A stretch of 64,000 bases of DNA from positions 1 to 64,000 of IMG/VR virus record IMGVR_UViG_3300033233_000004, one strand, 5' to 3'. The position numbers and the translations under genes were made by a program. Shown here in pieces: positions 1 through 64,000 of this stretch (its first letter is position 1; each line of letters starts with the position of its first letter). The stretch is from a virus. The notes under the pieces were generated by a model that made no database searches, was not told the DNA's origin, and was given only the letters and a program-made list of their open reading frames with translations.

Positions 1-120
1 TATCATTGGGATATGCATCTTCAAATATTTTGATTACTGCTTCTGCACAATATACCGCCCATAAGACGTTAACTATCCTTTCGTCTGGTTTAGTAGATGG
101 AAGTTGAGAGATAATGTCAG
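1..120 (-). repeat. Copy B of the direct repeat, truncated by the window edge
   Basis: Second copy of the 3115-3234 segment with two mismatches. It follows a Gln/Glu-rich linker and a helical stretch, so the giant protein starts a second alanine-module-type domain about 1040 residues after the first. How far the duplication extends cannot be seen here. Confidence 0.95.
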
Positions 121-3100
121 AAAACTTGAGAGATGAACCAAACTTCAATGCAGCAAGAGTAGACATTTCATGCAATCGTTTACGAATACGATTTTTATCT
201 TCATCGGTGGTAGCTTTATGTAATGCATCCAACAGACGATTAATTTCCTCTTCAATAAGAGTGTGTTGTTCATGAGCACTTGGTGATATGAATTGAATAT
301 CTGTTTCTGTTTGCGCTTCTTGTTCTTGCTGTTGTCGAATCAATTTATCTATTTCAGATACATCTTCTCCCATTGGTTCGCCAGAAGGACTTACTGTTTG
401 TCCTACATCGCCTTCTTGATTGGGATTTATACCTATTTCTTTCATACTATCATATTCTTGTTGTGCCCTACCAATAAACTCTATAGGATAACGGTCAATA
501 AGTTGTCGAAAAATATTTATCAAATCTTCTACTATAACAACAGATAACTGCGGAAACTTAGCGGAAAGCAAATACATGAATAGCTCCATTGCTAATTTAC
601 GAGGCTCTTCGCCTGTTTTTTGAACTTGCGTTACCAAATTCTTATTCACATTTACTTTACCATTAACTAATACTTTTACATAATTAGTCGGTACTCCTTG
701 AATAGAAGTAGCAAATTCGTCATTGATATCTTGTCGAATAGCGGCTATATTTGCTGGTTCATTGACAATTTTCCCATTTTCAATTAGATAAGCAAAAGCA
801 CTTTCAATTAATAACTGCTCTGGAATATCATTCAAATAAGGATACACTGTCTTAGCTTTATTGACGTATTGTTGAACAAAATTAGTATAGACAGATGCTG
901 TAAATCGAAGTGCACTGGTTTTCGTAGGGGTTTTCCAGTCTGATACTTTAATAACGTAATATTGCTTCGGATAATAATCTTCTGTCACACCAGTCCATAA
1001 GGAAGAACCGCCGTCTTTAATATCAAATGGTGGAGAAATAAGTTGATTGGTAAATTTCTTTGCAGCCTCATCATAGTAGGTAGTTAAATCACGGGCTGTA
1101 TTTGGAGCCTTCATATATTCAGAAGTACTTGGAATCCATATCTCATCAATACCCATATCCAAAGCACGATTAATAGTTTCCAAGATAACCATCTCAGGCC
1201 AATCTCGATAATGCTGACGAAACTTAGACAACTTACCGTAAATATGTTGAGTTGTCATACCATAATCAGTAAGCTGAATTAAACCCGATGTACCAGAAAC
1301 AGTTAACAAACGAGCATCACGAAGCTGCTTTATAGCATCTTTTAACACATTAGTCATTGCTTTGCTTACTATACCAAACAACTTTGTAGAGTCAGCTTGA
1401 TACTTATTAAACTGTTTGCCGTCAGCACCTACATATATTGGCGCATCATCATTTCTTACAAAAATAGGAACAATAACCCGCTTTGCCAGTAACGTGGTAA
1501 CTACTACTTCTCCATTAGGAATACGTTGATATTGTTTCTTTGATGTTCCCTGCCCTTTTTCAGAAGACAGAAGTACGGCAGGAATAGTACCATTCTTCAA
1601 GAACATTTTTACTACAGATTTAAAATCATTTACAGCAGCTTCATTAACATCCCAATCACTTGCTAATTCGTCCAAAGTATAATTAATTGTTGTGCTATCC
1701 TTTTGACCCCATTCGCCAAGACTGTTTGGATTAATACCATCGGGAGAATCCTTTTTCATTTCCGCCAAAACATTTAACATACGATGCGGTTCAGAATTCA
1801 ATTGCATTATACCTATTTTATTTTCTGTTTCTGTCCATGCTTTATTTGTTGGAACCGTCCATTGAGGGTCAATCACATCTCCCAAAGTATATACATTCTT
1901 TTGATATGGGTCACTTTGCAATTCTACCATTACCCAAACCTTTTTCATATTTTTTTCAGCAGATATAATATCTTTTTGTTCAACAATATGCGGTTGAATA
2001 CGAGAAGTTGCTACAGCGTTTTTCCAATGTCCAGAAGCTGGATGTAACTTATTCTTTCTCCACATATTATGAACAGTCAATGCATCAACCATTTTACGCA
2101 CATCGGGGTCTGATATACCGAATGTCGATGGTTCAAGAATCATTCCAAAAGTCTCTGGGTAGTTAAGATGCATTTCACCACGGTCACTATAATCCCCATG
2201 ATTGATAGGCGAAATACGACTTGTGTACGCAAAATAATGAAGCTTACGTTTTTCTACGCTAATCTTAGCCGACGCATCATTACTTACATCATGAATTGCC
2301 CTACTCAATTGTAAACTAATCTCTTCCAAATCATGATGAGTAAGACCATATTGAGGAACATTCAAAACACTTTGTGTATATTGATTAGTTCCATATGCAG
2401 AAATCAATCCTCGAATATCATTTGCATTTTCTGGTATAAGCTTAAGTAAAGCCTCACGAGAAATCAAATGTTGATTTTTATTAGCTTCAAGAAATGTAGA
2501 AAGTTGTTGTGCAAATGTAGATACTTGTTGTTGTGTGGGAGTATAGCCTTCTGCAAATTCTTCATAACGATCTTTTGAACGAACTTGTTCTTTTTCTTTC
2601 TCATACTGAGACACACGACCGATAAGTTTACCATTAACTTTCGGGTCTATGCCTAAGCGGGCTAATTCTCCATCCTTTACCATCTGTATTAAACCATCTT
2701 TTGTAATCCAGTCTGCTATAGGTAATTTTGGATTCAACAGATTTAATAAGTCTTGTTTACGGTCGGCAGTCTTTTCAAATCTAATATGTATTGTAGATTT
2801 CACATACATCCAAGCATCTTGTTCTGCCTTAATCTTTAATACCGATGCATCAAATGGTATACCTGCTAATCGTGCAGCATCAGCAGCAGCATGAGCAGCA
2901 TGAGCAGCAGCATGAGCAACATAAGCAGCATCAGCAGCAGAAGAAGCAGCATAAGCAGCAGCATAAGCAGCAGCATAAACAGCATAAGCAGCAGTATAAG
3001 CAGCATTAGCAGCAGTATAAGCAGCATGAGCAGCAGTATAAGCAGCATCAGCAGTTTCTTTTGTTTGCTGCTTCAACCACAGTCTCGCTGCATCAATTGC

Positions 3101-4924
3101 TGCACGAGGACGGTTATCATTGGGATATGCATCTTCAAATATTTTGATTACTGCTTCTGCACAATATACTGCCCATAAGACGTTAACTATCTTTTCGTCT
3201 GGTTTAGTAGATGGAAGTTGAGAGATAATGTCAGCAGTTGCAATAAAAGAAAGTTTGGACAGCTTCCAATGTAGTGCAGCAGTTTTGTAAACGAACTGAC
3301 GTAGTTGTTCTGCAAGAACCTTGGCAAGCTCTTTTTCAGAGGAATCCATCATTACTTCCAAATGCGATTTTTGTGGTTCTTCAATAGCTCGTTGCCATTC
3401 TTCTTTACTCTTCTTACCACTAATAGCAAAGAAGTTCAATGGGGTACCTGTATTATTTGTAAATGTTGTAGATGATTCTCCAAGTCCTACTGCATTTTCA
3501 AAGTCTGCATAGTCAAGATTACATCCACTAAAAGTAGAACCAACCAAGTTAGCTCCCGAAAAGCGAACATTCTTGCCATTAAGTGGTGAGAAATTACAGT
3601 CAATAAATACAGCATTCTCTAATTGAGCATTAGAAAAATTACAACCACTAAAATTCACATTAGAAGCTTTTATAGGCAATTGTACACCATGCAAATCCAA
3701 ACCTCGAAAATCTTTATTGGTTTTGAATATTTCTTCTACTACAATCTCTGCATGAGTTGCCTCAGAAACAAATAGATTGAATGCTTCAATTCCATCTTTT
3801 CCCTTTCTCAAAAACGAAACAACTACAGGAACCATATCTGTTACAGTATCTGTTGGCAAGAATCTACCTAATTTGATATCCCTGTTTTTCTTAATAACCT
3901 GACCTATAGCATCCACAATAGACTCAATATCTAAATTAGAAGGAAAAGCTTTCCCAACAATTTGTTTTGCCATATCGACAATAACAGAATCTGGAAGAAC
4001 ACTACCCATTGGGTGTTCTCGTAAAAGTGAAGACACAACTTCTGGCGTAGTTTTGCTGACTAACATATTTACATAAGTACGAGAGGTCTTAACGTCATCC
4101 ATGGTTGGTGCCGCCTCACCAACATGTTTAATTTCACTTGCCATATATTGAATTTCTTTTCCAATAGCGGCTTCTATAGATGTATGTGGTGGTATATTTT
4201 CTCCGCCCCACCATTTCTTAATAGTAGGTACATTTTGAGGAGAGAAGTTGTCTGCAATAATACCGCCTTTGATGTACTTACGTATATCATTAAACAATAC
4301 CTTCTTATTGTCTGGATGAGTATCCATAAATTTGTAAACATATTTATACTCAGGATGTGCTTGCTTGAAATATTGGTATGCTTCTTCAAGTTGAGCATCA
4401 GAAAGAGTTGTCATCTCTGCACGATACTTAGTATGCGCTTGACCCACAACAGACAATTGGTAACCTTCTCCTGTCTCCGTGATAATACCTCGTTTTATCA
4501 AATCTGCAAAAGCTCTACGAGCAGATGGAGTTGTAAGACGTGATATTACTATGTCTTTAAGAATATAAGGAGATTTTTTGAAAAGAGTAAAAATTTTATT
4601 GTATGTTGCAGTAGTGGGAATATCATAATTGTATGTCTCAGCTTGAGATTGAGTTGTAACATATTGAGCAATAGTTTTTCCATATCTACTTAGCGTATAA
4701 TGTTCCTGCTGTTCAATATATACAAGACCTCCTTGATACAATTGTTGAAGAAGTGATGCCACAATGTTTTCGTCCAAACCAACTGCTTCAGAGATTTCAC
4801 TTACATTTTGTGAAACATTTGAAGCATTCATTTGGAGTAGAACTTTGTACATCGGAGAGTCAGGCTGAAAAGAAATGGTAGCTGACCTCATTATTCCACT
4901 AAAAGTAAGAAAAGATAAGTCCAT
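1..4924 (-). CDS. Giant multi-domain (polyvalent-type) protein, C-terminus beyond left edge
   Basis: An open frame runs from an ATG at 4924 to the window edge with no stop: 1641 codons, C-terminus missing. By eye the order is: two winged-helix-like segments (about residues 25-90 and 105-165); a pentapeptide-repeat-like stretch (about 403-480, FSGCNF, FSGANL, FSGCNL); an alanine-rich module resembling Imm-5-type immunity domains (about 558-686, VLWAVYCAEAV then NDNRPRAAIDAARLW and an Ala/Tyr/His tract); a long middle part with an ELQSD motif at 1001-1005, followed about 240 residues later by a WPEMVILETINRALDMGIDE segment, an arrangement reminiscent of phage large polyvalent proteins; and from about residue 1601 a second copy of the alanine-module start. 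The late-region position suggests a virion or injected protein. The frame is certain; the domain names are inference. Confidence 0.85.
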   Translation of the reverse strand, partial: MDLSFLTFSGIMRSATISFQPDSPMYKVLLQMNASNVSQNVSEISEAVGLDENIVASLLQQLYQGGLVYIEQQEHYTLSRYGKTIAQYVTTQSQAETYNYDIPTTATYNKIFTLFKKSPYILKDIVISRLTTPSARRAFADLIKRGIITETGEGYQLSVVGQAHTKYRAEMTTLSDAQLEEAYQYFKQAHPEYKYVYKFMDTHPDNKKVLFNDIRKYIKGGIIADNFSPQNVPTIKKWWGGENIPPHTSIEAAIGKEIQYMASEIKHVGEAAPTMDDVKTSRTYVNMLVSKTTPEVVSSLLREHPMGSVLPDSVIVDMAKQIVGKAFPSNLDIESIVDAIGQVIKKNRDIKLGRFLPTDTVTDMVPVVVSFLRKGKDGIEAFNLFVSEATHAEIVVEEIFKTNKDFRGLDLHGVQLPIKASNVNFSGCNFSNAQLENAVFIDCNFSPLNGKNVRFSGANLVGSTFSGCNLDYADFENAVGLGESSTTFTNNTGTPLNFFAISGKKSKEEWQRAIEEPQKSHLEVMMDSSEKELAKVLAEQLRQFVYKTAALHWKLSKLSFIATADIISQLPSTKPDEKIVNVLWAVYCAEAVIKIFEDAYPNDNRPRAAIDAARLWLKQQTKETADAAYTAAHAAYTAANAAYTAAYAVYAAAYAAAYAASSAADAAYVAHAAAHAAHAAADAARLAGIPFDASVLKIKAEQDAWMYVKSTIHIRFEKTADRKQDLLNLLNPKLPIADWITKDGLIQMVKDGELARLGIDPKVNGKLIGRVSQYEKEKEQVRSKDRYEEFAEGYTPTQQQVSTFAQQLSTFLEANKNQHLISREALLKLIPENANDIRGLISAYGTNQYTQSVLNVPQYGLTHHDLEEISLQLSRAIHDVSNDASAKISVEKRKLHYFAYTSRISPINHGDYSDRGEMHLNYPETFGMILEPSTFGISDPDVRKMVDALTVHNMWRKNKLHPASGHWKNAVATSRIQPHIVEQKDIISAEKNMKKVWVMVELQSDPYQKNVYTLGDVIDPQWTVPTNKAWTETENKIGIMQLNSEPHRMLNVLAEMKKDSPDGINPNSLGEWGQKDSTTINYTLDELASDWDVNEAAVNDFKSVVKMFLKNGTIPAVLLSSEKGQGTSKKQYQRIPNGEVVVTTLLAKRVIVPIFVRNDDAPIYVGADGKQFNKYQADSTKLFGIVSKAMTNVLKDAIKQLRDARLLTVSGTSGLIQLTDYGMTTQHIYGKLSKFRQHYRDWPEMVILETINRALDMGIDEIWIPSTSEYMKAPNTARDLTTYYDEAAKKFTNQLISPPFDIKDGGSSLWTGVTEDYYPKQYYVIKVSDWKTPTKTSALRFTASVYTNFVQQYVNKAKTVYPYLNDIPEQLLIESAFAYLIENGKIVNEPANIAAIRQDINDEFATSIQGVPTNYVKVLVNGKVNVNKNLVTQVQKTGEEPRKLAMELFMYLLSAKFPQLSVVIVEDLINIFRQLIDRYPIEFIGRAQQEYDSMKEIGINPNQEGDVGQTVSPSGEPMGEDVSEIDKLIRQQQEQEAQTETDIQFISPSAHEQHTLIEEEINRLLDALHKATTDEDKNRIRKRLHEMSTLAALKFGSSLKFSDIISQLPSTKPDERIVNVLWAVYCAEAVIKIFEDAYPND
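2880..3053 (-). repeat. GCT-rich alanine tandem repeat inside the giant gene
   Basis: A low-complexity tract of GCTGCT-type codons read on the minus strand. It encodes about 58 residues, mostly Ala with interspersed Tyr, His, Asp, Thr and Val (AAYTAAHAAYTAANAAY and similar). The period is 9-15 bases. It lies inside the Imm-5-like module and keeps the reading frame, so it is coding and not a CRISPR or satellite. Tracts like this are prone to slippage, so the repeat number may vary among relatives. Confidence 0.9.
3115..3234 (-). repeat. Copy A of a near-identical direct repeat (partner at 1-120)
   Basis: Positions 3115-3234 match 1-120 at 118 of 120 bases (differences at 56 and 78 of the left copy). 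Both copies lie in the same frame of the same gene. One difference is silent and the other changes Lys to Arg. The duplicated peptide begins DIISQLPSTKPDE and continues through VLWAVYCAEAV. The match ends abruptly at 120/3234; the other end lies outside the window. Confidence 0.95.
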
Positions 4925-4926
4925 AA

Positions 4927-5364
4927 TTATTCAAACAATTTTGATAAAATAAAATAACGAATAGCCAAATCAGTAGAAGCTGTCTTGGTCATGTGTTCTC
5001 TTTGCCATTCAATAAGTTGTAGTTGCTCTTGTACATAGTCATATACAGTCGCCTTCATAGTATAAGATGCCATCCTCATCATACGACGCAAAGTAAAAAA
5101 TGCGGAACGAGTTGGAGTAGCACACAATTCTTCGAGTTTGAAAATAAGAACACTAACTGGCACCGAAGCATAACGATTTGAGACATCACTATCATGCCCC
5201 TTTTCATTGTTTTCGTTTATCCAGTCAGTACGTTGGTCATGTCGTTTGGGATTAACGCGTCGAAGCTCTTTGTCATCATATTCTTTCTGAAAGGTTGCTT
5301 CTTCTGGTTCACGCTCGTTAGGCAATGGGTCAAAATATGTAGTATTGCTAACTATATATATCAT
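4927..5364 (-). CDS. Unknown late-region protein, 145 aa
   Basis: I do not recognise this protein. The N-terminal 60 residues are very polar and probably disordered (Glu, Asp, Asn, Arg rich). The C-terminal half is predicted helical, with a conserved-looking LEELCATPTRSAFFTLRRMM segment followed by a Gln/Glu-rich helix. The stop codon is two bases before the ATG of the giant downstream gene, so the two are probably translated together. The ATG at 5364 lies six bases after a conserved 29-base intergenic motif (5371-5399) also found ahead of two other late genes. There is no strong Shine-Dalgarno sequence. Confidence 0.8.
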   Translation of the reverse strand: MIYIVSNTTYFDPLPNEREPEEATFQKEYDDKELRRVNPKRHDQRTDWINENNEKGHDSDVSNRYASVPVSVLIFKLEELCATPTRSAFFTLRRMMRMASYTMKATVYDYVQEQLQLIEWQREHMTKTASTDLAIRYFILSKLFE

Positions 5365-5370
5365 ATAGTT

Positions 5371-5399
5371 CTATCCCAAAATAATTACAAAGTTACAAC
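5371..5399 (-). promoter_or_regulatory. Conserved late-region intergenic motif, copy 1
   Basis: Read on the minus strand it starts GTTGTAACTTTGTAAT and ends TTTTGGGATAG, six bases before the ATG at 5364. Nearly the same sequence lies at 10374-10401 and 14507-14534, each just before a start codon. Position and AT-richness fit a late promoter or a translation signal; no function is demonstrated. Confidence 0.5.
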
Positions 5400-5410
5400 T
5401 CTTCTATATA

Positions 5411-5438
5411 CAAAAAATAGCACTCAAGGTGCTATTTT
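5411..5438 (-). terminator. Rho-independent terminator after the 5465-5764 gene
   Basis: A perfect 10-bp stem (AAAATAGCAC / GTGCTATTTT, arms 5414-5423 and 5429-5438) with a 5-base loop. In the minus-strand transcript it is followed by a run of six U. It ends the unit containing 5465-5764 and separates it from the motif driving the 5364 gene. Confidence 0.85.
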
Positions 5439-5464
5439 GTTATAGAGAATTAAACAAAAGTTTA

Positions 5465-5764
5465 CTACTCTTTAGCTATAGGTGTGGTACTACCAGAAAC
5501 TTTTTGAGCAGCAAAATTATCAAGTAATCGTTGAGAAAATTGCTCAAAATACTCCTGTTTGACTATAATTGGTTCTGTCAAAGGAATACTAATAGTAGGT
5601 ATAGATAAGTCTTTGTTTTCACTAACTGTTGTAAGATACACAATAGCAACTTTGTCCCCTACTTTCAGAGGCTCAAGACTTTCCGTACACCTTGATTCTA
5701 TCTTAGAAAAACCAACAAGTTCAGTTTCAAAAAACTGTTCAGAGAATGTGGATTTGTAATTCAT
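5465..5764 (-). CDS. Unknown small protein, 99 aa
   Basis: Not recognised. A compact soluble protein without membrane segments. The middle is beta-rich (VGDKVAIVYLTTVSENKD then a proline-rich stretch) and the C-terminal part is an amphipathic helix with QRLLDNFAAQKV. An AAAAGGT ribosome binding site precedes the ATG. It directly follows the secreted T9SS-cargo gene (12-base gap) and is followed by a strong terminator, so it is the last gene of that unit. Possibly a partner of the secreted protein, by position only. Confidence 0.75.
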   Translation of the reverse strand: MNYKSTFSEQFFETELVGFSKIESRCTESLEPLKVGDKVAIVYLTTVSENKDLSIPTISIPLTEPIIVKQEYFEQFSQRLLDNFAAQKVSGSTTPIAKE

Positions 5765-5776
5765 AAAAATACCTTT

Positions 5777-6919
5777 TCATTTAAGTATCATTATTTTCGA
5801 TGTAATACAGCCAGTAACTGTATACAATCGTGCAAAATATGTTCCAGATGATAACGATGATAACCAAGTAACTGTATGACTGCCCATTTCCATATACTCA
5901 TCAAAGACAGTACTCATCTGTCGTCCAAGCACATCGTAAATTATAAGAGAAGCTTTTCCTGCTTTAGCAATATTAAATATAAATTCTGTAGTTGGATTGA
6001 ACGGGTTCGGATAATTTTTCAACAATTCAATCGTGACTGGCACTTCATTTTCATTCACACCTAAAATAATTTGTCTATGCAATATGATACGACTCCCGGC
6101 AGCAAATGTACCATTTGTCCACCAAAGACTTGTACCACTATCGTGCTCAACTATACCATTCCTATAGACAAAACCCCCATTGCCTACAATAGTCAGTACT
6201 GAATCTGCATCTGCATTTACTCCAAAAAGATTAGTAGTAGTAAAAGATGGAAGTAATACCCAAGACTCTCCAAAATTCTCAGTCCAAAACACTCTACCAT
6301 CTGCACCAACAGTAAAACCTTCTGCTGGACTACGCATACTAACACCGTAAGTACTTATAGCTGTATATTGAATATTCCATTCTAACCCACCGTCAATAGA
6401 TATAGCATTACCATCTATCCCTACTGCTACTACAGTTTTACCGGAAGAAGCTATACCTCGAAATGAATAAGCTGCTTGTAAAACTTTACGCCAAGAATAT
6501 CCTTTTCCTTTCCAAATACTACCAAATGAACCTGCTACTATTAAACTATCATCAACTTTAGTTATCCCTTGAAAATTCTCTCCCGAAATCTCAACTAACA
6601 TATCCCAAGATAACCCTAAATTAATACTACGCTGAATTATACCACCACCAGCAGGAGATGAACCACAAGCATAGACAGTATCTCCATTTCCAACCAAACC
6701 ATGATGAACTATTACTCCTAATGACTGCCCTACCCACGTATTTCCACCATCTGTTGTTCGAAAGCTTGCGGTACCGCCTACCAAACCTCTTTGAGCATCT
6801 ACAAAATATCCAGAAAGAAATCCATCATAAGATGATTGGTAACTTATAGTCCATTGTTGTGCTTGAACAGTTGTCAACAATAAAAAAAGAAACACCACAA
6901 CATATAAGAAATTTTTCAT
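5777..6919 (-). CDS. Secreted BNR/YCF48-like beta-propeller protein with T9SS sorting domain
   Basis: A 380-residue protein for export. Residues 1-20 are a Sec signal peptide (basic start, Leu/Val core, cleavage near VQA/QQW). The body carries repeated Asp-box-like motifs (TTDGGNTW, INLGLSW, SIDGGLEW, TENFGESW) typical of BNR or YCF48-like propellers. About residues 300-380 form a type IX secretion system type A sorting domain: YPNPFNPTT, then IIYDVLGRQ, then GTYFARLY, and a Lys at the very C-terminus. That domain normally directs proteins through the Bacteroidota outer membrane for surface attachment or release. It sits in the lysis and late region of a phage, so I infer a host-surface or released virulence, exclusion or adsorption factor. 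Family assignment is confident; role is not. Confidence 0.9.
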   Translation of the reverse strand: MKNFLYVVVFLFLLLTTVQAQQWTISYQSSYDGFLSGYFVDAQRGLVGGTASFRTTDGGNTWVGQSLGVIVHHGLVGNGDTVYACGSSPAGGGIIQRSINLGLSWDMLVEISGENFQGITKVDDSLIVAGSFGSIWKGKGYSWRKVLQAAYSFRGIASSGKTVVAVGIDGNAISIDGGLEWNIQYTAISTYGVSMRSPAEGFTVGADGRVFWTENFGESWVLLPSFTTTNLFGVNADADSVLTIVGNGGFVYRNGIVEHDSGTSLWWTNGTFAAGSRIILHRQIILGVNENEVPVTIELLKNYPNPFNPTTEFIFNIAKAGKASLIIYDVLGRQMSTVFDEYMEMGSHTVTWLSSLSSGTYFARLYTVTGCITSKIMILK

Positions 6920-6937
6920 AAGACTACCCCCGAAAGA

Positions 6938-7729
6938 TTAGAAGAGTGTGTAATATGCACCAAGTTGTATTTGGTCATACCAAGCTTGATTATTAATTGT
7001 CAATTTCTCGAAGACTTTATAGTTAATGAAGAACAACCAATCTGATGGCTTAATACCAATACCTAATGTTACCATCTCACGATTGACAGTCCCACCCACA
7101 AAAAATCTTCCACCATTAATTACAAGTGGGTCTCGCTTCATCCCATACAAGTATGGAAACGCAACACTATCCAATGTGGTATATCCTATTAACTTAACCC
7201 CTTCGGTCAATGATGTAGTACGTATATAAAACAAACCAGAAGAATCATTACGCAAAAATTCTGAACGAGCCTGAATAACATCAAAATCAATATCGAGTTG
7301 ATACACAGGCGTAGTAGAAAGAGGGGTGAGATATGTCTTAGTATAACCTCTGTATGTGGCAATAGATTTTTTGCCTTCGAAAGATGCTTTGACATACTTA
7401 CCTAAACTGTCTTCTTCAAATACAACAATAGCGGTGTCGGATACTCGAATAGAATCAACAAATAAACGATACTTAGTAGCAAGAATACGATTCTCTTTAT
7501 GAAGCTTTGTGGTATCAGAATTTAAGTTAGCGATCTTCACTGCCATAGTTTGAATAGAATCCGCAAACTTATGTAAAGAATCTTCTAAAGCAGCGTTGTT
7601 CTGTGTATAAGTAGCTGTTTGAATAGTAAGTTGATTCTGTAGATTTTCGGCTTGAATATAGAAATGCACACCTAAACCAATAGCTACAAACAATATAATA
7701 ATCAACCAGAAGCGAATATCTTTGAACAT
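6938..7729 (-). CDS. Inner-membrane anchored coiled-coil protein, possible spanin-like
   Basis: 263 residues. An N-terminal membrane segment (about 7-27, FWLIIILFVAIGLGVHFYI) is followed by a Gln/Asn/Leu-rich coiled coil (about 28-90). The C-terminal half is beta-rich and ends in alternating hydrophobic strands and a terminal Phe (LGAYYTLF), as in outer-membrane strands. That layout could span the periplasm from inner to outer membrane, which would suit a spanin that disrupts the outer membrane during lysis. The neighbouring lytic transglycosylase supports a lysis cassette. No lipobox or classical Rz/Rz1 pair is visible, so this is inference from architecture only. Confidence 0.7.
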   Translation of the reverse strand: MFKDIRFWLIIILFVAIGLGVHFYIQAENLQNQLTIQTATYTQNNAALEDSLHKFADSIQTMAVKIANLNSDTTKLHKENRILATKYRLFVDSIRVSDTAIVVFEEDSLGKYVKASFEGKKSIATYRGYTKTYLTPLSTTPVYQLDIDFDVIQARSEFLRNDSSGLFYIRTTSLTEGVKLIGYTTLDSVAFPYLYGMKRDPLVINGGRFFVGGTVNREMVTLGIGIKPSDWLFFINYKVFEKLTINNQAWYDQIQLGAYYTLF

Positions 7730-7736
7730 TAATACC

Positions 7737-7970
7737 TCACTTTTTTCGAGTTAAATAAACAACGTATACACCACCCGCAGAAAATGTCGGTGCACTTACT
7801 AAAAAAAATCTTGATGCAATTCGTTTTATCAAATCCCAATCTTCTTTCAAAGCTGGTATTTGTTTATTGGGCCAGTCAAGTGTAACCTCCAAATTTGGTG
7901 CTTCGCCCCATACTGTAAAACCCAATAATTCTAAAGCACTTTTAACTTTAGCTCTTATTCGAATATTCAT
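7737..7970 (-). CDS. Unknown small protein, 77 aa, lysis region
   Basis: Not recognised. A short basic protein with an amphipathic N-terminal helix (VKSALELLGFTVWG) and a C-terminal strand-rich part (GGVYVVYLTRKK). The pattern of a helix, a Pro/Trp-containing turn and strands suggests a small alpha/beta fold. Its ATG overlaps the stop of the upstream transglycosylase gene by four bases, indicating translational coupling. It lies seven bases before the putative spanin-like gene. Confidence 0.7.
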   Translation of the reverse strand: MNIRIRAKVKSALELLGFTVWGEAPNLEVTLDWPNKQIPALKEDWDLIKRIASRFFLVSAPTFSAGGVYVVYLTRKK

Positions 7971-8653
7971 TTGTTCCCCCTAAATTCCAAAAAAATATCT
8001 TGAGTAACACGTTTTATCCATTGCTTAGATGCTGTATCACGTATCCGGGTCAACATACGTTCTTTATAATAGTCATCATAAGCTCCATAGTATTTCCGAA
8101 TGAGTTCATCAAACAATCGACTCTCTGGTAAATTTGATTTAGTATTTAGAATACTGACAATGTAATTATGAAGTATGTACGCTGCTGCCATCACATTTAC
8201 TTGCGGCTCAGTTAGTTCAAGACGAGATACAGCTATTCCTGCATTCTTCAAACTATCTGCGTGATATTCCCATACAACACCAGCTAACCCTATAGCAAAG
8301 GTAGACTTCTTATTTACATATATCTGTGAATGTCGAGCATTTGGGTCATACGAAGACTCAATGTAGATAATCGCATGAAGTAATATTGGGGGTAACTTAT
8401 ATTTTGTCGCCGCAGAATCAATGTATCGAACATACTCCCGTTGTTGTCGTTGACTTAATCCAATCTCAGTTCCAATCATCTCAATGTCAGCACTTATCAA
8501 TTGACATTCAAGATTACGGATACTTGCTTGAACAATAGCGGTAGTATCAGTATTTACAACAGACTTGATGATAGTAGGGTGTAATACTACGTGAAGAAAA
8601 AATCCACCTGCAACTGCCAAAATAAGAGAGATAATAGGAAAAATCTTTTTCAT
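7967..8653 (-). CDS. Lytic transglycosylase (SLT fold) with N-terminal membrane anchor
   Basis: Chosen start is the ATG at 8653, preceded by ATAAGGAG at good spacing; the frame stays open upstream to 8737 but overlaps the previous gene. Residues 4-25 are a hydrophobic signal anchor. The SLT-type catalytic motif is IIYIESSYDPNARH with likely catalytic Glu near residue 99, followed by FAIGLAGVVW in place of the usual GLMQ block and a C-terminal helical domain with KYYGAYDDYYKER. It should cleave peptidoglycan glycan strands non-hydrolytically. It could act as endolysin or as virion murein hydrolase; membrane anchoring and the following genes favour lysis. Confidence 0.85.
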   Translation of the reverse strand: MKKIFPIISLILAVAGGFFLHVVLHPTIIKSVVNTDTTAIVQASIRNLECQLISADIEMIGTEIGLSQRQQREYVRYIDSAATKYKLPPILLHAIIYIESSYDPNARHSQIYVNKKSTFAIGLAGVVWEYHADSLKNAGIAVSRLELTEPQVNVMAAAYILHNYIVSILNTKSNLPESRLFDELIRKYYGAYDDYYKERMLTRIRDTASKQWIKRVTQDIFLEFRGNK

Positions 8654-8694
8654 ATAGTACTCCTTATGTCGATAAAACATCTGTGAACTATGTA

Positions 8695-9141
8695 CTACTC
8701 CACATATCTCGGTGGAACTTTCTGTTTCTTTGCCCATCCAACAGGAATGACTGCCATAGAATATGCATCACTTGTTTCCTTAAACACTTTCGTACCCAAC
8801 AAGTCTTTGTTAATTTGTACTGCAAGTTTCATCCATATTGATTCATCAAACTTGAATAACGAATTGTAATCATCCCACAATAACACTCGATGCTTTTCAA
8901 AACCTTGTACATCAGGGGTAATATCTTGTTCTAAATCAGTATCAACAGGTACTACCGTGTACATTACACCATGATAAAGGTCTGCCGTTTTTTGTCCAGA
9001 CAACTTTATATCTGTAACATCAATAGCATTTTCAATAGGTTTATTGGTTACTATCTGTTCAATTGGCTTTACAGGAACTTGCTTATCAATATCACTACTA
9101 TTCTGCAAGTCACTTTTAGTATTTTTGAAACTAATATCCAT
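8695..9141 (-). CDS. Unknown late protein, 148 aa
   Basis: Not recognised. The first 45 residues are polar and repetitive (PVKPIEQIVTNKPIENAIDV) and probably a flexible linker. The rest looks like a compact domain with tryptophans and charged residues (RVLLWDDYNSLFKFDESIW, AVIPVGWAKKQKVPPRYVE). It starts with an ATG overlapping the stop of the preceding 9141-10025 gene by one base, so it is probably co-translated and may be a structural partner. Confidence 0.75.
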   Translation of the reverse strand: MDISFKNTKSDLQNSSDIDKQVPVKPIEQIVTNKPIENAIDVTDIKLSGQKTADLYHGVMYTVVPVDTDLEQDITPDVQGFEKHRVLLWDDYNSLFKFDESIWMKLAVQINKDLLGTKVFKETSDAYSMAVIPVGWAKKQKVPPRYVE

Positions 9142-10025
9142 TACTTGTTACCCTTACCATTATCAACTTTTGTACGAGTAGAAATACCTTCATATACTGA
9201 AACCATCTCTTCATAATAGAACTCACCAAGACCTTGTTGTTCATTGATAATAGAAACAACTACCAATTGTGTAGGCTCTTCCAAAAAAAGAACATTCTCA
9301 AAATCATCTCTTTGTCGGTTTGTAACAACTACTTGATGCGTAATTTCCTGTTCCTTCATAACCAACGTCTGCAATGCCAAACGAACGCTGGCATCCGCCA
9401 ATTGAGTAAAAGGTTCAGACTTGAGAATCACATTCTTCTTATTACCTTCTACTAATTTCAAACCTTCACGTTGTTGTTCTCGAATAACGACTACTCCAAA
9501 TTCAGTACGGGTTCGATTAAGAATACTAATAACATCAGCACCAATAGCAAAACGTTGTCCATTTGTAACATTGGGTTTTTCTGGTATAAGAATACCCTTA
9601 CCTGAAGGTTGATTTTGTATAGGAATAGTAGGAGTTGAGAATTCAGTAGTTGTAGGACGTGCAAGAACTAACGGATTAAGGTCAGGAACCTTTTGTACTT
9701 CTGGCTTTTCAACAGAAACCCTAATATTAGTACTTGCTATGTGTGGAGTTTCAGCATGCACAATAGTTGGAGAAGATGGGCTGATTAATACGGTACCCGT
9801 ACCTTTAGTACTATCAAGTACATTACCACCCTCAACAGGACGTACTTGGTCTTCAACCTCTTTAGTAATTAATATATCAAGTATTTCTTGTTCAGATTTT
9901 TCACTGAACTGCTTTGTTGAAGTTTCAAGAGATATTGTAAACTGCTTCTCTGATTGAATCATAGAAACAGAAACTATATCCTTAAATAGGTATTGCTTTC
10001 CATCTAATATAATTGTACCTTCCAT
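9141..10025 (-). CDS. Unknown late protein, 294 aa
   Basis: Not recognised. It begins with a short beta-rich part (GTIILDGKQYLFKDIVSVSM) whose DGKQYLFK motif is shared with the N-terminus of the 14717-16603 product. A Pro/Thr/Ser-rich linker follows (about 60-150), then a C-terminal alpha/beta domain with repeated valine-rich strands (FGVVVIREQQ, HQVVVTNRQ, QLVVVSIINEQQ). No catalytic motif is evident. Position between terminase and lysis genes suggests a virion component. Confidence 0.75.
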   Translation of the reverse strand: MEGTIILDGKQYLFKDIVSVSMIQSEKQFTISLETSTKQFSEKSEQEILDILITKEVEDQVRPVEGGNVLDSTKGTGTVLISPSSPTIVHAETPHIASTNIRVSVEKPEVQKVPDLNPLVLARPTTTEFSTPTIPIQNQPSGKGILIPEKPNVTNGQRFAIGADVISILNRTRTEFGVVVIREQQREGLKLVEGNKKNVILKSEPFTQLADASVRLALQTLVMKEQEITHQVVVTNRQRDDFENVLFLEEPTQLVVVSIINEQQGLGEFYYEEMVSVYEGISTRTKVDNGKGNK

Positions 10026-10029
10026 AGTG

Positions 10030-10362
10030 TTATCCTTGTGTTGATGATACGGGTGTAGTTAATGCTGATGGTTCTGGCATGATTTGTCCGTTAATAACTA
10101 AAGGGTAACCCCCCGCAGATAAATTATCGAATGGTTGTTGAAGTACTTGAAATGACTCAAAATTAGGTAACAAAAACTTTCTAATGTGGTCATTCAACGA
10201 TGTATCCCAAATGAAAACACATCCCTCGGATGCACGTATTTCAACTATTCCGCCAACATGTTGCACCGTCTCTCCTGTTGTAGCCTTGAGATATGTAAAA
10301 TTTATTTGCATACGATTCATGGCTGCTTGAATCATTGCTTGCATATCTATTTCCGATAACAT
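10030..10362 (-). CDS. Small WYL/SH3-like beta-barrel protein, 110 aa
   Basis: After a short helix (DMQAMIQAAMNRM) comes a segment whose pattern recalls WYL-type SH3 barrels: INFTYLKATTGETVQHVGG, a strand reading CVFIWD, and HIRKFLLPNFESFQVL. The tail is Pro/Ser/Thr rich. WYL domains bind nucleic acids or nucleotides in bacterial regulators; here the similarity is by eye and the central WYL triad is not present, so treat the family as tentative. A copy of the conserved late motif lies 11 bases upstream of the start. Confidence 0.65.
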   Translation of the reverse strand: MLSEIDMQAMIQAAMNRMQINFTYLKATTGETVQHVGGIVEIRASEGCVFIWDTSLNDHIRKFLLPNFESFQVLQQPFDNLSAGGYPLVINGQIMPEPSALTTPVSSTQG

Positions 10363-10373
10363 TTTAATGACTC

Positions 10374-10401
10374 CTATCCCAAATAATTATAAAGTCACAA
10401 C
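10374..10401 (-). promoter_or_regulatory. Conserved late-region intergenic motif, copy 2
   Basis: Minus-strand reading starts GTTGTGACTTTATAATTATT and ends TTTGGGATAG. It contains a good TATAAT. Eleven bases separate it from the ATG at 10362. It matches copy 1 closely (a one-base gap and a few substitutions). Confidence 0.5.
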
Positions 10402-10423
10402 GTAGAATTGCAACATGGTTTCA

Positions 10424-10654
10424 TCAACTATCGCGCCATAACCGTTTTGAAACATTGATAGCATCCTCGCACTTATCACATAACCGTTCTGCACATTTCA
10501 ATATTGCCAACAGTTGGTCAGCAAAATGTTCATTAACAACCGTTCCTTCAGTAATTTGCAGAACATGCTGTCTTCCATGCGCTATCGCTTTGACAAATCC
10601 ATTTTTGTTTCTGACGATGCGAAACGCACTGCGCCTAACAGTTCTATGCTTCAT
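10424..10654 (-). CDS. Unknown small basic protein, 76 aa
   Basis: Not recognised. Basic N-terminus (MKHRTVRRSAFRIVRNKNG), a short strand-rich part with HGRQHVLQITEGTVVN, and a C-terminal helix with two cysteines (CAERLCDKCED). GGGAGAAGG precedes the ATG. It belongs to a group of three short genes (10424-11200) whose bases look richer in G and C than the flanking virion genes, so the group may be a recent insertion. Confidence 0.65.
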   Translation of the reverse strand: MKHRTVRRSAFRIVRNKNGFVKAIAHGRQHVLQITEGTVVNEHFADQLLAILKCAERLCDKCEDAINVSKRLWRDS

Positions 10655-10734
10655 ACCTTCTCCCTTGTACTATAGTAAAGTTTGAACCCGCTCGCGCTGC
10701 GTCTAACAACGGGCACTACGTTAGTTGCCATTGG

Positions 10735-10953
10735 CTATACCACTTTTCGGAGACAGTTCGTGCATCTACCGTTTTTCACTTTTTCGTGTTTGCACTCTGA
10801 ACCAAAGCGTCTGTCTCCTTCTTTGCGTGCAAGCTCATACTCGCAGTCCGGGCAATCTTGGTTGAGTCCCGAATAGTTGTGCTTGCTACACGTGTAAACT
10901 TTGTTCTGATTAAAAAAAATCTCAGTTTCCTTTCTGTTGTTCGGACTTTTCAT
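10735..10953 (-). CDS. Small two-cluster zinc-binding protein
   Basis: The ATG at 10953 (MKSPNNRKE) is preferred because an earlier in-frame codon overlaps the previous gene. About 72 residues with two Cys/His clusters: CSKH with CPDC, and CKH with CTNC. This spacing fits a small zinc ribbon pair. The protein is very charged. No partner is obvious; similar miniature zinc proteins occur several times in this window. No clear Shine-Dalgarno is visible, so the start is uncertain. Confidence 0.6.
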   Translation of the reverse strand: MKSPNNRKETEIFFNQNKVYTCSKHNYSGLNQDCPDCEYELARKEGDRRFGSECKHEKVKNGRCTNCLRKVV

Positions 10954-10972
10954 TGTCAAAATTTCTGCATTG

Positions 10973-11200
10973 TTACTCCGCAGACGGCAAGTGAAGTCTC
11001 TTCTCAATCAATTGCATTATGTCTGTAAACGGATAACAGGGGAATGTTCCCCACCAGTCATCATGTGCATTGGTTCGCCTCTTGACTTCACTCAATCGGT
11101 ATAGTACATCAAACAGGAATCGTGTGCTTGGTTCGCTCAAACGGCGGCTCACAATCGGCTTGCCGACATTCTCTCGTTTGGATTTCTTTTCGGTGCTCAT
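10973..11200 (-). CDS. Unknown small protein, 75 aa
   Basis: Not recognised. Lys/Arg-rich N-terminus (MSTEKKSKRENVGK), then a helical stretch (STRFLFDVLYRLSEVKRR) and a Trp/Pro-containing part (DDWWGTFPCYPFTDIMQLI). A GGAG sequence lies eight bases before the ATG, and a sigma-70-like promoter (11251-11279) is just upstream. It is therefore the first gene of a short unit expressed separately from the terminase. Confidence 0.65.
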   Translation of the reverse strand: MSTEKKSKRENVGKPIVSRRLSEPSTRFLFDVLYRLSEVKRRTNAHDDWWGTFPCYPFTDIMQLIEKRLHLPSAE

Positions 11201-11250
11201 TCTATTACTCCGCTCACGATTTGGTTGATCCCCCTTTTTACTTTTAAATA

Positions 11251-11279
11251 AATATATGTATTCTCCACATCAAAGTCAA
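11251..11279 (-). promoter_or_regulatory. Sigma-70-type promoter
   Basis: Minus strand: -35 TTGACT (11274-11279), 17-base spacer, -10 TATATT (11251-11256). Same -35 core, spacing and near-identical -10 as two other intergenic promoters at 21348-21376 and 34849-34877. It drives 10973-11200 and downstream genes. Confidence 0.75.
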
Positions 11280-11283
11280 GAGC

Positions 11284-13218
11284 TTATCGACGAATTCTAT
11301 CAACAATATCTGCTCTTCCACTAAATGTAGCCATCCTCGCCCCTCTGTACGCCAAATTACCACCTTTAAGAGGAGAAATCGACTTCGGACGAGTAGTAGG
11401 AGCAAGATTCTTGTTGACTCTATCTTCAAGACTTTTTCTTGTCGGATTAGATAGTAATGCTAATCTATATATCAAATTAGCAGCAGAATCAGCAAAGTCA
11501 TCGTGTTGAACAGGGCCTGTTGATGGATGTGAGTAGTACATAATTCCACCAGAGATATATCGCTGCAAGTACTTAAGCTCTTGCTTCCACTGATTAATAT
11601 AACCACCTATGTCAACACCATATGACTTAATACGATTGTATTGAGCCAACGACAAGAAGTTACCATACATCTCTGCTTTATATGGATTTGTATAGAACGT
11701 TTCAAGTGCTGGTAAACCAGCCTTCTGTAAATGAGATATACTTTCAGCAGAATTAAACTGGTCATACACTATTTCCAGAACAAAATTACGCCCAATCTCA
11801 TTTGCCAAATCTATAATGAATTTTGTTACTTCCGCAGGGTCTACAGCTATTTTCTGATATCCGCCACCGCCCATAGGAATTACAGTCTCATGCCAACATT
11901 GAAAGCCGTCAACCCAATAATCAGGACTACCGATTTGATAATGCCCCCATGATACTACATAAGTATCAGCTAATTTTTTCTTTGCTTGACCGCCGGGGTC
12001 AACTGAGATTACGAACCTTTGATCCAATCTACTACAAACCCTAACCATAGGAAAATCTGGTTGGGGTATTGAATTGATAATAGTCTCAGATATAAAGTTA
12101 CCAGATACGTTACCAAATCGAGCACCATATTCCATATTGGCATAAATAGGGTCTTTACGGAATTCATCCTCTAAAGATTCTCTTGACATATTTGGATTAC
12201 AGTCCCATGTCGGCAATTGAACTACAGCCATGTGTGTTGGTCGAGCAGCAGTCTCAGGATGATCTTGTTCAATACCACCAGCCTCACAATATAACTGATA
12301 GAATTGACCACCTTTTTCTCGTGGAGTAGACTCATAAAGAACACGACCATCTACTCCGAAGTCACCAACTGATGGCTTCATTGCTTTCCACATGGCATAA
12401 TCGGTTTGTTCTGTTTCTTCGCTTAAAAGGTTTTCTGTTAATGTAGAATCAAACTTAGGACGTTCAAAATGGGAATACTCAGAGAATATAAGAAGTTTGA
12501 TAGCTTTTCCACGTTTGCTGGAAGCTCGTGTGGTCAATGATTGCACCATAATAGAACCTTCAAGAGGCTTCTGTCTTTCAACAGACTTACGACTTTCATT
12601 CTCTTTGGCTATACGAGCATTATCACGTAAATCTGCTGGCGTAAAAATACGCATCTCAGATGAATTATACTTTGTATAATCAAAATAAGGTGCAAAAAAG
12701 GCACACTTGCGCATTCTATCCTTTGTAAACTGAAACATATCATCGGCTTGGTCACCACTTACAGCAATATGCGTGATACTAATAGGATGTCGTTCCAGCA
12801 TTTTATAATACCATTGGGGGTCACCTTTACAAATCAAAGAATATACTTCATACGAAGCAATAAAAGACATTAGTGTAGATTTACCGCCACGCCGACCATC
12901 CACCAATACCATTTCTCTTATATATTGCGGAGTAAGAGTATTAATTGTGATGCCCCATTCCTGTTCTAACTTAGCAAGAATTTTTTTCTCATCGGGAGTT
13001 GGCGGGTATAAAGGTCTATTTTCTTTTTCATCCATCCATAAATTATAAAACGTCTTAATGGTAACACTTTGCCATGGACGTAAATCAATATTCAAAAATT
13101 GAGAACTTGTAATGAATTCATAAGCATCCACTTCGGGTATTTGAAGGGTTTCCCGACTTTCATCACCTTTCTTCTCAGGATATACTTCTTCATATGTCGA
13201 ATCTACAAAAGTACCCAT
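11284..13218 (-). CDS. terL: Terminase large subunit
   Basis: The packaging motor: ATPase plus headful or site-specific nuclease. 644 residues is a normal length. Walker A is DGRRGGKST (about 107-115); Walker B-like LLIFSEYSHF (about 242-251) carries the catalytic Glu. The RNase H-fold nuclease domain starts at VISVDPGG (about 403), continues through EIVYDQFNSAE and ends with the acidic HDDFADSAANLIYRL block. It lies directly downstream of a Cys/His-containing protein that is a candidate small subunit (six-base gap). Identity is confident; packaging type cannot be read. Confidence 0.95.
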   Translation of the reverse strand: MGTFVDSTYEEVYPEKKGDESRETLQIPEVDAYEFITSSQFLNIDLRPWQSVTIKTFYNLWMDEKENRPLYPPTPDEKKILAKLEQEWGITINTLTPQYIREMVLVDGRRGGKSTLMSFIASYEVYSLICKGDPQWYYKMLERHPISITHIAVSGDQADDMFQFTKDRMRKCAFFAPYFDYTKYNSSEMRIFTPADLRDNARIAKENESRKSVERQKPLEGSIMVQSLTTRASSKRGKAIKLLIFSEYSHFERPKFDSTLTENLLSEETEQTDYAMWKAMKPSVGDFGVDGRVLYESTPREKGGQFYQLYCEAGGIEQDHPETAARPTHMAVVQLPTWDCNPNMSRESLEDEFRKDPIYANMEYGARFGNVSGNFISETIINSIPQPDFPMVRVCSRLDQRFVISVDPGGQAKKKLADTYVVSWGHYQIGSPDYWVDGFQCWHETVIPMGGGGYQKIAVDPAEVTKFIIDLANEIGRNFVLEIVYDQFNSAESISHLQKAGLPALETFYTNPYKAEMYGNFLSLAQYNRIKSYGVDIGGYINQWKQELKYLQRYISGGIMYYSHPSTGPVQHDDFADSAANLIYRLALLSNPTRKSLEDRVNKNLAPTTRPKSISPLKGGNLAYRGARMATFSGRADIVDRIRR

Positions 13219-13223
13219 GGTAG

Positions 13224-14084
13224 TTACTTACTTTCTATTTGAAGAACTTCTTTCGTCTTTTCAATAACTGGTACTATGTCCGCATTCATACAATTTCTTA
13301 AAACACTGAAGATATGTTGCACAACGTCTGGTTGATTAGGCAATAATATATTCAAAGAGGCATGAAAATTTTTCATCATCCTTGAAAACTTAATCTCCAT
13401 ATCTGTAAGAGAAGAATTCATTACCTGAATAACAGTAGTATTACTTTTTGAAGCTTTTTCTGCCGTAGATGCATTTTTCTGTATGTCAGATTGTATCACA
13501 TCAATTTGCCTCGTAAGTTTAACAACCACATCATTTTCTTGACGACGTATCGAATTAAGAGAGTCTACTGAACCTGATTTCAGTTGATAGATACCTTCTA
13601 ATACTTTTGGAAGAATTCCTTGGTCAAGCAAAACTACGTTGTTCTCAGCTTCTCTTCGCTGTTTTTCAAGCTTACTCAAATTATTAATACGTTGACGATG
13701 AAGTTCCTCTCGCATAGTTATAGGATTTATTACATCATCATATTTTAAATTGTATAAACGTTGTAACATTTCCGCTTCATCTTGAAGAAGTCCTAATTTA
13801 CGAAGGTCTTCCTCAGTAAAAACTGCTTTGTCTTTACAACACTTCTTTCTATGATGACGAAAATTATGTTCGCCAAGAACTTTCCCCTCACTTACACGTT
13901 GAGGAGCAAATTGAGTATAATATCTTTGCATATCAGCAATTGAACGTCTATCAAACAAAATATCCAATGTAACTTCACATACTTTTTCCAATGGAAGATG
14001 TTTACACACGACACAAGCACGATGATTCAATGTGAAACTCTTAGACGCTATGTCTATGAATTCCTTTGTAGTAAGAGGTTCCAT
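13224..14084 (-). CDS. Candidate terminase small subunit / DNA-binding protein
   Basis: 286 residues, immediately upstream of terL. The N-terminal 110 residues contain CVVCKH and NFRHHRKKCC, a possible zinc site, and a DRRSIADMQRYYTQF segment that could be a helix-turn-helix. The rest is long helix and coiled coil (HRQRINNLSKLEKQRREAE; VVKLTRQIDVIQSDIQKN), suited to oligomerisation. Small terminase subunits recognise DNA with an N-terminal helical domain and form rings. Gene order is the main argument; I do not recognise the family. Confidence 0.65.
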   Translation of the reverse strand: MEPLTTKEFIDIASKSFTLNHRACVVCKHLPLEKVCEVTLDILFDRRSIADMQRYYTQFAPQRVSEGKVLGEHNFRHHRKKCCKDKAVFTEEDLRKLGLLQDEAEMLQRLYNLKYDDVINPITMREELHRQRINNLSKLEKQRREAENNVVLLDQGILPKVLEGIYQLKSGSVDSLNSIRRQENDVVVKLTRQIDVIQSDIQKNASTAEKASKSNTTVIQVMNSSLTDMEIKFSRMMKNFHASLNILLPNQPDVVQHIFSVLRNCMNADIVPVIEKTKEVLQIESK

Positions 14085-14086
14085 AA

Positions 14087-14497
14087 TTAGAAGTAGATGT
14101 TGATATCAGAATTGTCAGATGGGTCAGTATCTTCATAAGAGTCATCAAAACTCAGTGAAGCCGTTTCGTCCAGCCCGTGGGCGAGAGCCGGAGAAATATA
14201 ACGAATTGAAGCAAACTTAGGAATAACAGAATTGATTTTAGAAACTACAACTGAGGCGGGAATACTATCATCATCAGACCATAACAACATTGAATAACGG
14301 TCAAAGTCAAACCCATATTCACCGAAGTGTGCCTTAGCCCATTGAAGCGTACTTTTACCTTTTAACTTATCGCCATCCAGAACTATATATTCTGCTGGCT
14401 TATATACATCAGCAATAGCAAGTGTTGCGATCATATTATCATCTGACCGGAACGCCAACTTACTGAATAACAGAGAACTTCTCCAATTTGATAACAT
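14087..14497 (-). CDS. Unknown late protein, 136 aa
   Basis: Not recognised. An alpha/beta protein with an aromatic core (DGDKLKGKSTLQWAKAHFG, DRYSMLLWSDDDSIP) and a strongly acidic C-terminal tail (SFDDSYEDTDPSDNSD). The KGKST piece is too short to count as a P-loop. A copy of the conserved late motif lies nine bases upstream of the ATG. It sits three bases before the candidate small terminase gene. Confidence 0.7.
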   Translation of the reverse strand: MLSNWRSSLLFSKLAFRSDDNMIATLAIADVYKPAEYIVLDGDKLKGKSTLQWAKAHFGEYGFDFDRYSMLLWSDDDSIPASVVVSKINSVIPKFASIRYISPALAHGLDETASLSFDDSYEDTDPSDNSDINIYF

Positions 14498-14506
14498 GTC
14501 TGTTAC

Positions 14507-14534
14507 CTATCCCAAATGATGACGAACTTACAAC
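14507..14534 (-). promoter_or_regulatory. Conserved late-region intergenic motif, copy 3
   Basis: Minus strand: starts GTTGTAAGTTCGTCATCA and ends TTTGGGATAG, nine bases before the ATG at 14497. Its first bases overlap the stop codon of 14528-14713. This copy lacks the TATAAT of copy 2, so the conserved ends may be the functional part. Confidence 0.5.
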
Positions 14535-14713
14535 GGGATAACATTGACTTCCGCCTTTATAATTGCTCGTTCATCAATAAGATATTGCTGATATCCCGGA
14601 GATAATTGCATAGTAGATTTACAGATAGGACATGTGCGCACCTGTGCAGTATCGTCAAATCGCAAAGTTTCTCCACAGTTTTCACAATCATAAAAAAAAT
14701 TTCCAAGTTTCAT
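14528..14713 (-). CDS. Small zinc-ribbon protein, 61 aa
   Basis: A rubredoxin-like or zinc-ribbon fold: CENC at 10-13 and CPIC at 33-36, joined by a strand-rich stretch (LRFDDTAQVRT). A helix follows (GYQQYLIDERAIIKAE). Such proteins usually bind zinc structurally and act as adaptors. Spaced four bases after the 14717-16603 gene, so co-translated with it. Confidence 0.8.
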   Translation of the reverse strand: MKLGNFFYDCENCGETLRFDDTAQVRTCPICKSTMQLSPGYQQYLIDERAIIKAEVNVIPL

Positions 14714-14716
14714 ATA

Positions 14717-16603
14717 TTACCCCAAGATACTTAATGCTTCTTTGATTTCTGAATTAAGAGAAACAAAACCATGGATAATTTCAATTACGTCTTCAAGCAA
14801 TATATTCAAAGCGATTGCAAGTAGACTGGATTGTGGTTTCATTCTCTTCTCATGTGATTGAGAAGGTGGGTATTCATATAAGAATCGCTCACGAACCTTG
14901 GATTGACCTTTCTCGCCTACTTTCTTTGCCAATTTATCAATTTCTTCAGCAAGATGTTGGTCAATTAGTTGTGCTTCTGCAATTACTTGAGCTACAGTAA
15001 CTGCTGGTTGAAGGGTCTTAGTACGAGACAATGCTGCCCATAATTCTTCTCGATAGTGAACAAGACTGTCTTCTGTTACAGAGATCGCTTTATATGCCAT
15101 CTCAAGAGCATCCTTCAAAAGTTTCTCCTCCTCAGTTATAGCTGGCATATGTTGAGTGGAAATATCAGCCATTTCTTTTTGATGAGGTGCTAATGCGGTA
15201 GCTAACGCATCCTTCAACGTTTGTAGACGTTGATAATGCTGCATAAAACTATCAAGAAATAGTTGAATTTCTTTCGAGGCAGGTTGAATAATACCGGGTT
15301 CAACATATTCCTTTAACACAGGAGCTTTTTGTGTAGGCTTATGTTCTACTGGTTTATCGGAAGGAATAGTTGGGTCAACTTTTTTTTTTCGATAATCGAA
15401 TTCTATTTCGGCAAGACTAACCAAACCTACTGCTTGAGCAATAGCGGTCTTTTCAACAGAATACTGGTTATTTGCTTCTGGTTTCACTGGTTCACGTTCT
15501 GGCTGGATTCCTTTACCTTTTTCAATAGCTTTGACTTCCTTATTGCCGGTACCGCCAAGAAGCTCACGATATTGACGAATAGTCATCCTATCCATGTATT
15601 GACGTTGTTCATTATTGAACTTCTCACGGTTAGCAACTTGGTTCTCATCCATAGCCTTCATAGGAATGTTGTAACCTTTACCAGTATCAAGACCAACTGA
15701 ATCATCACGCTTTTGGTCTTTTGGAAATTCAGTCATACCAATAGTCATATCCTTTTCCTTGGGTGGGCTTGATACAGGAATGTTATTAACTATTGAATGT
15801 CCAGAATCAACTACGTCACGCTTATCGGGATGGAATGTCAAATCCTTTGTAACAGGAGTTAAACCCACTTTCTTAAGATGATGAGCATCTTTCTTCAAAC
15901 GTTCAACTTGACCTACTGTAGTAATTTTTTTGCGATACTCCATCCAAGGAATATGTTTTGAAACTACTTGCACAGGAGCCTTGGTACTTGCCAAGATAGG
16001 AATAGCACCCTTTACTACATCCTCTGCGGGTCTGCCACCATAATTGATAGCGTAATCGTCGTCGTCTGGTTTCATCAAATTTTCTGGATGCTCAACATGC
16101 TTTGTCTCAACACCGTCAGGAACTTTAACAGACGTAATCATATCCGTTGGTTTGTGATGTTCACCAGCAAGCTCATTGAACAAATTAGCATCCTCAACCA
16201 TTTCATTAATATCACCTTCAATACCTTGTTCTGCACGTTGCATCTCTTGAATTTCCTGTTCTATATCAGAAAGTAGATGATCTTGTACTTTTTCTACAAT
16301 TGCACTCGCATTACCATGAGATTCATCGTCATTAACAATTTTGTCGATGTCATTTGCCATAACGTTTCTCCTATTGGTCGTCGTCTTCATTACTGGTTTT
16401 AATCCAGTTGATTGACCACCACTATTTAATTGCTGTTCTTGTACATCAGTAGAAGGAAGAACAGATTCCTCCTGTGTTTGAGGATTTATCATAACTGCGG
16501 AGCCATCGGGATTTAACTGCTTAAACAAATACTGTTTCCCATCACTTGGGTTATAGTATTGTGTATTAGGCTGCAACGAAGTTGGTGTTACTGGTGTATT
16601 CAT
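14717..16603 (-). CDS. Unknown large late protein with internal start, 628 aa
   Basis: Not recognised. The N-terminal 80 residues are Gln/Pro/Thr rich and carry DGKQYLFK, shared with the 9141-10025 product. At 16360 an in-frame ATG (MANDIDKIVNDDE) is preceded by AATAGGAG, a better ribosome site than that of the annotated start, so a 547-residue form is likely also or instead made. The middle is highly charged and probably disordered; about residues 440-628 are helical. Size, charge and place between small virion genes and terminase suggest a scaffold-like or internal virion protein. Confidence 0.75.
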   Translation of the reverse strand: MNTPVTPTSLQPNTQYYNPSDGKQYLFKQLNPDGSAVMINPQTQEESVLPSTDVQEQQLNSGGQSTGLKPVMKTTTNRRNVMANDIDKIVNDDESHGNASAIVEKVQDHLLSDIEQEIQEMQRAEQGIEGDINEMVEDANLFNELAGEHHKPTDMITSVKVPDGVETKHVEHPENLMKPDDDDYAINYGGRPAEDVVKGAIPILASTKAPVQVVSKHIPWMEYRKKITTVGQVERLKKDAHHLKKVGLTPVTKDLTFHPDKRDVVDSGHSIVNNIPVSSPPKEKDMTIGMTEFPKDQKRDDSVGLDTGKGYNIPMKAMDENQVANREKFNNEQRQYMDRMTIRQYRELLGGTGNKEVKAIEKGKGIQPEREPVKPEANNQYSVEKTAIAQAVGLVSLAEIEFDYRKKKVDPTIPSDKPVEHKPTQKAPVLKEYVEPGIIQPASKEIQLFLDSFMQHYQRLQTLKDALATALAPHQKEMADISTQHMPAITEEEKLLKDALEMAYKAISVTEDSLVHYREELWAALSRTKTLQPAVTVAQVIAEAQLIDQHLAEEIDKLAKKVGEKGQSKVRERFLYEYPPSQSHEKRMKPQSSLLAIALNILLEDVIEIIHGFVSLNSEIKEALSILG

Positions 16604-16618
16604 GATTCAGTTTCCAAA

Positions 16619-17395
16619 TTATCGAGGTATGGCTTGAAAGCGGGTACAATCCGGTTTTTTGAACACGGGTGTATCCGAACGCTTTCTAACTTCCCTTGAT
16701 GGTTTAGAAAACTCTTTTCCTTTTATTAAATCACTCACAGCTTCCTTAGTAAATGGATGTTCAACTCCATCTGCTGTTTTGAATATCTTTGGCATAATAA
16801 ACTTACCCCCCACGTCGATGCCCACAGTAGCCACAACCGATTGTCGTAGACGAGGCCCAATCATCCAAGACAGTTCTGCTGTCACTTCTCGATAACCGTG
16901 AAAATGCTTACCTTCCATCGCAGCATTCTTGCCAGTAAGATATTTTGCCCTTGCTCCATACGCACCACATCCAGATGCAAAGTCGGCCAGTGCTTGCAAT
17001 GCCTTAAACTGTATATGACGGTTTATAGTCGAGTCAACCATATACGAAGGATGTATTTGTCGTTCTCTCGCATCAAGACGTGTTTCTTTTGACTCGGATT
17101 GCACATGCATATTCTCAGGCTTTGCAAGCACCTTAATTTGTTTATGAGGTACAATTTTTCCACCCCATACATCAACCAAAGCACCACCCTTTGAAAGTTG
17201 AGAAACTACAATAGGGTCAGTAGCTTGAAGAACATGACCTCTACTATCACGATATGATATTGTAACAAGATTTGATGCAGCCGTCTTATTAATACCAGAC
17301 GAAGCAACTTTACTTAATGTGCTCTTTGCAGCTTCCACAACCTTAGAAAGGTTAAGCCAACGTGGTGTATTATTACCTGAATATTTTGTAGACAT
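16619..17395 (-). CDS. Unknown late protein, 258 aa
   Basis: The ATG at 17395 (MSTKYSGNN) has TAAGGAG eight bases upstream; the frame extends further but would run into the previous gene. Not recognised. The N-terminus contains VVEAAKSTLSKVASSGINK, similar in style to the start of the 17418-18785 product, suggesting both bind a common partner. A central helical part has ALQALADFASGCGAYGARA and the C-terminal 30 residues are very basic (REVRKRSDTPVFKK). Probably a virion protein. Confidence 0.75.
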   Translation of the reverse strand: MSTKYSGNNTPRWLNLSKVVEAAKSTLSKVASSGINKTAASNLVTISYRDSRGHVLQATDPIVVSQLSKGGALVDVWGGKIVPHKQIKVLAKPENMHVQSESKETRLDARERQIHPSYMVDSTINRHIQFKALQALADFASGCGAYGARAKYLTGKNAAMEGKHFHGYREVTAELSWMIGPRLRQSVVATVGIDVGGKFIMPKIFKTADGVEHPFTKEAVSDLIKGKEFSKPSREVRKRSDTPVFKKPDCTRFQAIPR

Positions 17396-17417
17396 GATTA
17401 TTCTCCTTAGAACTAAA

Positions 17418-18785
17418 TTAAAATTGGGTAGGGCTTTCAGTCTGTGAAAAATCCTGCTTCTGTTGTGTTTGATTCTGTTGTCCAGTTGGAGTTTGTTGCT
17501 GCGCTGGTTGCGGAGATACACCCCCATTCAATTGAGGCTGTTGTCCTTGCACTGCTGCATCAATGTCTTCAAGTGCAGGCGGCTTCACAAATTTTACAGT
17601 TACGGCATTTGAATTTGGGTCAACGCTCATTTGAAATCGCTGCTTCGTTCCTTCACCTTCTGCTTGAGTACTATCATATACAGGTGGTTTATTAGCTGTA
17701 TCGGCAGTAGGTGGTGCATTCTCTTGCAATGCTGGATTCGGTGGTAAAGGATTATTACCAGCTTCATCGTTTTCATTCTGAGAATCCCGGTTTGTCCAAC
17801 CCATAGGCGGAACTTTGTCACTTATATCAACGCCAAGCTTACTTAATATTTCATCATCATCAGACTTTGCTTGAACAATTTCATAACCAATAACACGAAT
17901 CTTCTCATTAGTATCAGGACGAATAATCTGACTTCCGACCTTTACACGAGAACCAAGAGATAATGCTACCTTCACTCCATCCTCATTAACAAAATGATAA
18001 CGCTCTGGATATCCTTCAAATTGTTCAGCAACAATAGTAACTATCTTTGCTCCATAATGTGTCAACATCTTTATCGTAGAAGCTAATGGCGCACCAGCAG
18101 GGGTGGGTGTTGGCGGAGTTGGTTCCTTAGCTTCATTGCCACCAAGCGGAACTTCTCCTTGTGTAACAGGTAAATTATTTTCTGGTTTCTCTTCTTTTGG
18201 TGCAGTAGGTGCAGGAGCAGTAGCACCACCACCAACTTCACTGGTAAGGTCTTCAACTTGTTTGAAGAATGATTCTCCCTTTGCAGGGTCATTGAATTCA
18301 ACTGTGACAGTTGCCTTACCACCCTGACCACCTTGGTCAATAGTTAAATTCTTATTGATAACACCGGGAGCAATAGGTGGTTGATTCTTGGGTAATTTTG
18401 GTTCAGCCACAGCACGAAGAGCAGTATTTGCAGATGCGGTAGCAGCAATCTTTTGTGAAGACATAACACCCTGCATCATTTCATCATCATCGGTCGTATA
18501 CGCCACCAACCATTCCATCTCAGTTCCTGTCTTCGGGTCTCGTACTGTTTCCTTTTTCCAAATAGTTGGTACAGTATCATCATCAGAAGCGAGAGAATAT
18601 AAATCAAAACCTTGATAACTGAACGCATGCTTACCAATGTTAGCAAAAGCTATCTTTCCAGTTTTCAATTCATTCACTGGAATTCGAATGATCTTTTGTG
18701 TAACCTTTGATAACTGCTCCAATGCTTTTAAAGCAACGGTTTGTGCAACTGGTGACATGATGTGGTGGCGACTAATGGATTGCAT
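17418..18785 (-). CDS. Unknown late protein with Pro/Gln-rich linkers, 455 aa
   Basis: The start at 18785 has TAAGGAG nine bases upstream. Not recognised. An N-terminal helical and beta part (about 10-110) contains LKALEQLSKVTQKIIRIPV and WKKETVRDPKTGTEMEWLV. Long Pro/Ala/Glu-rich linkers separate it from a beta domain around 240-310 (ITIVAEQ-like strands, SLGSRVKVGSQIIRPDT). The C-terminus is Gln-rich. The architecture of folded pieces on flexible linkers fits a virion or scaffold role. Confidence 0.75.
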   Translation of the reverse strand: MQSISRHHIMSPVAQTVALKALEQLSKVTQKIIRIPVNELKTGKIAFANIGKHAFSYQGFDLYSLASDDDTVPTIWKKETVRDPKTGTEMEWLVAYTTDDDEMMQGVMSSQKIAATASANTALRAVAEPKLPKNQPPIAPGVINKNLTIDQGGQGGKATVTVEFNDPAKGESFFKQVEDLTSEVGGGATAPAPTAPKEEKPENNLPVTQGEVPLGGNEAKEPTPPTPTPAGAPLASTIKMLTHYGAKIVTIVAEQFEGYPERYHFVNEDGVKVALSLGSRVKVGSQIIRPDTNEKIRVIGYEIVQAKSDDDEILSKLGVDISDKVPPMGWTNRDSQNENDEAGNNPLPPNPALQENAPPTADTANKPPVYDSTQAEGEGTKQRFQMSVDPNSNAVTVKFVKPPALEDIDAAVQGQQPQLNGGVSPQPAQQQTPTGQQNQTQQKQDFSQTESPTQF

Positions 18786-18788
18786 AAT

Positions 18789-18926
18789 TTACTTCTCCTT
18801 AGAATGACAGGATATACAGATTGTGCCAACAAGATCGTTTGGATGCACTAAGTCTCCACAAAGAGAGCATGTCACCCTTTTGTCCTTGTCAGTATCAATT
18901 ATCGTTGAAACAGTCTTGGTTAACAC
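18789..18926 (-). CDS. Very small zinc-ribbon protein with GTG start, 45 aa
   Basis: A 45-codon frame starting at GTG (18926) and ending at 18789, four bases before the next gene. It contains CSLC (20-23) and CISC (37-40), exactly the spacing of a treble-clef or zinc-ribbon fold, with a hydrophobic DLVGTI between. The downstream gene's ribosome site lies inside its last codons, so the two would be coupled. No in-frame ATG exists, hence the moderate confidence. Confidence 0.55.
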   Translation of the reverse strand: MLTKTVSTIIDTDKDKRVTCSLCGDLVHPNDLVGTICISCHSKEK

Positions 18927-18998
18927 GGTGTACCTATACCTATGATTACATACAATACTTAGAAAAAAGGATTGATGTTTTATAGTGGGTGTAAGCAG

Positions 18999-19034
18999 AA
19001 AAACAATAAAAATGGGGCAGTATTAGTGCCCCAT
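18999..19034 (-). terminator. Rho-independent terminator closing the repeat-array transcript
   Basis: An 8-bp stem, ATGGGGCA / TGCCCCAT (19012-19019 and 19027-19034), with a 7-base loop. In the minus-strand transcript it is followed by TTTTTATTGTTTTT. It lies just after the 3' repeat tract, so the transcript of 19378-19977 should carry that tract in its 3' untranslated region. Confidence 0.85.
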
Positions 19035-19150
19035 GCAGGAATCAGGGAATATAAAGAAATGATACCTTTTGAACTAAATTTCAACCGTAACAAACCCGAA
19101 CGTACCGTGCCTTGACTAACCTCGCAGCATCATACAAAACCTAATTTTTG

Positions 19151-19183
19151 AACTATGAAACACTTTTAGAGCATTTCATAGTT
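19151..19183 (-). ncRNA. Shared-loop hairpin H1
   Basis: Perfect 10-bp stem AACTATGAAA / TTTCATAGTT around a 13-base loop reading TGCTCTAAAAGTG in the transcript. It is followed by an A-rich stretch, not U, so it is not a terminator. Same loop as H2 and H3 on a different stem. Confidence 0.75.
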
Positions 19184-19256
19184 ATATAAACCGAACTCTA
19201 CCCCAACGCACCATACCCCAACTTACCATACCGAGTCCTACCTAACCTTATTTTCG

Positions 19257-19289
19257 AACCATGTAACACCTTTAGAGCATCACATGGTT
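19257..19289 (-). ncRNA. Shared-loop hairpin H2
   Basis: Transcript arms AACCATGTGA and TTACATGGTT pair at 10 positions, one of them G.U; the complementary strand would have an A.C mismatch there. Loop TGCTCTAAAGGTG. Confidence 0.75.
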
Positions 19290-19377
19290 AATGTAACCAA
19301 ACTCCACCATAACCCAACTTACCACAACGCACCTAAACATAACATACCAAGCCGCGCCTTACCTTATGAAAAGAGTC

Positions 19378-19977
19378 TTACACGCTCTTCACGGATACAA
19401 CACTGAATCGTCCATGCTCAGGTCGCCAGTCACCGAGACCAACCACTCTACCAGCTACATCAACGAAACGCTTCACAGCCGCTTCCTCAATGAGGTCAGG
19501 CATAAATGTCACATTGAATGCCAAAGCCCATTCAGCAAACTCAGGACGAGTACGCATAACACTCGACCCCATGTTGACCTTGACTGCCGTGTAGCTCTTA
19601 TTGTTACCCTCGGAATACAGTTTCTTGATGTCCTTGGCACCAGTGTATTCAAGAACCGCATCTGCCTCGACAATGATGCTGGACTTGGCGGTCGTGGCTT
19701 CCTTGGATTTCTTTGCCGCATTCACAAGGGTCGCCTTGAGAACGTAATCTGGAATTACAACTTGTTTCTTGTCATTCAGATACAAACTGGCGAACCATTC
19801 GAGACGACCCATCTCAAGATAGTCCTCGTCCGTCTTGTTCTTCTTTTTAGAAATGGCTTTCATCGCCTTTGATACTTCGGAAAGTGGGTCTTTCAACGCC
19901 ACACCATTGTGAAGAATTAGGCTACTATCGCCCTTGATTTTGAACTGCAATGTTTGTACACCTTTGGCGTTTGCCAT
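19378..19977 (-). CDS. RAMP-like uncharacterised protein embedded in RNA repeat arrays
   Basis: Start chosen at the ATG at 19977 (MANAKGVQTL) with AAAGGAAT upstream; the frame extends to 20067 but that part encodes repeat-array sequence. 199 residues. Features: LQFKIKGDSSLILHNGVAL at the start, VVIPDYVLKATLVNAAKK in the middle, VMRTRPEFAEWALAFNVTF, and a C-terminal VVGLGDWRPEHGRF. The two ferredoxin-like halves and the terminal glycine-rich GLG-R-GRF loop recall RAMP (Cas5/6/7-type) RNA-binding proteins. I know of similar phage and metagenome proteins without a known function. It is flanked by two GGTNN and hairpin tracts, suggesting RNA binding or autoregulation. Fold and role are inference. 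Confidence 0.8.
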   Translation of the reverse strand: MANAKGVQTLQFKIKGDSSLILHNGVALKDPLSEVSKAMKAISKKKNKTDEDYLEMGRLEWFASLYLNDKKQVVIPDYVLKATLVNAAKKSKEATTAKSSIIVEADAVLEYTGAKDIKKLYSEGNNKSYTAVKVNMGSSVMRTRPEFAEWALAFNVTFMPDLIEEAAVKRFVDVAGRVVGLGDWRPEHGRFSVVSVKSV

Positions 19978-20144
19978 TGTGATTATTCCTTTGCTTTGTT
20001 CGTGAATCATTGTATCGTTACTGCATGTCGAACGACTTGACCTTTGAAAATAAAAAAGAAACCACACCTTACCGAGCCGAAAAACTACCGCAACTCACCC
20101 TACCGTAACGGGACAAACCGTACCACGCCATATTTTACATCTTG

Positions 20145-20177
20145 AACCTTGAAGCACCTTTAGAGCACTTCAAGATT
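20145..20177 (-). ncRNA. Shared-loop hairpin H3
   Basis: Transcript arms AATCTTGAAG and CTTCAAGGTT pair at 10 positions, one U.G wobble (A.C on the other strand). Loop TGCTCTAAAGGTG, identical to H2. Confidence 0.75.
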
Positions 20178-20265
20178 GAATTTCAACCATACCTTAACGG
20201 AACAAACCGCATCTCACCACAAACATAACGCACCGAGCCGCACCGTGCCTCGCCATATTTTTTTG

Positions 20266-20298
20266 AACTCCGACCAGCCTTTAGAACTAATCGGAATT
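20266..20298 (-). ncRNA. Shared-loop hairpin H4 (variant)
   Basis: Transcript outer arms AATTCCGA and TCGGAGTT with one U.G wobble. The stem extends through TTAG/CTGG, leaving a loop TTCTAAAGG that keeps the core shared with H1-H3. Confidence 0.7.
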
Positions 20299-20369
20299 GA
20301 GAAACTTACCGTACCACGACTTAACTTACCGAGCCTAACCCTGACTCACCATATCCGAACCGAACCAAA

Positions 20370-21323
20370 TTACACTCTTTGTGCTTTCTTTTTTCCAACC
20401 ACACTTACCAACGCAGACCCACGCTTCTTTGAACGCAGTGTACGCTTCTGACTCTTCACAGGCGTAGTCTCCACCTTCGTCCGTTCAATAGGACGAAATG
20501 TAAAGCCCTGCCGTGCAAGCATTGGTCGAGCGTACTTCTCGGCAACTTTCCTCAGTTCTTCTGCCTTGCGTTGCTTCATGTCGTCTTCACTCATACCAGT
20601 GTACCCTTGCATCGCTTCCTCGACTTCTCTCGGAATAGAATAGAGAAGTGGTTTGTGTGTAATACCAGTATTGTCCACGGTAATAAGAAGTGCACCAATG
20701 GATACCGTGTTTCCATACCCCATGAACTCGGTAGGATATTCCCAACAACCGTTGTGGATGATACGCACGGCACCATCGAACTTCTCTTCATACCGATGAA
20801 GATGTGCACCAACCAACATAGCTACTGGTTGCATCTCACTGTGACGTGTACGTTGAAACACAATGCGTTGTTCTGTCATAGTATTTCGAGATTTATGCGT
20901 GAAGACTATATCCCCATATGGAGTACCTATTGTTTGTATAACTTTATGATGCTTACCGCCCAATTTTTCAGTTACCTGTCGGTCTGCATCAAAACCCGAC
21001 CCCTTACCATAGTGGTAACCACTACCTGTTACACCGAGAACACGAATCTTTCCACCATAGAGCAATGGCTGAATCAGTCTAACAGCATCAGATACCTGTT
21101 CATCTACGTCAGTCAACCAAAGAGTAGACGAATCTTTGTGAGCATTACCATCGACCATATCTCCAAGTAAGACGATAGTATCAATAATAGGTAATACTAA
21201 TCGAACCATATATTCCCATTGATCTATAGCCCACGTCTGGAATGCATTCATACTTTTATTAGCACGTGAAGCAAGACCGTACTGAGAACCATCATGTATA
21301 TCATTAAGGACGAGAATATTCAT
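20370..21323 (-). CDS. Calcineurin-like metallophosphoesterase
   Basis: 317 residues with the order of metal-binding motifs of this superfamily: NDIHDGS near the start, LLGDMVDG (about 52-59), GSGYH where GNH is usual, FTHK, and GAHLHRYEE. The C-terminal 80 residues are Lys/Arg-rich and probably bind nucleic acid (SQKRTLRSKKRGS). The GNH-to-GSGYH change affects the usual proton-donor block, although His is retained, so substrate may differ from typical enzymes. A sigma-70-type promoter lies just upstream at 21348-21376. One of three members of this superfamily in the window. Confidence 0.88.
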   Translation of the reverse strand: MNILVLNDIHDGSQYGLASRANKSMNAFQTWAIDQWEYMVRLVLPIIDTIVLLGDMVDGNAHKDSSTLWLTDVDEQVSDAVRLIQPLLYGGKIRVLGVTGSGYHYGKGSGFDADRQVTEKLGGKHHKVIQTIGTPYGDIVFTHKSRNTMTEQRIVFQRTRHSEMQPVAMLVGAHLHRYEEKFDGAVRIIHNGCWEYPTEFMGYGNTVSIGALLITVDNTGITHKPLLYSIPREVEEAMQGYTGMSEDDMKQRKAEELRKVAEKYARPMLARQGFTFRPIERTKVETTPVKSQKRTLRSKKRGSALVSVVGKKKAQRV

Positions 21324-21347
21324 TTATTATCCCTTTCTGTTATACAA

Positions 21348-21376
21348 AAGATACAACAAAAAAACTTGAAAGTCAA
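21348..21376 (-). promoter_or_regulatory. Sigma-70-type promoter
   Basis: Minus strand: TTGACT (21371-21376), 17-base spacer, TATCTT (21348-21353). It lies between the groEL-unit terminator and the 20370-21323 gene, so it should start the transcript that includes the repeat arrays. Confidence 0.7.
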
Positions 21377-21390
21377 GAGAAATCTGAACT

Positions 21391-21428
21391 AAAAAATCCA
21401 GTGCATACAAGTTATTGTAAACACTGGA
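21391..21428 (-). terminator. Terminator after the groEL unit
   Basis: A 7-bp stem TCCAGTG / CACTGGA (21397-21403 and 21422-21428) with a long loop, followed in the transcript by TTTTTT (21391-21396). Positioned between the stop of 21454-21993 and the next promoter. Confidence 0.7.
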
Positions 21429-21453
21429 CTTACGTAAGCATACGTCTACTATC

Positions 21454-21993
21454 TCATTGCCACTCAACTTCGCCAACTACTTGAACAGCAGAACGTGTTA
21501 ATAACCTATTAAAGTACAATGGCACGTTAGCGATTATACAAAGTGGACTTTCTAAAGAGGTAAAATAGTTCAACACTTTTTCTCTATGTATATCTTGAAA
21601 TGCCGAATACACAATTTCTTGTAATGTTCCAAAACTCAAAAATGCAGCCATAGGAACTCTGTCATTTCGCTGTAAATAATGTGATTGTTTGGCAAAAGAT
21701 TCCATCAAAGGCTGGTATGCTATGATAGCCTTAAGCATTTTATCAATGTCAGTATTCGAAATACTTACTTCTTCATCAAGCTCTTGTACAAATTCACACA
21801 TCTTGCACAAAGCACATATCGAAGCATTCACCACATTGACAGGCTCATGCATATTTTCAGGCAAGCTTGGCTCCCACTCAGCAGTACTCTTTCCCACATA
21901 CTCACGAGGCATGGTCTTGAAGTAAGGACAAAAAGAAGGTGCAACTATGAGACCTTTAATTGCATCGGCAACTTCCAACTTAACTTTTGGCAT
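21454..21993 (-). CDS. Unknown protein downstream of groEL, 179 aa
   Basis: The ATG at 21993 (MPKVKLEVADAIKG) has GGTGGAG six bases upstream, formed by the last codons of groEL; an earlier GTG at 22005 is possible. Not recognised. A mostly helical protein with clustered cysteines (SICALCKMCEFV, also FCPYF) that may bind zinc. The tight coupling to groEL makes a co-regulated role plausible. It does not resemble the co-chaperonin GroES in length or motif. Confidence 0.75.
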   Translation of the reverse strand: MPKVKLEVADAIKGLIVAPSFCPYFKTMPREYVGKSTAEWEPSLPENMHEPVNVVNASICALCKMCEFVQELDEEVSISNTDIDKMLKAIIAYQPLMESFAKQSHYLQRNDRVPMAAFLSFGTLQEIVYSAFQDIHREKVLNYFTSLESPLCIIANVPLYFNRLLTRSAVQVVGEVEWQ

Positions 21994-21994
21994 A

Positions 21995-23626
21995 CTATTC
22001 TCCACCCATAGCTGGCATTCTTAATTTATAGTACATCTCGTTTCTCACATCTGTAATAGTTGCCTCCGTCGTCAATACAGTTCCTGCCACTGATGCTGCA
22101 TTTTCCAAAGCGATACGTACAACCTTTTTCGGATCAACAACACCATCTGCAATTAGATTAGAGAATCGTTCTGTAGCAGAGTTGTAACCAAAATCGTCAG
22201 CCCCTTTTAGTACTTTATCAAAAATAGACCTTGGTTCCAAACCAGCATTCTCAAGAATCTGTGTAAAAGGAGTCTTAAGAACTTTGAATACCAGTTCGGC
22301 ACCTTGTACTTGGTCATCATTAGGAAACCCCAAAGTTTCCTCGACAGCTTGACCACAACGAATCAAAGCCAATCCACCACCTGCAACAATACCCTCCTCA
22401 ATAGCAGCTTTAGTAGCATTCAATGCATCTTCTACAGAGTCCTTACGTTCCTTCAATTCACTCTCGGAACCAGCACCAACTCGTATTGAACCAACGCCAC
22501 CAGCCAATTTACTTAAACGCTCCTGCAATTTCTCTCTATCATAATCAGAAGTCACAGTAGCAAGTTGTGCTTGAATTTCACCCTTACGTTGGTCGAGACT
22601 TTCCTTTGTTCCAGCCCCACCACTAATGATAGTGTTTTCTTTGGTAATCAAAACTCTGGTAGCAGTACCCAAGTCTTGCATTGTCAATGTTTCCAAATTA
22701 CGATTCAATTCAGCAGCAATAAATGTTGCTCCTGTTAATACAGCTATGTCCTGTAAAATATCCTTGCGACGGTCACCAAAACCGGGAGCTTTTACTGCGC
22801 ATACTTTAATTCTTCCTTGCATCTTGTTAATTACAAGACCAGTTAATGCATCGCCATCTACATTATCGGAAATAATGACTAACGACCTACCTGCTTGTGT
22901 CACACGTTCCAAAAGAGGAACTAATGTCTTAAGACTACTAATAGTACGGTCATATACAAGAATGTACGGATTCTCAAAATCAGCTTCACCCTTCGGTGTA
23001 TTCACAAAATACGGCGAAACCCATCCTCGGTCGAATTGCATACCTTCTACGGTATGAATGGTAGTTTCACTGGTCTTGGAATCATCAATAGTAATAGTAC
23101 CTAATTTACCAACCTTCTGCATTGCTTCAGCAATCAAATTACCGATAGAACGATCATTGTTTGCAGCAATCGTACCGATGTTCGATATAGTTTGAACATC
23201 CTCGTAAGCAACAGGTATACGTATTTTTTCAAGATGAGCAACGATTGATTTCACCGCTTTCTCAATACCCTTACGCAGTTCCATAGGGTTGGCTCCATTG
23301 GAAACCAATCGAAAGCCTTCCTGTACCATTGCTTGAGTTAGAATGGTCGCTGTCGTAGTTCCATCACCAGCTTGTTCTGCGGTACGAGTAGCTGCCTGAA
23401 GAACCATTTGAGCACCAAGTTGTTCCACAGGGTCGGCAAGGTCTATAGACCGAGCAACTGTTACACCATCTTTTGTCACATGAGGAACACCCATCATTCT
23501 CTCAATAACAACATTACGACCCTGCGGCCCTAATGTCACTTTCACAGCAGCAGCCACCTTATCTATGCCAGATTTTAATGCTATACGGGCATCTCCGGCA
23601 TACTTGATGTCTTTTTCGATAATCAT
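21995..23626 (-). CDS. groEL: Chaperonin GroEL (Hsp60), phage-encoded
   Basis: 543 residues, full bacterial length. The ATP-binding and hydrolysis blocks are intact: KVTLGPQGRNVV, KDGVTVAR, AGDGTTTATIL, VEDALNATKAAIEEG and GIVAGGG. The apical and intermediate domains are complete (GYNSATERF, VDPKKVVRIALENAASVA). The Gly-Gly-Met tail is reduced to MPAMGGE. No groES is recognisable in the window, so it would use the host co-chaperonin, act alone as described for some large-phage GroELs, or have a partner elsewhere. Probably folds capsid or other phage proteins. Confidence 0.97.
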   Translation of the reverse strand: MIIEKDIKYAGDARIALKSGIDKVAAAVKVTLGPQGRNVVIERMMGVPHVTKDGVTVARSIDLADPVEQLGAQMVLQAATRTAEQAGDGTTTATILTQAMVQEGFRLVSNGANPMELRKGIEKAVKSIVAHLEKIRIPVAYEDVQTISNIGTIAANNDRSIGNLIAEAMQKVGKLGTITIDDSKTSETTIHTVEGMQFDRGWVSPYFVNTPKGEADFENPYILVYDRTISSLKTLVPLLERVTQAGRSLVIISDNVDGDALTGLVINKMQGRIKVCAVKAPGFGDRRKDILQDIAVLTGATFIAAELNRNLETLTMQDLGTATRVLITKENTIISGGAGTKESLDQRKGEIQAQLATVTSDYDREKLQERLSKLAGGVGSIRVGAGSESELKERKDSVEDALNATKAAIEEGIVAGGGLALIRCGQAVEETLGFPNDDQVQGAELVFKVLKTPFTQILENAGLEPRSIFDKVLKGADDFGYNSATERFSNLIADGVVDPKKVVRIALENAASVAGTVLTTEATITDVRNEMYYKLRMPAMGGE

Positions 23627-23889
23627 TGTTTGCTTCCTTCTTCTTTTGGTTTTGGAATTGACTGAATATTTTGGACAAGTTCGTATTGAGCACTACCACA
23701 ATGAAGAGTTACATTTTGTCTTCCATGTTGAATTCTTCCTATTTCAAATAATGCACACCATGTTCCACAAATAGTACCATCCATAGGGCGTTGTCCATTA
23801 GGGTCATGCTTACCATTGAAAGGACAGTATACATATTGTACACTATCGCCTTCAACTCGATTCAAATTACCTTTGCTAATAGAATACAT
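23623..23889 (-). CDS. Small cysteine-rich protein, 88 aa
   Basis: ATG at 23889 preferred; an upstream TTG at 23904 overlaps the previous gene. The conserved-looking block is VYCPFNGKHDPNGQRPMDG followed by TICGTWCALFE and later LHCG. Four cysteines could bind zinc. Its stop overlaps the groEL start by four bases (ATGA), so it is translationally coupled to groEL. Not recognised as a known co-chaperonin. Confidence 0.7.
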   Translation of the reverse strand: MYSISKGNLNRVEGDSVQYVYCPFNGKHDPNGQRPMDGTICGTWCALFEIGRIQHGRQNVTLHCGSAQYELVQNIQSIPKPKEEGSKQ

Positions 23890-23890
23890 C

Positions 23891-24523
23891 TCAATTCTCA
23901 ACAAGAGTTACATGGCTAATTCCATCAGAATCCTGAACTACATTATAATGCTTCGTGCCAATAGCACAAATAGCTTCGTTGTGGGTTACTATAAGAATTT
24001 GTCGTTTGAACTTCTCTGAAAACGATAAAATCAAAGCACCTAACGCTGGTTGATGAGCTATGTCTACAAATTTACCGGGTTCATCTAATACTACAGCACC
24101 TTCAAGGTCGAATAATTCCAACAATACAAAACGCAACACAATACTGATAACATCAAGAATACCACCACCTTTCATTTCTTCAATGTCACCTTCGACCTTA
24201 TTCCCATGTCCATCGGTAAGATTGAAACGAACACTTACCTGATTCCTATCAAAACCAAACTCCAAACCAAAAGTAATATCATAACCAAATACGACTCGAA
24301 TAGCTTCTGTTACTAATGGTTCGATATACTCCTTGATATTCTTTTCAGTAAGCTTCGACAATGCTTCTAAAACACTACGGGATTTGATATTGATATTCAA
24401 ATCGTCTTCAAGTGTTAAAAGTGCTGTTGTGATAGTCTCTCTCTGAGACTTCAACAACTTTAGTTCACCCAACTTCTGATGATATAATTGTGTCAATTCC
24501 TGTATACGTACATTACTGTCCAT
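23891..24523 (-). CDS. SbcC/Rad50-like ATPase, C-terminal half
   Basis: 210 residues holding the second half of an SMC/Rad50-type ATPase: a short coiled coil (about 5-60), the ABC signature region KGGGILDVISIVLRF (about 115-130), Walker B AVVLDEPGKF with the catalytic Glu, and the H-loop ILIVTHNEAI. No Walker A is present; that lies in 26323-27528. The two should assemble into one nucleotide-binding head, with the Mre11-like nuclease 25292-26326. Function: DNA-end processing and recombination, as T4 gp46/gp47. The split into two genes is unusual. Confidence 0.88.
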   Translation of the reverse strand: MDSNVRIQELTQLYHQKLGELKLLKSQRETITTALLTLEDDLNINIKSRSVLEALSKLTEKNIKEYIEPLVTEAIRVVFGYDITFGLEFGFDRNQVSVRFNLTDGHGNKVEGDIEEMKGGGILDVISIVLRFVLLELFDLEGAVVLDEPGKFVDIAHQPALGALILSFSEKFKRQILIVTHNEAICAIGTKHYNVVQDSDGISHVTLVEN

Positions 24524-24815
24524 TCAAAATCGCTTCGGCTTGTTGAAGTTTGGCTTCCAGTTCGGCAAGTTGCTGTATCAACTCAGTTTCTTTTTCTTTA
24601 ATAACAGTTGGTAAATCAGAGACTTTTTCTATTCCTAAATCTTTGACTTGTTGAACCAACTTATTATATTGACCCTTATACATCTCCAAAAGAGCTAATT
24701 TCTCACTGCGTTTCTGCTTGACAGTTTCTACTCGTGTTTTCAATTCGGTAAATCTATCAACAGAAGAAGAAGCCTCTTTCACAACAGAAGTAGATAAAAC
24801 TTGTTTAGTTAACAT
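24513..24815 (-). CDS. Small coiled-coil protein within the SbcCD locus, 100 aa
   Basis: Almost entirely a heptad-repeat helix (RFTELKTRVETVKQKRSEKL; VIKEKETELIQQLAELEAKL). It ends 11 bases inside the start of the Rad50-like C-terminal half. Its position suggests it supplies part of the coiled-coil arm missing from the split Rad50 genes. No catalytic motif. Role is inferred from position. Confidence 0.7.
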   Translation of the reverse strand: MLTKQVLSTSVVKEASSSVDRFTELKTRVETVKQKRSEKLALLEMYKGQYNKLVQQVKDLGIEKVSDLPTVIKEKETELIQQLAELEAKLQQAEAILNGQ

Positions 24816-25368
24816 TCTCTTTACTCTCCTTTATTTGTTCAATAGCTTCATTTTGTCGTTTTGCCTCAATCTCCATATACTCACGCATACGTTTCATCGC
24901 CTCTACCTCCTCTGTTGGCAACTGATTGATAATAGGTAAATTTCCATGAACTATATCCTCATACATTGACGCTATACCACGAGCAAGAATAGCATCATTC
25001 AAAGCCGCCAAAGGAGACGCATCACCATAAACTTCGACAAGACACTTAGTAAAGTGAATATACAGGGAAAATAAAGGATTACCTATAGTTATTGGAAACA
25101 TTTTACGTTGAGCAAGATATCCAATACCAATATCTGTATTGTTTTCTAACTCCTGATGTAATACTTTAGAAGCAAACACGTGACTCAATAAAAGATTTTG
25201 ATCGTGCCTAACATTGAGATGATACTTCTCTGGTATAACAGTTTCCTTAATAAAGAAACTAAGTCCTTTAGAGATAAGCCACGCAGAAAATCTATATCTT
25301 AGCAGCTTCCAAAGTTTCAACGACCCGTTCTGATATTCGGTACTTATCACGCTCGGTTTCCGAAACAT
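24805..25368 (-). CDS. Unknown protein in the SbcCD locus
   Basis: The start is uncertain. The ATG at 25368 (MFRKPSV) has TTGAGGAAC upstream but overlaps the end of the Mre11-like gene by 77 bases; no other in-frame ATG lies near 25292. Not recognised. Central helical part (LSHVFASKVLHQELENNTD, SPLAALNDAILARGIASMY) and a Glu/Lys-rich C-terminal helix. The stop overlaps the next start by 11 bases. Likely an accessory to the recombination nuclease complex, by location only. Confidence 0.65.
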   Translation of the reverse strand: MFRKPSVISTEYQNGSLKLWKLLRYRFSAWLISKGLSFFIKETVIPEKYHLNVRHDQNLLLSHVFASKVLHQELENNTDIGIGYLAQRKMFPITIGNPLFSLYIHFTKCLVEVYGDASPLAALNDAILARGIASMYEDIVHGNLPIINQLPTEEVEAMKRMREYMEIEAKRQNEAIEQIKESKENVN

Positions 25369-26326
25369 ACAGTTCCTCAATGATGGGTGGAATATGTTGC
25401 TTGAAATCCTGTTTTTCAAGCTTAAGGGCAGATAGTTTTTCCATCAACCCTGTAAAATCTGTTACTGGTGAGCCTTCTATCTTCTCAATCCGTTCTGCAA
25501 AAGGATGCTCTGTAACATTCTTTAGATGAATATACTCATAACCCAATAATTGAGTTGCAATACCTTTGTCTTCAACTTCAACCGCAAACTTGAATACTCT
25601 AATAGGACGAATAGACCCATTTTCGGTACGCCCAATTGAACCGGGATTAACATACATTGTTCGACCAGAAACTGTCTTATCATTAGCTATGACAATAGGT
25701 GCATCCCATCCAGAATGAATATGTCCACTGAGTACAATATCAGCATGGATAAATGGGTGTATCGAATCAATCAATTGGTGCTGCCATGGAACATAGCTTG
25801 GAAATAAGTCTCCATGAACTATTTGTATAACAAATTGCTTCGTTGTAGTCGGTGGAAATGGTGTAGCAAAATTTTCAGGGGCTGCGGACAAATGTACCGA
25901 ATGCGGCGTACCTGTTACTATAACGGCACCGTCTACAAGAGAAATGATAGATGGAAACACGTCCTGTCCATTGCTCACCAATTCCATATTCCCATTAACA
26001 ACAAAGTTACCGAGTCCAGTTCGTCTGAGAGTTTTCATTTGGAATCCGTTGTAATCATGGCTTCCTAAAACACCAAGCTTACGCTTTACCTTGTAAGACT
26101 TCCAGATAGTTGCTACATCATTTATCAAACTTATAGGAGCATCGAAGCGATGGAATAAATCTCCACCAAACAACAGATAGTCAATATTTTCATCTATCAA
26201 AAGTTGACCAATCTCTTCCTGCTTCGCAAGGATAGATTTATAGTAGTTATCTGTGCGACCTTTAGGTTGGTCTCTTTCTGAACGGTTATGAGTATCGGTC
26301 ATAAATAAGAAGTTATACCGCATCAA
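25292..26326 (-). CDS. SbcD/Mre11-like DNA nuclease
   Basis: 344 residues with the full Mre11 metal site order: DTHNRSE near residue 11, LLFGGDLFH, LGSHDYNG, IVHGDLF and SGHIHSGWD, then NPGSIGRTE. A C-terminal tail of about 100 residues would hold the Rad50-binding part. It is the nuclease partner of the Rad50-like ATPase encoded directly upstream (four-base overlap) and further downstream. Process: DNA-end resection for recombination-dependent replication. Confidence 0.93.
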   Translation of the reverse strand: MMRYNFLFMTDTHNRSERDQPKGRTDNYYKSILAKQEEIGQLLIDENIDYLLFGGDLFHRFDAPISLINDVATIWKSYKVKRKLGVLGSHDYNGFQMKTLRRTGLGNFVVNGNMELVSNGQDVFPSIISLVDGAVIVTGTPHSVHLSAAPENFATPFPPTTTKQFVIQIVHGDLFPSYVPWQHQLIDSIHPFIHADIVLSGHIHSGWDAPIVIANDKTVSGRTMYVNPGSIGRTENGSIRPIRVFKFAVEVEDKGIATQLLGYEYIHLKNVTEHPFAERIEKIEGSPVTDFTGLMEKLSALKLEKQDFKQHIPPIIEELYVSETERDKYRISERVVETLEAAKI

Positions 26327-27528
26327 AACTCTCTTTCACATACTGGACAAACACCAAGTTCTTGTTTACATTTCTCTAAATCACCCTCAACAGTCACTAC
26401 CAAATCACTCAATTCATTAAGCTCCTCTTCAACCGCCTTCTTCTGTTTATATGTAGTATTCAATTGGTTATAAAGCTGATGAAAGTTATTCAGGTCGATA
26501 GATGCCTTTTCTTTACTGGACAAATCAAAAAAGTCTTCAATTTGAGATACTGCTTCGGCTGCTTCCAATCGCCCTTCCACTACTTGTATAGAATCATCCA
26601 AGTCCTGTAATACATTAATATTGTCCACAAGAAGTGCCAATTCTACAAGAGAAAAATCATCCGTCAAGGTCTCGATGTTCTTGAAAGACTTTATATGAGC
26701 ATAAGTATCTTCAATTTGCGTCTTAAAAGCATTCAACCTATTAAACATATCCAACTTAGCTATTACATCTTCCAAATTTACAGAATTGAGAACAGACAAA
26801 CTGTTTTGTACCAATGTATTGGTCTTTAAAACAATCCTCATTTCATCTCGACAAACACCCAATTTCTGAACAAACTTTTCCAATGCAACAATATTAGCAG
26901 ATAGAGATTCAATATCATCCAAAATTGATTTAAGCTCATCAAGATATGCCAATGCTAAGAGAGATACATCCAAAGCACCAGCTTTAGCTGTTAAATCCTC
27001 ACGGTCTTTGTTCTGCACTCGCACCGTACTATTCAGATTAGCAACGGCTCGATTAATGATATCACTACCAGTCACTTTACCAAAGATACGTCCACGAAGA
27101 GATTCAACGCCAGTTCCACCAGCAAGGAACAAGCCTTCATGTTGTGTACGGATATTAAGGTCTATCTTCTCCTTTTCAAATACCTGTACTTCGGCTATCT
27201 TAAGCTCTCGTTTGACTTCCTCTGGAATTCCAACACCAAAGTTATTGTACGCATCGTCATTTATCTTGTATAAATTGATGCTATTCTTTTTCCCAACTTT
27301 CCTAACTATGGTCTTATCATCAACACTCATAGTGATGGTACAATCTTTCTGACCATAACGAATAAAGAAATCCCCGGTAGGAATGTTCCGCACTAACTTA
27401 CGAAATGCTCGAAGAATAGCTGTCTTACCTTGGTCGGATTCGCCAGTAAATACAGTAACAGTCGGAGACAATTCTATTTCTGTATCTGCGTGTGACTGAA
27501 AATTCTGAATACGAAGCGTCTTAATCAT
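26323..27528 (-). CDS. SbcC/Rad50-like ATPase, N-terminal half ending in zinc hook
   Basis: 401 residues. Walker A is GESDQGKTAIL (about 29-39), preceded by the standard LRIQNFQSHADTEIEL strand-loop. From about 180 it is coiled coil. The protein stops right after CPVC (394-397), the zinc-hook motif at the tip of Rad50 arms. The returning arm and Walker B half are absent here and found in 23891-24523. The break is therefore exactly at the hook, which a full-length Rad50 would have in its middle. Confidence 0.92.
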   Translation of the reverse strand: MIKTLRIQNFQSHADTEIELSPTVTVFTGESDQGKTAILRAFRKLVRNIPTGDFFIRYGQKDCTITMSVDDKTIVRKVGKKNSINLYKINDDAYNNFGVGIPEEVKRELKIAEVQVFEKEKIDLNIRTQHEGLFLAGGTGVESLRGRIFGKVTGSDIINRAVANLNSTVRVQNKDREDLTAKAGALDVSLLALAYLDELKSILDDIESLSANIVALEKFVQKLGVCRDEMRIVLKTNTLVQNSLSVLNSVNLEDVIAKLDMFNRLNAFKTQIEDTYAHIKSFKNIETLTDDFSLVELALLVDNINVLQDLDDSIQVVEGRLEAAEAVSQIEDFFDLSSKEKASIDLNNFHQLYNQLNTTYKQKKAVEEELNELSDLVVTVEGDLEKCKQELGVCPVCEREF

Positions 27529-27962
27529 CGAATGATTCCAAGAAGACCTAATAACACTTTAGATGCGCGAGCAGCATTTCGTTCACCATCAAACACAACA
27601 GGTGCATTTGGAGCCATCAGAAGTTCATCTATAGAACTGAATACAACCTTCGTAATAACAACACTACATCCAACAAATGCTTGTTCAACTACACCGTCTT
27701 GCTTAATGATATCAAAGAAAACCAGAGTCGAAGAAGTATCTGGATTTGCCATCTCGTCTTTTGGAATAGCATAATAGTAAGATACATTATTTTCACTGGA
27801 TTTATCTATCACTTGTAATTGATATAGAAGTACGGGGTCTTGAGGAAACGTATCTTTTTGCCATTGACGAACTTCAACTTTACGTTGTTTTGCTGCTTCT
27901 TCTTCTATATCTGTAGCTCTTTCAAAAGAAACATCAATTTTTGCTTCATTATCGTTCCGCAT
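27525..27962 (-). CDS. Unknown protein, 145 aa
   Basis: ATG at 27962 (MRNDNEAKIDVSF) preferred, with AAAGAGGAAAT upstream; the frame is open further up but overlaps the previous gene. Not recognised. A charged N-terminal helix (about 10-40) is followed by a beta-rich domain (LLYQLQVIDKSSENNVSYY, STLVFFDIIKQDGVVE) and a short hydrophobic C-terminal helix (VLLGLLGIIR). It overlaps the Rad50-like gene start by four bases. Confidence 0.7.
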   Translation of the reverse strand: MRNDNEAKIDVSFERATDIEEEAAKQRKVEVRQWQKDTFPQDPVLLYQLQVIDKSSENNVSYYYAIPKDEMANPDTSSTLVFFDIIKQDGVVEQAFVGCSVVITKVVFSSIDELLMAPNAPVVFDGERNAARASKVLLGLLGIIR

Positions 27963-28434
27963 TGATTTCCTCTTTCGTAAAAGTAACAAGTTTGAAACTT
28001 GGGACACGAATCAACTCTAAGTAGGCAATTACTGCGCCTTCTTTTGCAATAAATGGATACTTGGGATTCATATTTGTTAAAATAACTTTTATAGGCTCTC
28101 TTGGAACATTATTATAGATGGTAGGAAGTACATCAACACCCTTCATCTTAAGTTCTGGTATAGGATATACCCGACATCCAACCTGACCAAATAAATTATA
28201 AATCTTACCTCGTATAATAATAGAACCAAAAGGAGCTATAGATACCCCTGTTGGAACTTCTCGCCAATTATAAGAAGGAACAGGAACCTTTTCAGATGCT
28301 CTTAAAGCATATACTCCAACCTTGCCTACAACTCGTTGTACTTTGTATCCATCGGTGATATAGACAATGGTTGGTAAATAATGTCGCAAAAGAAAATATA
28401 GCAGAACCAATAGTAGTAGTCCTGTAAGTATCAT
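27949..28434 (-). CDS. dUTPase-like fold protein with N-terminal membrane segment
   Basis: 161 residues. Residues 1-19 are a strongly hydrophobic helix (MILTGLLLLVLLYFLL). The rest follows the dUTPase strand order: VYALRASEKVPVP, then EVPTGVSIAPFGSIIIRG, and the late block PFIAKEGAVIAYLELIRVP. The catalytic motifs (a GYD-type Asp and the ID-YRG block) are not recognisable. It may therefore be a non-catalytic relative or a diverged enzyme. Membrane attachment would be unusual for this fold. Family by eye, moderate confidence. Confidence 0.6.
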   Translation of the reverse strand: MILTGLLLLVLLYFLLRHYLPTIVYITDGYKVQRVVGKVGVYALRASEKVPVPSYNWREVPTGVSIAPFGSIIIRGKIYNLFGQVGCRVYPIPELKMKGVDVLPTIYNNVPREPIKVILTNMNPKYPFIAKEGAVIAYLELIRVPSFKLVTFTKEEINAER

Positions 28435-28456
28435 GATGATTTATCCTTCTGATTTC

Positions 28457-28963
28457 TTAATGAATACCACGTGCTAATCTAATCGTAATATCTATACGCA
28501 AATTTTCTGGAACAGTCTTTAACCAGTTCAATAGTAAAGAAAAACTTGCTTCATCCAAAGAACCCTTCATATGATTACAAGGACGACAAATCACTTGTAA
28601 ATTGCCTATATTAGAAGCCCCCCTTTTTGATATTGGCATTATATGGTCGAATGTAGAATTTTTAAGTATCAAAAGTCTATTGCAATAACGGCATGGCATT
28701 CCATAATTATCATATAGAAGTTGTCGTAATTGTTCAATAGTAACGGTACATTCTACACCAGCTTTTCTTGACCGAGTAACCATTTGATTCTTAACAGAAT
28801 CAATACGCCGTAGAATATTATCAACCACGTTTTCTAAATTTCTACGATGCACGCTTTTTATTTTTTCCAAAAACTTAGTACGCCATTCAGTTCTTATACT
28901 CAATCGCTTCTCTTTTGCAGCACGTCTTTCTCGCCTATGTTTATTATATGCTACACGATTCAT
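28457..28963 (-). CDS. HNH endonuclease
   Basis: 168 residues. A basic helical N-terminus (RRERRAAKEKRLS) precedes a complete HNH core: CRYCNRLLIL (first zinc pair), FDHIMPISKRG with the catalytic His, NIGNLQVICRPCNHMKG with the second zinc pair. Free-standing HNH genes in phages are often homing endonucleases. It has no intron signs and stands between two transcription units with a large stem-loop (28984-29018) upstream, consistent with insertion. Confidence 0.9.
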   Translation of the reverse strand: MNRVAYNKHRRERRAAKEKRLSIRTEWRTKFLEKIKSVHRRNLENVVDNILRRIDSVKNQMVTRSRKAGVECTVTIEQLRQLLYDNYGMPCRYCNRLLILKNSTFDHIMPISKRGASNIGNLQVICRPCNHMKGSLDEASFSLLLNWLKTVPENLRIDITIRLARGIH

Positions 28964-28983
28964 AGAAATCCCTCACAAAGTTA

Positions 28984-29018
28984 TGAAGTGAGGGTACGTT
29001 TATTGTATCCTCACTTCA
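28984..29018 (-). terminator. Stem-loop after the SSB-like gene, possible terminator or processing site
   Basis: 14-bp stem with one mismatch (28984-28997 and 29005-29018, arm TGAAGTGAGG), 7-base loop. There is no U tract on the minus-strand side, so termination by the usual mechanism is uncertain. Confidence 0.5.
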
Positions 29019-29027
29019 AATAAATTA

Positions 29028-29687
29028 CTAATTCACTTGGTCAGGAAAGTCTTCTACTTCACTACCCTCTGGTACGTCTCCTTCTACTACACCTTCTTCT
29101 TGTACTACAGGTTGTTGAATACGTGCTGTAGGACGTGCAGCAGGACGAGCCGTTGCTGGTGGTACAGCCGCCGTTGGTCTGGCAGCAGGACGTGCAATAC
29201 CACCTTGTACAGGTTGTCGAGTTGTTTGTGTAGGAGCAGATTGTGGCTGCACAGGAAGTCGCTGAACAGGCTTTGCTTTAACTGGTTGTTGACGAGCCTC
29301 AAAGTTCTTATACTCAGGTATAGTCAATTGACCAATGGAGTTATTATCATTACCACTCTTCTTGTTCTTAACAGTAATAACCTTACCAACAAACTTGTAA
29401 TTGATGATGGAATCGGTATCAAACTCCTGTCCAACTTCCACAACAACTCCAATATTGGCAAGGAACTTACTGAGATTGTTATTCTCAGTCAAGACATCGG
29501 CTGTGATAACACCGAACGTATCTTTACCAACAAACTCTTCTGGTAACGAGTCGAGAACTTGAATTGTCCAAAGATAGTAGTATGTTCCCGGTTGAGTTTT
29601 TTGCTCTTTTTGTTCATACTTAACAACCTTAAGATTATATACTCCCTCTGGAATTGGGACGAATTTTGTTTTGGTGAGAACTGGCAT
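29028..29687 (-). CDS. Putative single-stranded DNA-binding protein
   Basis: 219 residues in three parts. About 1-125 is beta-rich and looks like an OB-type domain (GVYNLKVVKYEQKEQKTQ, YYYLWTIQVLDSLPEEFVG, KFVGKVITVKNKKSGNDN). About 130-195 is a Pro/Ala/Arg/Gln linker with ARPAARPTA repeats. The last 20 residues are acidic. The OB domain, flexible linker and acidic tip are the general plan of SSB proteins, and the gene is two genes downstream of recA. The exact family is not identified. Confidence 0.65.
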   Translation of the reverse strand: MPVLTKTKFVPIPEGVYNLKVVKYEQKEQKTQPGTYYYLWTIQVLDSLPEEFVGKDTFGVITADVLTENNNLSKFLANIGVVVEVGQEFDTDSIINYKFVGKVITVKNKKSGNDNNSIGQLTIPEYKNFEARQQPVKAKPVQRLPVQPQSAPTQTTRQPVQGGIARPAARPTAAVPPATARPAARPTARIQQPVVQEEGVVEGDVPEGSEVEDFPDQVN

Positions 29688-29773
29688 AGATTTACCTCTT
29701 TTGTGAAATGTGATTATGATAGACGGATACGGCTACGGTAGAGCACAAGTATCCCAAGTTAATTAAAATACTT

Positions 29774-29935
29774 TTACGTCGTCAAATATGCAAATTGCAA
29801 ATCTTTGTCCGGCACTACAAACATTGTAGTACTAACCCATTCAAATTTATCCTTTGTCCAAACAAGAAAATCTGATGCTGAATTACTATACCCGACCTCT
29901 TTGTTTGTTTTTTTATCTAATACAGTAAACAACAT
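29774..29935 (-). CDS. Small unknown protein, 53 aa
   Basis: A 53-codon frame with an excellent AAGGAG site eight bases before the ATG at 29935. The sequence begins MLFTVLDKKTNKEVGYSNS and ends VPDKDLQFAYLTT; it looks like a small beta-hairpin protein. Not recognised. It sits 11 bases after the end of 29947-30510. The remaining gap 29688-29773 is the leader of the SSB-like gene; I see no clear promoter in it. Confidence 0.7.
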   Translation of the reverse strand: MLFTVLDKKTNKEVGYSNSASDFLVWTKDKFEWVSTTMFVVPDKDLQFAYLTT

Positions 29936-29946
29936 AACGCTTCTCC

Positions 29947-30510
29947 TTATAATAATCCTTTGTAGGTAAGTAGTTCTGTTACTGTTATTTGGCGATTAAT
30001 ATTAAGATTGGCAGAATCAATAAGGTCTAATTTCTTGTCGAATACTTTTACCATAGTTTCCACCCAATCAGAAACAGCATTACAATAAGCGAGACAATCA
30101 AAGATATCTGGTCGTTGACTATACATTTTTGATTCTTGAAGTTCCTTATTCTTAAGATTCTTCACGTCATCAGATTGTGACAATTCGCTTTTAAGCTTAC
30201 GAACATATTTCTCAGCTACAGCAACGTAAGATTCCCAATTGGCTTTATCTGCTAAGGCTTTTACCATAATACCTACAATTTCATTTCGTTTCTCCTGAGC
30301 CATCTGTAATTTCTCATAGAAACTACTCAAGTTAATTGTCGGGTCAGCATCCAACTTCAATTCAATATCATCTAAAATATCTTCCCACTCTTCAAATTGC
30401 TCTCGTGTAATAATAGCAGCTTCAAAAATAGTAGAGTTGAATCCTTGAAATTCTTCTTCATTGAAAGACCGTACTTGAAACTGCGGTGCCTGTTTTACGA
30501 TAACAGTCAT
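29947..30510 (-). CDS. Unknown helical protein coupled to recA, 187 aa
   Basis: Not recognised. Predicted mostly helical ([58 protein letters not shown]). Its start overlaps the recA stop by four bases, so it is co-translated with RecA. A recombination accessory role is possible from position; no motif supports a specific one. Confidence 0.75.
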
Positions 30511-31634
30511 ACTACCACTGCGGCTTTAATTGCATTTTCAATTTTGGCTGCCACTTCAGAATGATTTTTCAAAAAAGTTACAACAGCGTCCTTGCCTTGC
30601 CCAATACGTTCTTCTTTATAGGCAAACCAAGAACCTGATTTCTCAATAATACCATATTGAACTCCTAAATCCGCAAGGTCGGAGAACCTATCAATACCAC
30701 GACCATAATAAATACTTACTTCCGTTTCTTTGAATGGTGGAGCAACCTTATTCTTCACAACTCTAATTCTGGTACGAGTACCGATAACATTAGTACCGTC
30801 TTTTAAAGCTTCAATACGACGAATATCCAAACGAACCGACGCATAAAACTTCAAAGCATTACCGCCAGTAGTCGTCTCTGGATTACTAAACATTACTCCA
30901 ATCTTCATTCGTAACTGATTAGTAAACACTACTGTTGTATTGCTCTTCGAAATAATATTAGTGAGTTTTCTCATTGCTTGAGACATTAACCTCGCTTGAA
31001 GACCCATTTGCGCATCGCCAAAATCTCCTTCAATTTCAGCACGTGGAGTCAATGCAGCTACAGAATCAATTACTACCAAATCCATGGCTCCTGAGCGAAT
31101 CAATTCCTCAGCTATACCCAAAGCATCTTCACCACATTCTGGTTGCGAAAGATAAAGCTCCTCAACATTGACACCCAATGCTTTCGCATACTTCATATCT
31201 AAGGCATTCTCAACATCAATGATAGCAACATTACCGCCGTTCTTATGTACAGAAGCTGCAAGATGTAAACAAAGGGTGGTTTTTCCAGCCATCTCCGGCC
31301 CAAATATCTCAACTACTCTTCCTCTTGGTACACCACCAACTCCAAGAGCAAGGTCTAAGGAAAGACAACCTGTAGAAATAACTGGTATGTCCTGAATAGG
31401 TTTGTCGCTCATCTTAACAACAGACCCTTTGCCAAAAGCTTTGTCAATATTATCAAGAGCTTGTTTGAGAGCAGTTGTTTTTTGTGGATTTTTATCATTT
31501 ATTTTTACTTCGAAATTTGAAAACGGCAATTCCGTAATAACTGATTTATCAACATCAATGTGACCAGTCAATAGTTGATTGTGTGCAGCAGCAGTTTTTA
31601 ATGAGGCTGTTGGTTGTTTAGTTAATTTTGGCAT
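30507..31634 (-). CDS. recA: RecA-family recombinase
   Basis: 375 residues. Walker [10 protein letters not shown] (112-120) replaces the more common GPESSGKTT; Walker B is [10 protein letters not shown]; the L2 and following region reads [20 protein letters not shown]. The N-terminal extension (about 50 residues, Thr/Lys/Ala rich) before [15 protein letters not shown] is longer than in bacterial RecA. The C-terminus is short and lacks the usual acidic tail. It is bacterial-type RecA, not T4 UvsX type. Works with SSB-like 29028-29687 and the SbcCD genes in recombination and replication restart. Confidence 0.96.
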
Positions 31635-31637
31635 AAA

Positions 31638-32426
31638 TTATCCTATAGTTAATGCTTGTTCAATCAAATGAGGCTTGCCCTCTCGAACAGCTTGGTCAGC
31701 ATCCTTCACGTCCTGTAATATAGCTATTCTCCAATTCAAATGCAAGTTTTTCATCAACTGAATTGTACGAATTGTCGCTTTTTTTCCAGCATCGTCGTTA
31801 TCAAACATAACCACAAAGTTATTGGTATATTGACTGAGCCTTAACAGATGTTTCTCCGTAAGAGCGGTTCCAGCACCAGCTACGGTTTTAGTGTATCCTT
31901 CTTGAAACATAGATAGTACATCCGCATTACCTTCTACCAATATCCATTGGTCAATAGTCTGATTGCACAATAATGCTTCTCGAAGACCATATACCAAGAT
32001 ACTCTTGTTGTATACCGCACAGTTATTCGTATTGATGTACTTATCTTGTACCTTCTCATCATGAAGAACACGACCACTAAATCCATGAACAGTACCGTCC
32101 ACTTCAGAGAAAGGAAACATCAAACGATTCTCGAATTTCACTATTACATCTTTATTCTCAAGAAGGAACCAGAACCCAATTTCCTGTAAAGATTCTTCTG
32201 TCCAACCACGAGATAAAGCAAAATCATACATTATCTGTCCATCAGGACAATAACCAACACGAAATAATTCCAACATTGCTTTTGAAAATCCACGCTTCTT
32301 TACATAAGCATCAAGCTCTCCATAAGCGTCTTCCATCATGAGTTGAAACTGAAAATACTCCATTAACTCCTGATTCAGAGCATATAATGGAGTTACATAT
32401 TGAAGAATATCAGTTTTTGTGTACAT
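31638..32426 (-). CDS. DnaG-like primase, TOPRIM catalytic part only
   Basis: 262 residues containing the RNA polymerase domain of DnaG without its zinc domain. Start resembles the DnaG N-subdomain (DAYVKKRGFSKAMLELFRVGY, FSGRVLHDE, KYINTNN). TOPRIM: LVEGNADVLSM (Glu at about 165) and the metal pair FDNDDAGKKA (about 208-217). The missing CHC2-type zinc domain is encoded separately at 40172-40720, about 8 kb upstream. Synthesises RNA primers with the DnaB-like helicase 40720-42195. Confidence 0.9.
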   Translation of the reverse strand: MYTKTDILQYVTPLYALNQELMEYFQFQLMMEDAYGELDAYVKKRGFSKAMLELFRVGYCPDGQIMYDFALSRGWTEESLQEIGFWFLLENKDVIVKFENRLMFPFSEVDGTVHGFSGRVLHDEKVQDKYINTNNCAVYNKSILVYGLREALLCNQTIDQWILVEGNADVLSMFQEGYTKTVAGAGTALTEKHLLRLSQYTNNFVVMFDNDDAGKKATIRTIQLMKNLHLNWRIAILQDVKDADQAVREGKPHLIEQALTIG

Positions 32427-32429
32427 CTT

Positions 32430-33068
32430 TTAGTGACAATGTTCAGAAAACCATGTATCCAAATAATTAAGAATCATTTGATATTGTATTTTTAATCGTT
32501 TTGATTCAGCTTCGATAGAAAAATCAGTATCCCCAAAAAAGTTTATCCATGTATTATGATTTGGTTTATCAAAGTTATATAGCTGCCCGAAACACAATGC
32601 ATCTCCACCTGCTGCTACTTGATTATCCAAATTATGAGGAGCATCATCAATTAAAATTGTATGCTCAAATCGACCTTTTCCAATTAAACCTTTATTCTCA
32701 GAAAATACAATAGGAAGATTAGTATGCGTCGGTATGTGTGTTTGTATCCACTGAATAGTTGGAAACATAGTATTAGGGAATTGTGTCGTTACAAGCCATA
32801 CATTTGGACAACGAGCAAGAAGAAGTTCCACAAATTCAATGGCTCCTGCATAAGGCTTCGCAGTTAAGTAAATCTCATTTGGAGCTTCATTCTTAAAAAA
32901 TCCACTAATATCCACAGCATCGGGAAAAGATACGCTTACTTTAAAATCTGTAAATGGATAAATAACTCGACCAGAATATCGCTTTTTATAAGACGTTATA
33001 AGCGATTGATTCCAATCTCGAATAACACCATCCAAATCCAATTTGATAAGAACATCTTGTGCCTTCAT
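32430..33068 (-). CDS. HAD-type 5'(3')-nucleotidase-like protein
   Basis: 212 residues. HAD motifs in order: LDLDGVIRDW (nucleophile and acid Asp near residue 11), VTTQFP (motif II Thr), ENKGLIGKG (motif III Lys) and ILIDDAPHN (motif IV acids). The DLDGVI start and IDDAPHN end are typical of NT5C/YorS-like deoxyribonucleotidases in phages. It may recycle host nucleotides or adjust dNTP pools. Four-base overlap with the RNA ligase gene upstream. Confidence 0.8.
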   Translation of the reverse strand: MKAQDVLIKLDLDGVIRDWNQSLITSYKKRYSGRVIYPFTDFKVSVSFPDAVDISGFFKNEAPNEIYLTAKPYAGAIEFVELLLARCPNVWLVTTQFPNTMFPTIQWIQTHIPTHTNLPIVFSENKGLIGKGRFEHTILIDDAPHNLDNQVAAGGDALCFGQLYNFDKPNHNTWINFFGDTDFSIEAESKRLKIQYQMILNYLDTWFSEHCH

Positions 33069-34249
33069 TCGTCATTCTTTTCTGTCTTGAGCAAATAATT
33101 GGGATTCACATACTTGAATTTTAACCGTCCAAGTTTTCCAACAAATTTCTCTTGCGCAGAGACAAACACTAATCCTTCGATCAAATGTCCATTTGGATAT
33201 TTCATGTTGTACAAAAATGAAAAGTCTGGTGGGTTACCAATTAATTCAGACAAAGGAATAGTCTTCCAGATAATAGGTACTGTAAGAATATCATACTCCT
33301 CAGCCAGTTGTATCATCTGCGTGTAGTCTAAGTAACCCTCAAAACCTTCCTTAGTTACATAAATGTCGAACAAGTAAGGAACCTGTCCCTTGAGACCAAC
33401 ACGGTTCTTCTGAATACCTTCACCAGCTAACTCAAATTGTAAAGCTACACGTTGATAACCAAACCTTGTGGCTATCCTTTCAGCTTTCTGTAGAAGATTA
33501 GCAGTACCTTCTATATTTTCTGTGGCGGCTTTCCAATATACATCCATAGCAAACCCATATTTCGTTGCAATAGATGCAAAGGGGTCTTGTTCAGGTGGTT
33601 TGAGTTCCTGATTACGAGAGCAAACACCAAACTCGTCACCTTCTCGAAGTCTATCATAGAAGACGGTCATAGATGTACCATCAATCTTAATAGATACAGA
33701 AAAAAGGTCGTTCAAATATGGTTCAATTGTTCGATTGACATTCTGATATCGCTCGGCATCCGTCTTCGGGCACCACGATGGATAACTACCCTTGGCATTA
33801 GCAGAAAATATAGCTTCCTGCGGTGGTTCATACTTGACTACACCAAAATATGTTGATACATCTGTGTCCATGTAAGGATTTACTGGACGTTGAACCAGAA
33901 GGTCAAACGGTACATCAATCACCAATCCCTGACTCAATTCAGAGCGCAAACGGACTGTCTTAATACGTGCAAGAGGGTGGGTTTCATATACAGACGTGCC
34001 TTCTATTGTACGAGCAACTTCTACTTGACGCATCTTAGCATTCTTCATCAAGAAAGAGAATTCTGGTCTTGTACAATCTACGAGAGAATCAATGGGAATA
34101 TACACTACCTTGTCGCCAACCTTACGCTTGCCACGTACATCTTGACAAACCCATCCAATCTCTTCAAAGGTGAGAATGTCAAGATTGTCAGAATTCGTGT
34201 TTGGTGTAACAGTCTTTACGGTGACTATTGGACACGAGAATGTAGACAT
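33065..34249 (-). CDS. RNA ligase (DRB0094/Rnl-type)
   Basis: ATG at 34249 (MSTFSCP) chosen for its AAAGGAAAC site; an upstream hydrophobic extension of the frame overlaps the preceding gene and is not expected. Nucleotidyltransferase motif I SIKIDGTSMTVF holds the adenylated Lys (about residue 188). Further motifs: FGVCSRNQEL, FELAGEGIQKNR, HLIEGLVFV, KFKYVNPNYLL. The N-terminal OB-like domain resembles that of DRB0094-type ligases. It would seal RNA breaks, possibly repairing host tRNA cut by anti-phage nucleases. Confidence 0.88.
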   Translation of the reverse strand: MSTFSCPIVTVKTVTPNTNSDNLDILTFEEIGWVCQDVRGKRKVGDKVVYIPIDSLVDCTRPEFSFLMKNAKMRQVEVARTIEGTSVYETHPLARIKTVRLRSELSQGLVIDVPFDLLVQRPVNPYMDTDVSTYFGVVKYEPPQEAIFSANAKGSYPSWCPKTDAERYQNVNRTIEPYLNDLFSVSIKIDGTSMTVFYDRLREGDEFGVCSRNQELKPPEQDPFASIATKYGFAMDVYWKAATENIEGTANLLQKAERIATRFGYQRVALQFELAGEGIQKNRVGLKGQVPYLFDIYVTKEGFEGYLDYTQMIQLAEEYDILTVPIIWKTIPLSELIGNPPDFSFLYNMKYPNGHLIEGLVFVSAQEKFVGKLGRLKFKYVNPNYLLKTEKNDE

Positions 34250-34250
34250 T

Positions 34251-34823
34251 TTAGTTTCCTTTCGCTTCACTATCACTAATACTACGAGACCTACCATCAG
34301 TACCAATAACAACAGCCGTAACATTTGGGTCTTTGGTCTGTTTTCTCAAAGCGACAACACTTGTTTTCATAAAGTTATCGAAAGCATCGGGATTAAATTT
34401 TCTTGGCGGAAGGGTAGATGTATCTATTTCTTCTTCCGATACTTCAACACATTCGATAATTTCTCCTTCTGAATTTAATACTCCAAAAGGTACTTTCAAT
34501 ACTACTCTTCCATTATTTTTGGAATACCATTCAATATAAAGTAACGCTTCTTCATAATCAAGAACAATGGGGCCAACTTCTCCAACTTGCTCTATACTCA
34601 TAACATTCATAATATCTGGTGGAAGTGCATCGTCATGATTATCATTCCAAAAACGAACATTCCTGCCCCGAAGCTCATCATCAAGAAAGTCACCTTCCAA
34701 TTCGATACTACAATGAAGTGGAGATTCATTTTCTCGATAGAAGTCCACCCAACCAGTCACTTTACCAGCAACTTCGTTGGTAAGTACACCTTCAATAAGA
34801 TTAGAATACGGTCGCCACGCCAT
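34251..34823 (-). CDS. Unknown protein, 190 aa
   Basis: Not recognised. A beta-rich, acidic N-terminal part (ESPLHCSIELEGDFLDDEL; GPIVLDYEEALLYIEWYS) and a C-terminal part with PRKFNPDAFDNFMKT and an AVVIGTDGRSRSISD strand. First gene after a sigma-70-type promoter (34849-34877), with TATAGGAG before its ATG at 34823, so it leads the RNA ligase, nucleotidase and primase unit. Confidence 0.75.
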   Translation of the reverse strand: MAWRPYSNLIEGVLTNEVAGKVTGWVDFYRENESPLHCSIELEGDFLDDELRGRNVRFWNDNHDDALPPDIMNVMSIEQVGEVGPIVLDYEEALLYIEWYSKNNGRVVLKVPFGVLNSEGEIIECVEVSEEEIDTSTLPPRKFNPDAFDNFMKTSVVALRKQTKDPNVTAVVIGTDGRSRSISDSEAKGN

Positions 34824-34848
34824 GTACAGTTTCTCCTATACAAAATAC

Positions 34849-34877
34849 AATATACACATTATTTTGAAGAAAGTCAA
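34849..34877 (-). promoter_or_regulatory. Sigma-70-type promoter
   Basis: Minus strand: TTGACT (34872-34877), 17-base spacer, TATATT (34849-34854), identical hexamers and spacing to 11251-11279. The -35 overlaps the stop codon of the DNA polymerase gene. Confidence 0.75.
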
Positions 34878-37111
34878 GTTGTTTGTTGTATTATTTCCAA
34901 GGATGCCAAATTTGGATTGTGGTCTTTATCAAATGATACTTCCTCTAATTTTCCCCAAACTTTACCTACTTTAATTTCACAGTTTAATGCTACATGTACT
35001 TGTCCAGTATCACGAAGCATCTCTGTATGTATCAAACGCAACATAATCTCCAATTCGCTTGGTTTTACATTATATATAAGGCTATCGTAAACCGTAAGAA
35101 CCATACGAGACTTAAGCTTTAACCTCTTCATTTCTTTGTGAATACGGTTAGCAGCTAAGAAGTTAGTATCACTGGCTCCGCTCTGTATCGGGCTGTTTAC
35201 CGACTGTCTATCTGCTTTTGCTCGTAACCCCATAATACGCTGTCGTTCTTCATCAACCCATTCTTTAGTCAGTACTTGATCATCTGAAATAACAACACCT
35301 CGACCAATATCAATCAACTGATTCTCATAAGCATTCTTGACTTCTTCCAACTGCCTCTGCGCATTAAGAAGAATAGGCAAACGGCGTTTACGACCATAGA
35401 GATTAACAACATATCCAACTTTAGCAGCCTCACGCTTAGTAGTATTCAACCAATCTTCAGCCGTAGGATACCTATTAAAGAACAAACGTATGATATTTCG
35501 AGCTTTCTGTACACTGATACCTAATTCCGCAGCAATAGACCGTGGCCCTCGACCATACATCATACCAAATACAATAGTTTTTGCAACATCACGTTCTTCT
35601 TTAGTAACATTTTTTGTCCATTCAATAAACTGGTCATGTGTAATCTCTCCAACAGGAATTATCAAGCCCTTACCCATGGCGGCAGTAATCTTATGAATGT
35701 CCAAACCAGCATTTATATCGGCAACCATCTGATGGTCTTGACTATGATGCGCCCATATCCTGAATTCGATCTGAGAATAGTCAGCCTCTACAAGATAATC
35801 ACCCGCATCAGCAACAAATTGATACTTGAGTTCCTTCTTCTTACGCGGGATGTTATTCAAGTTGGGCTGCATAGATGAGGGTCTACCAGTTACCGTTCGA
35901 TGTAGAGGGTAATTTGAACGGATACGACCGTCTGGACAGACAAACGAACGCAAACCTTCAATAAACGTACCATTTAAGAACATCAATTGACGATAGTCCT
36001 GAATCTGCTTGGCAACAGGTAACGTCTTGGCATATTCTTCCAATACCTCAGCCGTCATAGAAACATTAAATTGCCCTGTCTTTTTGTTCTTCTTCTTTCC
36101 CCAAGCAATAGGTTCTTTCTTAAATTCTCCAATAATCAATTGAGTCAATTGCTTAGTAGATAGTTTGAATTCCCATCCCGCTCTTTCTCTATCCAAATAT
36201 TCAGTCAACGTATACTTCTTACGAAATATTTTTGATTTACCATATTTATCAATGAACTTTTGCTTACTCCTTGAAATCACATTTTGTATTTCTGGAACTT
36301 CAAGAATCTCTTTCCACGCTTTTTCCATTTTTTGAGCATACTCTTTGCGAAGCTTATCATTCTGTCCCTTGTCAAGAGTTACACCACAGTATTCAACCTC
36401 AGCCAAAATCTTTTGCGTAGGCATTTGAATGTTGAACAATACCCAATCTAATTTCTCTTCATAAATCTTCGGCAGCATAGCTCGATGACAACGCAACGTA
36501 ACATCAGCATCTTGACAACTATACGTATGAATCAATGCTGACGGTATGTTCATATAACTCCCATACCCAATAATCTTGTCACCATCATCAAGCGCAGTAT
36601 CTTTGTTTTTCCAAGTATTGTCTTCCAATTGCGCTTTCGAAGGGTCACACTCAGGGTGTTCGTCAATGTATTTATCGAAATTATCCGCATATCCTTTCAT
36701 TGTTGTGTATCTATCTGCTAACTGTCCTAAACCATGGGGTCTATTTTCATCAAGCAAATGATCTTCAAGCATTGTATCAACAAACCAATTATGAACAGCA
36801 ATTTTTTTCTTCCAAAGAAACTTGATATCATACGTACCATTCTGCGTAATCTTACGTGATTTGTTCTGGAAGATATTACGCAACCGATCCCAAATCTCTA
36901 TCTGGTCATCTTCACTGAATTCACGGAAGTCAATACATGCACCAACACCTTCCTTCCAAGAAAAAGAAATAATGAAGATATACCCACTCATAAAGGTACC
37001 ATGTGTTTCAGTATCAAATGCAAATTCAGAAGACTGATTAAGTCTATCTATAAGCCAACCCACTTGCAGCATAGTCTTACATACATATGCTTGTGTAATT
37101 AATTCAGCCAT
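34874..37111 (-). CDS. Family A DNA polymerase with 3'-5' exonuclease
   Basis: ATG at 37111 preferred (AGGACGG upstream); a TTG at 37117 is also in frame. 745 residues. Exonuclease: FAFDTETHG (ExoI), TQNGTYDIKFLW (ExoII). Polymerase: motif A DYSQIEFRIWAHHSQDH, motif B RDVAKTIVFGMMYGRG, and motif C LTVYDSLI in place of the canonical VHDE. The motif C Asp is kept but Glu is replaced by Ser, as in some phage lineages. It lacks a 5'-nuclease domain; that is supplied by 37644-38543. The replicative polymerase of the phage. Confidence 0.95.
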   Translation of the reverse strand: MAELITQAYVCKTMLQVGWLIDRLNQSSEFAFDTETHGTFMSGYIFIISFSWKEGVGACIDFREFSEDDQIEIWDRLRNIFQNKSRKITQNGTYDIKFLWKKKIAVHNWFVDTMLEDHLLDENRPHGLGQLADRYTTMKGYADNFDKYIDEHPECDPSKAQLEDNTWKNKDTALDDGDKIIGYGSYMNIPSALIHTYSCQDADVTLRCHRAMLPKIYEEKLDWVLFNIQMPTQKILAEVEYCGVTLDKGQNDKLRKEYAQKMEKAWKEILEVPEIQNVISRSKQKFIDKYGKSKIFRKKYTLTEYLDRERAGWEFKLSTKQLTQLIIGEFKKEPIAWGKKKNKKTGQFNVSMTAEVLEEYAKTLPVAKQIQDYRQLMFLNGTFIEGLRSFVCPDGRIRSNYPLHRTVTGRPSSMQPNLNNIPRKKKELKYQFVADAGDYLVEADYSQIEFRIWAHHSQDHQMVADINAGLDIHKITAAMGKGLIIPVGEITHDQFIEWTKNVTKEERDVAKTIVFGMMYGRGPRSIAAELGISVQKARNIIRLFFNRYPTAEDWLNTTKREAAKVGYVVNLYGRKRRLPILLNAQRQLEEVKNAYENQLIDIGRGVVISDDQVLTKEWVDEERQRIMGLRAKADRQSVNSPIQSGASDTNFLAANRIHKEMKRLKLKSRMVLTVYDSLIYNVKPSELEIMLRLIHTEMLRDTGQVHVALNCEIKVGKVWGKLEEVSFDKDHNPNLASLEIIQQTT

Positions 37112-37260
37112 GCCCAATTCCGTCCTGCCAAAATATCTCGAATAGCACTACGAGAAACCCCATACACTTTTGTAAGTTTACGTTGGCTCAATGTGGATTT
37201 TCTAATCTTAAAGATGTTGACATCGGTTAATATGGATCGACCATGTTGTATAATGGAATC
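37099..37260 (-). pseudogene. Helix-turn-helix remnant of an HNH-type homing gene
   Basis: A 53-codon frame between two in-frame stops with no start codon. It reads LTDVNIFKIRKSTLSQRKL, then KVYGVSRSAIRDILAGRNW, a textbook HTH as found at the C-terminus of phage HNH/NUMOD homing endonucleases. It overlaps the end of 37227-37514 and the first codons of the polymerase gene in other frames. Most likely a leftover of a decayed mobile gene, though non-ATG initiation or frameshifting from the upstream gene is not excluded. Confidence 0.55.
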
Positions 37261-37514
37261 TCAGCCTCTACTATAGGAATTATGTTCTCAATAAAATCCA
37301 ACACATCCTTTAAACAGGAAATATTAAAAACACAGTTTGGTTGAGAACTAAATACATATTGCTTCCAAGGCTTATACCAAGAAAGAATACCTATTTGATT
37401 CTTACTTTTATTATTGATGATTCGATAAACAGGCTTTCCTTCAAACTTTTCGTCTACATACAACATCGCAATATATTTGTAAGTCTTAACACTATTTTTA
37501 TGATGAGATTTCAT
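37227..37514 (-). CDS. Unknown phage-type small protein, 95 aa
   Basis: ATG at 37514 with a very strong AAGGAGGATT site. The core reads VYRIINNKSKNQIGILSWY, then KPWKQYVFSSQPNCVFN and DVLDFIENIIPIVE. I have seen this arrangement (a nickel-like loop, WY--WKQYVF, then a helix) in many small phage and bacterial proteins without a known function. Next to the polymerase gene and an HTH remnant. Confidence 0.75.
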   Translation of the reverse strand: MKSHHKNSVKTYKYIAMLYVDEKFEGKPVYRIINNKSKNQIGILSWYKPWKQYVFSSQPNCVFNISCLKDVLDFIENIIPIVEAEIPLYNMVDPY

Positions 37515-37654
37515 ATTAATCCTCCTTCTTTGCATTTACCTATAGTAAGGCCAAGTTCAAATAAATCCTCGGCTTCAGACTTAGTAAGTTGTTCTAAACT
37601 ATCACAATGTTCATTCCAAAATTTTTCAAATACCTCTCTCTCTTTATTTGTCAT
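37511..37654 (-). CDS. Very small acidic protein, 47 aa
   Basis: ATG at 37654 (MTNKEREVFEKFW) with GAGGGG six bases upstream. Helical and acidic (SLEQLTKSEAEDLFELGLTIG). It overlaps the end of the FEN exonuclease gene by 11 bases and the next gene start by four, so it is part of a coupled series. Not recognised. Confidence 0.65.
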   Translation of the reverse strand: MTNKEREVFEKFWNEHCDSLEQLTKSEAEDLFELGLTIGKCKEGGLI

Positions 37655-38543
37655 AGAACACCCCTCTATTAAACTCAACAGCCTTAAACTTTTTGATTTC
37701 ATATGTATCCAACATAGCTTGAGCCTCATTCATATTTTTTGCTATCTCTACAGAACATAATTCCACAGCACTACATCTCAAATCTACCAACTTCTTATTC
37801 AATAGAATCTGGTCTTTGAATTCATTAAACAACATTCGTTGTCTTTCTGGTAAATAAGCTTTATCAAGATTACCAAGAATGGTTTCAACCGAACCGTTGT
37901 TCGCAACAATCTTAGCTGCGGTCTTCAAACCAATAGAAGGAACTCCAACAATACCATCGCCTTCTTCACCAGCAATAGCATAGATATCAGGTAATTGGTC
38001 TGGTGGTACCCCATATTTCTCCAAAACAGTTTGTGGTGTGTAAATACCATCAGGCTTCTTTTTTGTACCCGGTACAACGCACGTTACTTGATCGCAAACC
38101 AATTGATGGAAGTCGTGGTCACCCGATAAAACAATGATATTCTGATAGTGCTTCTTATAAAAATTCACAAGAGTTGCTATAACATCATCTGCTTCCCACC
38201 CTTGGTCATTATAATATTGTTCCCAACCCATGCGAGAAAAGAAATACTGTATGTCTTTGAATTGAGACTTGAAATTCGGTTGACGAGGACGATTCGATTT
38301 ATACTCAGTACTCATTTCCTTTCGCTTCTTACCTGATCCCTCAGCACCCCATGTAAGAACAATAGATTTCGGAGCTATTTTTGTTAATTGTGTATGTATC
38401 ATCGCCAAAACACCATACACCACACCCGAAGACAGCCCTGTAGATGTACACAATTCTTGATGCACATGAAAAGCTCGGTGACACATATGGTCTGTGTCAA
38501 TCAGTAATACATCAGGAGCTTGCTTTTGTATTAACACTGGCAT
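37644..38543 (-). CDS. 5'-3' exonuclease (FEN/T5 D15 family)
   Basis: 299 residues. N-terminal metal motifs: LLIDTDHMCHRAFH, IVLTWG, EYKSNRPRQPNF, GWEADDVIATL, VLSGDHDFHQLV and the H3TH block GIVGVPSIGLKTAAKIV. This is the domain normally fused to bacterial PolI; here it is separate and next to the polymerase gene. It should remove RNA primers and process flaps during lagging-strand synthesis. Confidence 0.93.
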   Translation of the reverse strand: MPVLIQKQAPDVLLIDTDHMCHRAFHVHQELCTSTGLSSGVVYGVLAMIHTQLTKIAPKSIVLTWGAEGSGKKRKEMSTEYKSNRPRQPNFKSQFKDIQYFFSRMGWEQYYNDQGWEADDVIATLVNFYKKHYQNIIVLSGDHDFHQLVCDQVTCVVPGTKKKPDGIYTPQTVLEKYGVPPDQLPDIYAIAGEEGDGIVGVPSIGLKTAAKIVANNGSVETILGNLDKAYLPERQRMLFNEFKDQILLNKKLVDLRCSAVELCSVEIAKNMNEAQAMLDTYEIKKFKAVEFNRGVFYDK

Positions 38544-39412
38544 ACATCATCCTTCCGTTCTATGGTTCCTATCCCACCATCAATCTTTATAGAATCAATT
38601 ACAGGAACAGTTCTTACGAATCGGTCATTACCAGCTTGCAATATTTTAGTACCATCTTCATGAATTTCACCAAGATACACTGGACAAAAGTTGTTCCTTT
38701 CAGCAAGCAAATTTCTCCATAATTTACCATCAACAAGTCCATTCTCGTACTTCGTAGGAATACTTGCATGCCGATGCCCATAAAGAATCATACTCACACT
38801 CGATCTTTGAATAAGAGCCGTCATCTCATTTGGAGACCCATCCGCATTAAATGGTGGTATATGAGAAACCAAAATATCAGGACGTAGAAGTAATGCTGCT
38901 TCCAATCGACGCATATATTTATCCCAATGTCTTGGAGTAATCTCCTCGGTCTTCTTATGTCCATTTGGTAACTTATCGGGGTCAAATTCATGCATTGTAA
39001 ACCTTTCAGAACCTTTTACTGCCGTCATCCTCAATCCATGTGCAAAACCAAGAGTAAACAATTGCTGGTGATCTGCAAAATAGATGTTATCCAAATTATT
39101 TTCATATGCCCATCCAGACATAAAGGCAGCACCCTTCTTACCCCAATAGTAATCGTGATTACCAAGGGTGTTCACAACCTTAACTCCAAACGAATTCAAC
39201 CATTTGAAATCTTGTAACGCTTCCTCTCTATTGATTGCCCACGAAATATCACCACAATTCAAAACTATAGCATTCTGTGGAAGACTTTGAAAACCAGCTT
39301 CGATACGTTCCATGTAATTGTCATACTGTGTCCCAAAATGAGTCATGGGTTTGTATGGCGGAATACCAGACAAGTGTAAATCAGAAATACCGTAGAGATT
39401 ATATGTGGTCAT
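38531..39412 (-). CDS. Calcineurin-like metallophosphoesterase
   Basis: 293 residues: GISDLHLSG, LNCGDISWAI, LGNHDYYWG, LVSHIPPF and YGHRHASIP give the full metal and catalytic set. The relatively long insert between GNHD and SHIPP (about 110 residues) is of the YkuE-like or phosphohydrolase type. The substrate is unknown; phage members include 2',3'-cyclic phosphatases and nucleases. Overlaps the FEN gene start. Confidence 0.9.
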   Translation of the reverse strand: MTTYNLYGISDLHLSGIPPYKPMTHFGTQYDNYMERIEAGFQSLPQNAIVLNCGDISWAINREEALQDFKWLNSFGVKVVNTLGNHDYYWGKKGAAFMSGWAYENNLDNIYFADHQQLFTLGFAHGLRMTAVKGSERFTMHEFDPDKLPNGHKKTEEITPRHWDKYMRRLEAALLLRPDILVSHIPPFNADGSPNEMTALIQRSSVSMILYGHRHASIPTKYENGLVDGKLWRNLLAERNNFCPVYLGEIHEDGTKILQAGNDRFVRTVPVIDSIKIDGGIGTIERKDDVCQC

Positions 39413-39954
39413 TGTGTTATCCTTGCCATTTTTTTACGTATATTATTCAATTTTTTCACTATATTCTCCAATTTATTATTACTTGATTGACTAAGAATTA
39501 CAAGATACCATGGAGTAGAATTCTCCTTTGCCTCTTCTTTCCATACTCCTAAAAAGAAAGGAACCCCCCACTTGATAATATCGCCATGTCGTGGGTCAGC
39601 CAAATAAACAAAATCGTCGTCCATACCAACCACATTCATATAATGCCCGTTTCCATCTTCGAGAACAATATGAACAATAGGAATAATATTATGTTTCAAG
39701 TAATCTCGAAGCTGAGAAAGAGTTCCCTTTCCAGTCTCCTTGTACTTATAACCCAAGATGTCCAACGCTCTAATCAAATGATGTTCAGAGCAACCATCAG
39801 GTGTTACACCTGTCAACAAATTCACATCCCTTTGAGTCAACGGTAACCCATATTGGAACCGAAGACTAATCAAGAGGGCTGTGGGGCCACAATTGTATTT
39901 GTACTTCTGTTCTATTGACTTAACAGGAAGCAGAATTTTTTCATCCGCATTCAT
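39409..39954 (-). CDS. Papain-like C39-type cysteine protease
   Basis: 181 residues. A C39-like peptidase fold: YKYNCGPTALLISLRFQYG with catalytic Cys (about 22) preceded by a likely oxyanion Gln, then GNGHYMNVVGM with catalytic His (about 104), and DDFVYLADPRHG with the Asp. C39 domains usually cleave double-glycine leader peptides in bacteriocin exporters; here there is no transporter and the C-terminus is a basic helix (KLENIVKKLNNIRKKMARI). Could be a virion maturation or host-directed protease. Confidence 0.8.
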   Translation of the reverse strand: MNADEKILLPVKSIEQKYKYNCGPTALLISLRFQYGLPLTQRDVNLLTGVTPDGCSEHHLIRALDILGYKYKETGKGTLSQLRDYLKHNIIPIVHIVLEDGNGHYMNVVGMDDDFVYLADPRHGDIIKWGVPFFLGVWKEEAKENSTPWYLVILSQSSNNKLENIVKKLNNIRKKMARITQ

Positions 39955-40175
39955 AATTTTACTCTCCTATTCCATATTTCTAAAGCATCGAGTTCTGTTG
40001 CAAATTGATGATCTGGACAAGCATCCCTATCATAACGTTCTCCTATTGCACAACCACAAAGAGGATTAGAACATGCTACATAATAACAAGATTGTCCTAA
40101 ATAATCAGATTCATAAATACGTGCCGTAGCACCACAAAAAGGACACCGTAATAATAATCTCTCGTCTATACTCAC
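39951..40175 (-). CDS. Lar-like restriction-alleviation zinc protein
   Basis: 74 residues matching the Lar layout: LLRCPFCGATARI, a second cysteine pair in YYVACSNPLCGCAIG, and the terminal TELDALEIWNRR. Lar (in the Rac prophage) lowers type I restriction of unmodified DNA; many phage relatives have no tested function. Coupled by four-base overlaps to both neighbours. Confidence 0.8.
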   Translation of the reverse strand: MSIDERLLLRCPFCGATARIYESDYLGQSCYYVACSNPLCGCAIGERYDRDACPDHQFATELDALEIWNRRVKL

Positions 40176-40720
40176 ATTCGTTTCCTTTCTTCCAGTCTTA
40201 CTGATTTAATATCCATAGAGAATTCGTACAACAAATCTACATATACATTACTGTCATACACAGAATCATCTGATTCTACATAGATGAGTACCCATAACCA
40301 ATCTCGAAACACTTGATAATGTTCAGGCGGAATATGTAATAAACTCATAAGTACTGCATTTACAAACGCTTTACGAGCCATAACATCTGGTTCCAACACC
40401 TCTTCTAAATTACCAACAGCCTCGACTTCTGTAATAAGATTATGCACTGTAGTAAGAGCATCTGTTTCACCTAATGAGAACTTAGTTTCATAGAGTTCCT
40501 TTGCCATAGGGTATGGAACATTTTCCATACGTTTAATAAACTCAATGAGGTCTCCACCACCACAACCAGCACGACAAATCCATTGCAATTTACTTTCATT
40601 TACATCCAAAGATGGCGTAGCATCATTATGAAAAGGGCATTTACAACGTAACTCTACACCCATTTCATTTTCAATAGGTATATGATAATGCTTAAGAAGT
40701 TCTCGTGCCGAAATTGCCAT
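40172..40720 (-). CDS. DnaG-like primase zinc-binding (CHC2-type) domain protein
   Basis: 182 residues. The N-terminal 80 are a primase zinc domain: LKHYHIPIE, RCKCPFHND, PSLDVNESKLQWICRAGCG and GDLIEFIKRME. The remaining 100 residues are helical and not recognised. There is no TOPRIM domain; that is found alone at 31638-32426. The gene directly follows the DnaB-like helicase gene (one-base overlap), so it may link primase and helicase. Confidence 0.88.
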   Translation of the reverse strand: MAISARELLKHYHIPIENEMGVELRCKCPFHNDATPSLDVNESKLQWICRAGCGGGDLIEFIKRMENVPYPMAKELYETKFSLGETDALTTVHNLITEVEAVGNLEEVLEPDVMARKAFVNAVLMSLLHIPPEHYQVFRDWLWVLIYVESDDSVYDSNVYVDLLYEFSMDIKSVRLEERKRM

Positions 40721-42195
40721 TACTCTTGTCCCTCTGGTGGCGAAGTATCGTCTTCTTCTACAGTAGAGTCTAATCCAATCATAACATCCACAGCCTCATC
40801 CTCAGAAGGACTTTGAGGATGATTAACAGGAGCCGCAGCAAATGACCCCTCTTCTTGTGGGTCTGGTGGTATTGTCATCAATGCTTCATAAGCTTTGGAA
40901 TGTTGTACCAAACGAGCACGGTCACCAATGTAACCAATATCCCATGCTGCAAACAAGGATATCTTCTTATTACGTCTACCATATCTGTTTTTCTGAAGAA
41001 ATACATCCAAACTCAAATCATCTGGCTGCCGTATGAAAAGAATCACATGACAATGTGGAGCTACATAATGTGATTGTCCAATATCATCAAGACCATATTC
41101 GTCTTCCTTCTTTTTTTGTTTACCAAGACGACTCTGCTGCAAAGACGTAACAAAAGGCATTTCATATTCAGAAATAAACTGTCGATACTCTGAAAACAAG
41201 AAGTTATATCGTTCTGAACTGTTATTAAAAGGTCGAAGAGGATATGCTTCATTAGAATAATCAAAATAAAGCACTTCAGGTAAATACCCAAATTTGGCAG
41301 CGAATGTATCTACTTCTCGTCTAAGGTCTGGTACCTGTGCAGTACCAGTCCAATAAACTACATACGGCAAATTATGTTCACGGTGTATCCTTACACAAGT
41401 CTCTTTGAAAATACGTTGATTGTCAACACTCAATGTCGCATTCTCAATATCATGTGTTTTCAACAATGACGCTCGACTTAACCAAATTCTTACCATACTC
41501 TTGAGAGGGTCTTCGATAGTAATATACATAACTTTCTTACCAAGCACCGCATCATTATATGCCAGATTCGCTTTAAGTCGAGTTTTACCAGCACTTGTGT
41601 CCCCATAAATTAGAGTCATATGAGCCTTACGCTTACCACCATTTGTATAACGGTCAAGTTCAGCAATACCATACGGAATACCGTCCTTGTAACGTTCAGG
41701 GTCTTTCTTGCGATTAAGATAATCTATCCATGCGACTTTAACCTGTTCATACGCCCACCCACGCTGCACTTCACCTAATGCTAATGGATGCTTCAACGCA
41801 GATAAATTAGTAATTGTCGATTGAATTAAACTCTTAGGAGTAATACTATTCTTAATACCAGCAACAATGCCCTTAGTCTCTTTAAGTAAAGACCTGTTAA
41901 GATACATCTCATATAAGTCGTCCATAACTATCTTATACGCATGCTCATCCAATGTCAAAGTTGCAAGGTCTCTCAAAAAGAACATTACTTCCAAATCATT
42001 TGTATACCTACTCAAACCTTCAATAGACGGCGGAACACCATACTGATGAAAATACTTGTTCATCAACTCTTGTGCGGCTCGTGGCAAAGCAAAAGAGAAA
42101 AAGCTTGGGTCTACCGCATGAAACAGTTTGTTATTGGATATATGATACCCAATAACAATACGCTCGTTCTCTTCACTTTCAAGTAAGATGCTCAT
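40720..42195 (-). CDS. Replicative DnaB-like helicase
   Basis: 491 residues. An N-terminal helical domain (about 1-150) with LESEENERIVIGYHISN is followed by a RecA-type ATPase core: LIYGDTSAGKTRLKANLAY (Walker A, about 193-211), KVMYITIEDP, EVLYFDYSNE (Walker B) and HCHVILFIRQPDD, NRYGRRNKKISLF near the C-terminus. The last 40 residues are acidic and flexible. Ring helicase for the replication fork, with the DnaC-like loader 42476-43246 and split primase. Confidence 0.9.
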   Translation of the reverse strand: MSILLESEENERIVIGYHISNNKLFHAVDPSFFSFALPRAAQELMNKYFHQYGVPPSIEGLSRYTNDLEVMFFLRDLATLTLDEHAYKIVMDDLYEMYLNRSLLKETKGIVAGIKNSITPKSLIQSTITNLSALKHPLALGEVQRGWAYEQVKVAWIDYLNRKKDPERYKDGIPYGIAELDRYTNGGKRKAHMTLIYGDTSAGKTRLKANLAYNDAVLGKKVMYITIEDPLKSMVRIWLSRASLLKTHDIENATLSVDNQRIFKETCVRIHREHNLPYVVYWTGTAQVPDLRREVDTFAAKFGYLPEVLYFDYSNEAYPLRPFNNSSERYNFLFSEYRQFISEYEMPFVTSLQQSRLGKQKKKEDEYGLDDIGQSHYVAPHCHVILFIRQPDDLSLDVFLQKNRYGRRNKKISLFAAWDIGYIGDRARLVQHSKAYEALMTIPPDPQEEGSFAAAPVNHPQSPSEDEAVDVMIGLDSTVEEDDTSPPEGQE

Positions 42196-42479
42196 ACAGC
42201 CTCGTTTACAAGTCTTAATAAAACATCACCATGACATTTCTTCGGAGCACACCAACAACCTAATACCTTACCTCGAAGTTCTGTCTTTACGGCTGCTAAT
42301 AGTTCTGGCTGAGTCAACAACCATTCTTCAAACTTATCTATTGCTTCATCTCGTGTAGCAACTTTGAAGTCCGCTAAAGTATTATCCAGATGAGAAAAAG
42401 GATTACCCCACTTGGATGGTCGCCCAATGTACACGTCATACGTTTCTTTTTTACAATGCACTACCCGTGGCTGATTCAT
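42192..42479 (-). CDS. DUF4326 family protein
   Basis: 95 residues. The family signature is clear: RVVHCKKETYDVYIGRPSKW at the start, GNPF next, then a helical middle, and LGCWCAPKKCHGDVLLRL at the end. Function unknown; Cys and His near the C-terminus could bind metal. Placed between helicase loader and helicase with four-base overlaps. Confidence 0.85.
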   Translation of the reverse strand: MNQPRVVHCKKETYDVYIGRPSKWGNPFSHLDNTLADFKVATRDEAIDKFEEWLLTQPELLAAVKTELRGKVLGCWCAPKKCHGDVLLRLVNEAV

Positions 42480-43246
42480 GAACGCTTCTTTCTTTTCGTA
42501 GCTGCTCGATAACTTTCCCCACGAACAACCAATTGATGTTCAAAACTGGCTACACGGTCAAGTACATCTGGTGTATGAATTCTCGCAGCTTGAATTTCAT
42601 CCATGCTCAAATTTGAGATAAGAACAATGGACTTTTTGCGTTCATACAACAAATTAAAAAGGTTACCAAATTCCAAACCTGAAAAACGGAATTTGTCCAT
42701 AACCTTATACTCTTTGTCAAACTCATCAATGATGAGTAAGTCACTCTTTTTAATACGTTCCAACAATAGACGAGCCTGTGGGTCTTCAATGGCAGTTAAT
42801 TGTAACGTTGATAATTCTGCCATGGTCATACGACAGCAACAGTACTTGTACTCAATCTGGTTCTCATTTGACTTACGTACCAAAATAGCTTGTTTCAATA
42901 AATAACTACTCAATGCTGTCTTTGCCAACCCGTGAGGCCCCCACAAGACCAGACTTTCTCCCTTGTTAATGAAGTTTTCAACATTAGCGACGATACCCAT
43001 AAACTGATCGTAGACTTCACTATTTGCTTTCATAAAAGCGTCGTCCATATTGGGTTCCCAATCCCAATACCGTGCAGTAATTCCTGCCTCTATCAATTGC
43101 TTACGTTCCTTGTAAGAAATGTAACAAAAACACCAGTTAAAAGTCTCACCATCGCGCAAATAACCTGTATGGTCACATATCTCACAAATATTCCTAAAAG
43201 AGTCAAGAAGAGCAGTGTCTTCATCTTTTGTTAAAGTCGTTATCAT
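42476..43246 (-). CDS. DnaC/IstB-like AAA ATPase, helicase loader
   Basis: 256 residues. An N-terminal zinc cluster (ICEICDHTGYLRDG, FNWCFC) is followed by an AAA core: LVLWGPHGLAKTALSSYL (Walker A), DLLIIDEFDKEY (Walker B), IVLISNLSM (sensor 1) and PDVLDRVASFE (arginine-finger region). The layout matches DnaC/DnaI loaders, and the gene lies just upstream of the DnaB-like helicase. Loads helicase onto single-stranded DNA. Confidence 0.9.
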   Translation of the reverse strand: MITTLTKDEDTALLDSFRNICEICDHTGYLRDGETFNWCFCYISYKERKQLIEAGITARYWDWEPNMDDAFMKANSEVYDQFMGIVANVENFINKGESLVLWGPHGLAKTALSSYLLKQAILVRKSNENQIEYKYCCCRMTMAELSTLQLTAIEDPQARLLLERIKKSDLLIIDEFDKEYKVMDKFRFSGLEFGNLFNLLYERKKSIVLISNLSMDEIQAARIHTPDVLDRVASFEHQLVVRGESYRAATKRKKRS

Positions 43247-43650
43247 TCATCCTCTGGAAATATGTCTCTATTGAAATCAAGAACATTACGCATCCGTAAC
43301 AAGTCCACCGAAACTGGTTTATTCACATTATGTAAATTCTTCTGATTCTTAATTCGTTGATAATAATACCAAACCTCATACTTGACTATTGCCATGAATC
43401 CCACGTTGCTGCGTACTCCAAGAAACTTTGGAGAAAATACCCAGTCAATAAAGTCTCGATACTCTTCATTGGTCATTTTCAACTTATTCATGAAGCGTTT
43501 AATATGCACACCATACATCAACCATGCAGTATCAGGAAACTCATACATGGGGTCTCGACGCAACGTTTTATATTTCTCCATATAATACGCTGTGAATTCT
43601 TTTGTTGTCCAATGAGCTACTTCACGTTTACCCTTAACTAAAACTGTCAT
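43243..43650 (-). CDS. Unknown protein in the helicase-loading cluster, 135 aa
   Basis: Not recognised. Basic and aromatic, mostly helical (WTTKEFTAYYMEKYKTLRR; MTNEEYRDFIDWVFSPKFLG; YEVWYYYQRIKNQKNLH). The arrangement resembles small phage replication-initiation or loader partners. Four-base overlap with the DnaC-like loader gene suggests joint function. Confidence 0.7.
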   Translation of the reverse strand: MTVLVKGKREVAHWTTKEFTAYYMEKYKTLRRDPMYEFPDTAWLMYGVHIKRFMNKLKMTNEEYRDFIDWVFSPKFLGVRSNVGFMAIVKYEVWYYYQRIKNQKNLHNVNKPVSVDLLRMRNVLDFNRDIFPEDE

Positions 43651-43666
43651 AGTATACTTTTCACTA

Positions 43667-43771
43667 TTATAATTTCTTTTCCAAGCTCTCTATTACAGCA
43701 GAAAGATTTCTAATACATCGTTTCAATACCGCATTAGTATTTTTTGGCTGAAGATTAACAACAACTTCAAG
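43667..43771 (-). other. Coding-like open stretch in frame after the UvsW-like stop
   Basis: After the TAA of 43772-45277 the same frame stays open for 34 codons to a second TAA at 43667. The encoded peptide ends AVLKRCIRNLSAVIESLEKK plus Leu, a convincing amphipathic helix. No ATG, GTG or TTG opens it in frame near its beginning; the first TTG is 18 codons in. Either a separate tiny gene with an unusual start, stop readthrough, or a decayed gene end. Confidence 0.4.
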
Positions 43772-45277
43772 TTATTGAAAGGAATTCCTTGCCTTTTCTA
43801 TTGTCCATTTACTAATGTCTCTGTCGATAATTTCAAAACATGGCTCCGACTCATACAATTGCCGTCGAAAACGGCAATGGCTCCCAATGTATCTCTCGCT
43901 CTGCATAAAATCAATGTAACCACCAAATGTCTTGGAAGGGTCGTCAGGATTAGGTGTAATGGAACGAAATCTCTGAAAAATATCAACGGGACTCATACCA
44001 CCAGCAGCATTAATAACGTAATGTAAACCCGGTATATCAACACCTTCGTCCCATAGCGTTGAAATAACACACTTAGTCACACCAGTATTCAAAGCTTCCT
44101 TGACCTCATTACGAATATCCAAAGACGCTTCTCCATATACCCTGATAGCATCAGGATACAAGGTATGAATAGCATTGCCATGTGTCTTCTTATCAACAAC
44201 AATAAGAACATTCTTATTCATACGATTCAACTTCATAGCAATACGAACAATGACAGTATTACGAAAAGTATTCTCAGTAATAGCATACTTGTAGATAGCC
44301 CCGTAGGATAAAGCTGATATAGTCATCTTTGGTAGCTTGAACATAAAAATCTTGGCTGGCAACAACCATCCAGCTTTAACCAATTCCGTGTAACTCACCT
44401 GAGAGAAGACACTACCAATAACAGATTCAATAATCATATCCTCTGGTCTACCATAATTCGGCGTAGCACTTAAACCAATTATGATTTCAGCATTCTTGAG
44501 CTTACTGAACACTGTAACAGCAATCGAACTCTGACTGTGATGAGCTTCGTCATAAATCATTGTTTTTGCAGACTCTATATACGTTCGAAGTTGAAACCTT
44601 TGCTCATTTGTAAGTACATTATCACTTCCAATCTTCTTATATGCTTGCCCTTTTCTCTCCTTAGCAGCAGCACGACGCATCTTGTATTGAATCTCATATG
44701 CCATCACCGCCGATTGTACGGTCATAATAGTAATGTCGCCAAGTTCAAATTTGTTGTCTCCAACGAAACCGAACGTGACATCAGGTATATCCTGTTTGAA
44801 ACTCCTAAGTGTTTGCGATGCAATATCAATACTATTACACATGAAGATAGCTGGAAATCTACGAGACTGGTCAAGAAAAGCTCCTGCAATCTTTGTCTTA
44901 CCACTTCGGGGCGGAGACTGCAATATACCACGCTTAAAATGAAACATGGCATCTACAGAACGAGTTTGATACGGACGCAACTTATAGTCCCCTTGTGGTT
45001 CATAGCGAGGTATCTCATCAAAACCTATTATACGATACGGAATTTGCTTTGACTCAAGAAACTCAATAACTTTGTAAATAAGTCCCGACTTAAAACTACG
45101 CGTCTTGGAACTATAGAATCTTTGGAAACCATCCCACTCTTTGAGAAGATACGCCGTCGAGAATAAGTGGTCACTCCTTTTAAACGATAAAAGGTCATCG
45201 AGTTCACTATCCAATTCAGAAGTGATCTCATGACCTTGTAAGTATGTACGAATAGAAGAATAGTTTAACGTTATCAT
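43772..45277 (-). CDS. SF2 DNA helicase (UvsW-like)
   Basis: 501 residues. Motifs: YQTRSVDAMFHFKRG (Q/0), LQSPPRSGKTKIAGAFL (I), MIYDEAHHSQ (II, DEAH), IGLSATPNYG (III), CVISTLWDEGVDIPG (V) and DIFQRFRSITPNP (VI). The N-terminal 90 residues are a substrate-binding region. UvsW-type helicases unwind branched recombination intermediates and R-loops and control origin use in T4-like phages. Confidence 0.92.
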   Translation of the reverse strand: MITLNYSSIRTYLQGHEITSELDSELDDLLSFKRSDHLFSTAYLLKEWDGFQRFYSSKTRSFKSGLIYKVIEFLESKQIPYRIIGFDEIPRYEPQGDYKLRPYQTRSVDAMFHFKRGILQSPPRSGKTKIAGAFLDQSRRFPAIFMCNSIDIASQTLRSFKQDIPDVTFGFVGDNKFELGDITIMTVQSAVMAYEIQYKMRRAAAKERKGQAYKKIGSDNVLTNEQRFQLRTYIESAKTMIYDEAHHSQSSIAVTVFSKLKNAEIIIGLSATPNYGRPEDMIIESVIGSVFSQVSYTELVKAGWLLPAKIFMFKLPKMTISALSYGAIYKYAITENTFRNTVIVRIAMKLNRMNKNVLIVVDKKTHGNAIHTLYPDAIRVYGEASLDIRNEVKEALNTGVTKCVISTLWDEGVDIPGLHYVINAAGGMSPVDIFQRFRSITPNPDDPSKTFGGYIDFMQSERYIGSHCRFRRQLYESEPCFEIIDRDISKWTIEKARNSFQ

Positions 45278-45732
45278 GACCGGGGTGGTAAAATAAACCA
45301 GCCTTTCTGCCGCAGGGTTTGAATAATAGCTTCTGCTGGAATAGCATCAATATTTACATGATCTTCAGTCTTACCAATAGTAAGATTTACATGTTGTTTG
45401 ATGGATGTTTCTATATCTGAATAGGTAAGAGTACCAGTAGGTGGAATAATATGCCAACCTCGCTGTTTCAAATCTTGTACAACTACATCAATAGGAAGAA
45501 AAACCTGTACTGCTTCTTCCAACTTATCAACAGATGGTGTAACCCATTGACGAATAGTAGCTTCAAAATCAGCAACGTCAGTTGCTATCATCTGTGATAC
45601 TGGAACAATAACAAACCCCGCCTCATGTATTTTATACAAAATCAGGTCTATAGATTCTGCAAGAGCTTTCTGGTCAACGTTTGGTCTATCGTCGAATGAA
45701 TCCAGCAATCGTTGACGGACAGTCTCACTCAT
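45274..45732 (-). CDS. Unknown protein with three internal repeats, 152 aa
   Basis: Not recognised. Three repeats of a helix followed by a hydrophobic strand and a proline pair: IHEAGFVIVPVS, LKQRGWHIIPPTG and LRQKGWFILPPRS, about 50 residues apart. The parts between are acidic helices. Such GW-PP repeats suggest a small peptide- or protein-binding module. Overlaps the UvsW-like gene start by four bases. Confidence 0.75.
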   Translation of the reverse strand: MSETVRQRLLDSFDDRPNVDQKALAESIDLILYKIHEAGFVIVPVSQMIATDVADFEATIRQWVTPSVDKLEEAVQVFLPIDVVVQDLKQRGWHIIPPTGTLTYSDIETSIKQHVNLTIGKTEDHVNIDAIPAEAIIQTLRQKGWFILPPRS

Positions 45733-45772
45733 ATATCAGAAGCTTTCCATTGAGTATAGGTATTAGTCTCAC

Positions 45773-46465
45773 TCATCTTTTCTTCCACTCAATTGTATGA
45801 TAAATGTCGGTTTTAAGAACACAGCCATTATAGCGGAGTTCAATATCACAAGATGTAATATATGTATTTCCCTCATAAATGTCAAGCAAATCTGAAAGAA
45901 TGGTATATACATTCTTTGAGTTCAACAGCTTTTGTCTTAATACCTGTTTCTCATCGGACGTAAGGGCTGCATCCATAGGAACAATTTGTTTCTCAATAGA
46001 AAAGATAATGTCTTCAAAATATGGTGATATGCCAGTATACCCTAAAACAAAGGTCAGATTAGCTTTTGTAGGAATTATTTCATTAGCTATCACGGGTAAC
46101 TCTACCCAAGAATAGTTCTTAACCTTTTTACGGTAAAAGTCACATTGATAACCAGCTTTGTAGGTAGATATGGTTTCTACAAAATCTGTTTGACTCATTC
46201 GTTCGAGGGGAAGGTCGAAAGAAACACCTACCTCAACAGAATTAACATTGAAGTCTTTATTTATGTTAAGAGCTATGTCTTCAAGTATTTTAGGAGTTAA
46301 AACAGCATTAGATAATGGTAGGAAATACTTAATGAAGAGTTCTGGTTCAACGAAACTCGAAGTTCCAATAGAGAAATTTGCCAACACCCTACGATCACCC
46401 TTGCCTTTTCGAGCAAATATAACAGGAATGAAAAGATTCTCAAGTCTTGATGCATAAATAGCCAT
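45773..46465 (-). CDS. Unknown protein, 230 aa
   Basis: Not recognised. An alpha/beta protein with N-terminal LFIPVIFARKGKGDRRVLAN, a middle strand pair (VEVGVSFDLPLERMSQ; NLTFVLGYTGISPYFEDI) and a helical part (TSDEKQVLRQKLLNSKNVY). No catalytic pattern stands out. It lies between the GNAT gene and the repeat protein with short gaps. Confidence 0.7.
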   Translation of the reverse strand: MAIYASRLENLFIPVIFARKGKGDRRVLANFSIGTSSFVEPELFIKYFLPLSNAVLTPKILEDIALNINKDFNVNSVEVGVSFDLPLERMSQTDFVETISTYKAGYQCDFYRKKVKNYSWVELPVIANEIIPTKANLTFVLGYTGISPYFEDIIFSIEKQIVPMDAALTSDEKQVLRQKLLNSKNVYTILSDLLDIYEGNTYITSCDIELRYNGCVLKTDIYHTIEWKKR

Positions 46466-46516
46466 GTATAATAACCATTCAGATTAATACCTACGAGATA
46501 ACGACATTATGAAATA

Positions 46517-46984
46517 TTACTCCAAAGATTTTTCCATTTTAACACGAACAATAGTCTGTCCATTAGACACATGATTTACATATTCTTTTACAAGAAACCC
46601 TTGTTTCTTATAAAAACCAACTGCTTGTTCTGTCGAAAATACAGTCAACATTTTTCTGTTACCAAATGCGTGATGAAACAGAGCATATTTCTCAAGATAA
46701 TCGTACAACAACTGACCAACTCCCATGCCTTGAGCTAACGGGTCAACAAACAGATATACAATATGATTACCATCAATACCAGCCATACCAAATACATGAT
46801 GAGTATTTTCATCTTCATATACTACAAGATGCCATTGAGTTATGGCATTTTTCATAGATTTAGGAGTAGCATGCGCCAGCAATTGATTTTGCTGTTGTGG
46901 ATTGTAATGAGAATCTTGACGAAAAGTTTCATGAATGAAACCCAAAACTACTGGAATATCCTGTTCAGTCATTATACGTATCAT
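46517..46984 (-). CDS. GNAT-family N-acetyltransferase
   Basis: 155 residues. GNAT motif A is evident: IVYLFVDPLAQGMGVGQLLY, with the acetyl-CoA pyrophosphate-binding Q-G-M-G-V-G loop, then a helix and VFSTEQAVGFYKKQGF (motif B). The N-terminus has the usual EQDIPVVLGFIHETF helix. The substrate is unknown; options include a host protein, an aminosugar from the upstream glycan genes, or a toxin-like target. Confidence 0.88.
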   Translation of the reverse strand: MIRIMTEQDIPVVLGFIHETFRQDSHYNPQQQNQLLAHATPKSMKNAITQWHLVVYEDENTHHVFGMAGIDGNHIVYLFVDPLAQGMGVGQLLYDYLEKYALFHHAFGNRKMLTVFSTEQAVGFYKKQGFLVKEYVNHVSNGQTIVRVKMEKSLE

Positions 46985-47006
46985 AACAAACCCCCTTAAA
47001 GAAAAG

Positions 47007-47246
47007 CTATTCTACATCAAATCGTTTAATACGTATAGAAGATTGAAAATATACAGAAACATAACTCATAAATTCACTGTGTCCCATATGATTACCAAAA
47101 TCAAGCTCAACAACAACATCGCCTGTATCTGGTTTATATTCCATCAGAACAAGAAAAGCCTCTTGAGTTGGAGCCTCAGTCTCAGGGACTCTTTTCGCAC
47201 GAATTTTTCCGAATTTATTACGAATGACACCATACCAGAACTGCAT
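47007..47246 (-). CDS. Unknown small protein, 79 aa
   Basis: ATG at 47246 (MQFWYGVIRNKFG) preferred, with AAGAGG upstream; the frame further up encodes an implausible hydrophobic stretch that overlaps the sigma-factor gene. Beta-rich, ending in VYFQSSIRIKRFDVE. Not recognised. The gap 47247-47334 is AT-rich leader with a TATATT box but no convincing -35. Confidence 0.6.
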   Translation of the reverse strand: MQFWYGVIRNKFGKIRAKRVPETEAPTQEAFLVLMEYKPDTGDVVVELDFGNHMGHSEFMSYVSVYFQSSIRIKRFDVE

Positions 47247-47334
47247 AGGCGTGAACCTCTTAAGAAAATAACATCGGTGTGAGAATATCGTTGTAAATAT
47301 AATGTACGTATTTTTAACAAAAAAGCAAACCACC

Positions 47335-48066
47335 TCAAAAATACTGTTGAAACTGGTCAGAATCAATGAGTTTTTTTAACTTGGCAAGTGCTCGGTCTCG
47401 TATTTGACGCACTCGAACAAATTTTATATGTAATTGTTGTCCAATTGCTTCCAGAGTTTTTGCATCACCGTCATTACTGAGACCGAAGTACAAACGAATA
47501 ATAGCGGCTTCCCTATTATCGAGATGCGTCAACAAAAAATCATTAATATCAGCCATACCAACACTCTCCATAGTATTATGTGAGAGGTTCAATTCCGTTG
47601 TTTGCGTAGTAAACATTGCTTCAATATCCTTATCAACACGAGAAGTTGTTTCCAACATCTCCTCTGTCATAAGATGAGTACGTTTACTTTCATAAACCTT
47701 GTTCTTAGCTAATGAAGCTCGAATGAAAAATCGAATCCAATGTACAACAAAAGAAAACAACTTGATGTCTGGATACTTCACAGCATCAAATCTGCAAATA
47801 CCTATCATCAAACCGAGATTACCTTCTTGAATAATATCCATGATAGACATTGTTGCTGGTAAAGAAAATTCCTTCAATACATACATAACAAAACGTAAAT
47901 TAGCGTTTATCAATTTATGAAAAGCTTCAATGTTTTTTGGAATAGTATCCTGCGGTGGATGGGTACCTAAACTGAGAATAAGGTCTCGTTCTTGATTCCT
48001 ATCAGTAATAGTATCATACTTCTTTTTTCCCAACTCTATTTTATACAAATCAAATTGCGTTTTCAT
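47335..48066 (-). CDS. Sigma-70-family RNA polymerase sigma factor
   Basis: ATG at 48066 (MKTQFDLYKIEL) preferred; the open frame extends to 48099 inside the previous gene. 243 residues. Region 2: LRFVMYVLKEFSLP, MDIIQEGNLGLMIGICRFD, FSFVVHWIRFFIRASL, which is the core-binding and -10-recognition helix set. Region 4: LDNREAAIIRLYFGLSNDG and LEAIGQQLHIKFVRVRQIRD, an HTH for the -35. It lacks region 1.1. Likely redirects host polymerase to middle or late phage promoters. Confidence 0.93.
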   Translation of the reverse strand: MKTQFDLYKIELGKKKYDTITDRNQERDLILSLGTHPPQDTIPKNIEAFHKLINANLRFVMYVLKEFSLPATMSIMDIIQEGNLGLMIGICRFDAVKYPDIKLFSFVVHWIRFFIRASLAKNKVYESKRTHLMTEEMLETTSRVDKDIEAMFTTQTTELNLSHNTMESVGMADINDFLLTHLDNREAAIIRLYFGLSNDGDAKTLEAIGQQLHIKFVRVRQIRDRALAKLKKLIDSDQFQQYF

Positions 48067-48752
48067 TATATAGGAAATCCTTCTTGTTGCCGCCTGCAAT
48101 AAACAGCGTGTCCAGAATCAAACGCTTCTCTTCGATTTGTTCTTACATACGTTTCATCCCACGCGCTTCCTTTAAATGAAGGGTGATCATGTATAATTCC
48201 CAATGGTTGTCCAGAATACTCATACAAAACACCCAATACTCGTGCTTGATTCAAAGCGTCAGTATCAGCAAACAAAGAGATATAATCGGGATGAACAATG
48301 TAACCTAAACGTTTATAGTAAGCCCCCGAAAGACATTGAATAATAGCGTTTGTTGCAGAATTCGGGATACCATCCTGTATATGTATAAAGTACTCATCTT
48401 TTTGAAGCATATTAATAAACGCAAACAATTTTGAATCCCATCCAGCAGATAATATGATATCATCCGCTATAGTCAAAAGTACATCCTCATCAACATATGA
48501 TTCCCCTGCACGATTAGTAGCATCCACAGCACCTCTATTGAAATTTTGAACAAATTTTACCGTCACATTCTCTGGTACTGACTTAAAAAGTTGTCGATAC
48601 GTATTTATACTATCGTCATCAATATCAAAAGACAAAACATACTTTACTCGAACTTTACTGGTCATATTATTCACAGTACGATGTAACGTAGCAATCCCTT
48701 CACTTGGTCTTTTACGAGTTGGATGAATAATGAGTATACTACCGACTTCCAT
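48066..48752 (-). CDS. GT-A fold glycosyltransferase-like protein
   Basis: ATG at 48752 (MEVGSILII) with TAGGAG upstream. 228 residues. A nucleotide-diphospho-sugar transferase pattern: ILIIHPTRKRPSEG at the start, YVLSFDIDDDS, GAVDATNRAGES and TIADDIILSAGWD with the acidic metal-binding pair. The C-terminal part has HDHPSFKGSAWDETYVRT. Adjacent to the dehydratase and sugar genes upstream, so it may use their product. Confidence 0.75.
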   Translation of the reverse strand: MEVGSILIIHPTRKRPSEGIATLHRTVNNMTSKVRVKYVLSFDIDDDSINTYRQLFKSVPENVTVKFVQNFNRGAVDATNRAGESYVDEDVLLTIADDIILSAGWDSKLFAFINMLQKDEYFIHIQDGIPNSATNAIIQCLSGAYYKRLGYIVHPDYISLFADTDALNQARVLGVLYEYSGQPLGIIHDHPSFKGSAWDETYVRTNRREAFDSGHAVYCRRQQEGFPI

Positions 48753-49722
48753 AAACACTCCTACAGTAGTCTAATAAAAACTCTACTGTTTCTTCAAATG
48801 AATACTGTGATCTCCAACCTGTATGTTCACGAAATTTTGTCGTGTCAGGAATCTGTAATGTAACATCAACAGGACGAGAAAGTGACGTATCAAACTTAGT
48901 AACAATTGGGCATTGTGCTTTTGAAATTAGAAGGTCTAAAAATTCACGCACTGTAATAACTTTTTCTCCACCAATATTGTACACTTCACCAACTTGACCG
49001 TACTGCATAGCAGCCCAATATGCAGACATAGCATCTCGAACATCAATTATCGTTCGCACTGAATCCAGATTACCATGTACAAGTTCTTCTTGTAGACCTT
49101 TTTCAATACGAACAATCTGTTTAGCGAATGATGTTGCAAATAAGTCCTCTCTCTTAGGATTCACATAGGTAAACATACGTGTACGGACAATAGGAATATC
49201 AAAAGCGCGATAATAAACATCTCCTAACGCATCCTGAGTCAATTTAGACACAGCGTAGGGGTTAGCTGGACGTAAAGCACATGTTTCTTTGATAGGTATG
49301 TCTTCTTTACCTACTACCCCGTATATCTCAGGCGAGCTACACAATTGAATTTTGGGTAGTTGTCGGTATGGATACATCTCACCCATCATGCGAACTGCTT
49401 CAAACAAATTTGCTGTGCTCATCACATTATTCTGTAGTACAGCCAGAGGAGTATCAAACGAAGCTCTAACATTAGCGTAAGCAGCAAGATGAAAGATATA
49501 ATCTGGTCTCACTTGGTTGAGAATACGCACAATTGACCCCAAGTCCATCAAATCACATTCAAGAACATTAACATCTTTTCTGATTTTATCCAAATTTCGA
49601 TTGTGTGTTGTACTATGCCAACGAGATGTACCATAAACAGCAAGGTCTTGTACATTATCGACTAAATACTCTGCCAAGTAACTTCCACCGCTTCCCGTAA
49701 TCCCAGTAATCAATGCCTTCAT
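48739..49722 (-). CDS. GDP-mannose 4,6-dehydratase-like SDR enzyme
   Basis: 327 residues of the extended SDR type. NAD(P) loop ITGITGSGGSYLAEYL, then FHLAAYANVRASFDTP, catalytic block CSSPEIYG and NPYAVSKLTQD with the Tyr-XXX-Lys pair, and RTRMFTYVNPKRE. These are closest in my reading to GDP-mannose 4,6-dehydratases, which produce GDP-4-keto-6-deoxymannose. That is the substrate of ColD, encoded next. dTDP-glucose dehydratase is the main alternative. Confidence 0.82.
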   Translation of the reverse strand: MKALITGITGSGGSYLAEYLVDNVQDLAVYGTSRWHSTTHNRNLDKIRKDVNVLECDLMDLGSIVRILNQVRPDYIFHLAAYANVRASFDTPLAVLQNNVMSTANLFEAVRMMGEMYPYRQLPKIQLCSSPEIYGVVGKEDIPIKETCALRPANPYAVSKLTQDALGDVYYRAFDIPIVRTRMFTYVNPKREDLFATSFAKQIVRIEKGLQEELVHGNLDSVRTIIDVRDAMSAYWAAMQYGQVGEVYNIGGEKVITVREFLDLLISKAQCPIVTKFDTSLSRPVDVTLQIPDTTKFREHTGWRSQYSFEETVEFLLDYCRSVYGSR

Positions 49723-50894
49723 CGCACACTCTTTACTATGTTACTAATACTGTCCACATCTTCCAAAGTCAATTCTGGATAATTTGGTAAAAATAAACCA
49801 CAATCATGAATACAATCAGCAACAGCACCATGAAATTCTCCGTACTGTGATTTCCAAAAAGGATGTAATCCAAGATTGCCAGCACTGAATAGTCTGGTCT
49901 CAACACCATTATCATCAAGTGCTTTCACTATCCTTTTTCTATGTTCAATATCGGATGCTAATACACCAAAAGATATACTTGCTGGTTTATCTCCCATACC
50001 CCACGTTTGAAAACGTAAACCATTTACTCCAAGTAAATTCTTGGCATAACGGATATGATTCATATATCGACGCTGTGCTACCCACTCTGCTTTCTTCATT
50101 TGTTCTGTACCAAGAAACGCTTGTAAATCTGTCGAACGTACATTGAAACCCGGTACAAAAAATGTAAATGGTTGATGAAAATCATCAATGTTATATGATG
50201 TCATCAAATTATCATATACGGAAGTTGAAAGGTCTTTTCCCCATCCATGACTACGTAACATCAATAACAAATGATACAATTCTTCGTCATTTGTATTTAT
50301 CATACCACCTTCAATTGTAGAGAGTTGATGTCCCATGTAGAAACTAAAAGAAGCCATATCTCCAACAGTACCTACTTTTCGTCCACCTGAATATTCAGCA
50401 CCAAGAGCCGCACATGCATCCTCCAATAAGACGAATCCATACTTTTCTTGTAGTTCAATAATTTTGAGTCGATGAGGTATTCCAAGAACTTGAACAAAAA
50501 TAACAATAGCGGGATTGTGCTCAATACAAACTTTCTCAAGAGCATCCAAATCAATTCCAAAAGTTGTTGGGTCAGCATCAATCATAATAGGTATCAACCC
50601 TAATTGCATAACAGGAGCTATTGTTGTTACCCAACCAACGGCAGGAACTACAACTTTCTTATTCTTCAACTTACCTGCTTGTAAGGCTGCATAAACCATC
50701 AACAAATTTGCAGACGAACCAGAATTAACGAACACAGAATACTTTGTTCCGATGTACTGTGCCCATAACGCTTCAAACTCAATAGTCAAAGCACCTTTGG
50801 TCAAACGAGGATACTCTTTAAGCCATTCAACAAGAGAGTCTATCTCGGTTGGTGTAATAGTTTGAAGTGCTAATGGATATCTAAACACGGCCAT
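49719..50894 (-). CDS. ColD-like PLP/PMP-dependent sugar 3-dehydratase
   Basis: 391 residues of the DegT/DnrJ aminotransferase fold: NSGSSANLLMVYAALQ (phosphate site), VLLEDACAALGAEYSG, and SFSFYMGHQLSTIEGGM. At the position of the PLP-anchoring Lys there is His189. That Lys-to-His change is the hallmark of sugar 3-dehydratases such as ColD (GDP-4-keto-6-deoxymannose) and RfbH, which remove the 3-hydroxyl instead of transaminating. With the neighbouring GMD-like gene this points to a GDP-linked 3,6-dideoxy sugar, a colitose-type route. Confidence 0.85.
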   Translation of the reverse strand: MAVFRYPLALQTITPTEIDSLVEWLKEYPRLTKGALTIEFEALWAQYIGTKYSVFVNSGSSANLLMVYAALQAGKLKNKKVVVPAVGWVTTIAPVMQLGLIPIMIDADPTTFGIDLDALEKVCIEHNPAIVIFVQVLGIPHRLKIIELQEKYGFVLLEDACAALGAEYSGGRKVGTVGDMASFSFYMGHQLSTIEGGMINTNDEELYHLLLMLRSHGWGKDLSTSVYDNLMTSYNIDDFHQPFTFFVPGFNVRSTDLQAFLGTEQMKKAEWVAQRRYMNHIRYAKNLLGVNGLRFQTWGMGDKPASISFGVLASDIEHRKRIVKALDDNGVETRLFSAGNLGLHPFWKSQYGEFHGAVADCIHDCGLFLPNYPELTLEDVDSISNIVKSVR

Positions 50895-50898
50895 AGTT

Positions 50899-52737
50899 TT
50901 ATTCTCCCGTCTGGACGTTGGATTTTACAACATCAGGATAATGTGGATTTCGATAATCATAACCTTCAGCTAATGGAACAACCATATTACCCAACAATTC
51001 GTCTCGATGTATATATGGATACATGTCTTCAATAGGTGTGTTCCACCCAAAAATCCTTGGTTGATATTCATGAAACTCATGACAATTAACATCACATATT
51101 ACAGGCTTATCTTGAGGAGTCTCTAAAACAGACTTAATAACAGAAGACATAATCTTTATGTTGTTAAGAAATAAATAATCAGCCCTAATTCCATATGCCC
51201 GTGCTACCGCTCTAAAATTTGGGGGGTGGTATCCTATGGGGCCACAAGCTTCACAGCGTCCTTGAAAATTAGTTTCTTGAAAGGCTTTCGTAATACCATA
51301 GATGTGATTGTTCATTAGAAATACTTTCACACCCACTCCATAATTAACCAATGTTTGAAGTTCTTGAATATTCATATTCATACCGCCGTCACCTATCACA
51401 CAAATTACTCGTCCTTTTGGATTCTTATTTGCAAACCATGCTCCTATCGAAGCAGCAAAAGAAAAACCCATTGGAGAATTACCATTGTTGGAAAAAAACT
51501 GTTGTCCATATTTGGTCTCAAATGCTTGATTCATGACAACAACATTGCCACCACAATCCGTAACAATAATATCATGCTCATTACACTCTTTAGATAAAAC
51601 CTTAGCAAATACATATGGATGAACGGGTTCAATTTGTAAAGCATATTCCGACTTCATCACAGAATATTGATGTTTCCATCGGTCTACTTGTTGCATCCAT
51701 TGTTCCCACATATTTGTCGAAGGAATGGTTTTCCGACACACTCTTTCAAGAAAAGGTATAATATCACATTGAAGAGTCCTATCAAACTTCACATCGTGTT
51801 CCTTGAAAATACCATCATCAATATTAACAACGTATTTTTTCGCAGAACGCATAAATGAAGAAGGAACACCACCATAAATACGACCAGAAAGACGTGTTCC
51901 AAGAGCAAGCAACAAGTCGCTATTCTGAATTGCAATATTCCGTCCATCGCCACCATATGTTCCAATACGCCCACCATAATAAGGAAAGTCAGAGGTTATC
52001 ACATCCAATGCATTCCAAGTTGGAAATGCTGGTACACCAAGTGCTGTTATAAATGCTCGAACCTTTTCTTTAGCTCCACGAGCACCACCACCGACAATAA
52101 CCACTGGACGCTTTGCTTTAGACAAGTCTGCAAGATACTCTTCAACAAAAGCATTTTGTTGTGTATCAGAACTTGATTGCTGTGATAATGCGGGAAAATA
52201 ACCAAGAACTATATCTGGCATCTCTGCTTTTTGAACATCCAATGGAATATCGAGCAAACACGGCCCTTGTTGACCTGTAAGCATAATATGAATACACTTG
52301 TCCAATTCATATGCAACCTCAGACACACTCTTAACCATAACAGCATACTTAGTAATCGGTTTAACAATACTTACAATGTCTGTTTCTTGAAAAGCATTCT
52401 GACGAATAGATGTAGACTTACGTAAGAACTTTGAGTTTGGTTGTCCAGTAATAAACAAACATGGAATCGAATCATAATAACAATTACCAATAGGAGTTAC
52501 TAAGTTCATTCCACCGGGGCCGCTTGTAGCAATTGCCACTCCAAATTTACCAGATACACGCGAATACGCTTCTGCGGAAAACCCCCCTGCCTGCTCGTGG
52601 AGTACAGCAACATAAGAAGTCTTATCAGTTCTTGTGAAAGCATCAATCAAATCTCCATTAGCAGCACCATATACCACAAACATCTTATCAATACCTGCCT
52701 CAGCGAGACGTTGAATAATGTAATCAGCTACTTTCAC
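50899..52737 (-). CDS. Acetolactate-synthase-like ThDP enzyme
   Basis: 612 residues. The ThDP fold is complete: catalytic Glu in VLHEQAGGFSAEAYSR (about 48), PCLFITGQPNSKF, the central FAD or nucleotide-like domain VVIVGGGARGAKEKV, and the ThDP-Mg block VIGDGGMNMNIQELQTL. The C-terminus has TPIEDMYPYIHRDELLGN. In bacterial O-antigen loci such enzymes (for example YerE of yersiniose synthesis) add a two-carbon unit from pyruvate to a keto-deoxysugar, making branched sugars. Location between a ColD-like and sugar epimerase genes supports that role over amino-acid metabolism. Confidence 0.85.
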   Translation of the reverse strand: MKVADYIIQRLAEAGIDKMFVVYGAANGDLIDAFTRTDKTSYVAVLHEQAGGFSAEAYSRVSGKFGVAIATSGPGGMNLVTPIGNCYYDSIPCLFITGQPNSKFLRKSTSIRQNAFQETDIVSIVKPITKYAVMVKSVSEVAYELDKCIHIMLTGQQGPCLLDIPLDVQKAEMPDIVLGYFPALSQQSSSDTQQNAFVEEYLADLSKAKRPVVIVGGGARGAKEKVRAFITALGVPAFPTWNALDVITSDFPYYGGRIGTYGGDGRNIAIQNSDLLLALGTRLSGRIYGGVPSSFMRSAKKYVVNIDDGIFKEHDVKFDRTLQCDIIPFLERVCRKTIPSTNMWEQWMQQVDRWKHQYSVMKSEYALQIEPVHPYVFAKVLSKECNEHDIIVTDCGGNVVVMNQAFETKYGQQFFSNNGNSPMGFSFAASIGAWFANKNPKGRVICVIGDGGMNMNIQELQTLVNYGVGVKVFLMNNHIYGITKAFQETNFQGRCEACGPIGYHPPNFRAVARAYGIRADYLFLNNIKIMSSVIKSVLETPQDKPVICDVNCHEFHEYQPRIFGWNTPIEDMYPYIHRDELLGNMVVPLAEGYDYRNPHYPDVVKSNVQTGE

Positions 52738-53663
52738 AGACTCTCCCCAGTAAAAGTTTGAATTTCAATAGATTCTAATTCATTGAGTGGATAAATAAAT
52801 TCAGTAGAAGGAAACAATCGCTGTTTTACTTCATCTATGTATGCTTTAATAGCAAGTATGGCAAGTTGCAAAAATCCATCCATACGCTCTTCTCGTCCTT
52901 TTTGAATCATACCATATCCTGAAACTAACTTGGTGAATGCTTTTATAACTTGTGGAATATAACATTTAGCAAAAAGCGGACGAAATTGAGGATACAACCC
53001 AAGTAAGTCATGAATAATAAGCAACTGTCCATCAACATCAAGTCCAGCACCGACACTATAAATAGGAATAAGTAATTCCTTGGCAATAAACTTGGATGAA
53101 AGATTAGGCATGGCTTCCAATAAAATAGAAAAAGCTCCCACTGCTTGTAGTGCTTTTGCGTCTTTAAGAATACCACCAAGACTAACAGCAGTTTTACCTT
53201 GTACACGATAACCACCAAATGTTTGAGTACTTTGGGGAGTAAGTCCAAGGTGTCCCATCACAGGTATACCAGCATCAACCATAGCTTTTACTCGTGGTAC
53301 CATACGTTGACCGCCTTCACACTTCACAGCATCACAACCGGCTTCTTTGATAAAACGTAATGCATTCAAAATTGCTATTTCATCAGAAGGTTCGTAAGAA
53401 CCTTGTGGCATATCTCCAATGACAAATGTGTTAGGAGCACCCCGACGAACTGCTTTCGCCAAAATAATCATCTCATCCATCGTTACTGGATTTGTTGTTG
53501 GATAACCTAATTGGCACATACCACCAGAATCACCAACGAGAATCATGTCAACACCAGCTTGTTCAGCAGCAAAAGCGAGAGGGTAGTCATATGCTGTCAC
53601 CCATGCAACAGGTATTTTATCCAGCTTCATCTTTTGTAACTTAAGAATATTAAGCTTTACCAT
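52734..53663 (-). CDS. PanB-like (ketopantoate hydroxymethyltransferase family) enzyme
   Basis: ATG at 53663 (MVKLNILKL) with TAAGGAG upstream. 309 residues. PanB-type barrel: VAWVTAYDYPLAFAAEQAG, MILVGDSGG (metal Asp), DMPQGSYEPS, AVKCEGGQ, VMGHLGLTPQS and LLEAMP (catalytic Glu). PanB transfers a hydroxymethyl group from methylene-tetrahydrofolate to 2-oxoisovalerate for pantothenate. In this sugar locus it could act on a keto-acid building block of a glycan; the true substrate is not visible. Confidence 0.88.
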   Translation of the reverse strand: MVKLNILKLQKMKLDKIPVAWVTAYDYPLAFAAEQAGVDMILVGDSGGMCQLGYPTTNPVTMDEMIILAKAVRRGAPNTFVIGDMPQGSYEPSDEIAILNALRFIKEAGCDAVKCEGGQRMVPRVKAMVDAGIPVMGHLGLTPQSTQTFGGYRVQGKTAVSLGGILKDAKALQAVGAFSILLEAMPNLSSKFIAKELLIPIYSVGAGLDVDGQLLIIHDLLGLYPQFRPLFAKCYIPQVIKAFTKLVSGYGMIQKGREERMDGFLQLAILAIKAYIDEVKQRLFPSTEFIYPLNELESIEIQTFTGESL

Positions 53664-54672
53664 AATTTTGCTCCTTACACCATGCAACTGTCTTCGCCAA
53701 ACCTTCTGCTAAAGAAACTTTGGCTTGCCAACCAAAATCACGTTCTATCTTATCAACAGAAACTGTCCGATAAGGAATCATACTTGGTTTAGTATTATCA
53801 TATATTATCTTCGGTTGAAAACCAGAGATAGTAGTAAGAGCAGTAAGGATATCATTAACCGTAGATACTTCCCTTGTTGCTATGTTATAAGGGTTGCAAT
53901 TATCTCCCTTCTCCACTAAACGAAAAAGACCATCAACTAAATCATCAATGTAAATGAAATTTCTTACATCATTTCCATCTCCCCATACCTCTAAAGGATT
54001 CATCTTGTTTGTAAATTTCAACACAAGAGCAGGAATTACATGTCCTCGCTTCAAATCAAAATGATCGTGAGGCCCATACACGGCTGTTGTTCGAACCAAT
54101 ACAAACTTGGTAAGACCTAATGTAGAATAGAAAGCAGCAGCTTTTTCAAGATATCTCTTCATCCACCCTACACCCATATAGCCTTTCCACGGGTCTCCAT
54201 CAAAACCTGCTTCTTCTCGAACAGGAAATGCTAAATCTGGATACATAGTAGAACTGCCTATAAAACCAAACCTGTCCACACCACTTTCAACTGCTGCTGA
54301 CATCATATTAGTTCCAAGTATAACACTCTCTCGTACAAGTTTAGCAACAACGCTTGCATCGGTTTGACCTGCCGCTCCTGCTGTAGATGAAGCAGCATGA
54401 AAAACTATATCCATACCTTTAGCAACCTTAAGACAATCAGCATAGTCCAACAAATCACAAGGCATAAGCATTAAATTAGGATGCACAATATCAAATTTTT
54501 TAGATAAAAGTACTCGTGGAAGGCCATCACCATAATCACTATATGTAATACTATCACCACGAATAGTAGCATATACAAAAGCCCCTTCGTCTAAAGCCCG
54601 ACGAATAATACCATGTCCGCAAAGTCCTGCACCACCAGTAACAAGAATATTTTTACCAGTAAAGAAACTCAT
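53650..54672 (-). CDS. NAD-dependent epimerase/reductase (GDP-fucose synthase-like)
   Basis: 340 residues. Rossmann loop ILVTGGAGLCGHGIIRRA, FHAASSTAGAAGQTD, GSSTMYPDLAFPVREEAG, and GYMGVGWMKRYLEKAAAF where the active Tyr and Lys lie further apart than usual. LVRTTAVYGPHDHFD and VRNFIYIDDLVDGL complete the fold. The SSTMYP block recalls GDP-fucose synthase and ColC, which epimerise and reduce 4-keto sugars. A good candidate for the final reductase of the locus. Confidence 0.8.
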   Translation of the reverse strand: MSFFTGKNILVTGGAGLCGHGIIRRALDEGAFVYATIRGDSITYSDYGDGLPRVLLSKKFDIVHPNLMLMPCDLLDYADCLKVAKGMDIVFHAASSTAGAAGQTDASVVAKLVRESVILGTNMMSAAVESGVDRFGFIGSSTMYPDLAFPVREEAGFDGDPWKGYMGVGWMKRYLEKAAAFYSTLGLTKFVLVRTTAVYGPHDHFDLKRGHVIPALVLKFTNKMNPLEVWGDGNDVRNFIYIDDLVDGLFRLVEKGDNCNPYNIATREVSTVNDILTALTTISGFQPKIIYDNTKPSMIPYRTVSVDKIERDFGWQAKVSLAEGLAKTVAWCKEQNYGKA

Positions 54673-54677
54673 AGAAT

Positions 54678-55658
54678 CTATCCTTTCTTAAATACATCAA
54701 ATCGTTTCTTGAACAATTCTTGATTCTGCTCATACCATGTGTAAGTATCCTGTAAACCCTCCAATAAAGATATTGTTGAATTAAAACCTAAAGACTGAGC
54801 AAACGATGTATCAAGAATACGTCTGACATCACCAGTAGGTTTTGTATCATCCCATGCAACAAGTATATCCTCTTTCTTACTTACTTTAAGTAACATATCG
54901 ACTAAAGTCTTGATAGAATAACCCTGTCCACTACCAAGATTCATGGGTTTAGTAATTTCATTCTCTACAACAAACAACATTCCACGAGCTACATCTTTGG
55001 CATGAATAAAATCACGTATAGCAGAACCATTGCCCCATACAACAAATGGGTTCTCCCCACTAAATAATCTATGAATCAAAGAAGGAACAACCATTGCCGT
55101 AACGGGGTCAAAATTATCAAACCGACCATAAACATTTGCTGGACGAACAATAGACACCTTCTTCCAATCATATTCAATTCGATATGCATCCACATGAAGT
55201 TCACCCATACGCTTTGACCAACCCGCAAACCAATCGTTCTTGGATGGAAAAGTAGACCATACATCGTCTTCTTTCAAAACTTGCCCTTCTCCATAAACAC
55301 CAATTGAACTGGTATACAAATACCACTCAACACCATTACGAAAAGCGGCTTCCAGCATATTAGTATTAAATTGAAAATATGAAGACATGGTTGTTGCTGG
55401 ACGTTCTTTCATAATCTTAGGAGAAGTTTTGATGCCAACCAGATTGAATACGACATCCATACCATTACACGCTTGAACACAGTTAACAGCATCCTTAAGA
55501 TTAAGACGCATATAAGATACTCCGTCAGGTACCAATTCAGGAGAATCCAGTGCAGCTATAGTTACTTTTGCTCCTTTTTCCAACAACAACCGTACTAAAT
55601 ATTGCCCAATCATTCCTGTACCGCCAGCAACCAATATATTTTTACCAGAAAGATTCAT
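54678..55658 (-). CDS. NAD-dependent epimerase/reductase, second
   Basis: 326 residues. NILVAGGTGMIGQYLVRLL, NLVGIKTSPKIMKERP, TSSIGVYGEGQVLKEDD and WFAGWSKRMGELHVDAY, then IVRPANVYGRFDNFDP and IRDFIHAKDVARGM. Similar in plan to 53650-54672 (both have a GW-K near the catalytic Lys), so they may be an ancient duplicate pair or successive steps. Extended SDR acting on a nucleotide sugar. Confidence 0.8.
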   Translation of the reverse strand: MNLSGKNILVAGGTGMIGQYLVRLLLEKGAKVTIAALDSPELVPDGVSYMRLNLKDAVNCVQACNGMDVVFNLVGIKTSPKIMKERPATTMSSYFQFNTNMLEAAFRNGVEWYLYTSSIGVYGEGQVLKEDDVWSTFPSKNDWFAGWSKRMGELHVDAYRIEYDWKKVSIVRPANVYGRFDNFDPVTAMVVPSLIHRLFSGENPFVVWGNGSAIRDFIHAKDVARGMLFVVENEITKPMNLGSGQGYSIKTLVDMLLKVSKKEDILVAWDDTKPTGDVRRILDTSFAQSLGFNSTISLLEGLQDTYTWYEQNQELFKKRFDVFKKG

Positions 55659-55661
55659 AAC

Positions 55662-56666
55662 TTATAGGTTTGTGAATTGTTTGTTATTATGACCAATAAT
55701 AGAATACGCTTTCACAAGCTCTTGAATACCCATATCCAAAGTATAATAAGGTCTCCAACCTGTAGCTTCAATTTTAGCATTAGATACTATATAGTCTCGC
55801 TTGTCAGGGTCTGTTGCAAAATCATCATACTTTACAACAAACTTAGGTACATATTTCTGAATACGTTCTGTAAGTTCCAATTTACTAAGATTAGCATCAG
55901 ACAAACCTACATTGAACGCCTGACCAACAAATTGACTATACTTATTTATCATATAGATGAATGTCAGGGCAACATCTCTCACATGAATGAAATTACGTTT
56001 GAAATCCTTTTCGAAAAGAACAATATACCCATCCGTAACAGCTTTATATACAAAATTATTTACCAGAAGATCAAGTCGCATCCTTGGAGAAACACCAAAT
56101 GCCGTAGCTAACCGAAGCGTAATTGCTCGACTACTATCAAGCAATATTTGTTCAGCAGCACATTTCGTTCGACCATAATGAGAAATAGGATTTAAAGGTG
56201 TCTCTTCTGTACAATACACACCTGATTCACCAATACCATATCCACTGTTCGTTGTTGGGAAAATAATACACTGCTGTGAAGAAGTATTGTTAAGGATAAA
56301 CTGAATTTGTTCAAAATTAATTTCTGTTGCCAAACGTCTATCTCGTTCACTCGCAGGAAAACCTACAATAGCAGCAAGCGGAATAATAACATCAGCTTGT
56401 TGAATATATGGCAACAAGGTTTTATGGTCACGTACATCACCATGCACAAATTGAAACTCTTTCACATACATGTAATCAGTCAAACAAACTTGTTTGTACA
56501 TCAAGTTATCATAGACCACGAGCTTTGTTAAATCCAGCCGATGACTTTTTTCATCAAAGGAAATAGGAGTATCCCTAAACAAATTGTATTCAGTAAAAGC
56601 AGAAAGTAGTTTACCAACCAAAATACTTCCTACATAGCCAGCACCACCTGTAATTAAAACATTCAT
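55662..56666 (-). CDS. NAD-dependent epimerase/dehydratase, third
   Basis: 334 residues. NVLITGGAGYVGSILVGKL, IIPLAAIVGFPASERD, FPTTNSGYGIGESGV and SHYGRTKCAAEQILLD with the Tyr-XXX-Lys pair, then LRLATAFGVSPRMRLDLL and FKRNFIHVRDVALTF. This AAIVG and TNSGYG pattern is that of SDRs found in many exopolysaccharide clusters. More divergent from the other two; exact reaction unknown. Overlaps the methyltransferase gene upstream by four bases. Confidence 0.8.
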   Translation of the reverse strand: MNVLITGGAGYVGSILVGKLLSAFTEYNLFRDTPISFDEKSHRLDLTKLVVYDNLMYKQVCLTDYMYVKEFQFVHGDVRDHKTLLPYIQQADVIIPLAAIVGFPASERDRRLATEINFEQIQFILNNTSSQQCIIFPTTNSGYGIGESGVYCTEETPLNPISHYGRTKCAAEQILLDSSRAITLRLATAFGVSPRMRLDLLVNNFVYKAVTDGYIVLFEKDFKRNFIHVRDVALTFIYMINKYSQFVGQAFNVGLSDANLSKLELTERIQKYVPKFVVKYDDFATDPDKRDYIVSNAKIEATGWRPYYTLDMGIQELVKAYSIIGHNNKQFTNL

Positions 56667-57280
56667 ACGTTCTCTTTCTCTTGTTTAGTATACCACCACA
56701 TATTCCCATGAGAATTTACTTTCATACCAACTATGGCTGCCGATTCAATCACAGCTTTACGTACATTATACGGTTCTGTAATCCAACCCCAAGCTCCACC
56801 ACCAATTAATCCACCGGGAGCAAGTAAAGGCATCCACATAACAATATCATTCTTTACACTTGTAGTTAAATGGTCAGCATTAATCCAAATCATATCAAAA
56901 CTTAAGCCTAAAGCAGAACATTCTTCCACTCCTGCAAGACTTGTCATCCGCAGTGGATATACCTTACTCCAAATTTCAGAATGATAACAATTAGCCAAAA
57001 ACTGTTCAAACATAGTCCGATTAGGATTATCCACCGACTTTGCATCCCAAGTATCTACACATACAACCTCTTCAATAAAAGGAAAATTACATAAATACCG
57101 AGTAGTCATACCTATTCCTACACCAACTTCGGCAACTCGTTTAGGTTCCAATTGATAAAGTAAGTCTGCTAATATGGAACTACCATCTATAAACTCATCA
57201 GAAGTATAAGGAAGAGCAACTACACCTTTGTATATAGATGTAGTTGTAAGTATATCACGAACCGTTTGTCTATTTTCCAT
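56663..57280 (-). CDS. Class I SAM-dependent methyltransferase
   Basis: 205 residues. The SAM loop is RVAEVGVGIGMTTRYL (about 46-62) and the acidic strand end VVCVDTWD. Later DMIWINADHLTTSVKND and LAPGGLIGGGAWGW follow the Methyltransf_24 or cephalosporin-hydroxylase pattern (an aspartate strand and GG loop). Probably methylates a sugar made or transferred by neighbours. Substrate unknown. Confidence 0.78.
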   Translation of the reverse strand: MENRQTVRDILTTTSIYKGVVALPYTSDEFIDGSSILADLLYQLEPKRVAEVGVGIGMTTRYLCNFPFIEEVVCVDTWDAKSVDNPNRTMFEQFLANCYHSEIWSKVYPLRMTSLAGVEECSALGLSFDMIWINADHLTTSVKNDIVMWMPLLAPGGLIGGGAWGWITEPYNVRKAVIESAAIVGMKVNSHGNMWWYTKQEKENV

Positions 57281-57312
57281 ATTCTACTTTAGATACTAAG
57301 TGAGTATTGGCA

Positions 57313-58668
57313 TTATTTCACACTATCCATAATTTTATTTTCACTATCTTGAATTGTTTTTTGACCACGACTTTTATACCACTTATCTATTTGATTACGT
57401 TTATCCAACCATAATTCTTTTATTTGCGTTCGATTTAAACCACCAGTTTTACTATAATCTATATAACAATGTAAATCTTCATTTTTAGCACGGCATTGAG
57501 CAACATCCCATTTATTAGCTATAATTTCGTCTTCAAAAATTTCAACACCATACTTTTCTCTAAATACCCATAAAGGCGTTGAAGGAAAAGGGGCTAACAT
57601 ATACCAACCAACTTCGTCAGCTTCTGTTTCTTGTACAAATTCTAAACTTTTTTGTTCCGTTTCATATGTACAACCGGGTAAACCAGTTATCATATAAGTT
57701 AGACATTTTATGCCAGCATCTTTAATAGCTTTAATACCTTTTCTATTAGCGTCAACTGTCATTCCTTTATCATTTAATTTCAATATATTATCGTCGGCAG
57801 ATTCCAAACCTATGCAAATCTCAACACAACCACTTTCTTTAAGTTTACTTGCCAATTGTGGATAACGAATAAAATCAGTGGCACGAGTAGTGCATCTATA
57901 AACAACATCTAATTCTTTACTTATCAACAAATCTGCAATCTCTATAGCACGTTTAGCATTAATACTATAAACATCATCATAAATAATAAAACCATCAATA
58001 CCTTTCTTTTTCAATGATTTAATTTCATCAACAACACGTTGTGGAGAAAATGATTTATATTCACTATTTAAAATTGGTTCAGAACAGAAGGTACAATGAT
58101 ACGGACAGCCAAAACTTGTCATTAACGGTTGCGCTCGTTTACCAACAATTGTTAAAGAATATCTATTCAAATCTACAAAGTTTCTATCTGGCATCGGTAA
58201 CCAATCCAAATTTTTAGAATCTTGAATAAAATTACCAATCAAAATTCTATTTTGTGGCATACCGTGCCGACACATCTCTTCTAAAATTGATTCTCCTTGA
58301 CCAAAAACAACATAATCAAACAAATGTTTTGGTAGTACATCTGGAATTTTAAGAACATTTTGCATTGCTGTTACATGCGGCCCACCTCCAATAATAGGTA
58401 CATTAGTAATCTGTTTAATTATTGTAGCAACAGAAAGAGATTCTTCATATTGTGGTGTAGTCAAACTGATTCCAATAATATCTGGTTTAAAATCTTCTAA
58501 TCTTTTTACTAAAGCATCATTACCACCATGATTCAAATCAATTACTTGTGGTTCAGCTACATTTTGCTTTTTTAACCAAGTTGCTAAATATAATGTGCCT
58601 AAACTTGGCCGATCTCCACCGTTTGTTAGCCACTCGTCTTTAACATTAATTAACAGAATTTTTTTCAT
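57313..58668 (-). CDS. B12-binding radical SAM enzyme
   Basis: 451 residues. N-terminal cobalamin-binding-type domain (about 1-150): LLINVKDEWLTNGGDRPSLG, DIIGISLTTPQYEES, VPIIGGGPHVT. The radical SAM core starts at FGCPYHCTFCSEPIL (CX3CX2C, about 184-198) with IDGFIIYDDVY and EICIGLESADDNIL. Such class B enzymes often methylate unreactive carbons or rearrange sugars. Next to glycosyltransferase and sugar genes, a C-methylated or otherwise modified sugar is plausible. A phage copy is uncommon. Confidence 0.88.
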   Translation of the reverse strand: MKKILLINVKDEWLTNGGDRPSLGTLYLATWLKKQNVAEPQVIDLNHGGNDALVKRLEDFKPDIIGISLTTPQYEESLSVATIIKQITNVPIIGGGPHVTAMQNVLKIPDVLPKHLFDYVVFGQGESILEEMCRHGMPQNRILIGNFIQDSKNLDWLPMPDRNFVDLNRYSLTIVGKRAQPLMTSFGCPYHCTFCSEPILNSEYKSFSPQRVVDEIKSLKKKGIDGFIIYDDVYSINAKRAIEIADLLISKELDVVYRCTTRATDFIRYPQLASKLKESGCVEICIGLESADDNILKLNDKGMTVDANRKGIKAIKDAGIKCLTYMITGLPGCTYETEQKSLEFVQETEADEVGWYMLAPFPSTPLWVFREKYGVEIFEDEIIANKWDVAQCRAKNEDLHCYIDYSKTGGLNRTQIKELWLDKRNQIDKWYKSRGQKTIQDSENKIMDSVK

Positions 58669-58674
58669 TAAATA

Positions 58675-59409
58675 TCAACCGTTAGTACTCGGAAGAATAA
58701 TATCTTTAATAGATTGATGTATTTCTAAAACAAGAGCCGGGTTATTTAAAGAAGCACGTTGAGCATTTAAAAACCTATCTGGTGGGCCGGGGTCTCCACC
58801 TTCTTTTGTCATATCATCCCTACAAATTTGTCTACGTTCACCACGATGAAGTAGAGCAGCCTCATTAGATACACGCATACTGTTCTCAAACATAATAACC
58901 TCTTTACAGACTGGTATACCAGAGTATTGTCCTTCAAGATGAACATGATACTTTCGAGTTTCATCATAACGTTTTCCAGCTTTAAATAATCTCATCGAGG
59001 GGCCGACAGGCCAATTGAAATAATGATAGGCATCCCTTGCTGTAAACAGAAGCATAAAATCCCAATAAGAACTGGTCTTATGTTCACCAGATTTGAACCA
59101 AGCTGAAAAATTTGTTGTTACTGTCATATCCGCATCTGGTACAAAAATGTAATCTCCTGAACATTGGTCAATACCGTAATTCATTTGAGCACGTGTAAAA
59201 TCCCACGTTCGTTCAAATAAACGAATTGGTATTCTATCTTTATACGAATTAATAATATCAATTGTATTATCCTTACTTCCACCATCGACAAGTACAACTT
59301 CTTTAAGGTCAGGTAATGTTGCAGCAATGTGCGCCATACTTTCCAAATACCATCGTATAACATATTCCTCATCTTGACATATCGTACAAACACTGAGACT
59401 ACTTCCCAT
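58675..59409 (-). CDS. Family 2-type glycosyltransferase
   Basis: 244 residues. GT-A start LSVCTICQDEEYVIRWYLES, LVDGGSKDNTIDII, FTRAQMNYGIDQCSGDYIF and VPDADMTV with the DXD-type acidic motif. The C-terminal part (MRLFKAGKRYDETRKYHVH; LLHRGERRQICRDD) would bind the acceptor. The same style as many phage and O-antigen transferases. Six bases before the radical SAM gene. Confidence 0.88.
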   Translation of the reverse strand: MGSSLSVCTICQDEEYVIRWYLESMAHIAATLPDLKEVVLVDGGSKDNTIDIINSYKDRIPIRLFERTWDFTRAQMNYGIDQCSGDYIFVPDADMTVTTNFSAWFKSGEHKTSSYWDFMLLFTARDAYHYFNWPVGPSMRLFKAGKRYDETRKYHVHLEGQYSGIPVCKEVIMFENSMRVSNEAALLHRGERRQICRDDMTKEGGDPGPPDRFLNAQRASLNNPALVLEIHQSIKDIILPSTNG

Positions 59410-59449
59410 TCAATACCTCTTTTATTTTTGCCTACGCTCTAATTGACAC

Positions 59450-59475
59450 TCTCCCGATTAAAATCGGGAGATTCT
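59450..59475 (-). mobile_element. Right-end hairpin of an IS200/IS605-type element (scar)
   Basis: TCTCCCGATT/AATCGGGAGA hairpin (59450-59459 and 59462-59471) followed by ATTCTTCAGGCAACG on the plus strand. This hairpin with the adjacent TTGACAC-like and TTCTTCAGG sequence is the usual right end of IS605-family elements. No transposase gene remains; the neighbouring 59476-59697 frame carries what looks like the element's terminal codons. Confidence 0.6.
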
Positions 59476-59697
59476 TCAGGCAACGTCGGCTAACATCACC
59501 GGCGTTAGCTGTAAACTTCTATGTACAGAAGCTATGAAACTCCATGTTGGTGAAAATACATCCCGATAAGGAGCTTTAACTATGATCTCTTTTTCACAAT
59601 CACATAAACATAACCATTTAGTACTTCTTGGATTCTCTACTTTAGAAAGGACAAGTAATCTACCAAAACGACTACCTATTATAGCCAAGGGTTTCAA
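59476..59697 (-). pseudogene. Chimeric fragment: FGRL-type zinc domain joined to IS605-like tail
   Basis: 73 codons. The first 43 residues (IGSRFGRLLVLSKVENPRST, then WLCLCDCEKEIIVKA) are the N-terminus of the zinc domain common in phage HNH homing proteins, whose normal continuation SCGC is missing. From about residue 44 the sequence changes to YRDVFSPTWSFIASVHRSLQ and PVMLADVA, then a stop followed directly by the IS605-type hairpin. I read this as an old IS insertion in a zinc/HNH gene followed by deletion of most of the element. It could still be translated. Confidence 0.6.
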
Positions 59698-60428
59698 TTA
59701 TCTTCTTTCTTTAACGTGCACCAATATCTATCTGTATTCTGTCCCTCTTCTTTTATTATCTTAAAAGAAGTTGTTTGAATTGCGTCCCTAACAAAGTTCG
59801 ACCCAAGTCTAAAGCCATGCCAAGTGTTTCCTAATGTCACATCCGTAACACCATTAACATCTCTACCATGAAATACAAAAACACCGCCTACCTTAAGTAC
59901 TCTACATGCTTCGTGAATATAGGACACAACAATCTCTGCGGCAACAATGTGTTGAAAAACTATATAAGAATAACATAAATCAACACTGTTGTCTGGTACA
60001 GTATTTAGATGCATACCATCCGTCTCAATAAATTCCACATGTTGATATACAGAACCTGAAAGTCGCTGCTTTGCTTGAAATAACAAATCACCAGAAATAT
60101 CAATAGCATATAATTTCTTACAAAACGGGGCTATAAACATAGTCATTCGTCCAAAACCAGCCCCCAATTCTACTATAACATCGCTTTTATAACCATTAAT
60201 CCTCGGTATAAATTCTCGAATAACATCACCTTTACCAGATGCCCTTATTTGCTCTTCGGATGCCCGTGGTGAGGCGCAAACATAAGAACTGGCATCATGT
60301 CCTGCTCGTAAGTTCCAGTCCTCTTTAGATATCCTGAGGAAAGTATCAAGGTCAGTAATGCCTAAATGGGTAAGATTATTGCAATGGATAGCCCGACTAT
60401 ATTGTATTGCATCGTTTTCTTTAGACAC
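59694..60428 (-). CDS. Class I SAM-dependent methyltransferase
   Basis: 244 residues. SAM loop VIVELGAGFGRMTMFIAPF, strand end LYAIDISGDLL, motif II EFIETDGMHLNTVPDNSVD, and CRVLKVGGVFVFHGRD. A standard small-molecule or sugar methyltransferase layout (Methyltransf_11/25). N-terminal 80 residues contain EDWNLRAGHDASSYV, as in methyltransferases near O-antigen genes. Likely glycan-directed. Confidence 0.85.
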   Translation of the reverse strand: MSKENDAIQYSRAIHCNNLTHLGITDLDTFLRISKEDWNLRAGHDASSYVCASPRASEEQIRASGKGDVIREFIPRINGYKSDVIVELGAGFGRMTMFIAPFCKKLYAIDISGDLLFQAKQRLSGSVYQHVEFIETDGMHLNTVPDNSVDLCYSYIVFQHIVAAEIVVSYIHEACRVLKVGGVFVFHGRDVNGVTDVTLGNTWHGFRLGSNFVRDAIQTTSFKIIKEEGQNTDRYWCTLKKEDN

Positions 60429-60741
60429 GTATCGCTTCCTTCACAAAACTCATCCAAAAATCGTTCAAATTATCTATTTGTAAGTAATTTTCACCAAAAC
60501 CATTTTGTCGTAAGAAACTTCGAACTTTTTGTCCCCAAATCACAGAAAACTGATTTTCCCATAATGGAGTACCATAATCTGTTTGATATTCTATAACAAC
60601 ATCCTTAAGTGTTTTACCTACTTGCCATGGTACATCAGCTTCTGTTTCAGAAAATTTATGCTCCTGAAAGTATTCACGCAATTTTGCAACAGCTTGAACG
60701 ACAAGTTCTTGTTGTGGAATAGTATTAAGTGGTTGGTTCAT
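60421..60741 (-). CDS. Unknown small protein, 106 aa
   Basis: Not recognised. Helical, with Trp/Glu-rich parts (LREYFQEHKFSETEADVPW; GTPLWENQFSVIWGQKVRSF). No zinc or catalytic motif. Overlaps neighbours on both sides by 4-8 bases. It looks like a small adaptor or regulator. Confidence 0.7.
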   Translation of the reverse strand: MNQPLNTIPQQELVVQAVAKLREYFQEHKFSETEADVPWQVGKTLKDVVIEYQTDYGTPLWENQFSVIWGQKVRSFLRQNGFGENYLQIDNLNDFWMSFVKEAIRV

Positions 60742-61094
60742 AGTAGCGGCTCCTTTGGTTTACCTTCATTATCAGTCATTTCAACTTTTCCAAACGCTTC
60801 TCGTAACTTTCTTACTTCATCACCCATAGTCCAACAGATATCTTGTCTTAGCTCTCTAAACTTGTCAATAATATTACTTAATGCACGAGCAGAATCTGGA
60901 TTTTTAGTAGCAAATGTTTCTGCATAATTAGCCGCCCACATTGTAAGAATACGAGCCTCTAATATATTTAACGTAATAATAATGTCATTACCAACTCTAT
61001 ATGGTATGTGTGTTGTTCCACATTTTGGACATTCACTTATACCTTCAATTTCAGATTCTGTAAATATAGTTAAACAAACAGAACATTGAATCAT
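60738..61094 (-). CDS. Zinc-ribbon protein with helical tail, 118 aa
   Basis: N-terminal zinc ribbon CSVC (4-7) and CPKC (22-25) in about 30 residues, followed by a long helical region (LNILEARILTMWAANYAETF; ALSNIIDKFRELRQDI). Related in plan to 62558-62992 and the other mini-ribbon genes. Function unknown. Confidence 0.78.
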   Translation of the reverse strand: MIQCSVCLTIFTESEIEGISECPKCGTTHIPYRVGNDIIITLNILEARILTMWAANYAETFATKNPDSARALSNIIDKFRELRQDICWTMGDEVRKLREAFGKVEMTDNEGKPKEPLL

Positions 61095-61954
61095 GATTTT
61101 TCTTCAAAATTGATACGTAAACTATTTTCCATTTCTGAAACAAATTGTTCATACCCCGCATCCTTAAATGCAGCAATACGTGCAGCCATAGAATGGGGGT
61201 GAGTGCCTGTAAATTTCTTGATAGTTTTATTCACAACGTGGTCTCTGAATAAGTAAAGATAATCGCAGCGTTCTCCAATCTTAGCCTTCATCTCTTTCAT
61301 TTTAGGGTCTGGAAAGCCCAAATCTCTAAAGTTCTCCATAAAGGCTACTTCCTTTGCAAATCCTTTTTCGGGAGACTTAAGAGCTTTACCGTAGTGATAC
61401 ACCTGAATAGTTGTGTCAAGTACTTTTTCTTCTGGTATATAAGAATCTTGGTAGGCTTGTTGCACTGCATCCCCAATGGTACGCCAAGGAGTGTTTTGTT
61501 GCACAACACGTACTAATGTCTCATAACAAAAAGGGAATGTTACAGATGGAGATTGAAGAAAATGTGTAAAATGAACTCTTGCACCAGTTTTATGTTCAAG
61601 TAGCATACGTTCTGGCAACATCCGCAATTCATCAAGACTGTCATGATGAACTACCTCATCAGACTGCAATTCATATGCATGTGTTGTTGTGAGAAAGTCC
61701 TTTGCAAAGTTGAACACCGACGCAAGCTCTGTAAAATGAAGAATCCAAGGGCGACGAACAAGTTTTATCTTATCGGGATACCTATTTTGCAGGTCTTGAC
61801 ACATAGAAAAAGTGTTATCTTCACTAAAACACTCAACAAGAACAAACTGCTTGACAATATCTATAACAGACTCAACAGATTCTACAAAAGGAATATCAAA
61901 CTTTTCTGCGTTGTAAATCGCTGTGAATGCACCTAAAGTTGGATGGACATTCAT
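61091..61954 (-). CDS. GT-A type glycosyltransferase-like protein
   Basis: 287 residues. LGAFTAIYNAEKFDIPFVES, VLVECFSEDNTFSMCQDL, VRRPWILHFTELASVFNFA and YELQSDEVVHHDSLDEL give the typical strand order with an acidic metal motif. The latter part is longer than in simple family 2 enzymes and resembles phage-encoded transferases acting on large acceptors. Its ATG overlaps the stop of the open stretch 61951-62070. Confidence 0.75.
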   Translation of the reverse strand: MNVHPTLGAFTAIYNAEKFDIPFVESVESVIDIVKQFVLVECFSEDNTFSMCQDLQNRYPDKIKLVRRPWILHFTELASVFNFAKDFLTTTHAYELQSDEVVHHDSLDELRMLPERMLLEHKTGARVHFTHFLQSPSVTFPFCYETLVRVVQQNTPWRTIGDAVQQAYQDSYIPEEKVLDTTIQVYHYGKALKSPEKGFAKEVAFMENFRDLGFPDPKMKEMKAKIGERCDYLYLFRDHVVNKTIKKFTGTHPHSMAARIAAFKDAGYEQFVSEMENSLRINFEEKS

Positions 61955-62070
61955 AAAATACCTTTCAGCTTGAAAACTTTAATGAGACTGCTACAACACT
62001 CTTGTAATATCATATCCACAACACGACTATTATCAACCTCATACCGAACAATGCATCTAATGTTCTCATA
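61951..62070 (-). other. Coding-like open stretch in frame after the metallopeptidase stop
   Basis: Beyond the TGA of 62071-62544 the same frame stays open for 39 codons and ends in a TGA that overlaps the next ATG (ATGA), as real genes do here. The peptide reads CIVRYEVDNSRVVDMILQEC and continues helical. Start codons within it are a GTG and an ATG about half-way. A tiny gene, a readthrough extension or a decayed end are all possible. Confidence 0.4.
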
Positions 62071-62544
62071 TCATTGTTTTTCTGTCAACGTAATGGCTTT
62101 TAAACCCTCATCCATAAACCTTTTTACATCTTCTCGCCATAAACCATATTTTCTAATTACACGAGAAAATTCTTCAACGTCGTGCGGTATTAAGTAGTAC
62201 TTGTTTTTTTCAGAATCGAACCCCACATGTTCAAGCTCGTGCCACACCAAGGCACCCCGTTGATTTTCATTTAATGTTTGCCAAATCGCATAATTGAACT
62301 GAATCATAAACTGGTAACCAGAAGCAAACTGATGCACACCAGATACCAACTGACACTTACCCCAAAACTTCTTTGCCTTGTCAATAAAGACATACAGAAT
62401 AGGCGTATTTGTCGGAAAATTGAAATTACCAGCATCAATCAACTTAGTGGCAATCTCCTTGGGTTCAATGGCATCAAAGTACTTCTCGGCAACAGTTTCA
62501 CCCTTTTGTTCAGTAGCTTCTTGCTTTTCGTTCTTTATACTCAT
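62071..62544 (-). CDS. Putative phage metallopeptidase
   Basis: ATG at 62544 (MSIKNEKQEATEQ) with AAAGGTG upstream; an earlier start would overlap the previous gene. 157 residues. The zincin motif is ALVWHELEHVGFD, followed by YYLIPHDVEEFSRVIRKYG, whose HD could give the third ligand. This matches a family of small phage-associated putative metallopeptidases of unknown substrate. FNYAIWQTLNENQRG precedes the active site as usual. Confidence 0.82.
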   Translation of the reverse strand: MSIKNEKQEATEQKGETVAEKYFDAIEPKEIATKLIDAGNFNFPTNTPILYVFIDKAKKFWGKCQLVSGVHQFASGYQFMIQFNYAIWQTLNENQRGALVWHELEHVGFDSEKNKYYLIPHDVEEFSRVIRKYGLWREDVKRFMDEGLKAITLTEKQ

Positions 62545-62557
62545 GGTCGTACACCTT

Positions 62558-62992
62558 TCATTTTGTATTTTGTTTAGCAATTTTTTGTTTTAGTTGTCGC
62601 TCAACATCTGCCCTAACGTTTCGCTGTTCATGCTCATAACCTGAAACTTTACGTTTAAGACTTTCATTTTTCTCTTGTATCTTTCGTCCAATAGGAATTC
62701 CATTCCATTCCCCATTAATCTTAATATTAAAGGTAGTATCATTATCAGGAACAGGAAAATATCTCTCTGGAAAAGACTTCAGTTTCCGTTGCGCAACTGA
62801 TATAGGCTCAAAATACACTCTATCCAGTTCTCTATCGTATATAGGAATCCAATACTCCTTCGTCCTTTCTAAAACAGATTTACAATCAGGACATTCAACA
62901 GGTAGAGTAGGTTCTATAACAAGTTCTCCTATACCAAGACCTTTAATCTCTTCACCTAACCACCCACACTTTGGACAAAACTGATTCATCAA
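62558..62992 (-). CDS. Zinc-ribbon protein, 144 aa
   Basis: CPKC (about 6-9) and CPDC (about 34-37) form a ribbon, then EYWIPIYDRELDRVYFEPIS and a C-terminal basic coiled coil (ESLKRKVSGYEHEQRNVRAD). Not recognised beyond the ribbon. A one-base gap separates it from the methyltransferase-like gene upstream. Confidence 0.72.
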   Translation of the reverse strand: MMNQFCPKCGWLGEEIKGLGIGELVIEPTLPVECPDCKSVLERTKEYWIPIYDRELDRVYFEPISVAQRKLKSFPERYFPVPDNDTTFNIKINGEWNGIPIGRKIQEKNESLKRKVSGYEHEQRNVRADVERQLKQKIAKQNTK

Positions 62993-63592
62993 CTATATAA
63001 CCTTCACTTTAACAAATTCTGGATAAACACCCTGTTGCCAAATGCAATGCATGTACTCAATCGAATCTGTTTTTTTATTATCCGTAAAAGACATTCGTTG
63101 ACTATGAACATATGACAATACAGGCATTTGTTTTTTCCAAAAATCAAAACGCCCTTTGCTACCAAAAAAATTCAACCGTAATAACATAATAATATACCCG
63201 CCCTTGACAACATCCAACAATGCTTTTTCTATAACTTGCTGCGCAATATTAAAAGGTGGATTTGTAATAATAATACAAGGTCTTTGCATGTCTTGAAAGT
63301 CGTAGTTTAGGTAATCAGTTTTTATTTCAGCTAACGAATCCAACCTAATATCTATAGTACAAACATCCACAGTGGGAAAAACTTGTTTTAGTGCTTCTGG
63401 ATAACTCATAAGATGTGAGTTATCGCCACCAGCACATGGATCAAGAACATAATCTCCACCCTTACAAACAAACTTCTTATATAACTCTGTCTCTTCAATA
63501 TTATGTAGGAAATTCACAATATCAAGAATAGGTGTAACATAGTAATCAGATACATGAGACTTTCGTGCCTCAGAACGATTTGTTGAACTCAT
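62993..63592 (-). CDS. DNA N6-adenine-type methyltransferase-like protein
   Basis: 199 residues. VSDYYVTPILDIVNFL, SAM loop YVLDPCAGGDNSHLM, VDVCTIDIRLDS, and the catalytic IIITNPPFNIAQQVIEKAL. NPPF with a DPCAGG loop is the pattern of gamma-type adenine methyltransferases often found in phages. No target recognition domain is present. It may protect phage DNA from restriction, or act on another substrate. Confidence 0.82.
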   Translation of the reverse strand: MSSTNRSEARKSHVSDYYVTPILDIVNFLHNIEETELYKKFVCKGGDYVLDPCAGGDNSHLMSYPEALKQVFPTVDVCTIDIRLDSLAEIKTDYLNYDFQDMQRPCIIITNPPFNIAQQVIEKALLDVVKGGYIIMLLRLNFFGSKGRFDFWKKQMPVLSYVHSQRMSFTDNKKTDSIEYMHCIWQQGVYPEFVKVKVI

Positions 63593-64000
63593 GCTTTCTC
63601 CTCAAATAAACTCAACGCTGTTGCAAGTTGCTGTTTAGTAAGTACTCTATGATATCGTTCTGTGGTTAAATAACCTAAACGGATATACTCTCTCACTTCT
63701 TTGGAATCACAATGTATTACCATACTATGAGCAATTTCAAGCATCCTACCCAAAGTCTTATAATCACCGTCTTTTGAAGCAATAAGACAATTAGAACCAT
63801 GCTCCATATATGTATTACCACCACCACCTGTAAAACCTACAACAAGGCATCCACTTGCCATTGCTTCCAAAGCAGGAAGTCCAAAACCTTCGGGGTACGT
63901 ATGTGTAATGAAAATCTTTGTATCTCGAAGTTGATTTGCAAAATCCTGTTCATGACAATCCTGAATGAAATGCATTTGACAAATATCTTGAAGGAACGCA
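63589..64000 (-). CDS. Family 4/1-type glycosyltransferase, C-terminal part (partial)
   Basis: The frame is open to the right edge, so the N-terminus lies outside the window. The visible 136 codons form the GT-B nucleotide-sugar domain: IFITHTYPEGFGLPALEAMA with the donor-binding Glu pair, then SGCLVVGFTGGGGNTYMEHG and a C-terminal helix. It transfers a sugar from a nucleotide donor, in line with the glycan genes that follow. Confidence 0.88.
   Translation of the reverse strand, partial: AFLQDICQMHFIQDCHEQDFANQLRDTKIFITHTYPEGFGLPALEAMASGCLVVGFTGGGGNTYMEHGSNCLIASKDGDYKTLGRMLEIAHSMVIHCDSKEVREYIRLGYLTTERYHRVLTKQQLATALSLFEEKA

Follow-up and report, generated by a model that had tools for sequence, protein, structure and literature searches.

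VIPR, which a 2026 preprint was the first to describe, is a system by which phages target other phages; it involves a RAMP protein (Vipr) that binds vrRNAs made of GGY/NN repeats (PMC13142463). The published vrRNAs hold 9–16 YNNGG units, in which the constant GGY triplets form the protein-bound scaffold and the hypervariable NN spacers the guide, with the NN letters reading double-stranded DNA with a one-base skip (PMC13142463). For the Vipr of Escherichia phage SUSP1, disturbing this NN base pairing abolishes silencing (PMC13142463). VIPR systems reside mainly in viral or proviral genomes, where an accessory vap gene beside vipr is typical, though not universal (PMC13142463). The backbone of Class 1 CRISPR complexes (Cas7/Csm3), which is alike in its RAMP fold and glycine-rich loop, polymerises along its guide RNA, where it breaks the base pairing at regular intervals.

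The locus described here lies in the first 64,000 nucleotides (referred to as the window) of the IMG/VR virus record IMGVR_UViG_3300033233_000004. Unit parsing revealed 79 five-base units in six minus-strand blocks (12–14 units per block; array span 19082–20365) that occupy the non-coding tracts on either side of a single gene (Table 1). A sequence-only reading of this stretch had indeed reported six pentanucleotide blocks around one gene, and parsing, autocorrelation and phase scoring all indicate that these blocks are real. Specifically, the minus-strand autocorrelation that it had proposed as a check gave a lag-5 peak well outside the dinucleotide shuffles (z = 4.7 and 4.0) and additional peaks at 10, 15 and 20, and the top 60-nt GGY phase scores of 0.85 and 0.89 exceeded the maxima of 0.73 and 0.70 among 300 shuffles. 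Phase scoring of both strands of the whole 171.8-kb record yielded no comparable tract elsewhere, the window had no Rfam match, and the tract did not resemble phages at the DNA level.

Each unit reads as G-(G/T)-Y plus two bases that are close to random, with 0.19 and 0.02 bits of information at positions 4 and 5 (n = 79 units). Position 1 was G in 74/79 units, position 2 was G in 51/79 (65%) or T in 24/79, and position 3 was a pyrimidine in all 79, so that GGY (47) and GTY (23) triplets left 9 off-motif units, which were densest in block 6. Most units are kept in phase, as had been claimed; because of one-base slips in blocks 2 and 3, however, that claim is nearly rather than fully right, and block 1 allows two registers at its start (the alternative being GGTTC GGTTC, one base upstream).

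The sequence-only reading had made no mention of four 33-nt hairpins between the blocks, two per tract, each with a 14-bp stem and a CUAAA pentaloop. On the transcript strand 56/56 stem pairs could form (including 15 G-U pairs), versus 41/56 on the opposite strand. Swapping arms between hairpin copies left only 8–13 of 14 pairs, and 7 of the 14 stem pairs were altered on both sides. This strand-specific pairing, together with the compensatory changes, indicates that the hairpins act as RNA. A structured 3′ tail thus follows four of the six blocks; blocks 3 and 6, with which the two tracts end, have none. The 13-base top of the hairpin, TGCTCTAAARGTG, was found in none of the relative loci searched. 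The position of a terminator-like hairpin with a T run downstream of block 6 is suggestive only (2 such hairpins found versus 2.0 expected by chance).

Table 1. Features of the locus, listed in the sense of the minus strand (/ marks a one-base slip).
Feature	Position	Strand	Description and basis	Guide dinucleotides
Phosphoesterase gene	20370..21323	-	calcineurin-like; upstream neighbour of vipr; Pfam Metallophos E=0.0016, below cut-off	
vrRNA guide block 1	20301..20365	-	13 units; unit parse, phase score	CG CG AT GA AG TA TC AA AA GT AC AA TC
Hairpin tail 1	20266..20298	-	14 bp, loop CUAAA; pairing analysis	
vrRNA guide block 2	20184..20254	-	14 units, slip after unit 7; unit parse	GA AC GC TC GC AT TG / GA GC TT CC AA AT TG
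Hairpin tail 2	20145..20177	-	pairing analysis	
vrRNA guide block 3	20059..20129	-	14 units, slip after unit 10, no hairpin after; unit parse	GT AC TT CC AC AG GA GC AG TT / TC AA GT TT
vipr gene	19378..19977	-	199 aa, RAMP (Cas7/Csm3-like), phrog_4652; PHROG, phmmer, AlphaFold/Foldseek	
vrRNA guide block 4	19294..19363	-	14 units; unit parse	AA GC TT AT AT TA GC GT AA GG AT GG TT TA
Hairpin tail 4	19257..19289	-	pairing analysis	
vrRNA guide block 5	19188..19247	-	12 units; unit parse	TA AG TC AT AA GG AT GC GG AG TC TT
Hairpin tail 5	19151..19183	-	pairing analysis	
vrRNA guide block 6	19082..19141	-	12 units, no hairpin, then remnant-like TAGTTCAAAA; unit parse, sequence	TT AT GC GA TA AA AC AC CG TT AC TG
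Terminator-like hairpin	19012..19034	-	T run; downstream of block 6	

The protein encoded between the tracts matched phrog_4652 (E=1.5e-43), a family whose function is given as unknown in PHROGs. A single-sequence phmmer search matched residues 9–194 to SUSP1 Vipr (PDB 36pp, 36pp_D; E=5.3e-20), and a profile raised this match to E=1.2e-84. The best Foldseek matches of its AlphaFold model (pLDDT 91.8) were Csm3 subunits of type III CRISPR complexes (E=4e-7, probability 1.00). By homology and predicted fold, the product is a Cas7/Csm3-like RAMP homologue of SUSP1 Vipr. The glycine-rich motif GLGDWRPxxGRF is conserved in it, and its mass of 22 kD fits the small (~20 kD) RAMP with a G-loop that is a feature of VIPR. 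Matches to pentatricopeptide proteins in the sequence search were set aside as artefacts of repeated weak hits. The expectation of a multimeric RNA-binding partner beside the tracts agrees with this protein, a RAMP homologue that would be a multimer and whose RNA binding is putative by homology.

Relatives of the phrog_4652 type, below 60% identity, occurred in 135 of the phage records searched, many of them coliphages. In IMG/VR, a query with the single protein gave no match, and 80 loci were collected with an alignment query. Gene-sense GGYNN arrays lay beside the gene in 72/80 of these loci and antisense arrays in 1/80; the flanks read in LESphi2 (Pseudomonas), wV8 (Escherichia, Felix-type) and Trine (Gordonia) likewise held arrays (GGTNN or GGCNN) that alternate with structured elements, the annotated repeat DR_4 of wV8 sitting within such an inter-array element. 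The same kind of tract thus accompanies homologues in related phages, where the sequence-only reading had advised looking for it, rather than the protein standing among unrelated flanks. Since arrays are common to the protein family across unrelated phages, the view that the tracts are transcript-sense RNA under selection also holds.

Some of these relatives deserve separate description. At L084:4620-5450, the arrays of a Vipr locus are GTYNN, with T at the second base in 95% of units and G in none; they enclose a tRNA-Cys gene, on a contig with cyanobacterial HIP1-like GCGATCGC motifs. In Trine (L010:3570-3860), the repeated elements between GGCNN arrays resemble the T-arm and acceptor stem of a tRNA, and ARAGORN made one tRNA-??? 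call; they may be sites of processing by RNase P/Z. Gene 40 of Trine has an annotated start that takes it across an array and is probably placed too far upstream. In loci L020–L030, except L022 and L024, 6–10 close-packed and apparently overlapping GGYNN arrays (~60 bases) lie downstream of vipr, an arrangement similar to what the preprint calls 'staggered arrays' (PMC13142463).

Because the protein matches SUSP1 Vipr, its model is Csm3-like and its gene is flanked by GGYNN arrays, we identify the locus as a VIPR system and regard this membership as secure. As in the VIPR loci of SUSP1 (type II) and its wV8/Felixounavirus relatives, a homologous RAMP protein is accompanied on both sides of its gene by GGY/NN pentanucleotide arrays with structured 3′ tails, although the wV8 protein and the present one are only about 28–30% identical. 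The unit number falls within the published 9–16 and NN is near random. In contrast to the SUSP1/Felix-type loci, however, the second triplet base is G or T instead of G, the tail is a short hairpin and not of the Felix type, the final block on either side of the gene is tailless and no vap1-like gene is adjacent. The locus also differs from Class 1 CRISPR in its RNA period (five bases versus six), in the interleaving of variable letters with a constant scaffold, and in lacking CRISPR repeats and cas genes: a tandem-repeat search found no array of near-identical repeats with unique spacers at the locus, and no protein neighbouring vipr matched cas.

The layout of the arrays, the hairpins in the RNA, the homology and fold of the protein and the co-occurrence of gene and arrays in different phages were all observed, and taken as a whole we consider it very likely that this phage-borne locus produces, from its minus strand, six Vipr-coated vrRNAs for NN-guided repression of a target. 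Transcription would turn each of the six blocks into a vrRNA, with a hairpin at the end of four of them, presumably after processing into separate guides. Copies of Vipr might then align along each RNA, perhaps one to each unit of five bases, holding the G-(G/U)-Y triplets and leaving the NN pairs on display. By analogy with published VIPR, from which RNA binding, skip rule and repression are carried over (PMC13142463), the 12–14 NN pairs would base-pair to double-stranded DNA in the pattern NNxNNx..., passing over one target base per unit, and target binding would block transcription of the target. The target gene would most likely belong to a competing phage, a satellite or a prophage.

For the target searches, the guides were decoded into dinucleotides (Table 1). 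Exact patterns of 9–10 dinucleotides were scanned against IMG/VR for guides 1, 3, 4, 5 and 6 and against GTDB for guides 4 and 5, guide 2 being left out because of its slip. Neither a self-target at skip 0–2, nor an IMG/VR match for guides 3, 4, 5 and 6, nor a GTDB match for guide 4 was found, and all-against-all decoding of guides among the fetched loci at skip 0–2 gave no excess over shuffled guides and so no confirmation of the skip rule. Guide 1 matched one IMG/VR sequence (contigs L100/L101; 11/13 dinucleotides) outside any long open frame, which was rejected because about one chance match is expected per scan by our estimate. Guide 5 gave six GTDB matches, all in frame and all within the same conserved motif (SIKGIAGSS), which related proteins share, the best (23/24 letters) being in an Oscillatoriales bin, L107. 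With ~0.5 chance matches expected, six matches representing one gene family and the target present in only one of 291 genomes drawn from that bin's class, these are probably a coincidence. The L107 protein (L107:598-1836), in which the SIKGIAGSS codons are the guide 5 match, belongs to DUF2130 and has a YESK motif that recalls PD-(D/E)XK nucleases; a nuclease of the host would make sense as a target, though this match is probably coincidental. Across self, IMG/VR, GTDB and the fetched loci, no convincing target was therefore found, the two weak candidates standing at about chance level.

An HMM of the type-II kind of vap matched 25/80 relative loci and nothing in the whole 171.8-kb genome; such a vap is absent from the nearest relatives too. 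The calcineurin-like phosphoesterase upstream of vipr is only a lead as a candidate vap gene: a homologue follows vipr directly in L078/L080, which counts as one independent co-occurrence. Searches with it of IMG/VR and of phages gave no match, leaving no close relative for an empty-site comparison. The record itself (171,836 bases, with terminase and DNA polymerase) carries an 81-base end repeat and therefore looks complete. By named records, its terminase is nearest to those of Microcystis phages and other distant phages at 21–26% identity, a distance that does not settle the host. The phage also encodes a GroEL (window:21995-23626), closest among phage records to that of Bacteroides phages DAC (52% identity), and a 21-base tandem repeat of 8.6 copies, GCAGCATAAGCAGCAGCATAA, lies at window:2874-3054.

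Several points count against the VIPR explanation: the one-base slips of two blocks find no explanation in the published code, the genome holds no vap of the type-II kind, hairpins are missing from blocks 3 and 6, the target searches gave no convincing target, and the mechanism rests on one preprint and on a relative ~30% identical (PMC13142463). We give only a small chance to an undescribed VIPR variant in which Vipr accepts G(G/U)Y, the slips may fit a target that is bulged or shifted, and the phosphoesterase is a new nuclease-type vap. A similarly unlikely reading is that the system has decayed, some or all guides being dead; the loose G(G/T)Y motif, the 9/79 off-motif units (densest in block 6), the slips, the missing tails and the lack of a convincing target would fit it. 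However, Y kept in 79/79 units and hairpins perfectly paired via compensatory changes point to selection, and the same G/T mixture at the second base occurs in relatives L032–L040 and L057.

TRAP, the trp RNA-binding attenuation protein, is an 11-mer ring reading (G/U)AG. Its triplets with two-base spacers resemble those seen here, and the sequence-only reading had proposed a TRAP-type ring or an RNA sponge, whereby such a regulator would use the triplets as a multivalent site in a sponge or regulatory leader. The NN positions, uninformative within the arrays as filler would be, are compatible with this, but the partner is an unrelated protein, a RAMP homologue of SUSP1 Vipr, and the triplets are G(G/T)Y. 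Moreover, SUSP1 Vipr is a guide-RNA protein that needs NN pairing for silencing, so that the information of the published system lies in the very spacers that had been taken as filler (PMC13142463); ring and sponge thus find no support, and we hold them to be very improbable. Finally, a role as DNA (an origin of replication, a packaging site or a site coated by protein, where the hairpins would be cruciforms) would suit strand-asymmetric non-coding repeats in a phage genome, but is extremely improbable given that the 15 G-U pairs become A-C mismatches on the other strand, the hairpins pairing fully only as minus-strand RNA, and that in unrelated phages, too, arrays adjoin this gene and run in its sense.

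As a VIPR system, the locus adds a complete new example with six guides, in an undescribed phage far from any cultured one, to a newly described RNA-guided system that is possibly pre-CRISPR. It also explains phrog_4652, a PHROGs family without assigned function, as Vipr. The looser scaffold motif and simple hairpin tail widen what Vipr proteins may accept, and the locus offers a compact test of tail and triplet recognition.
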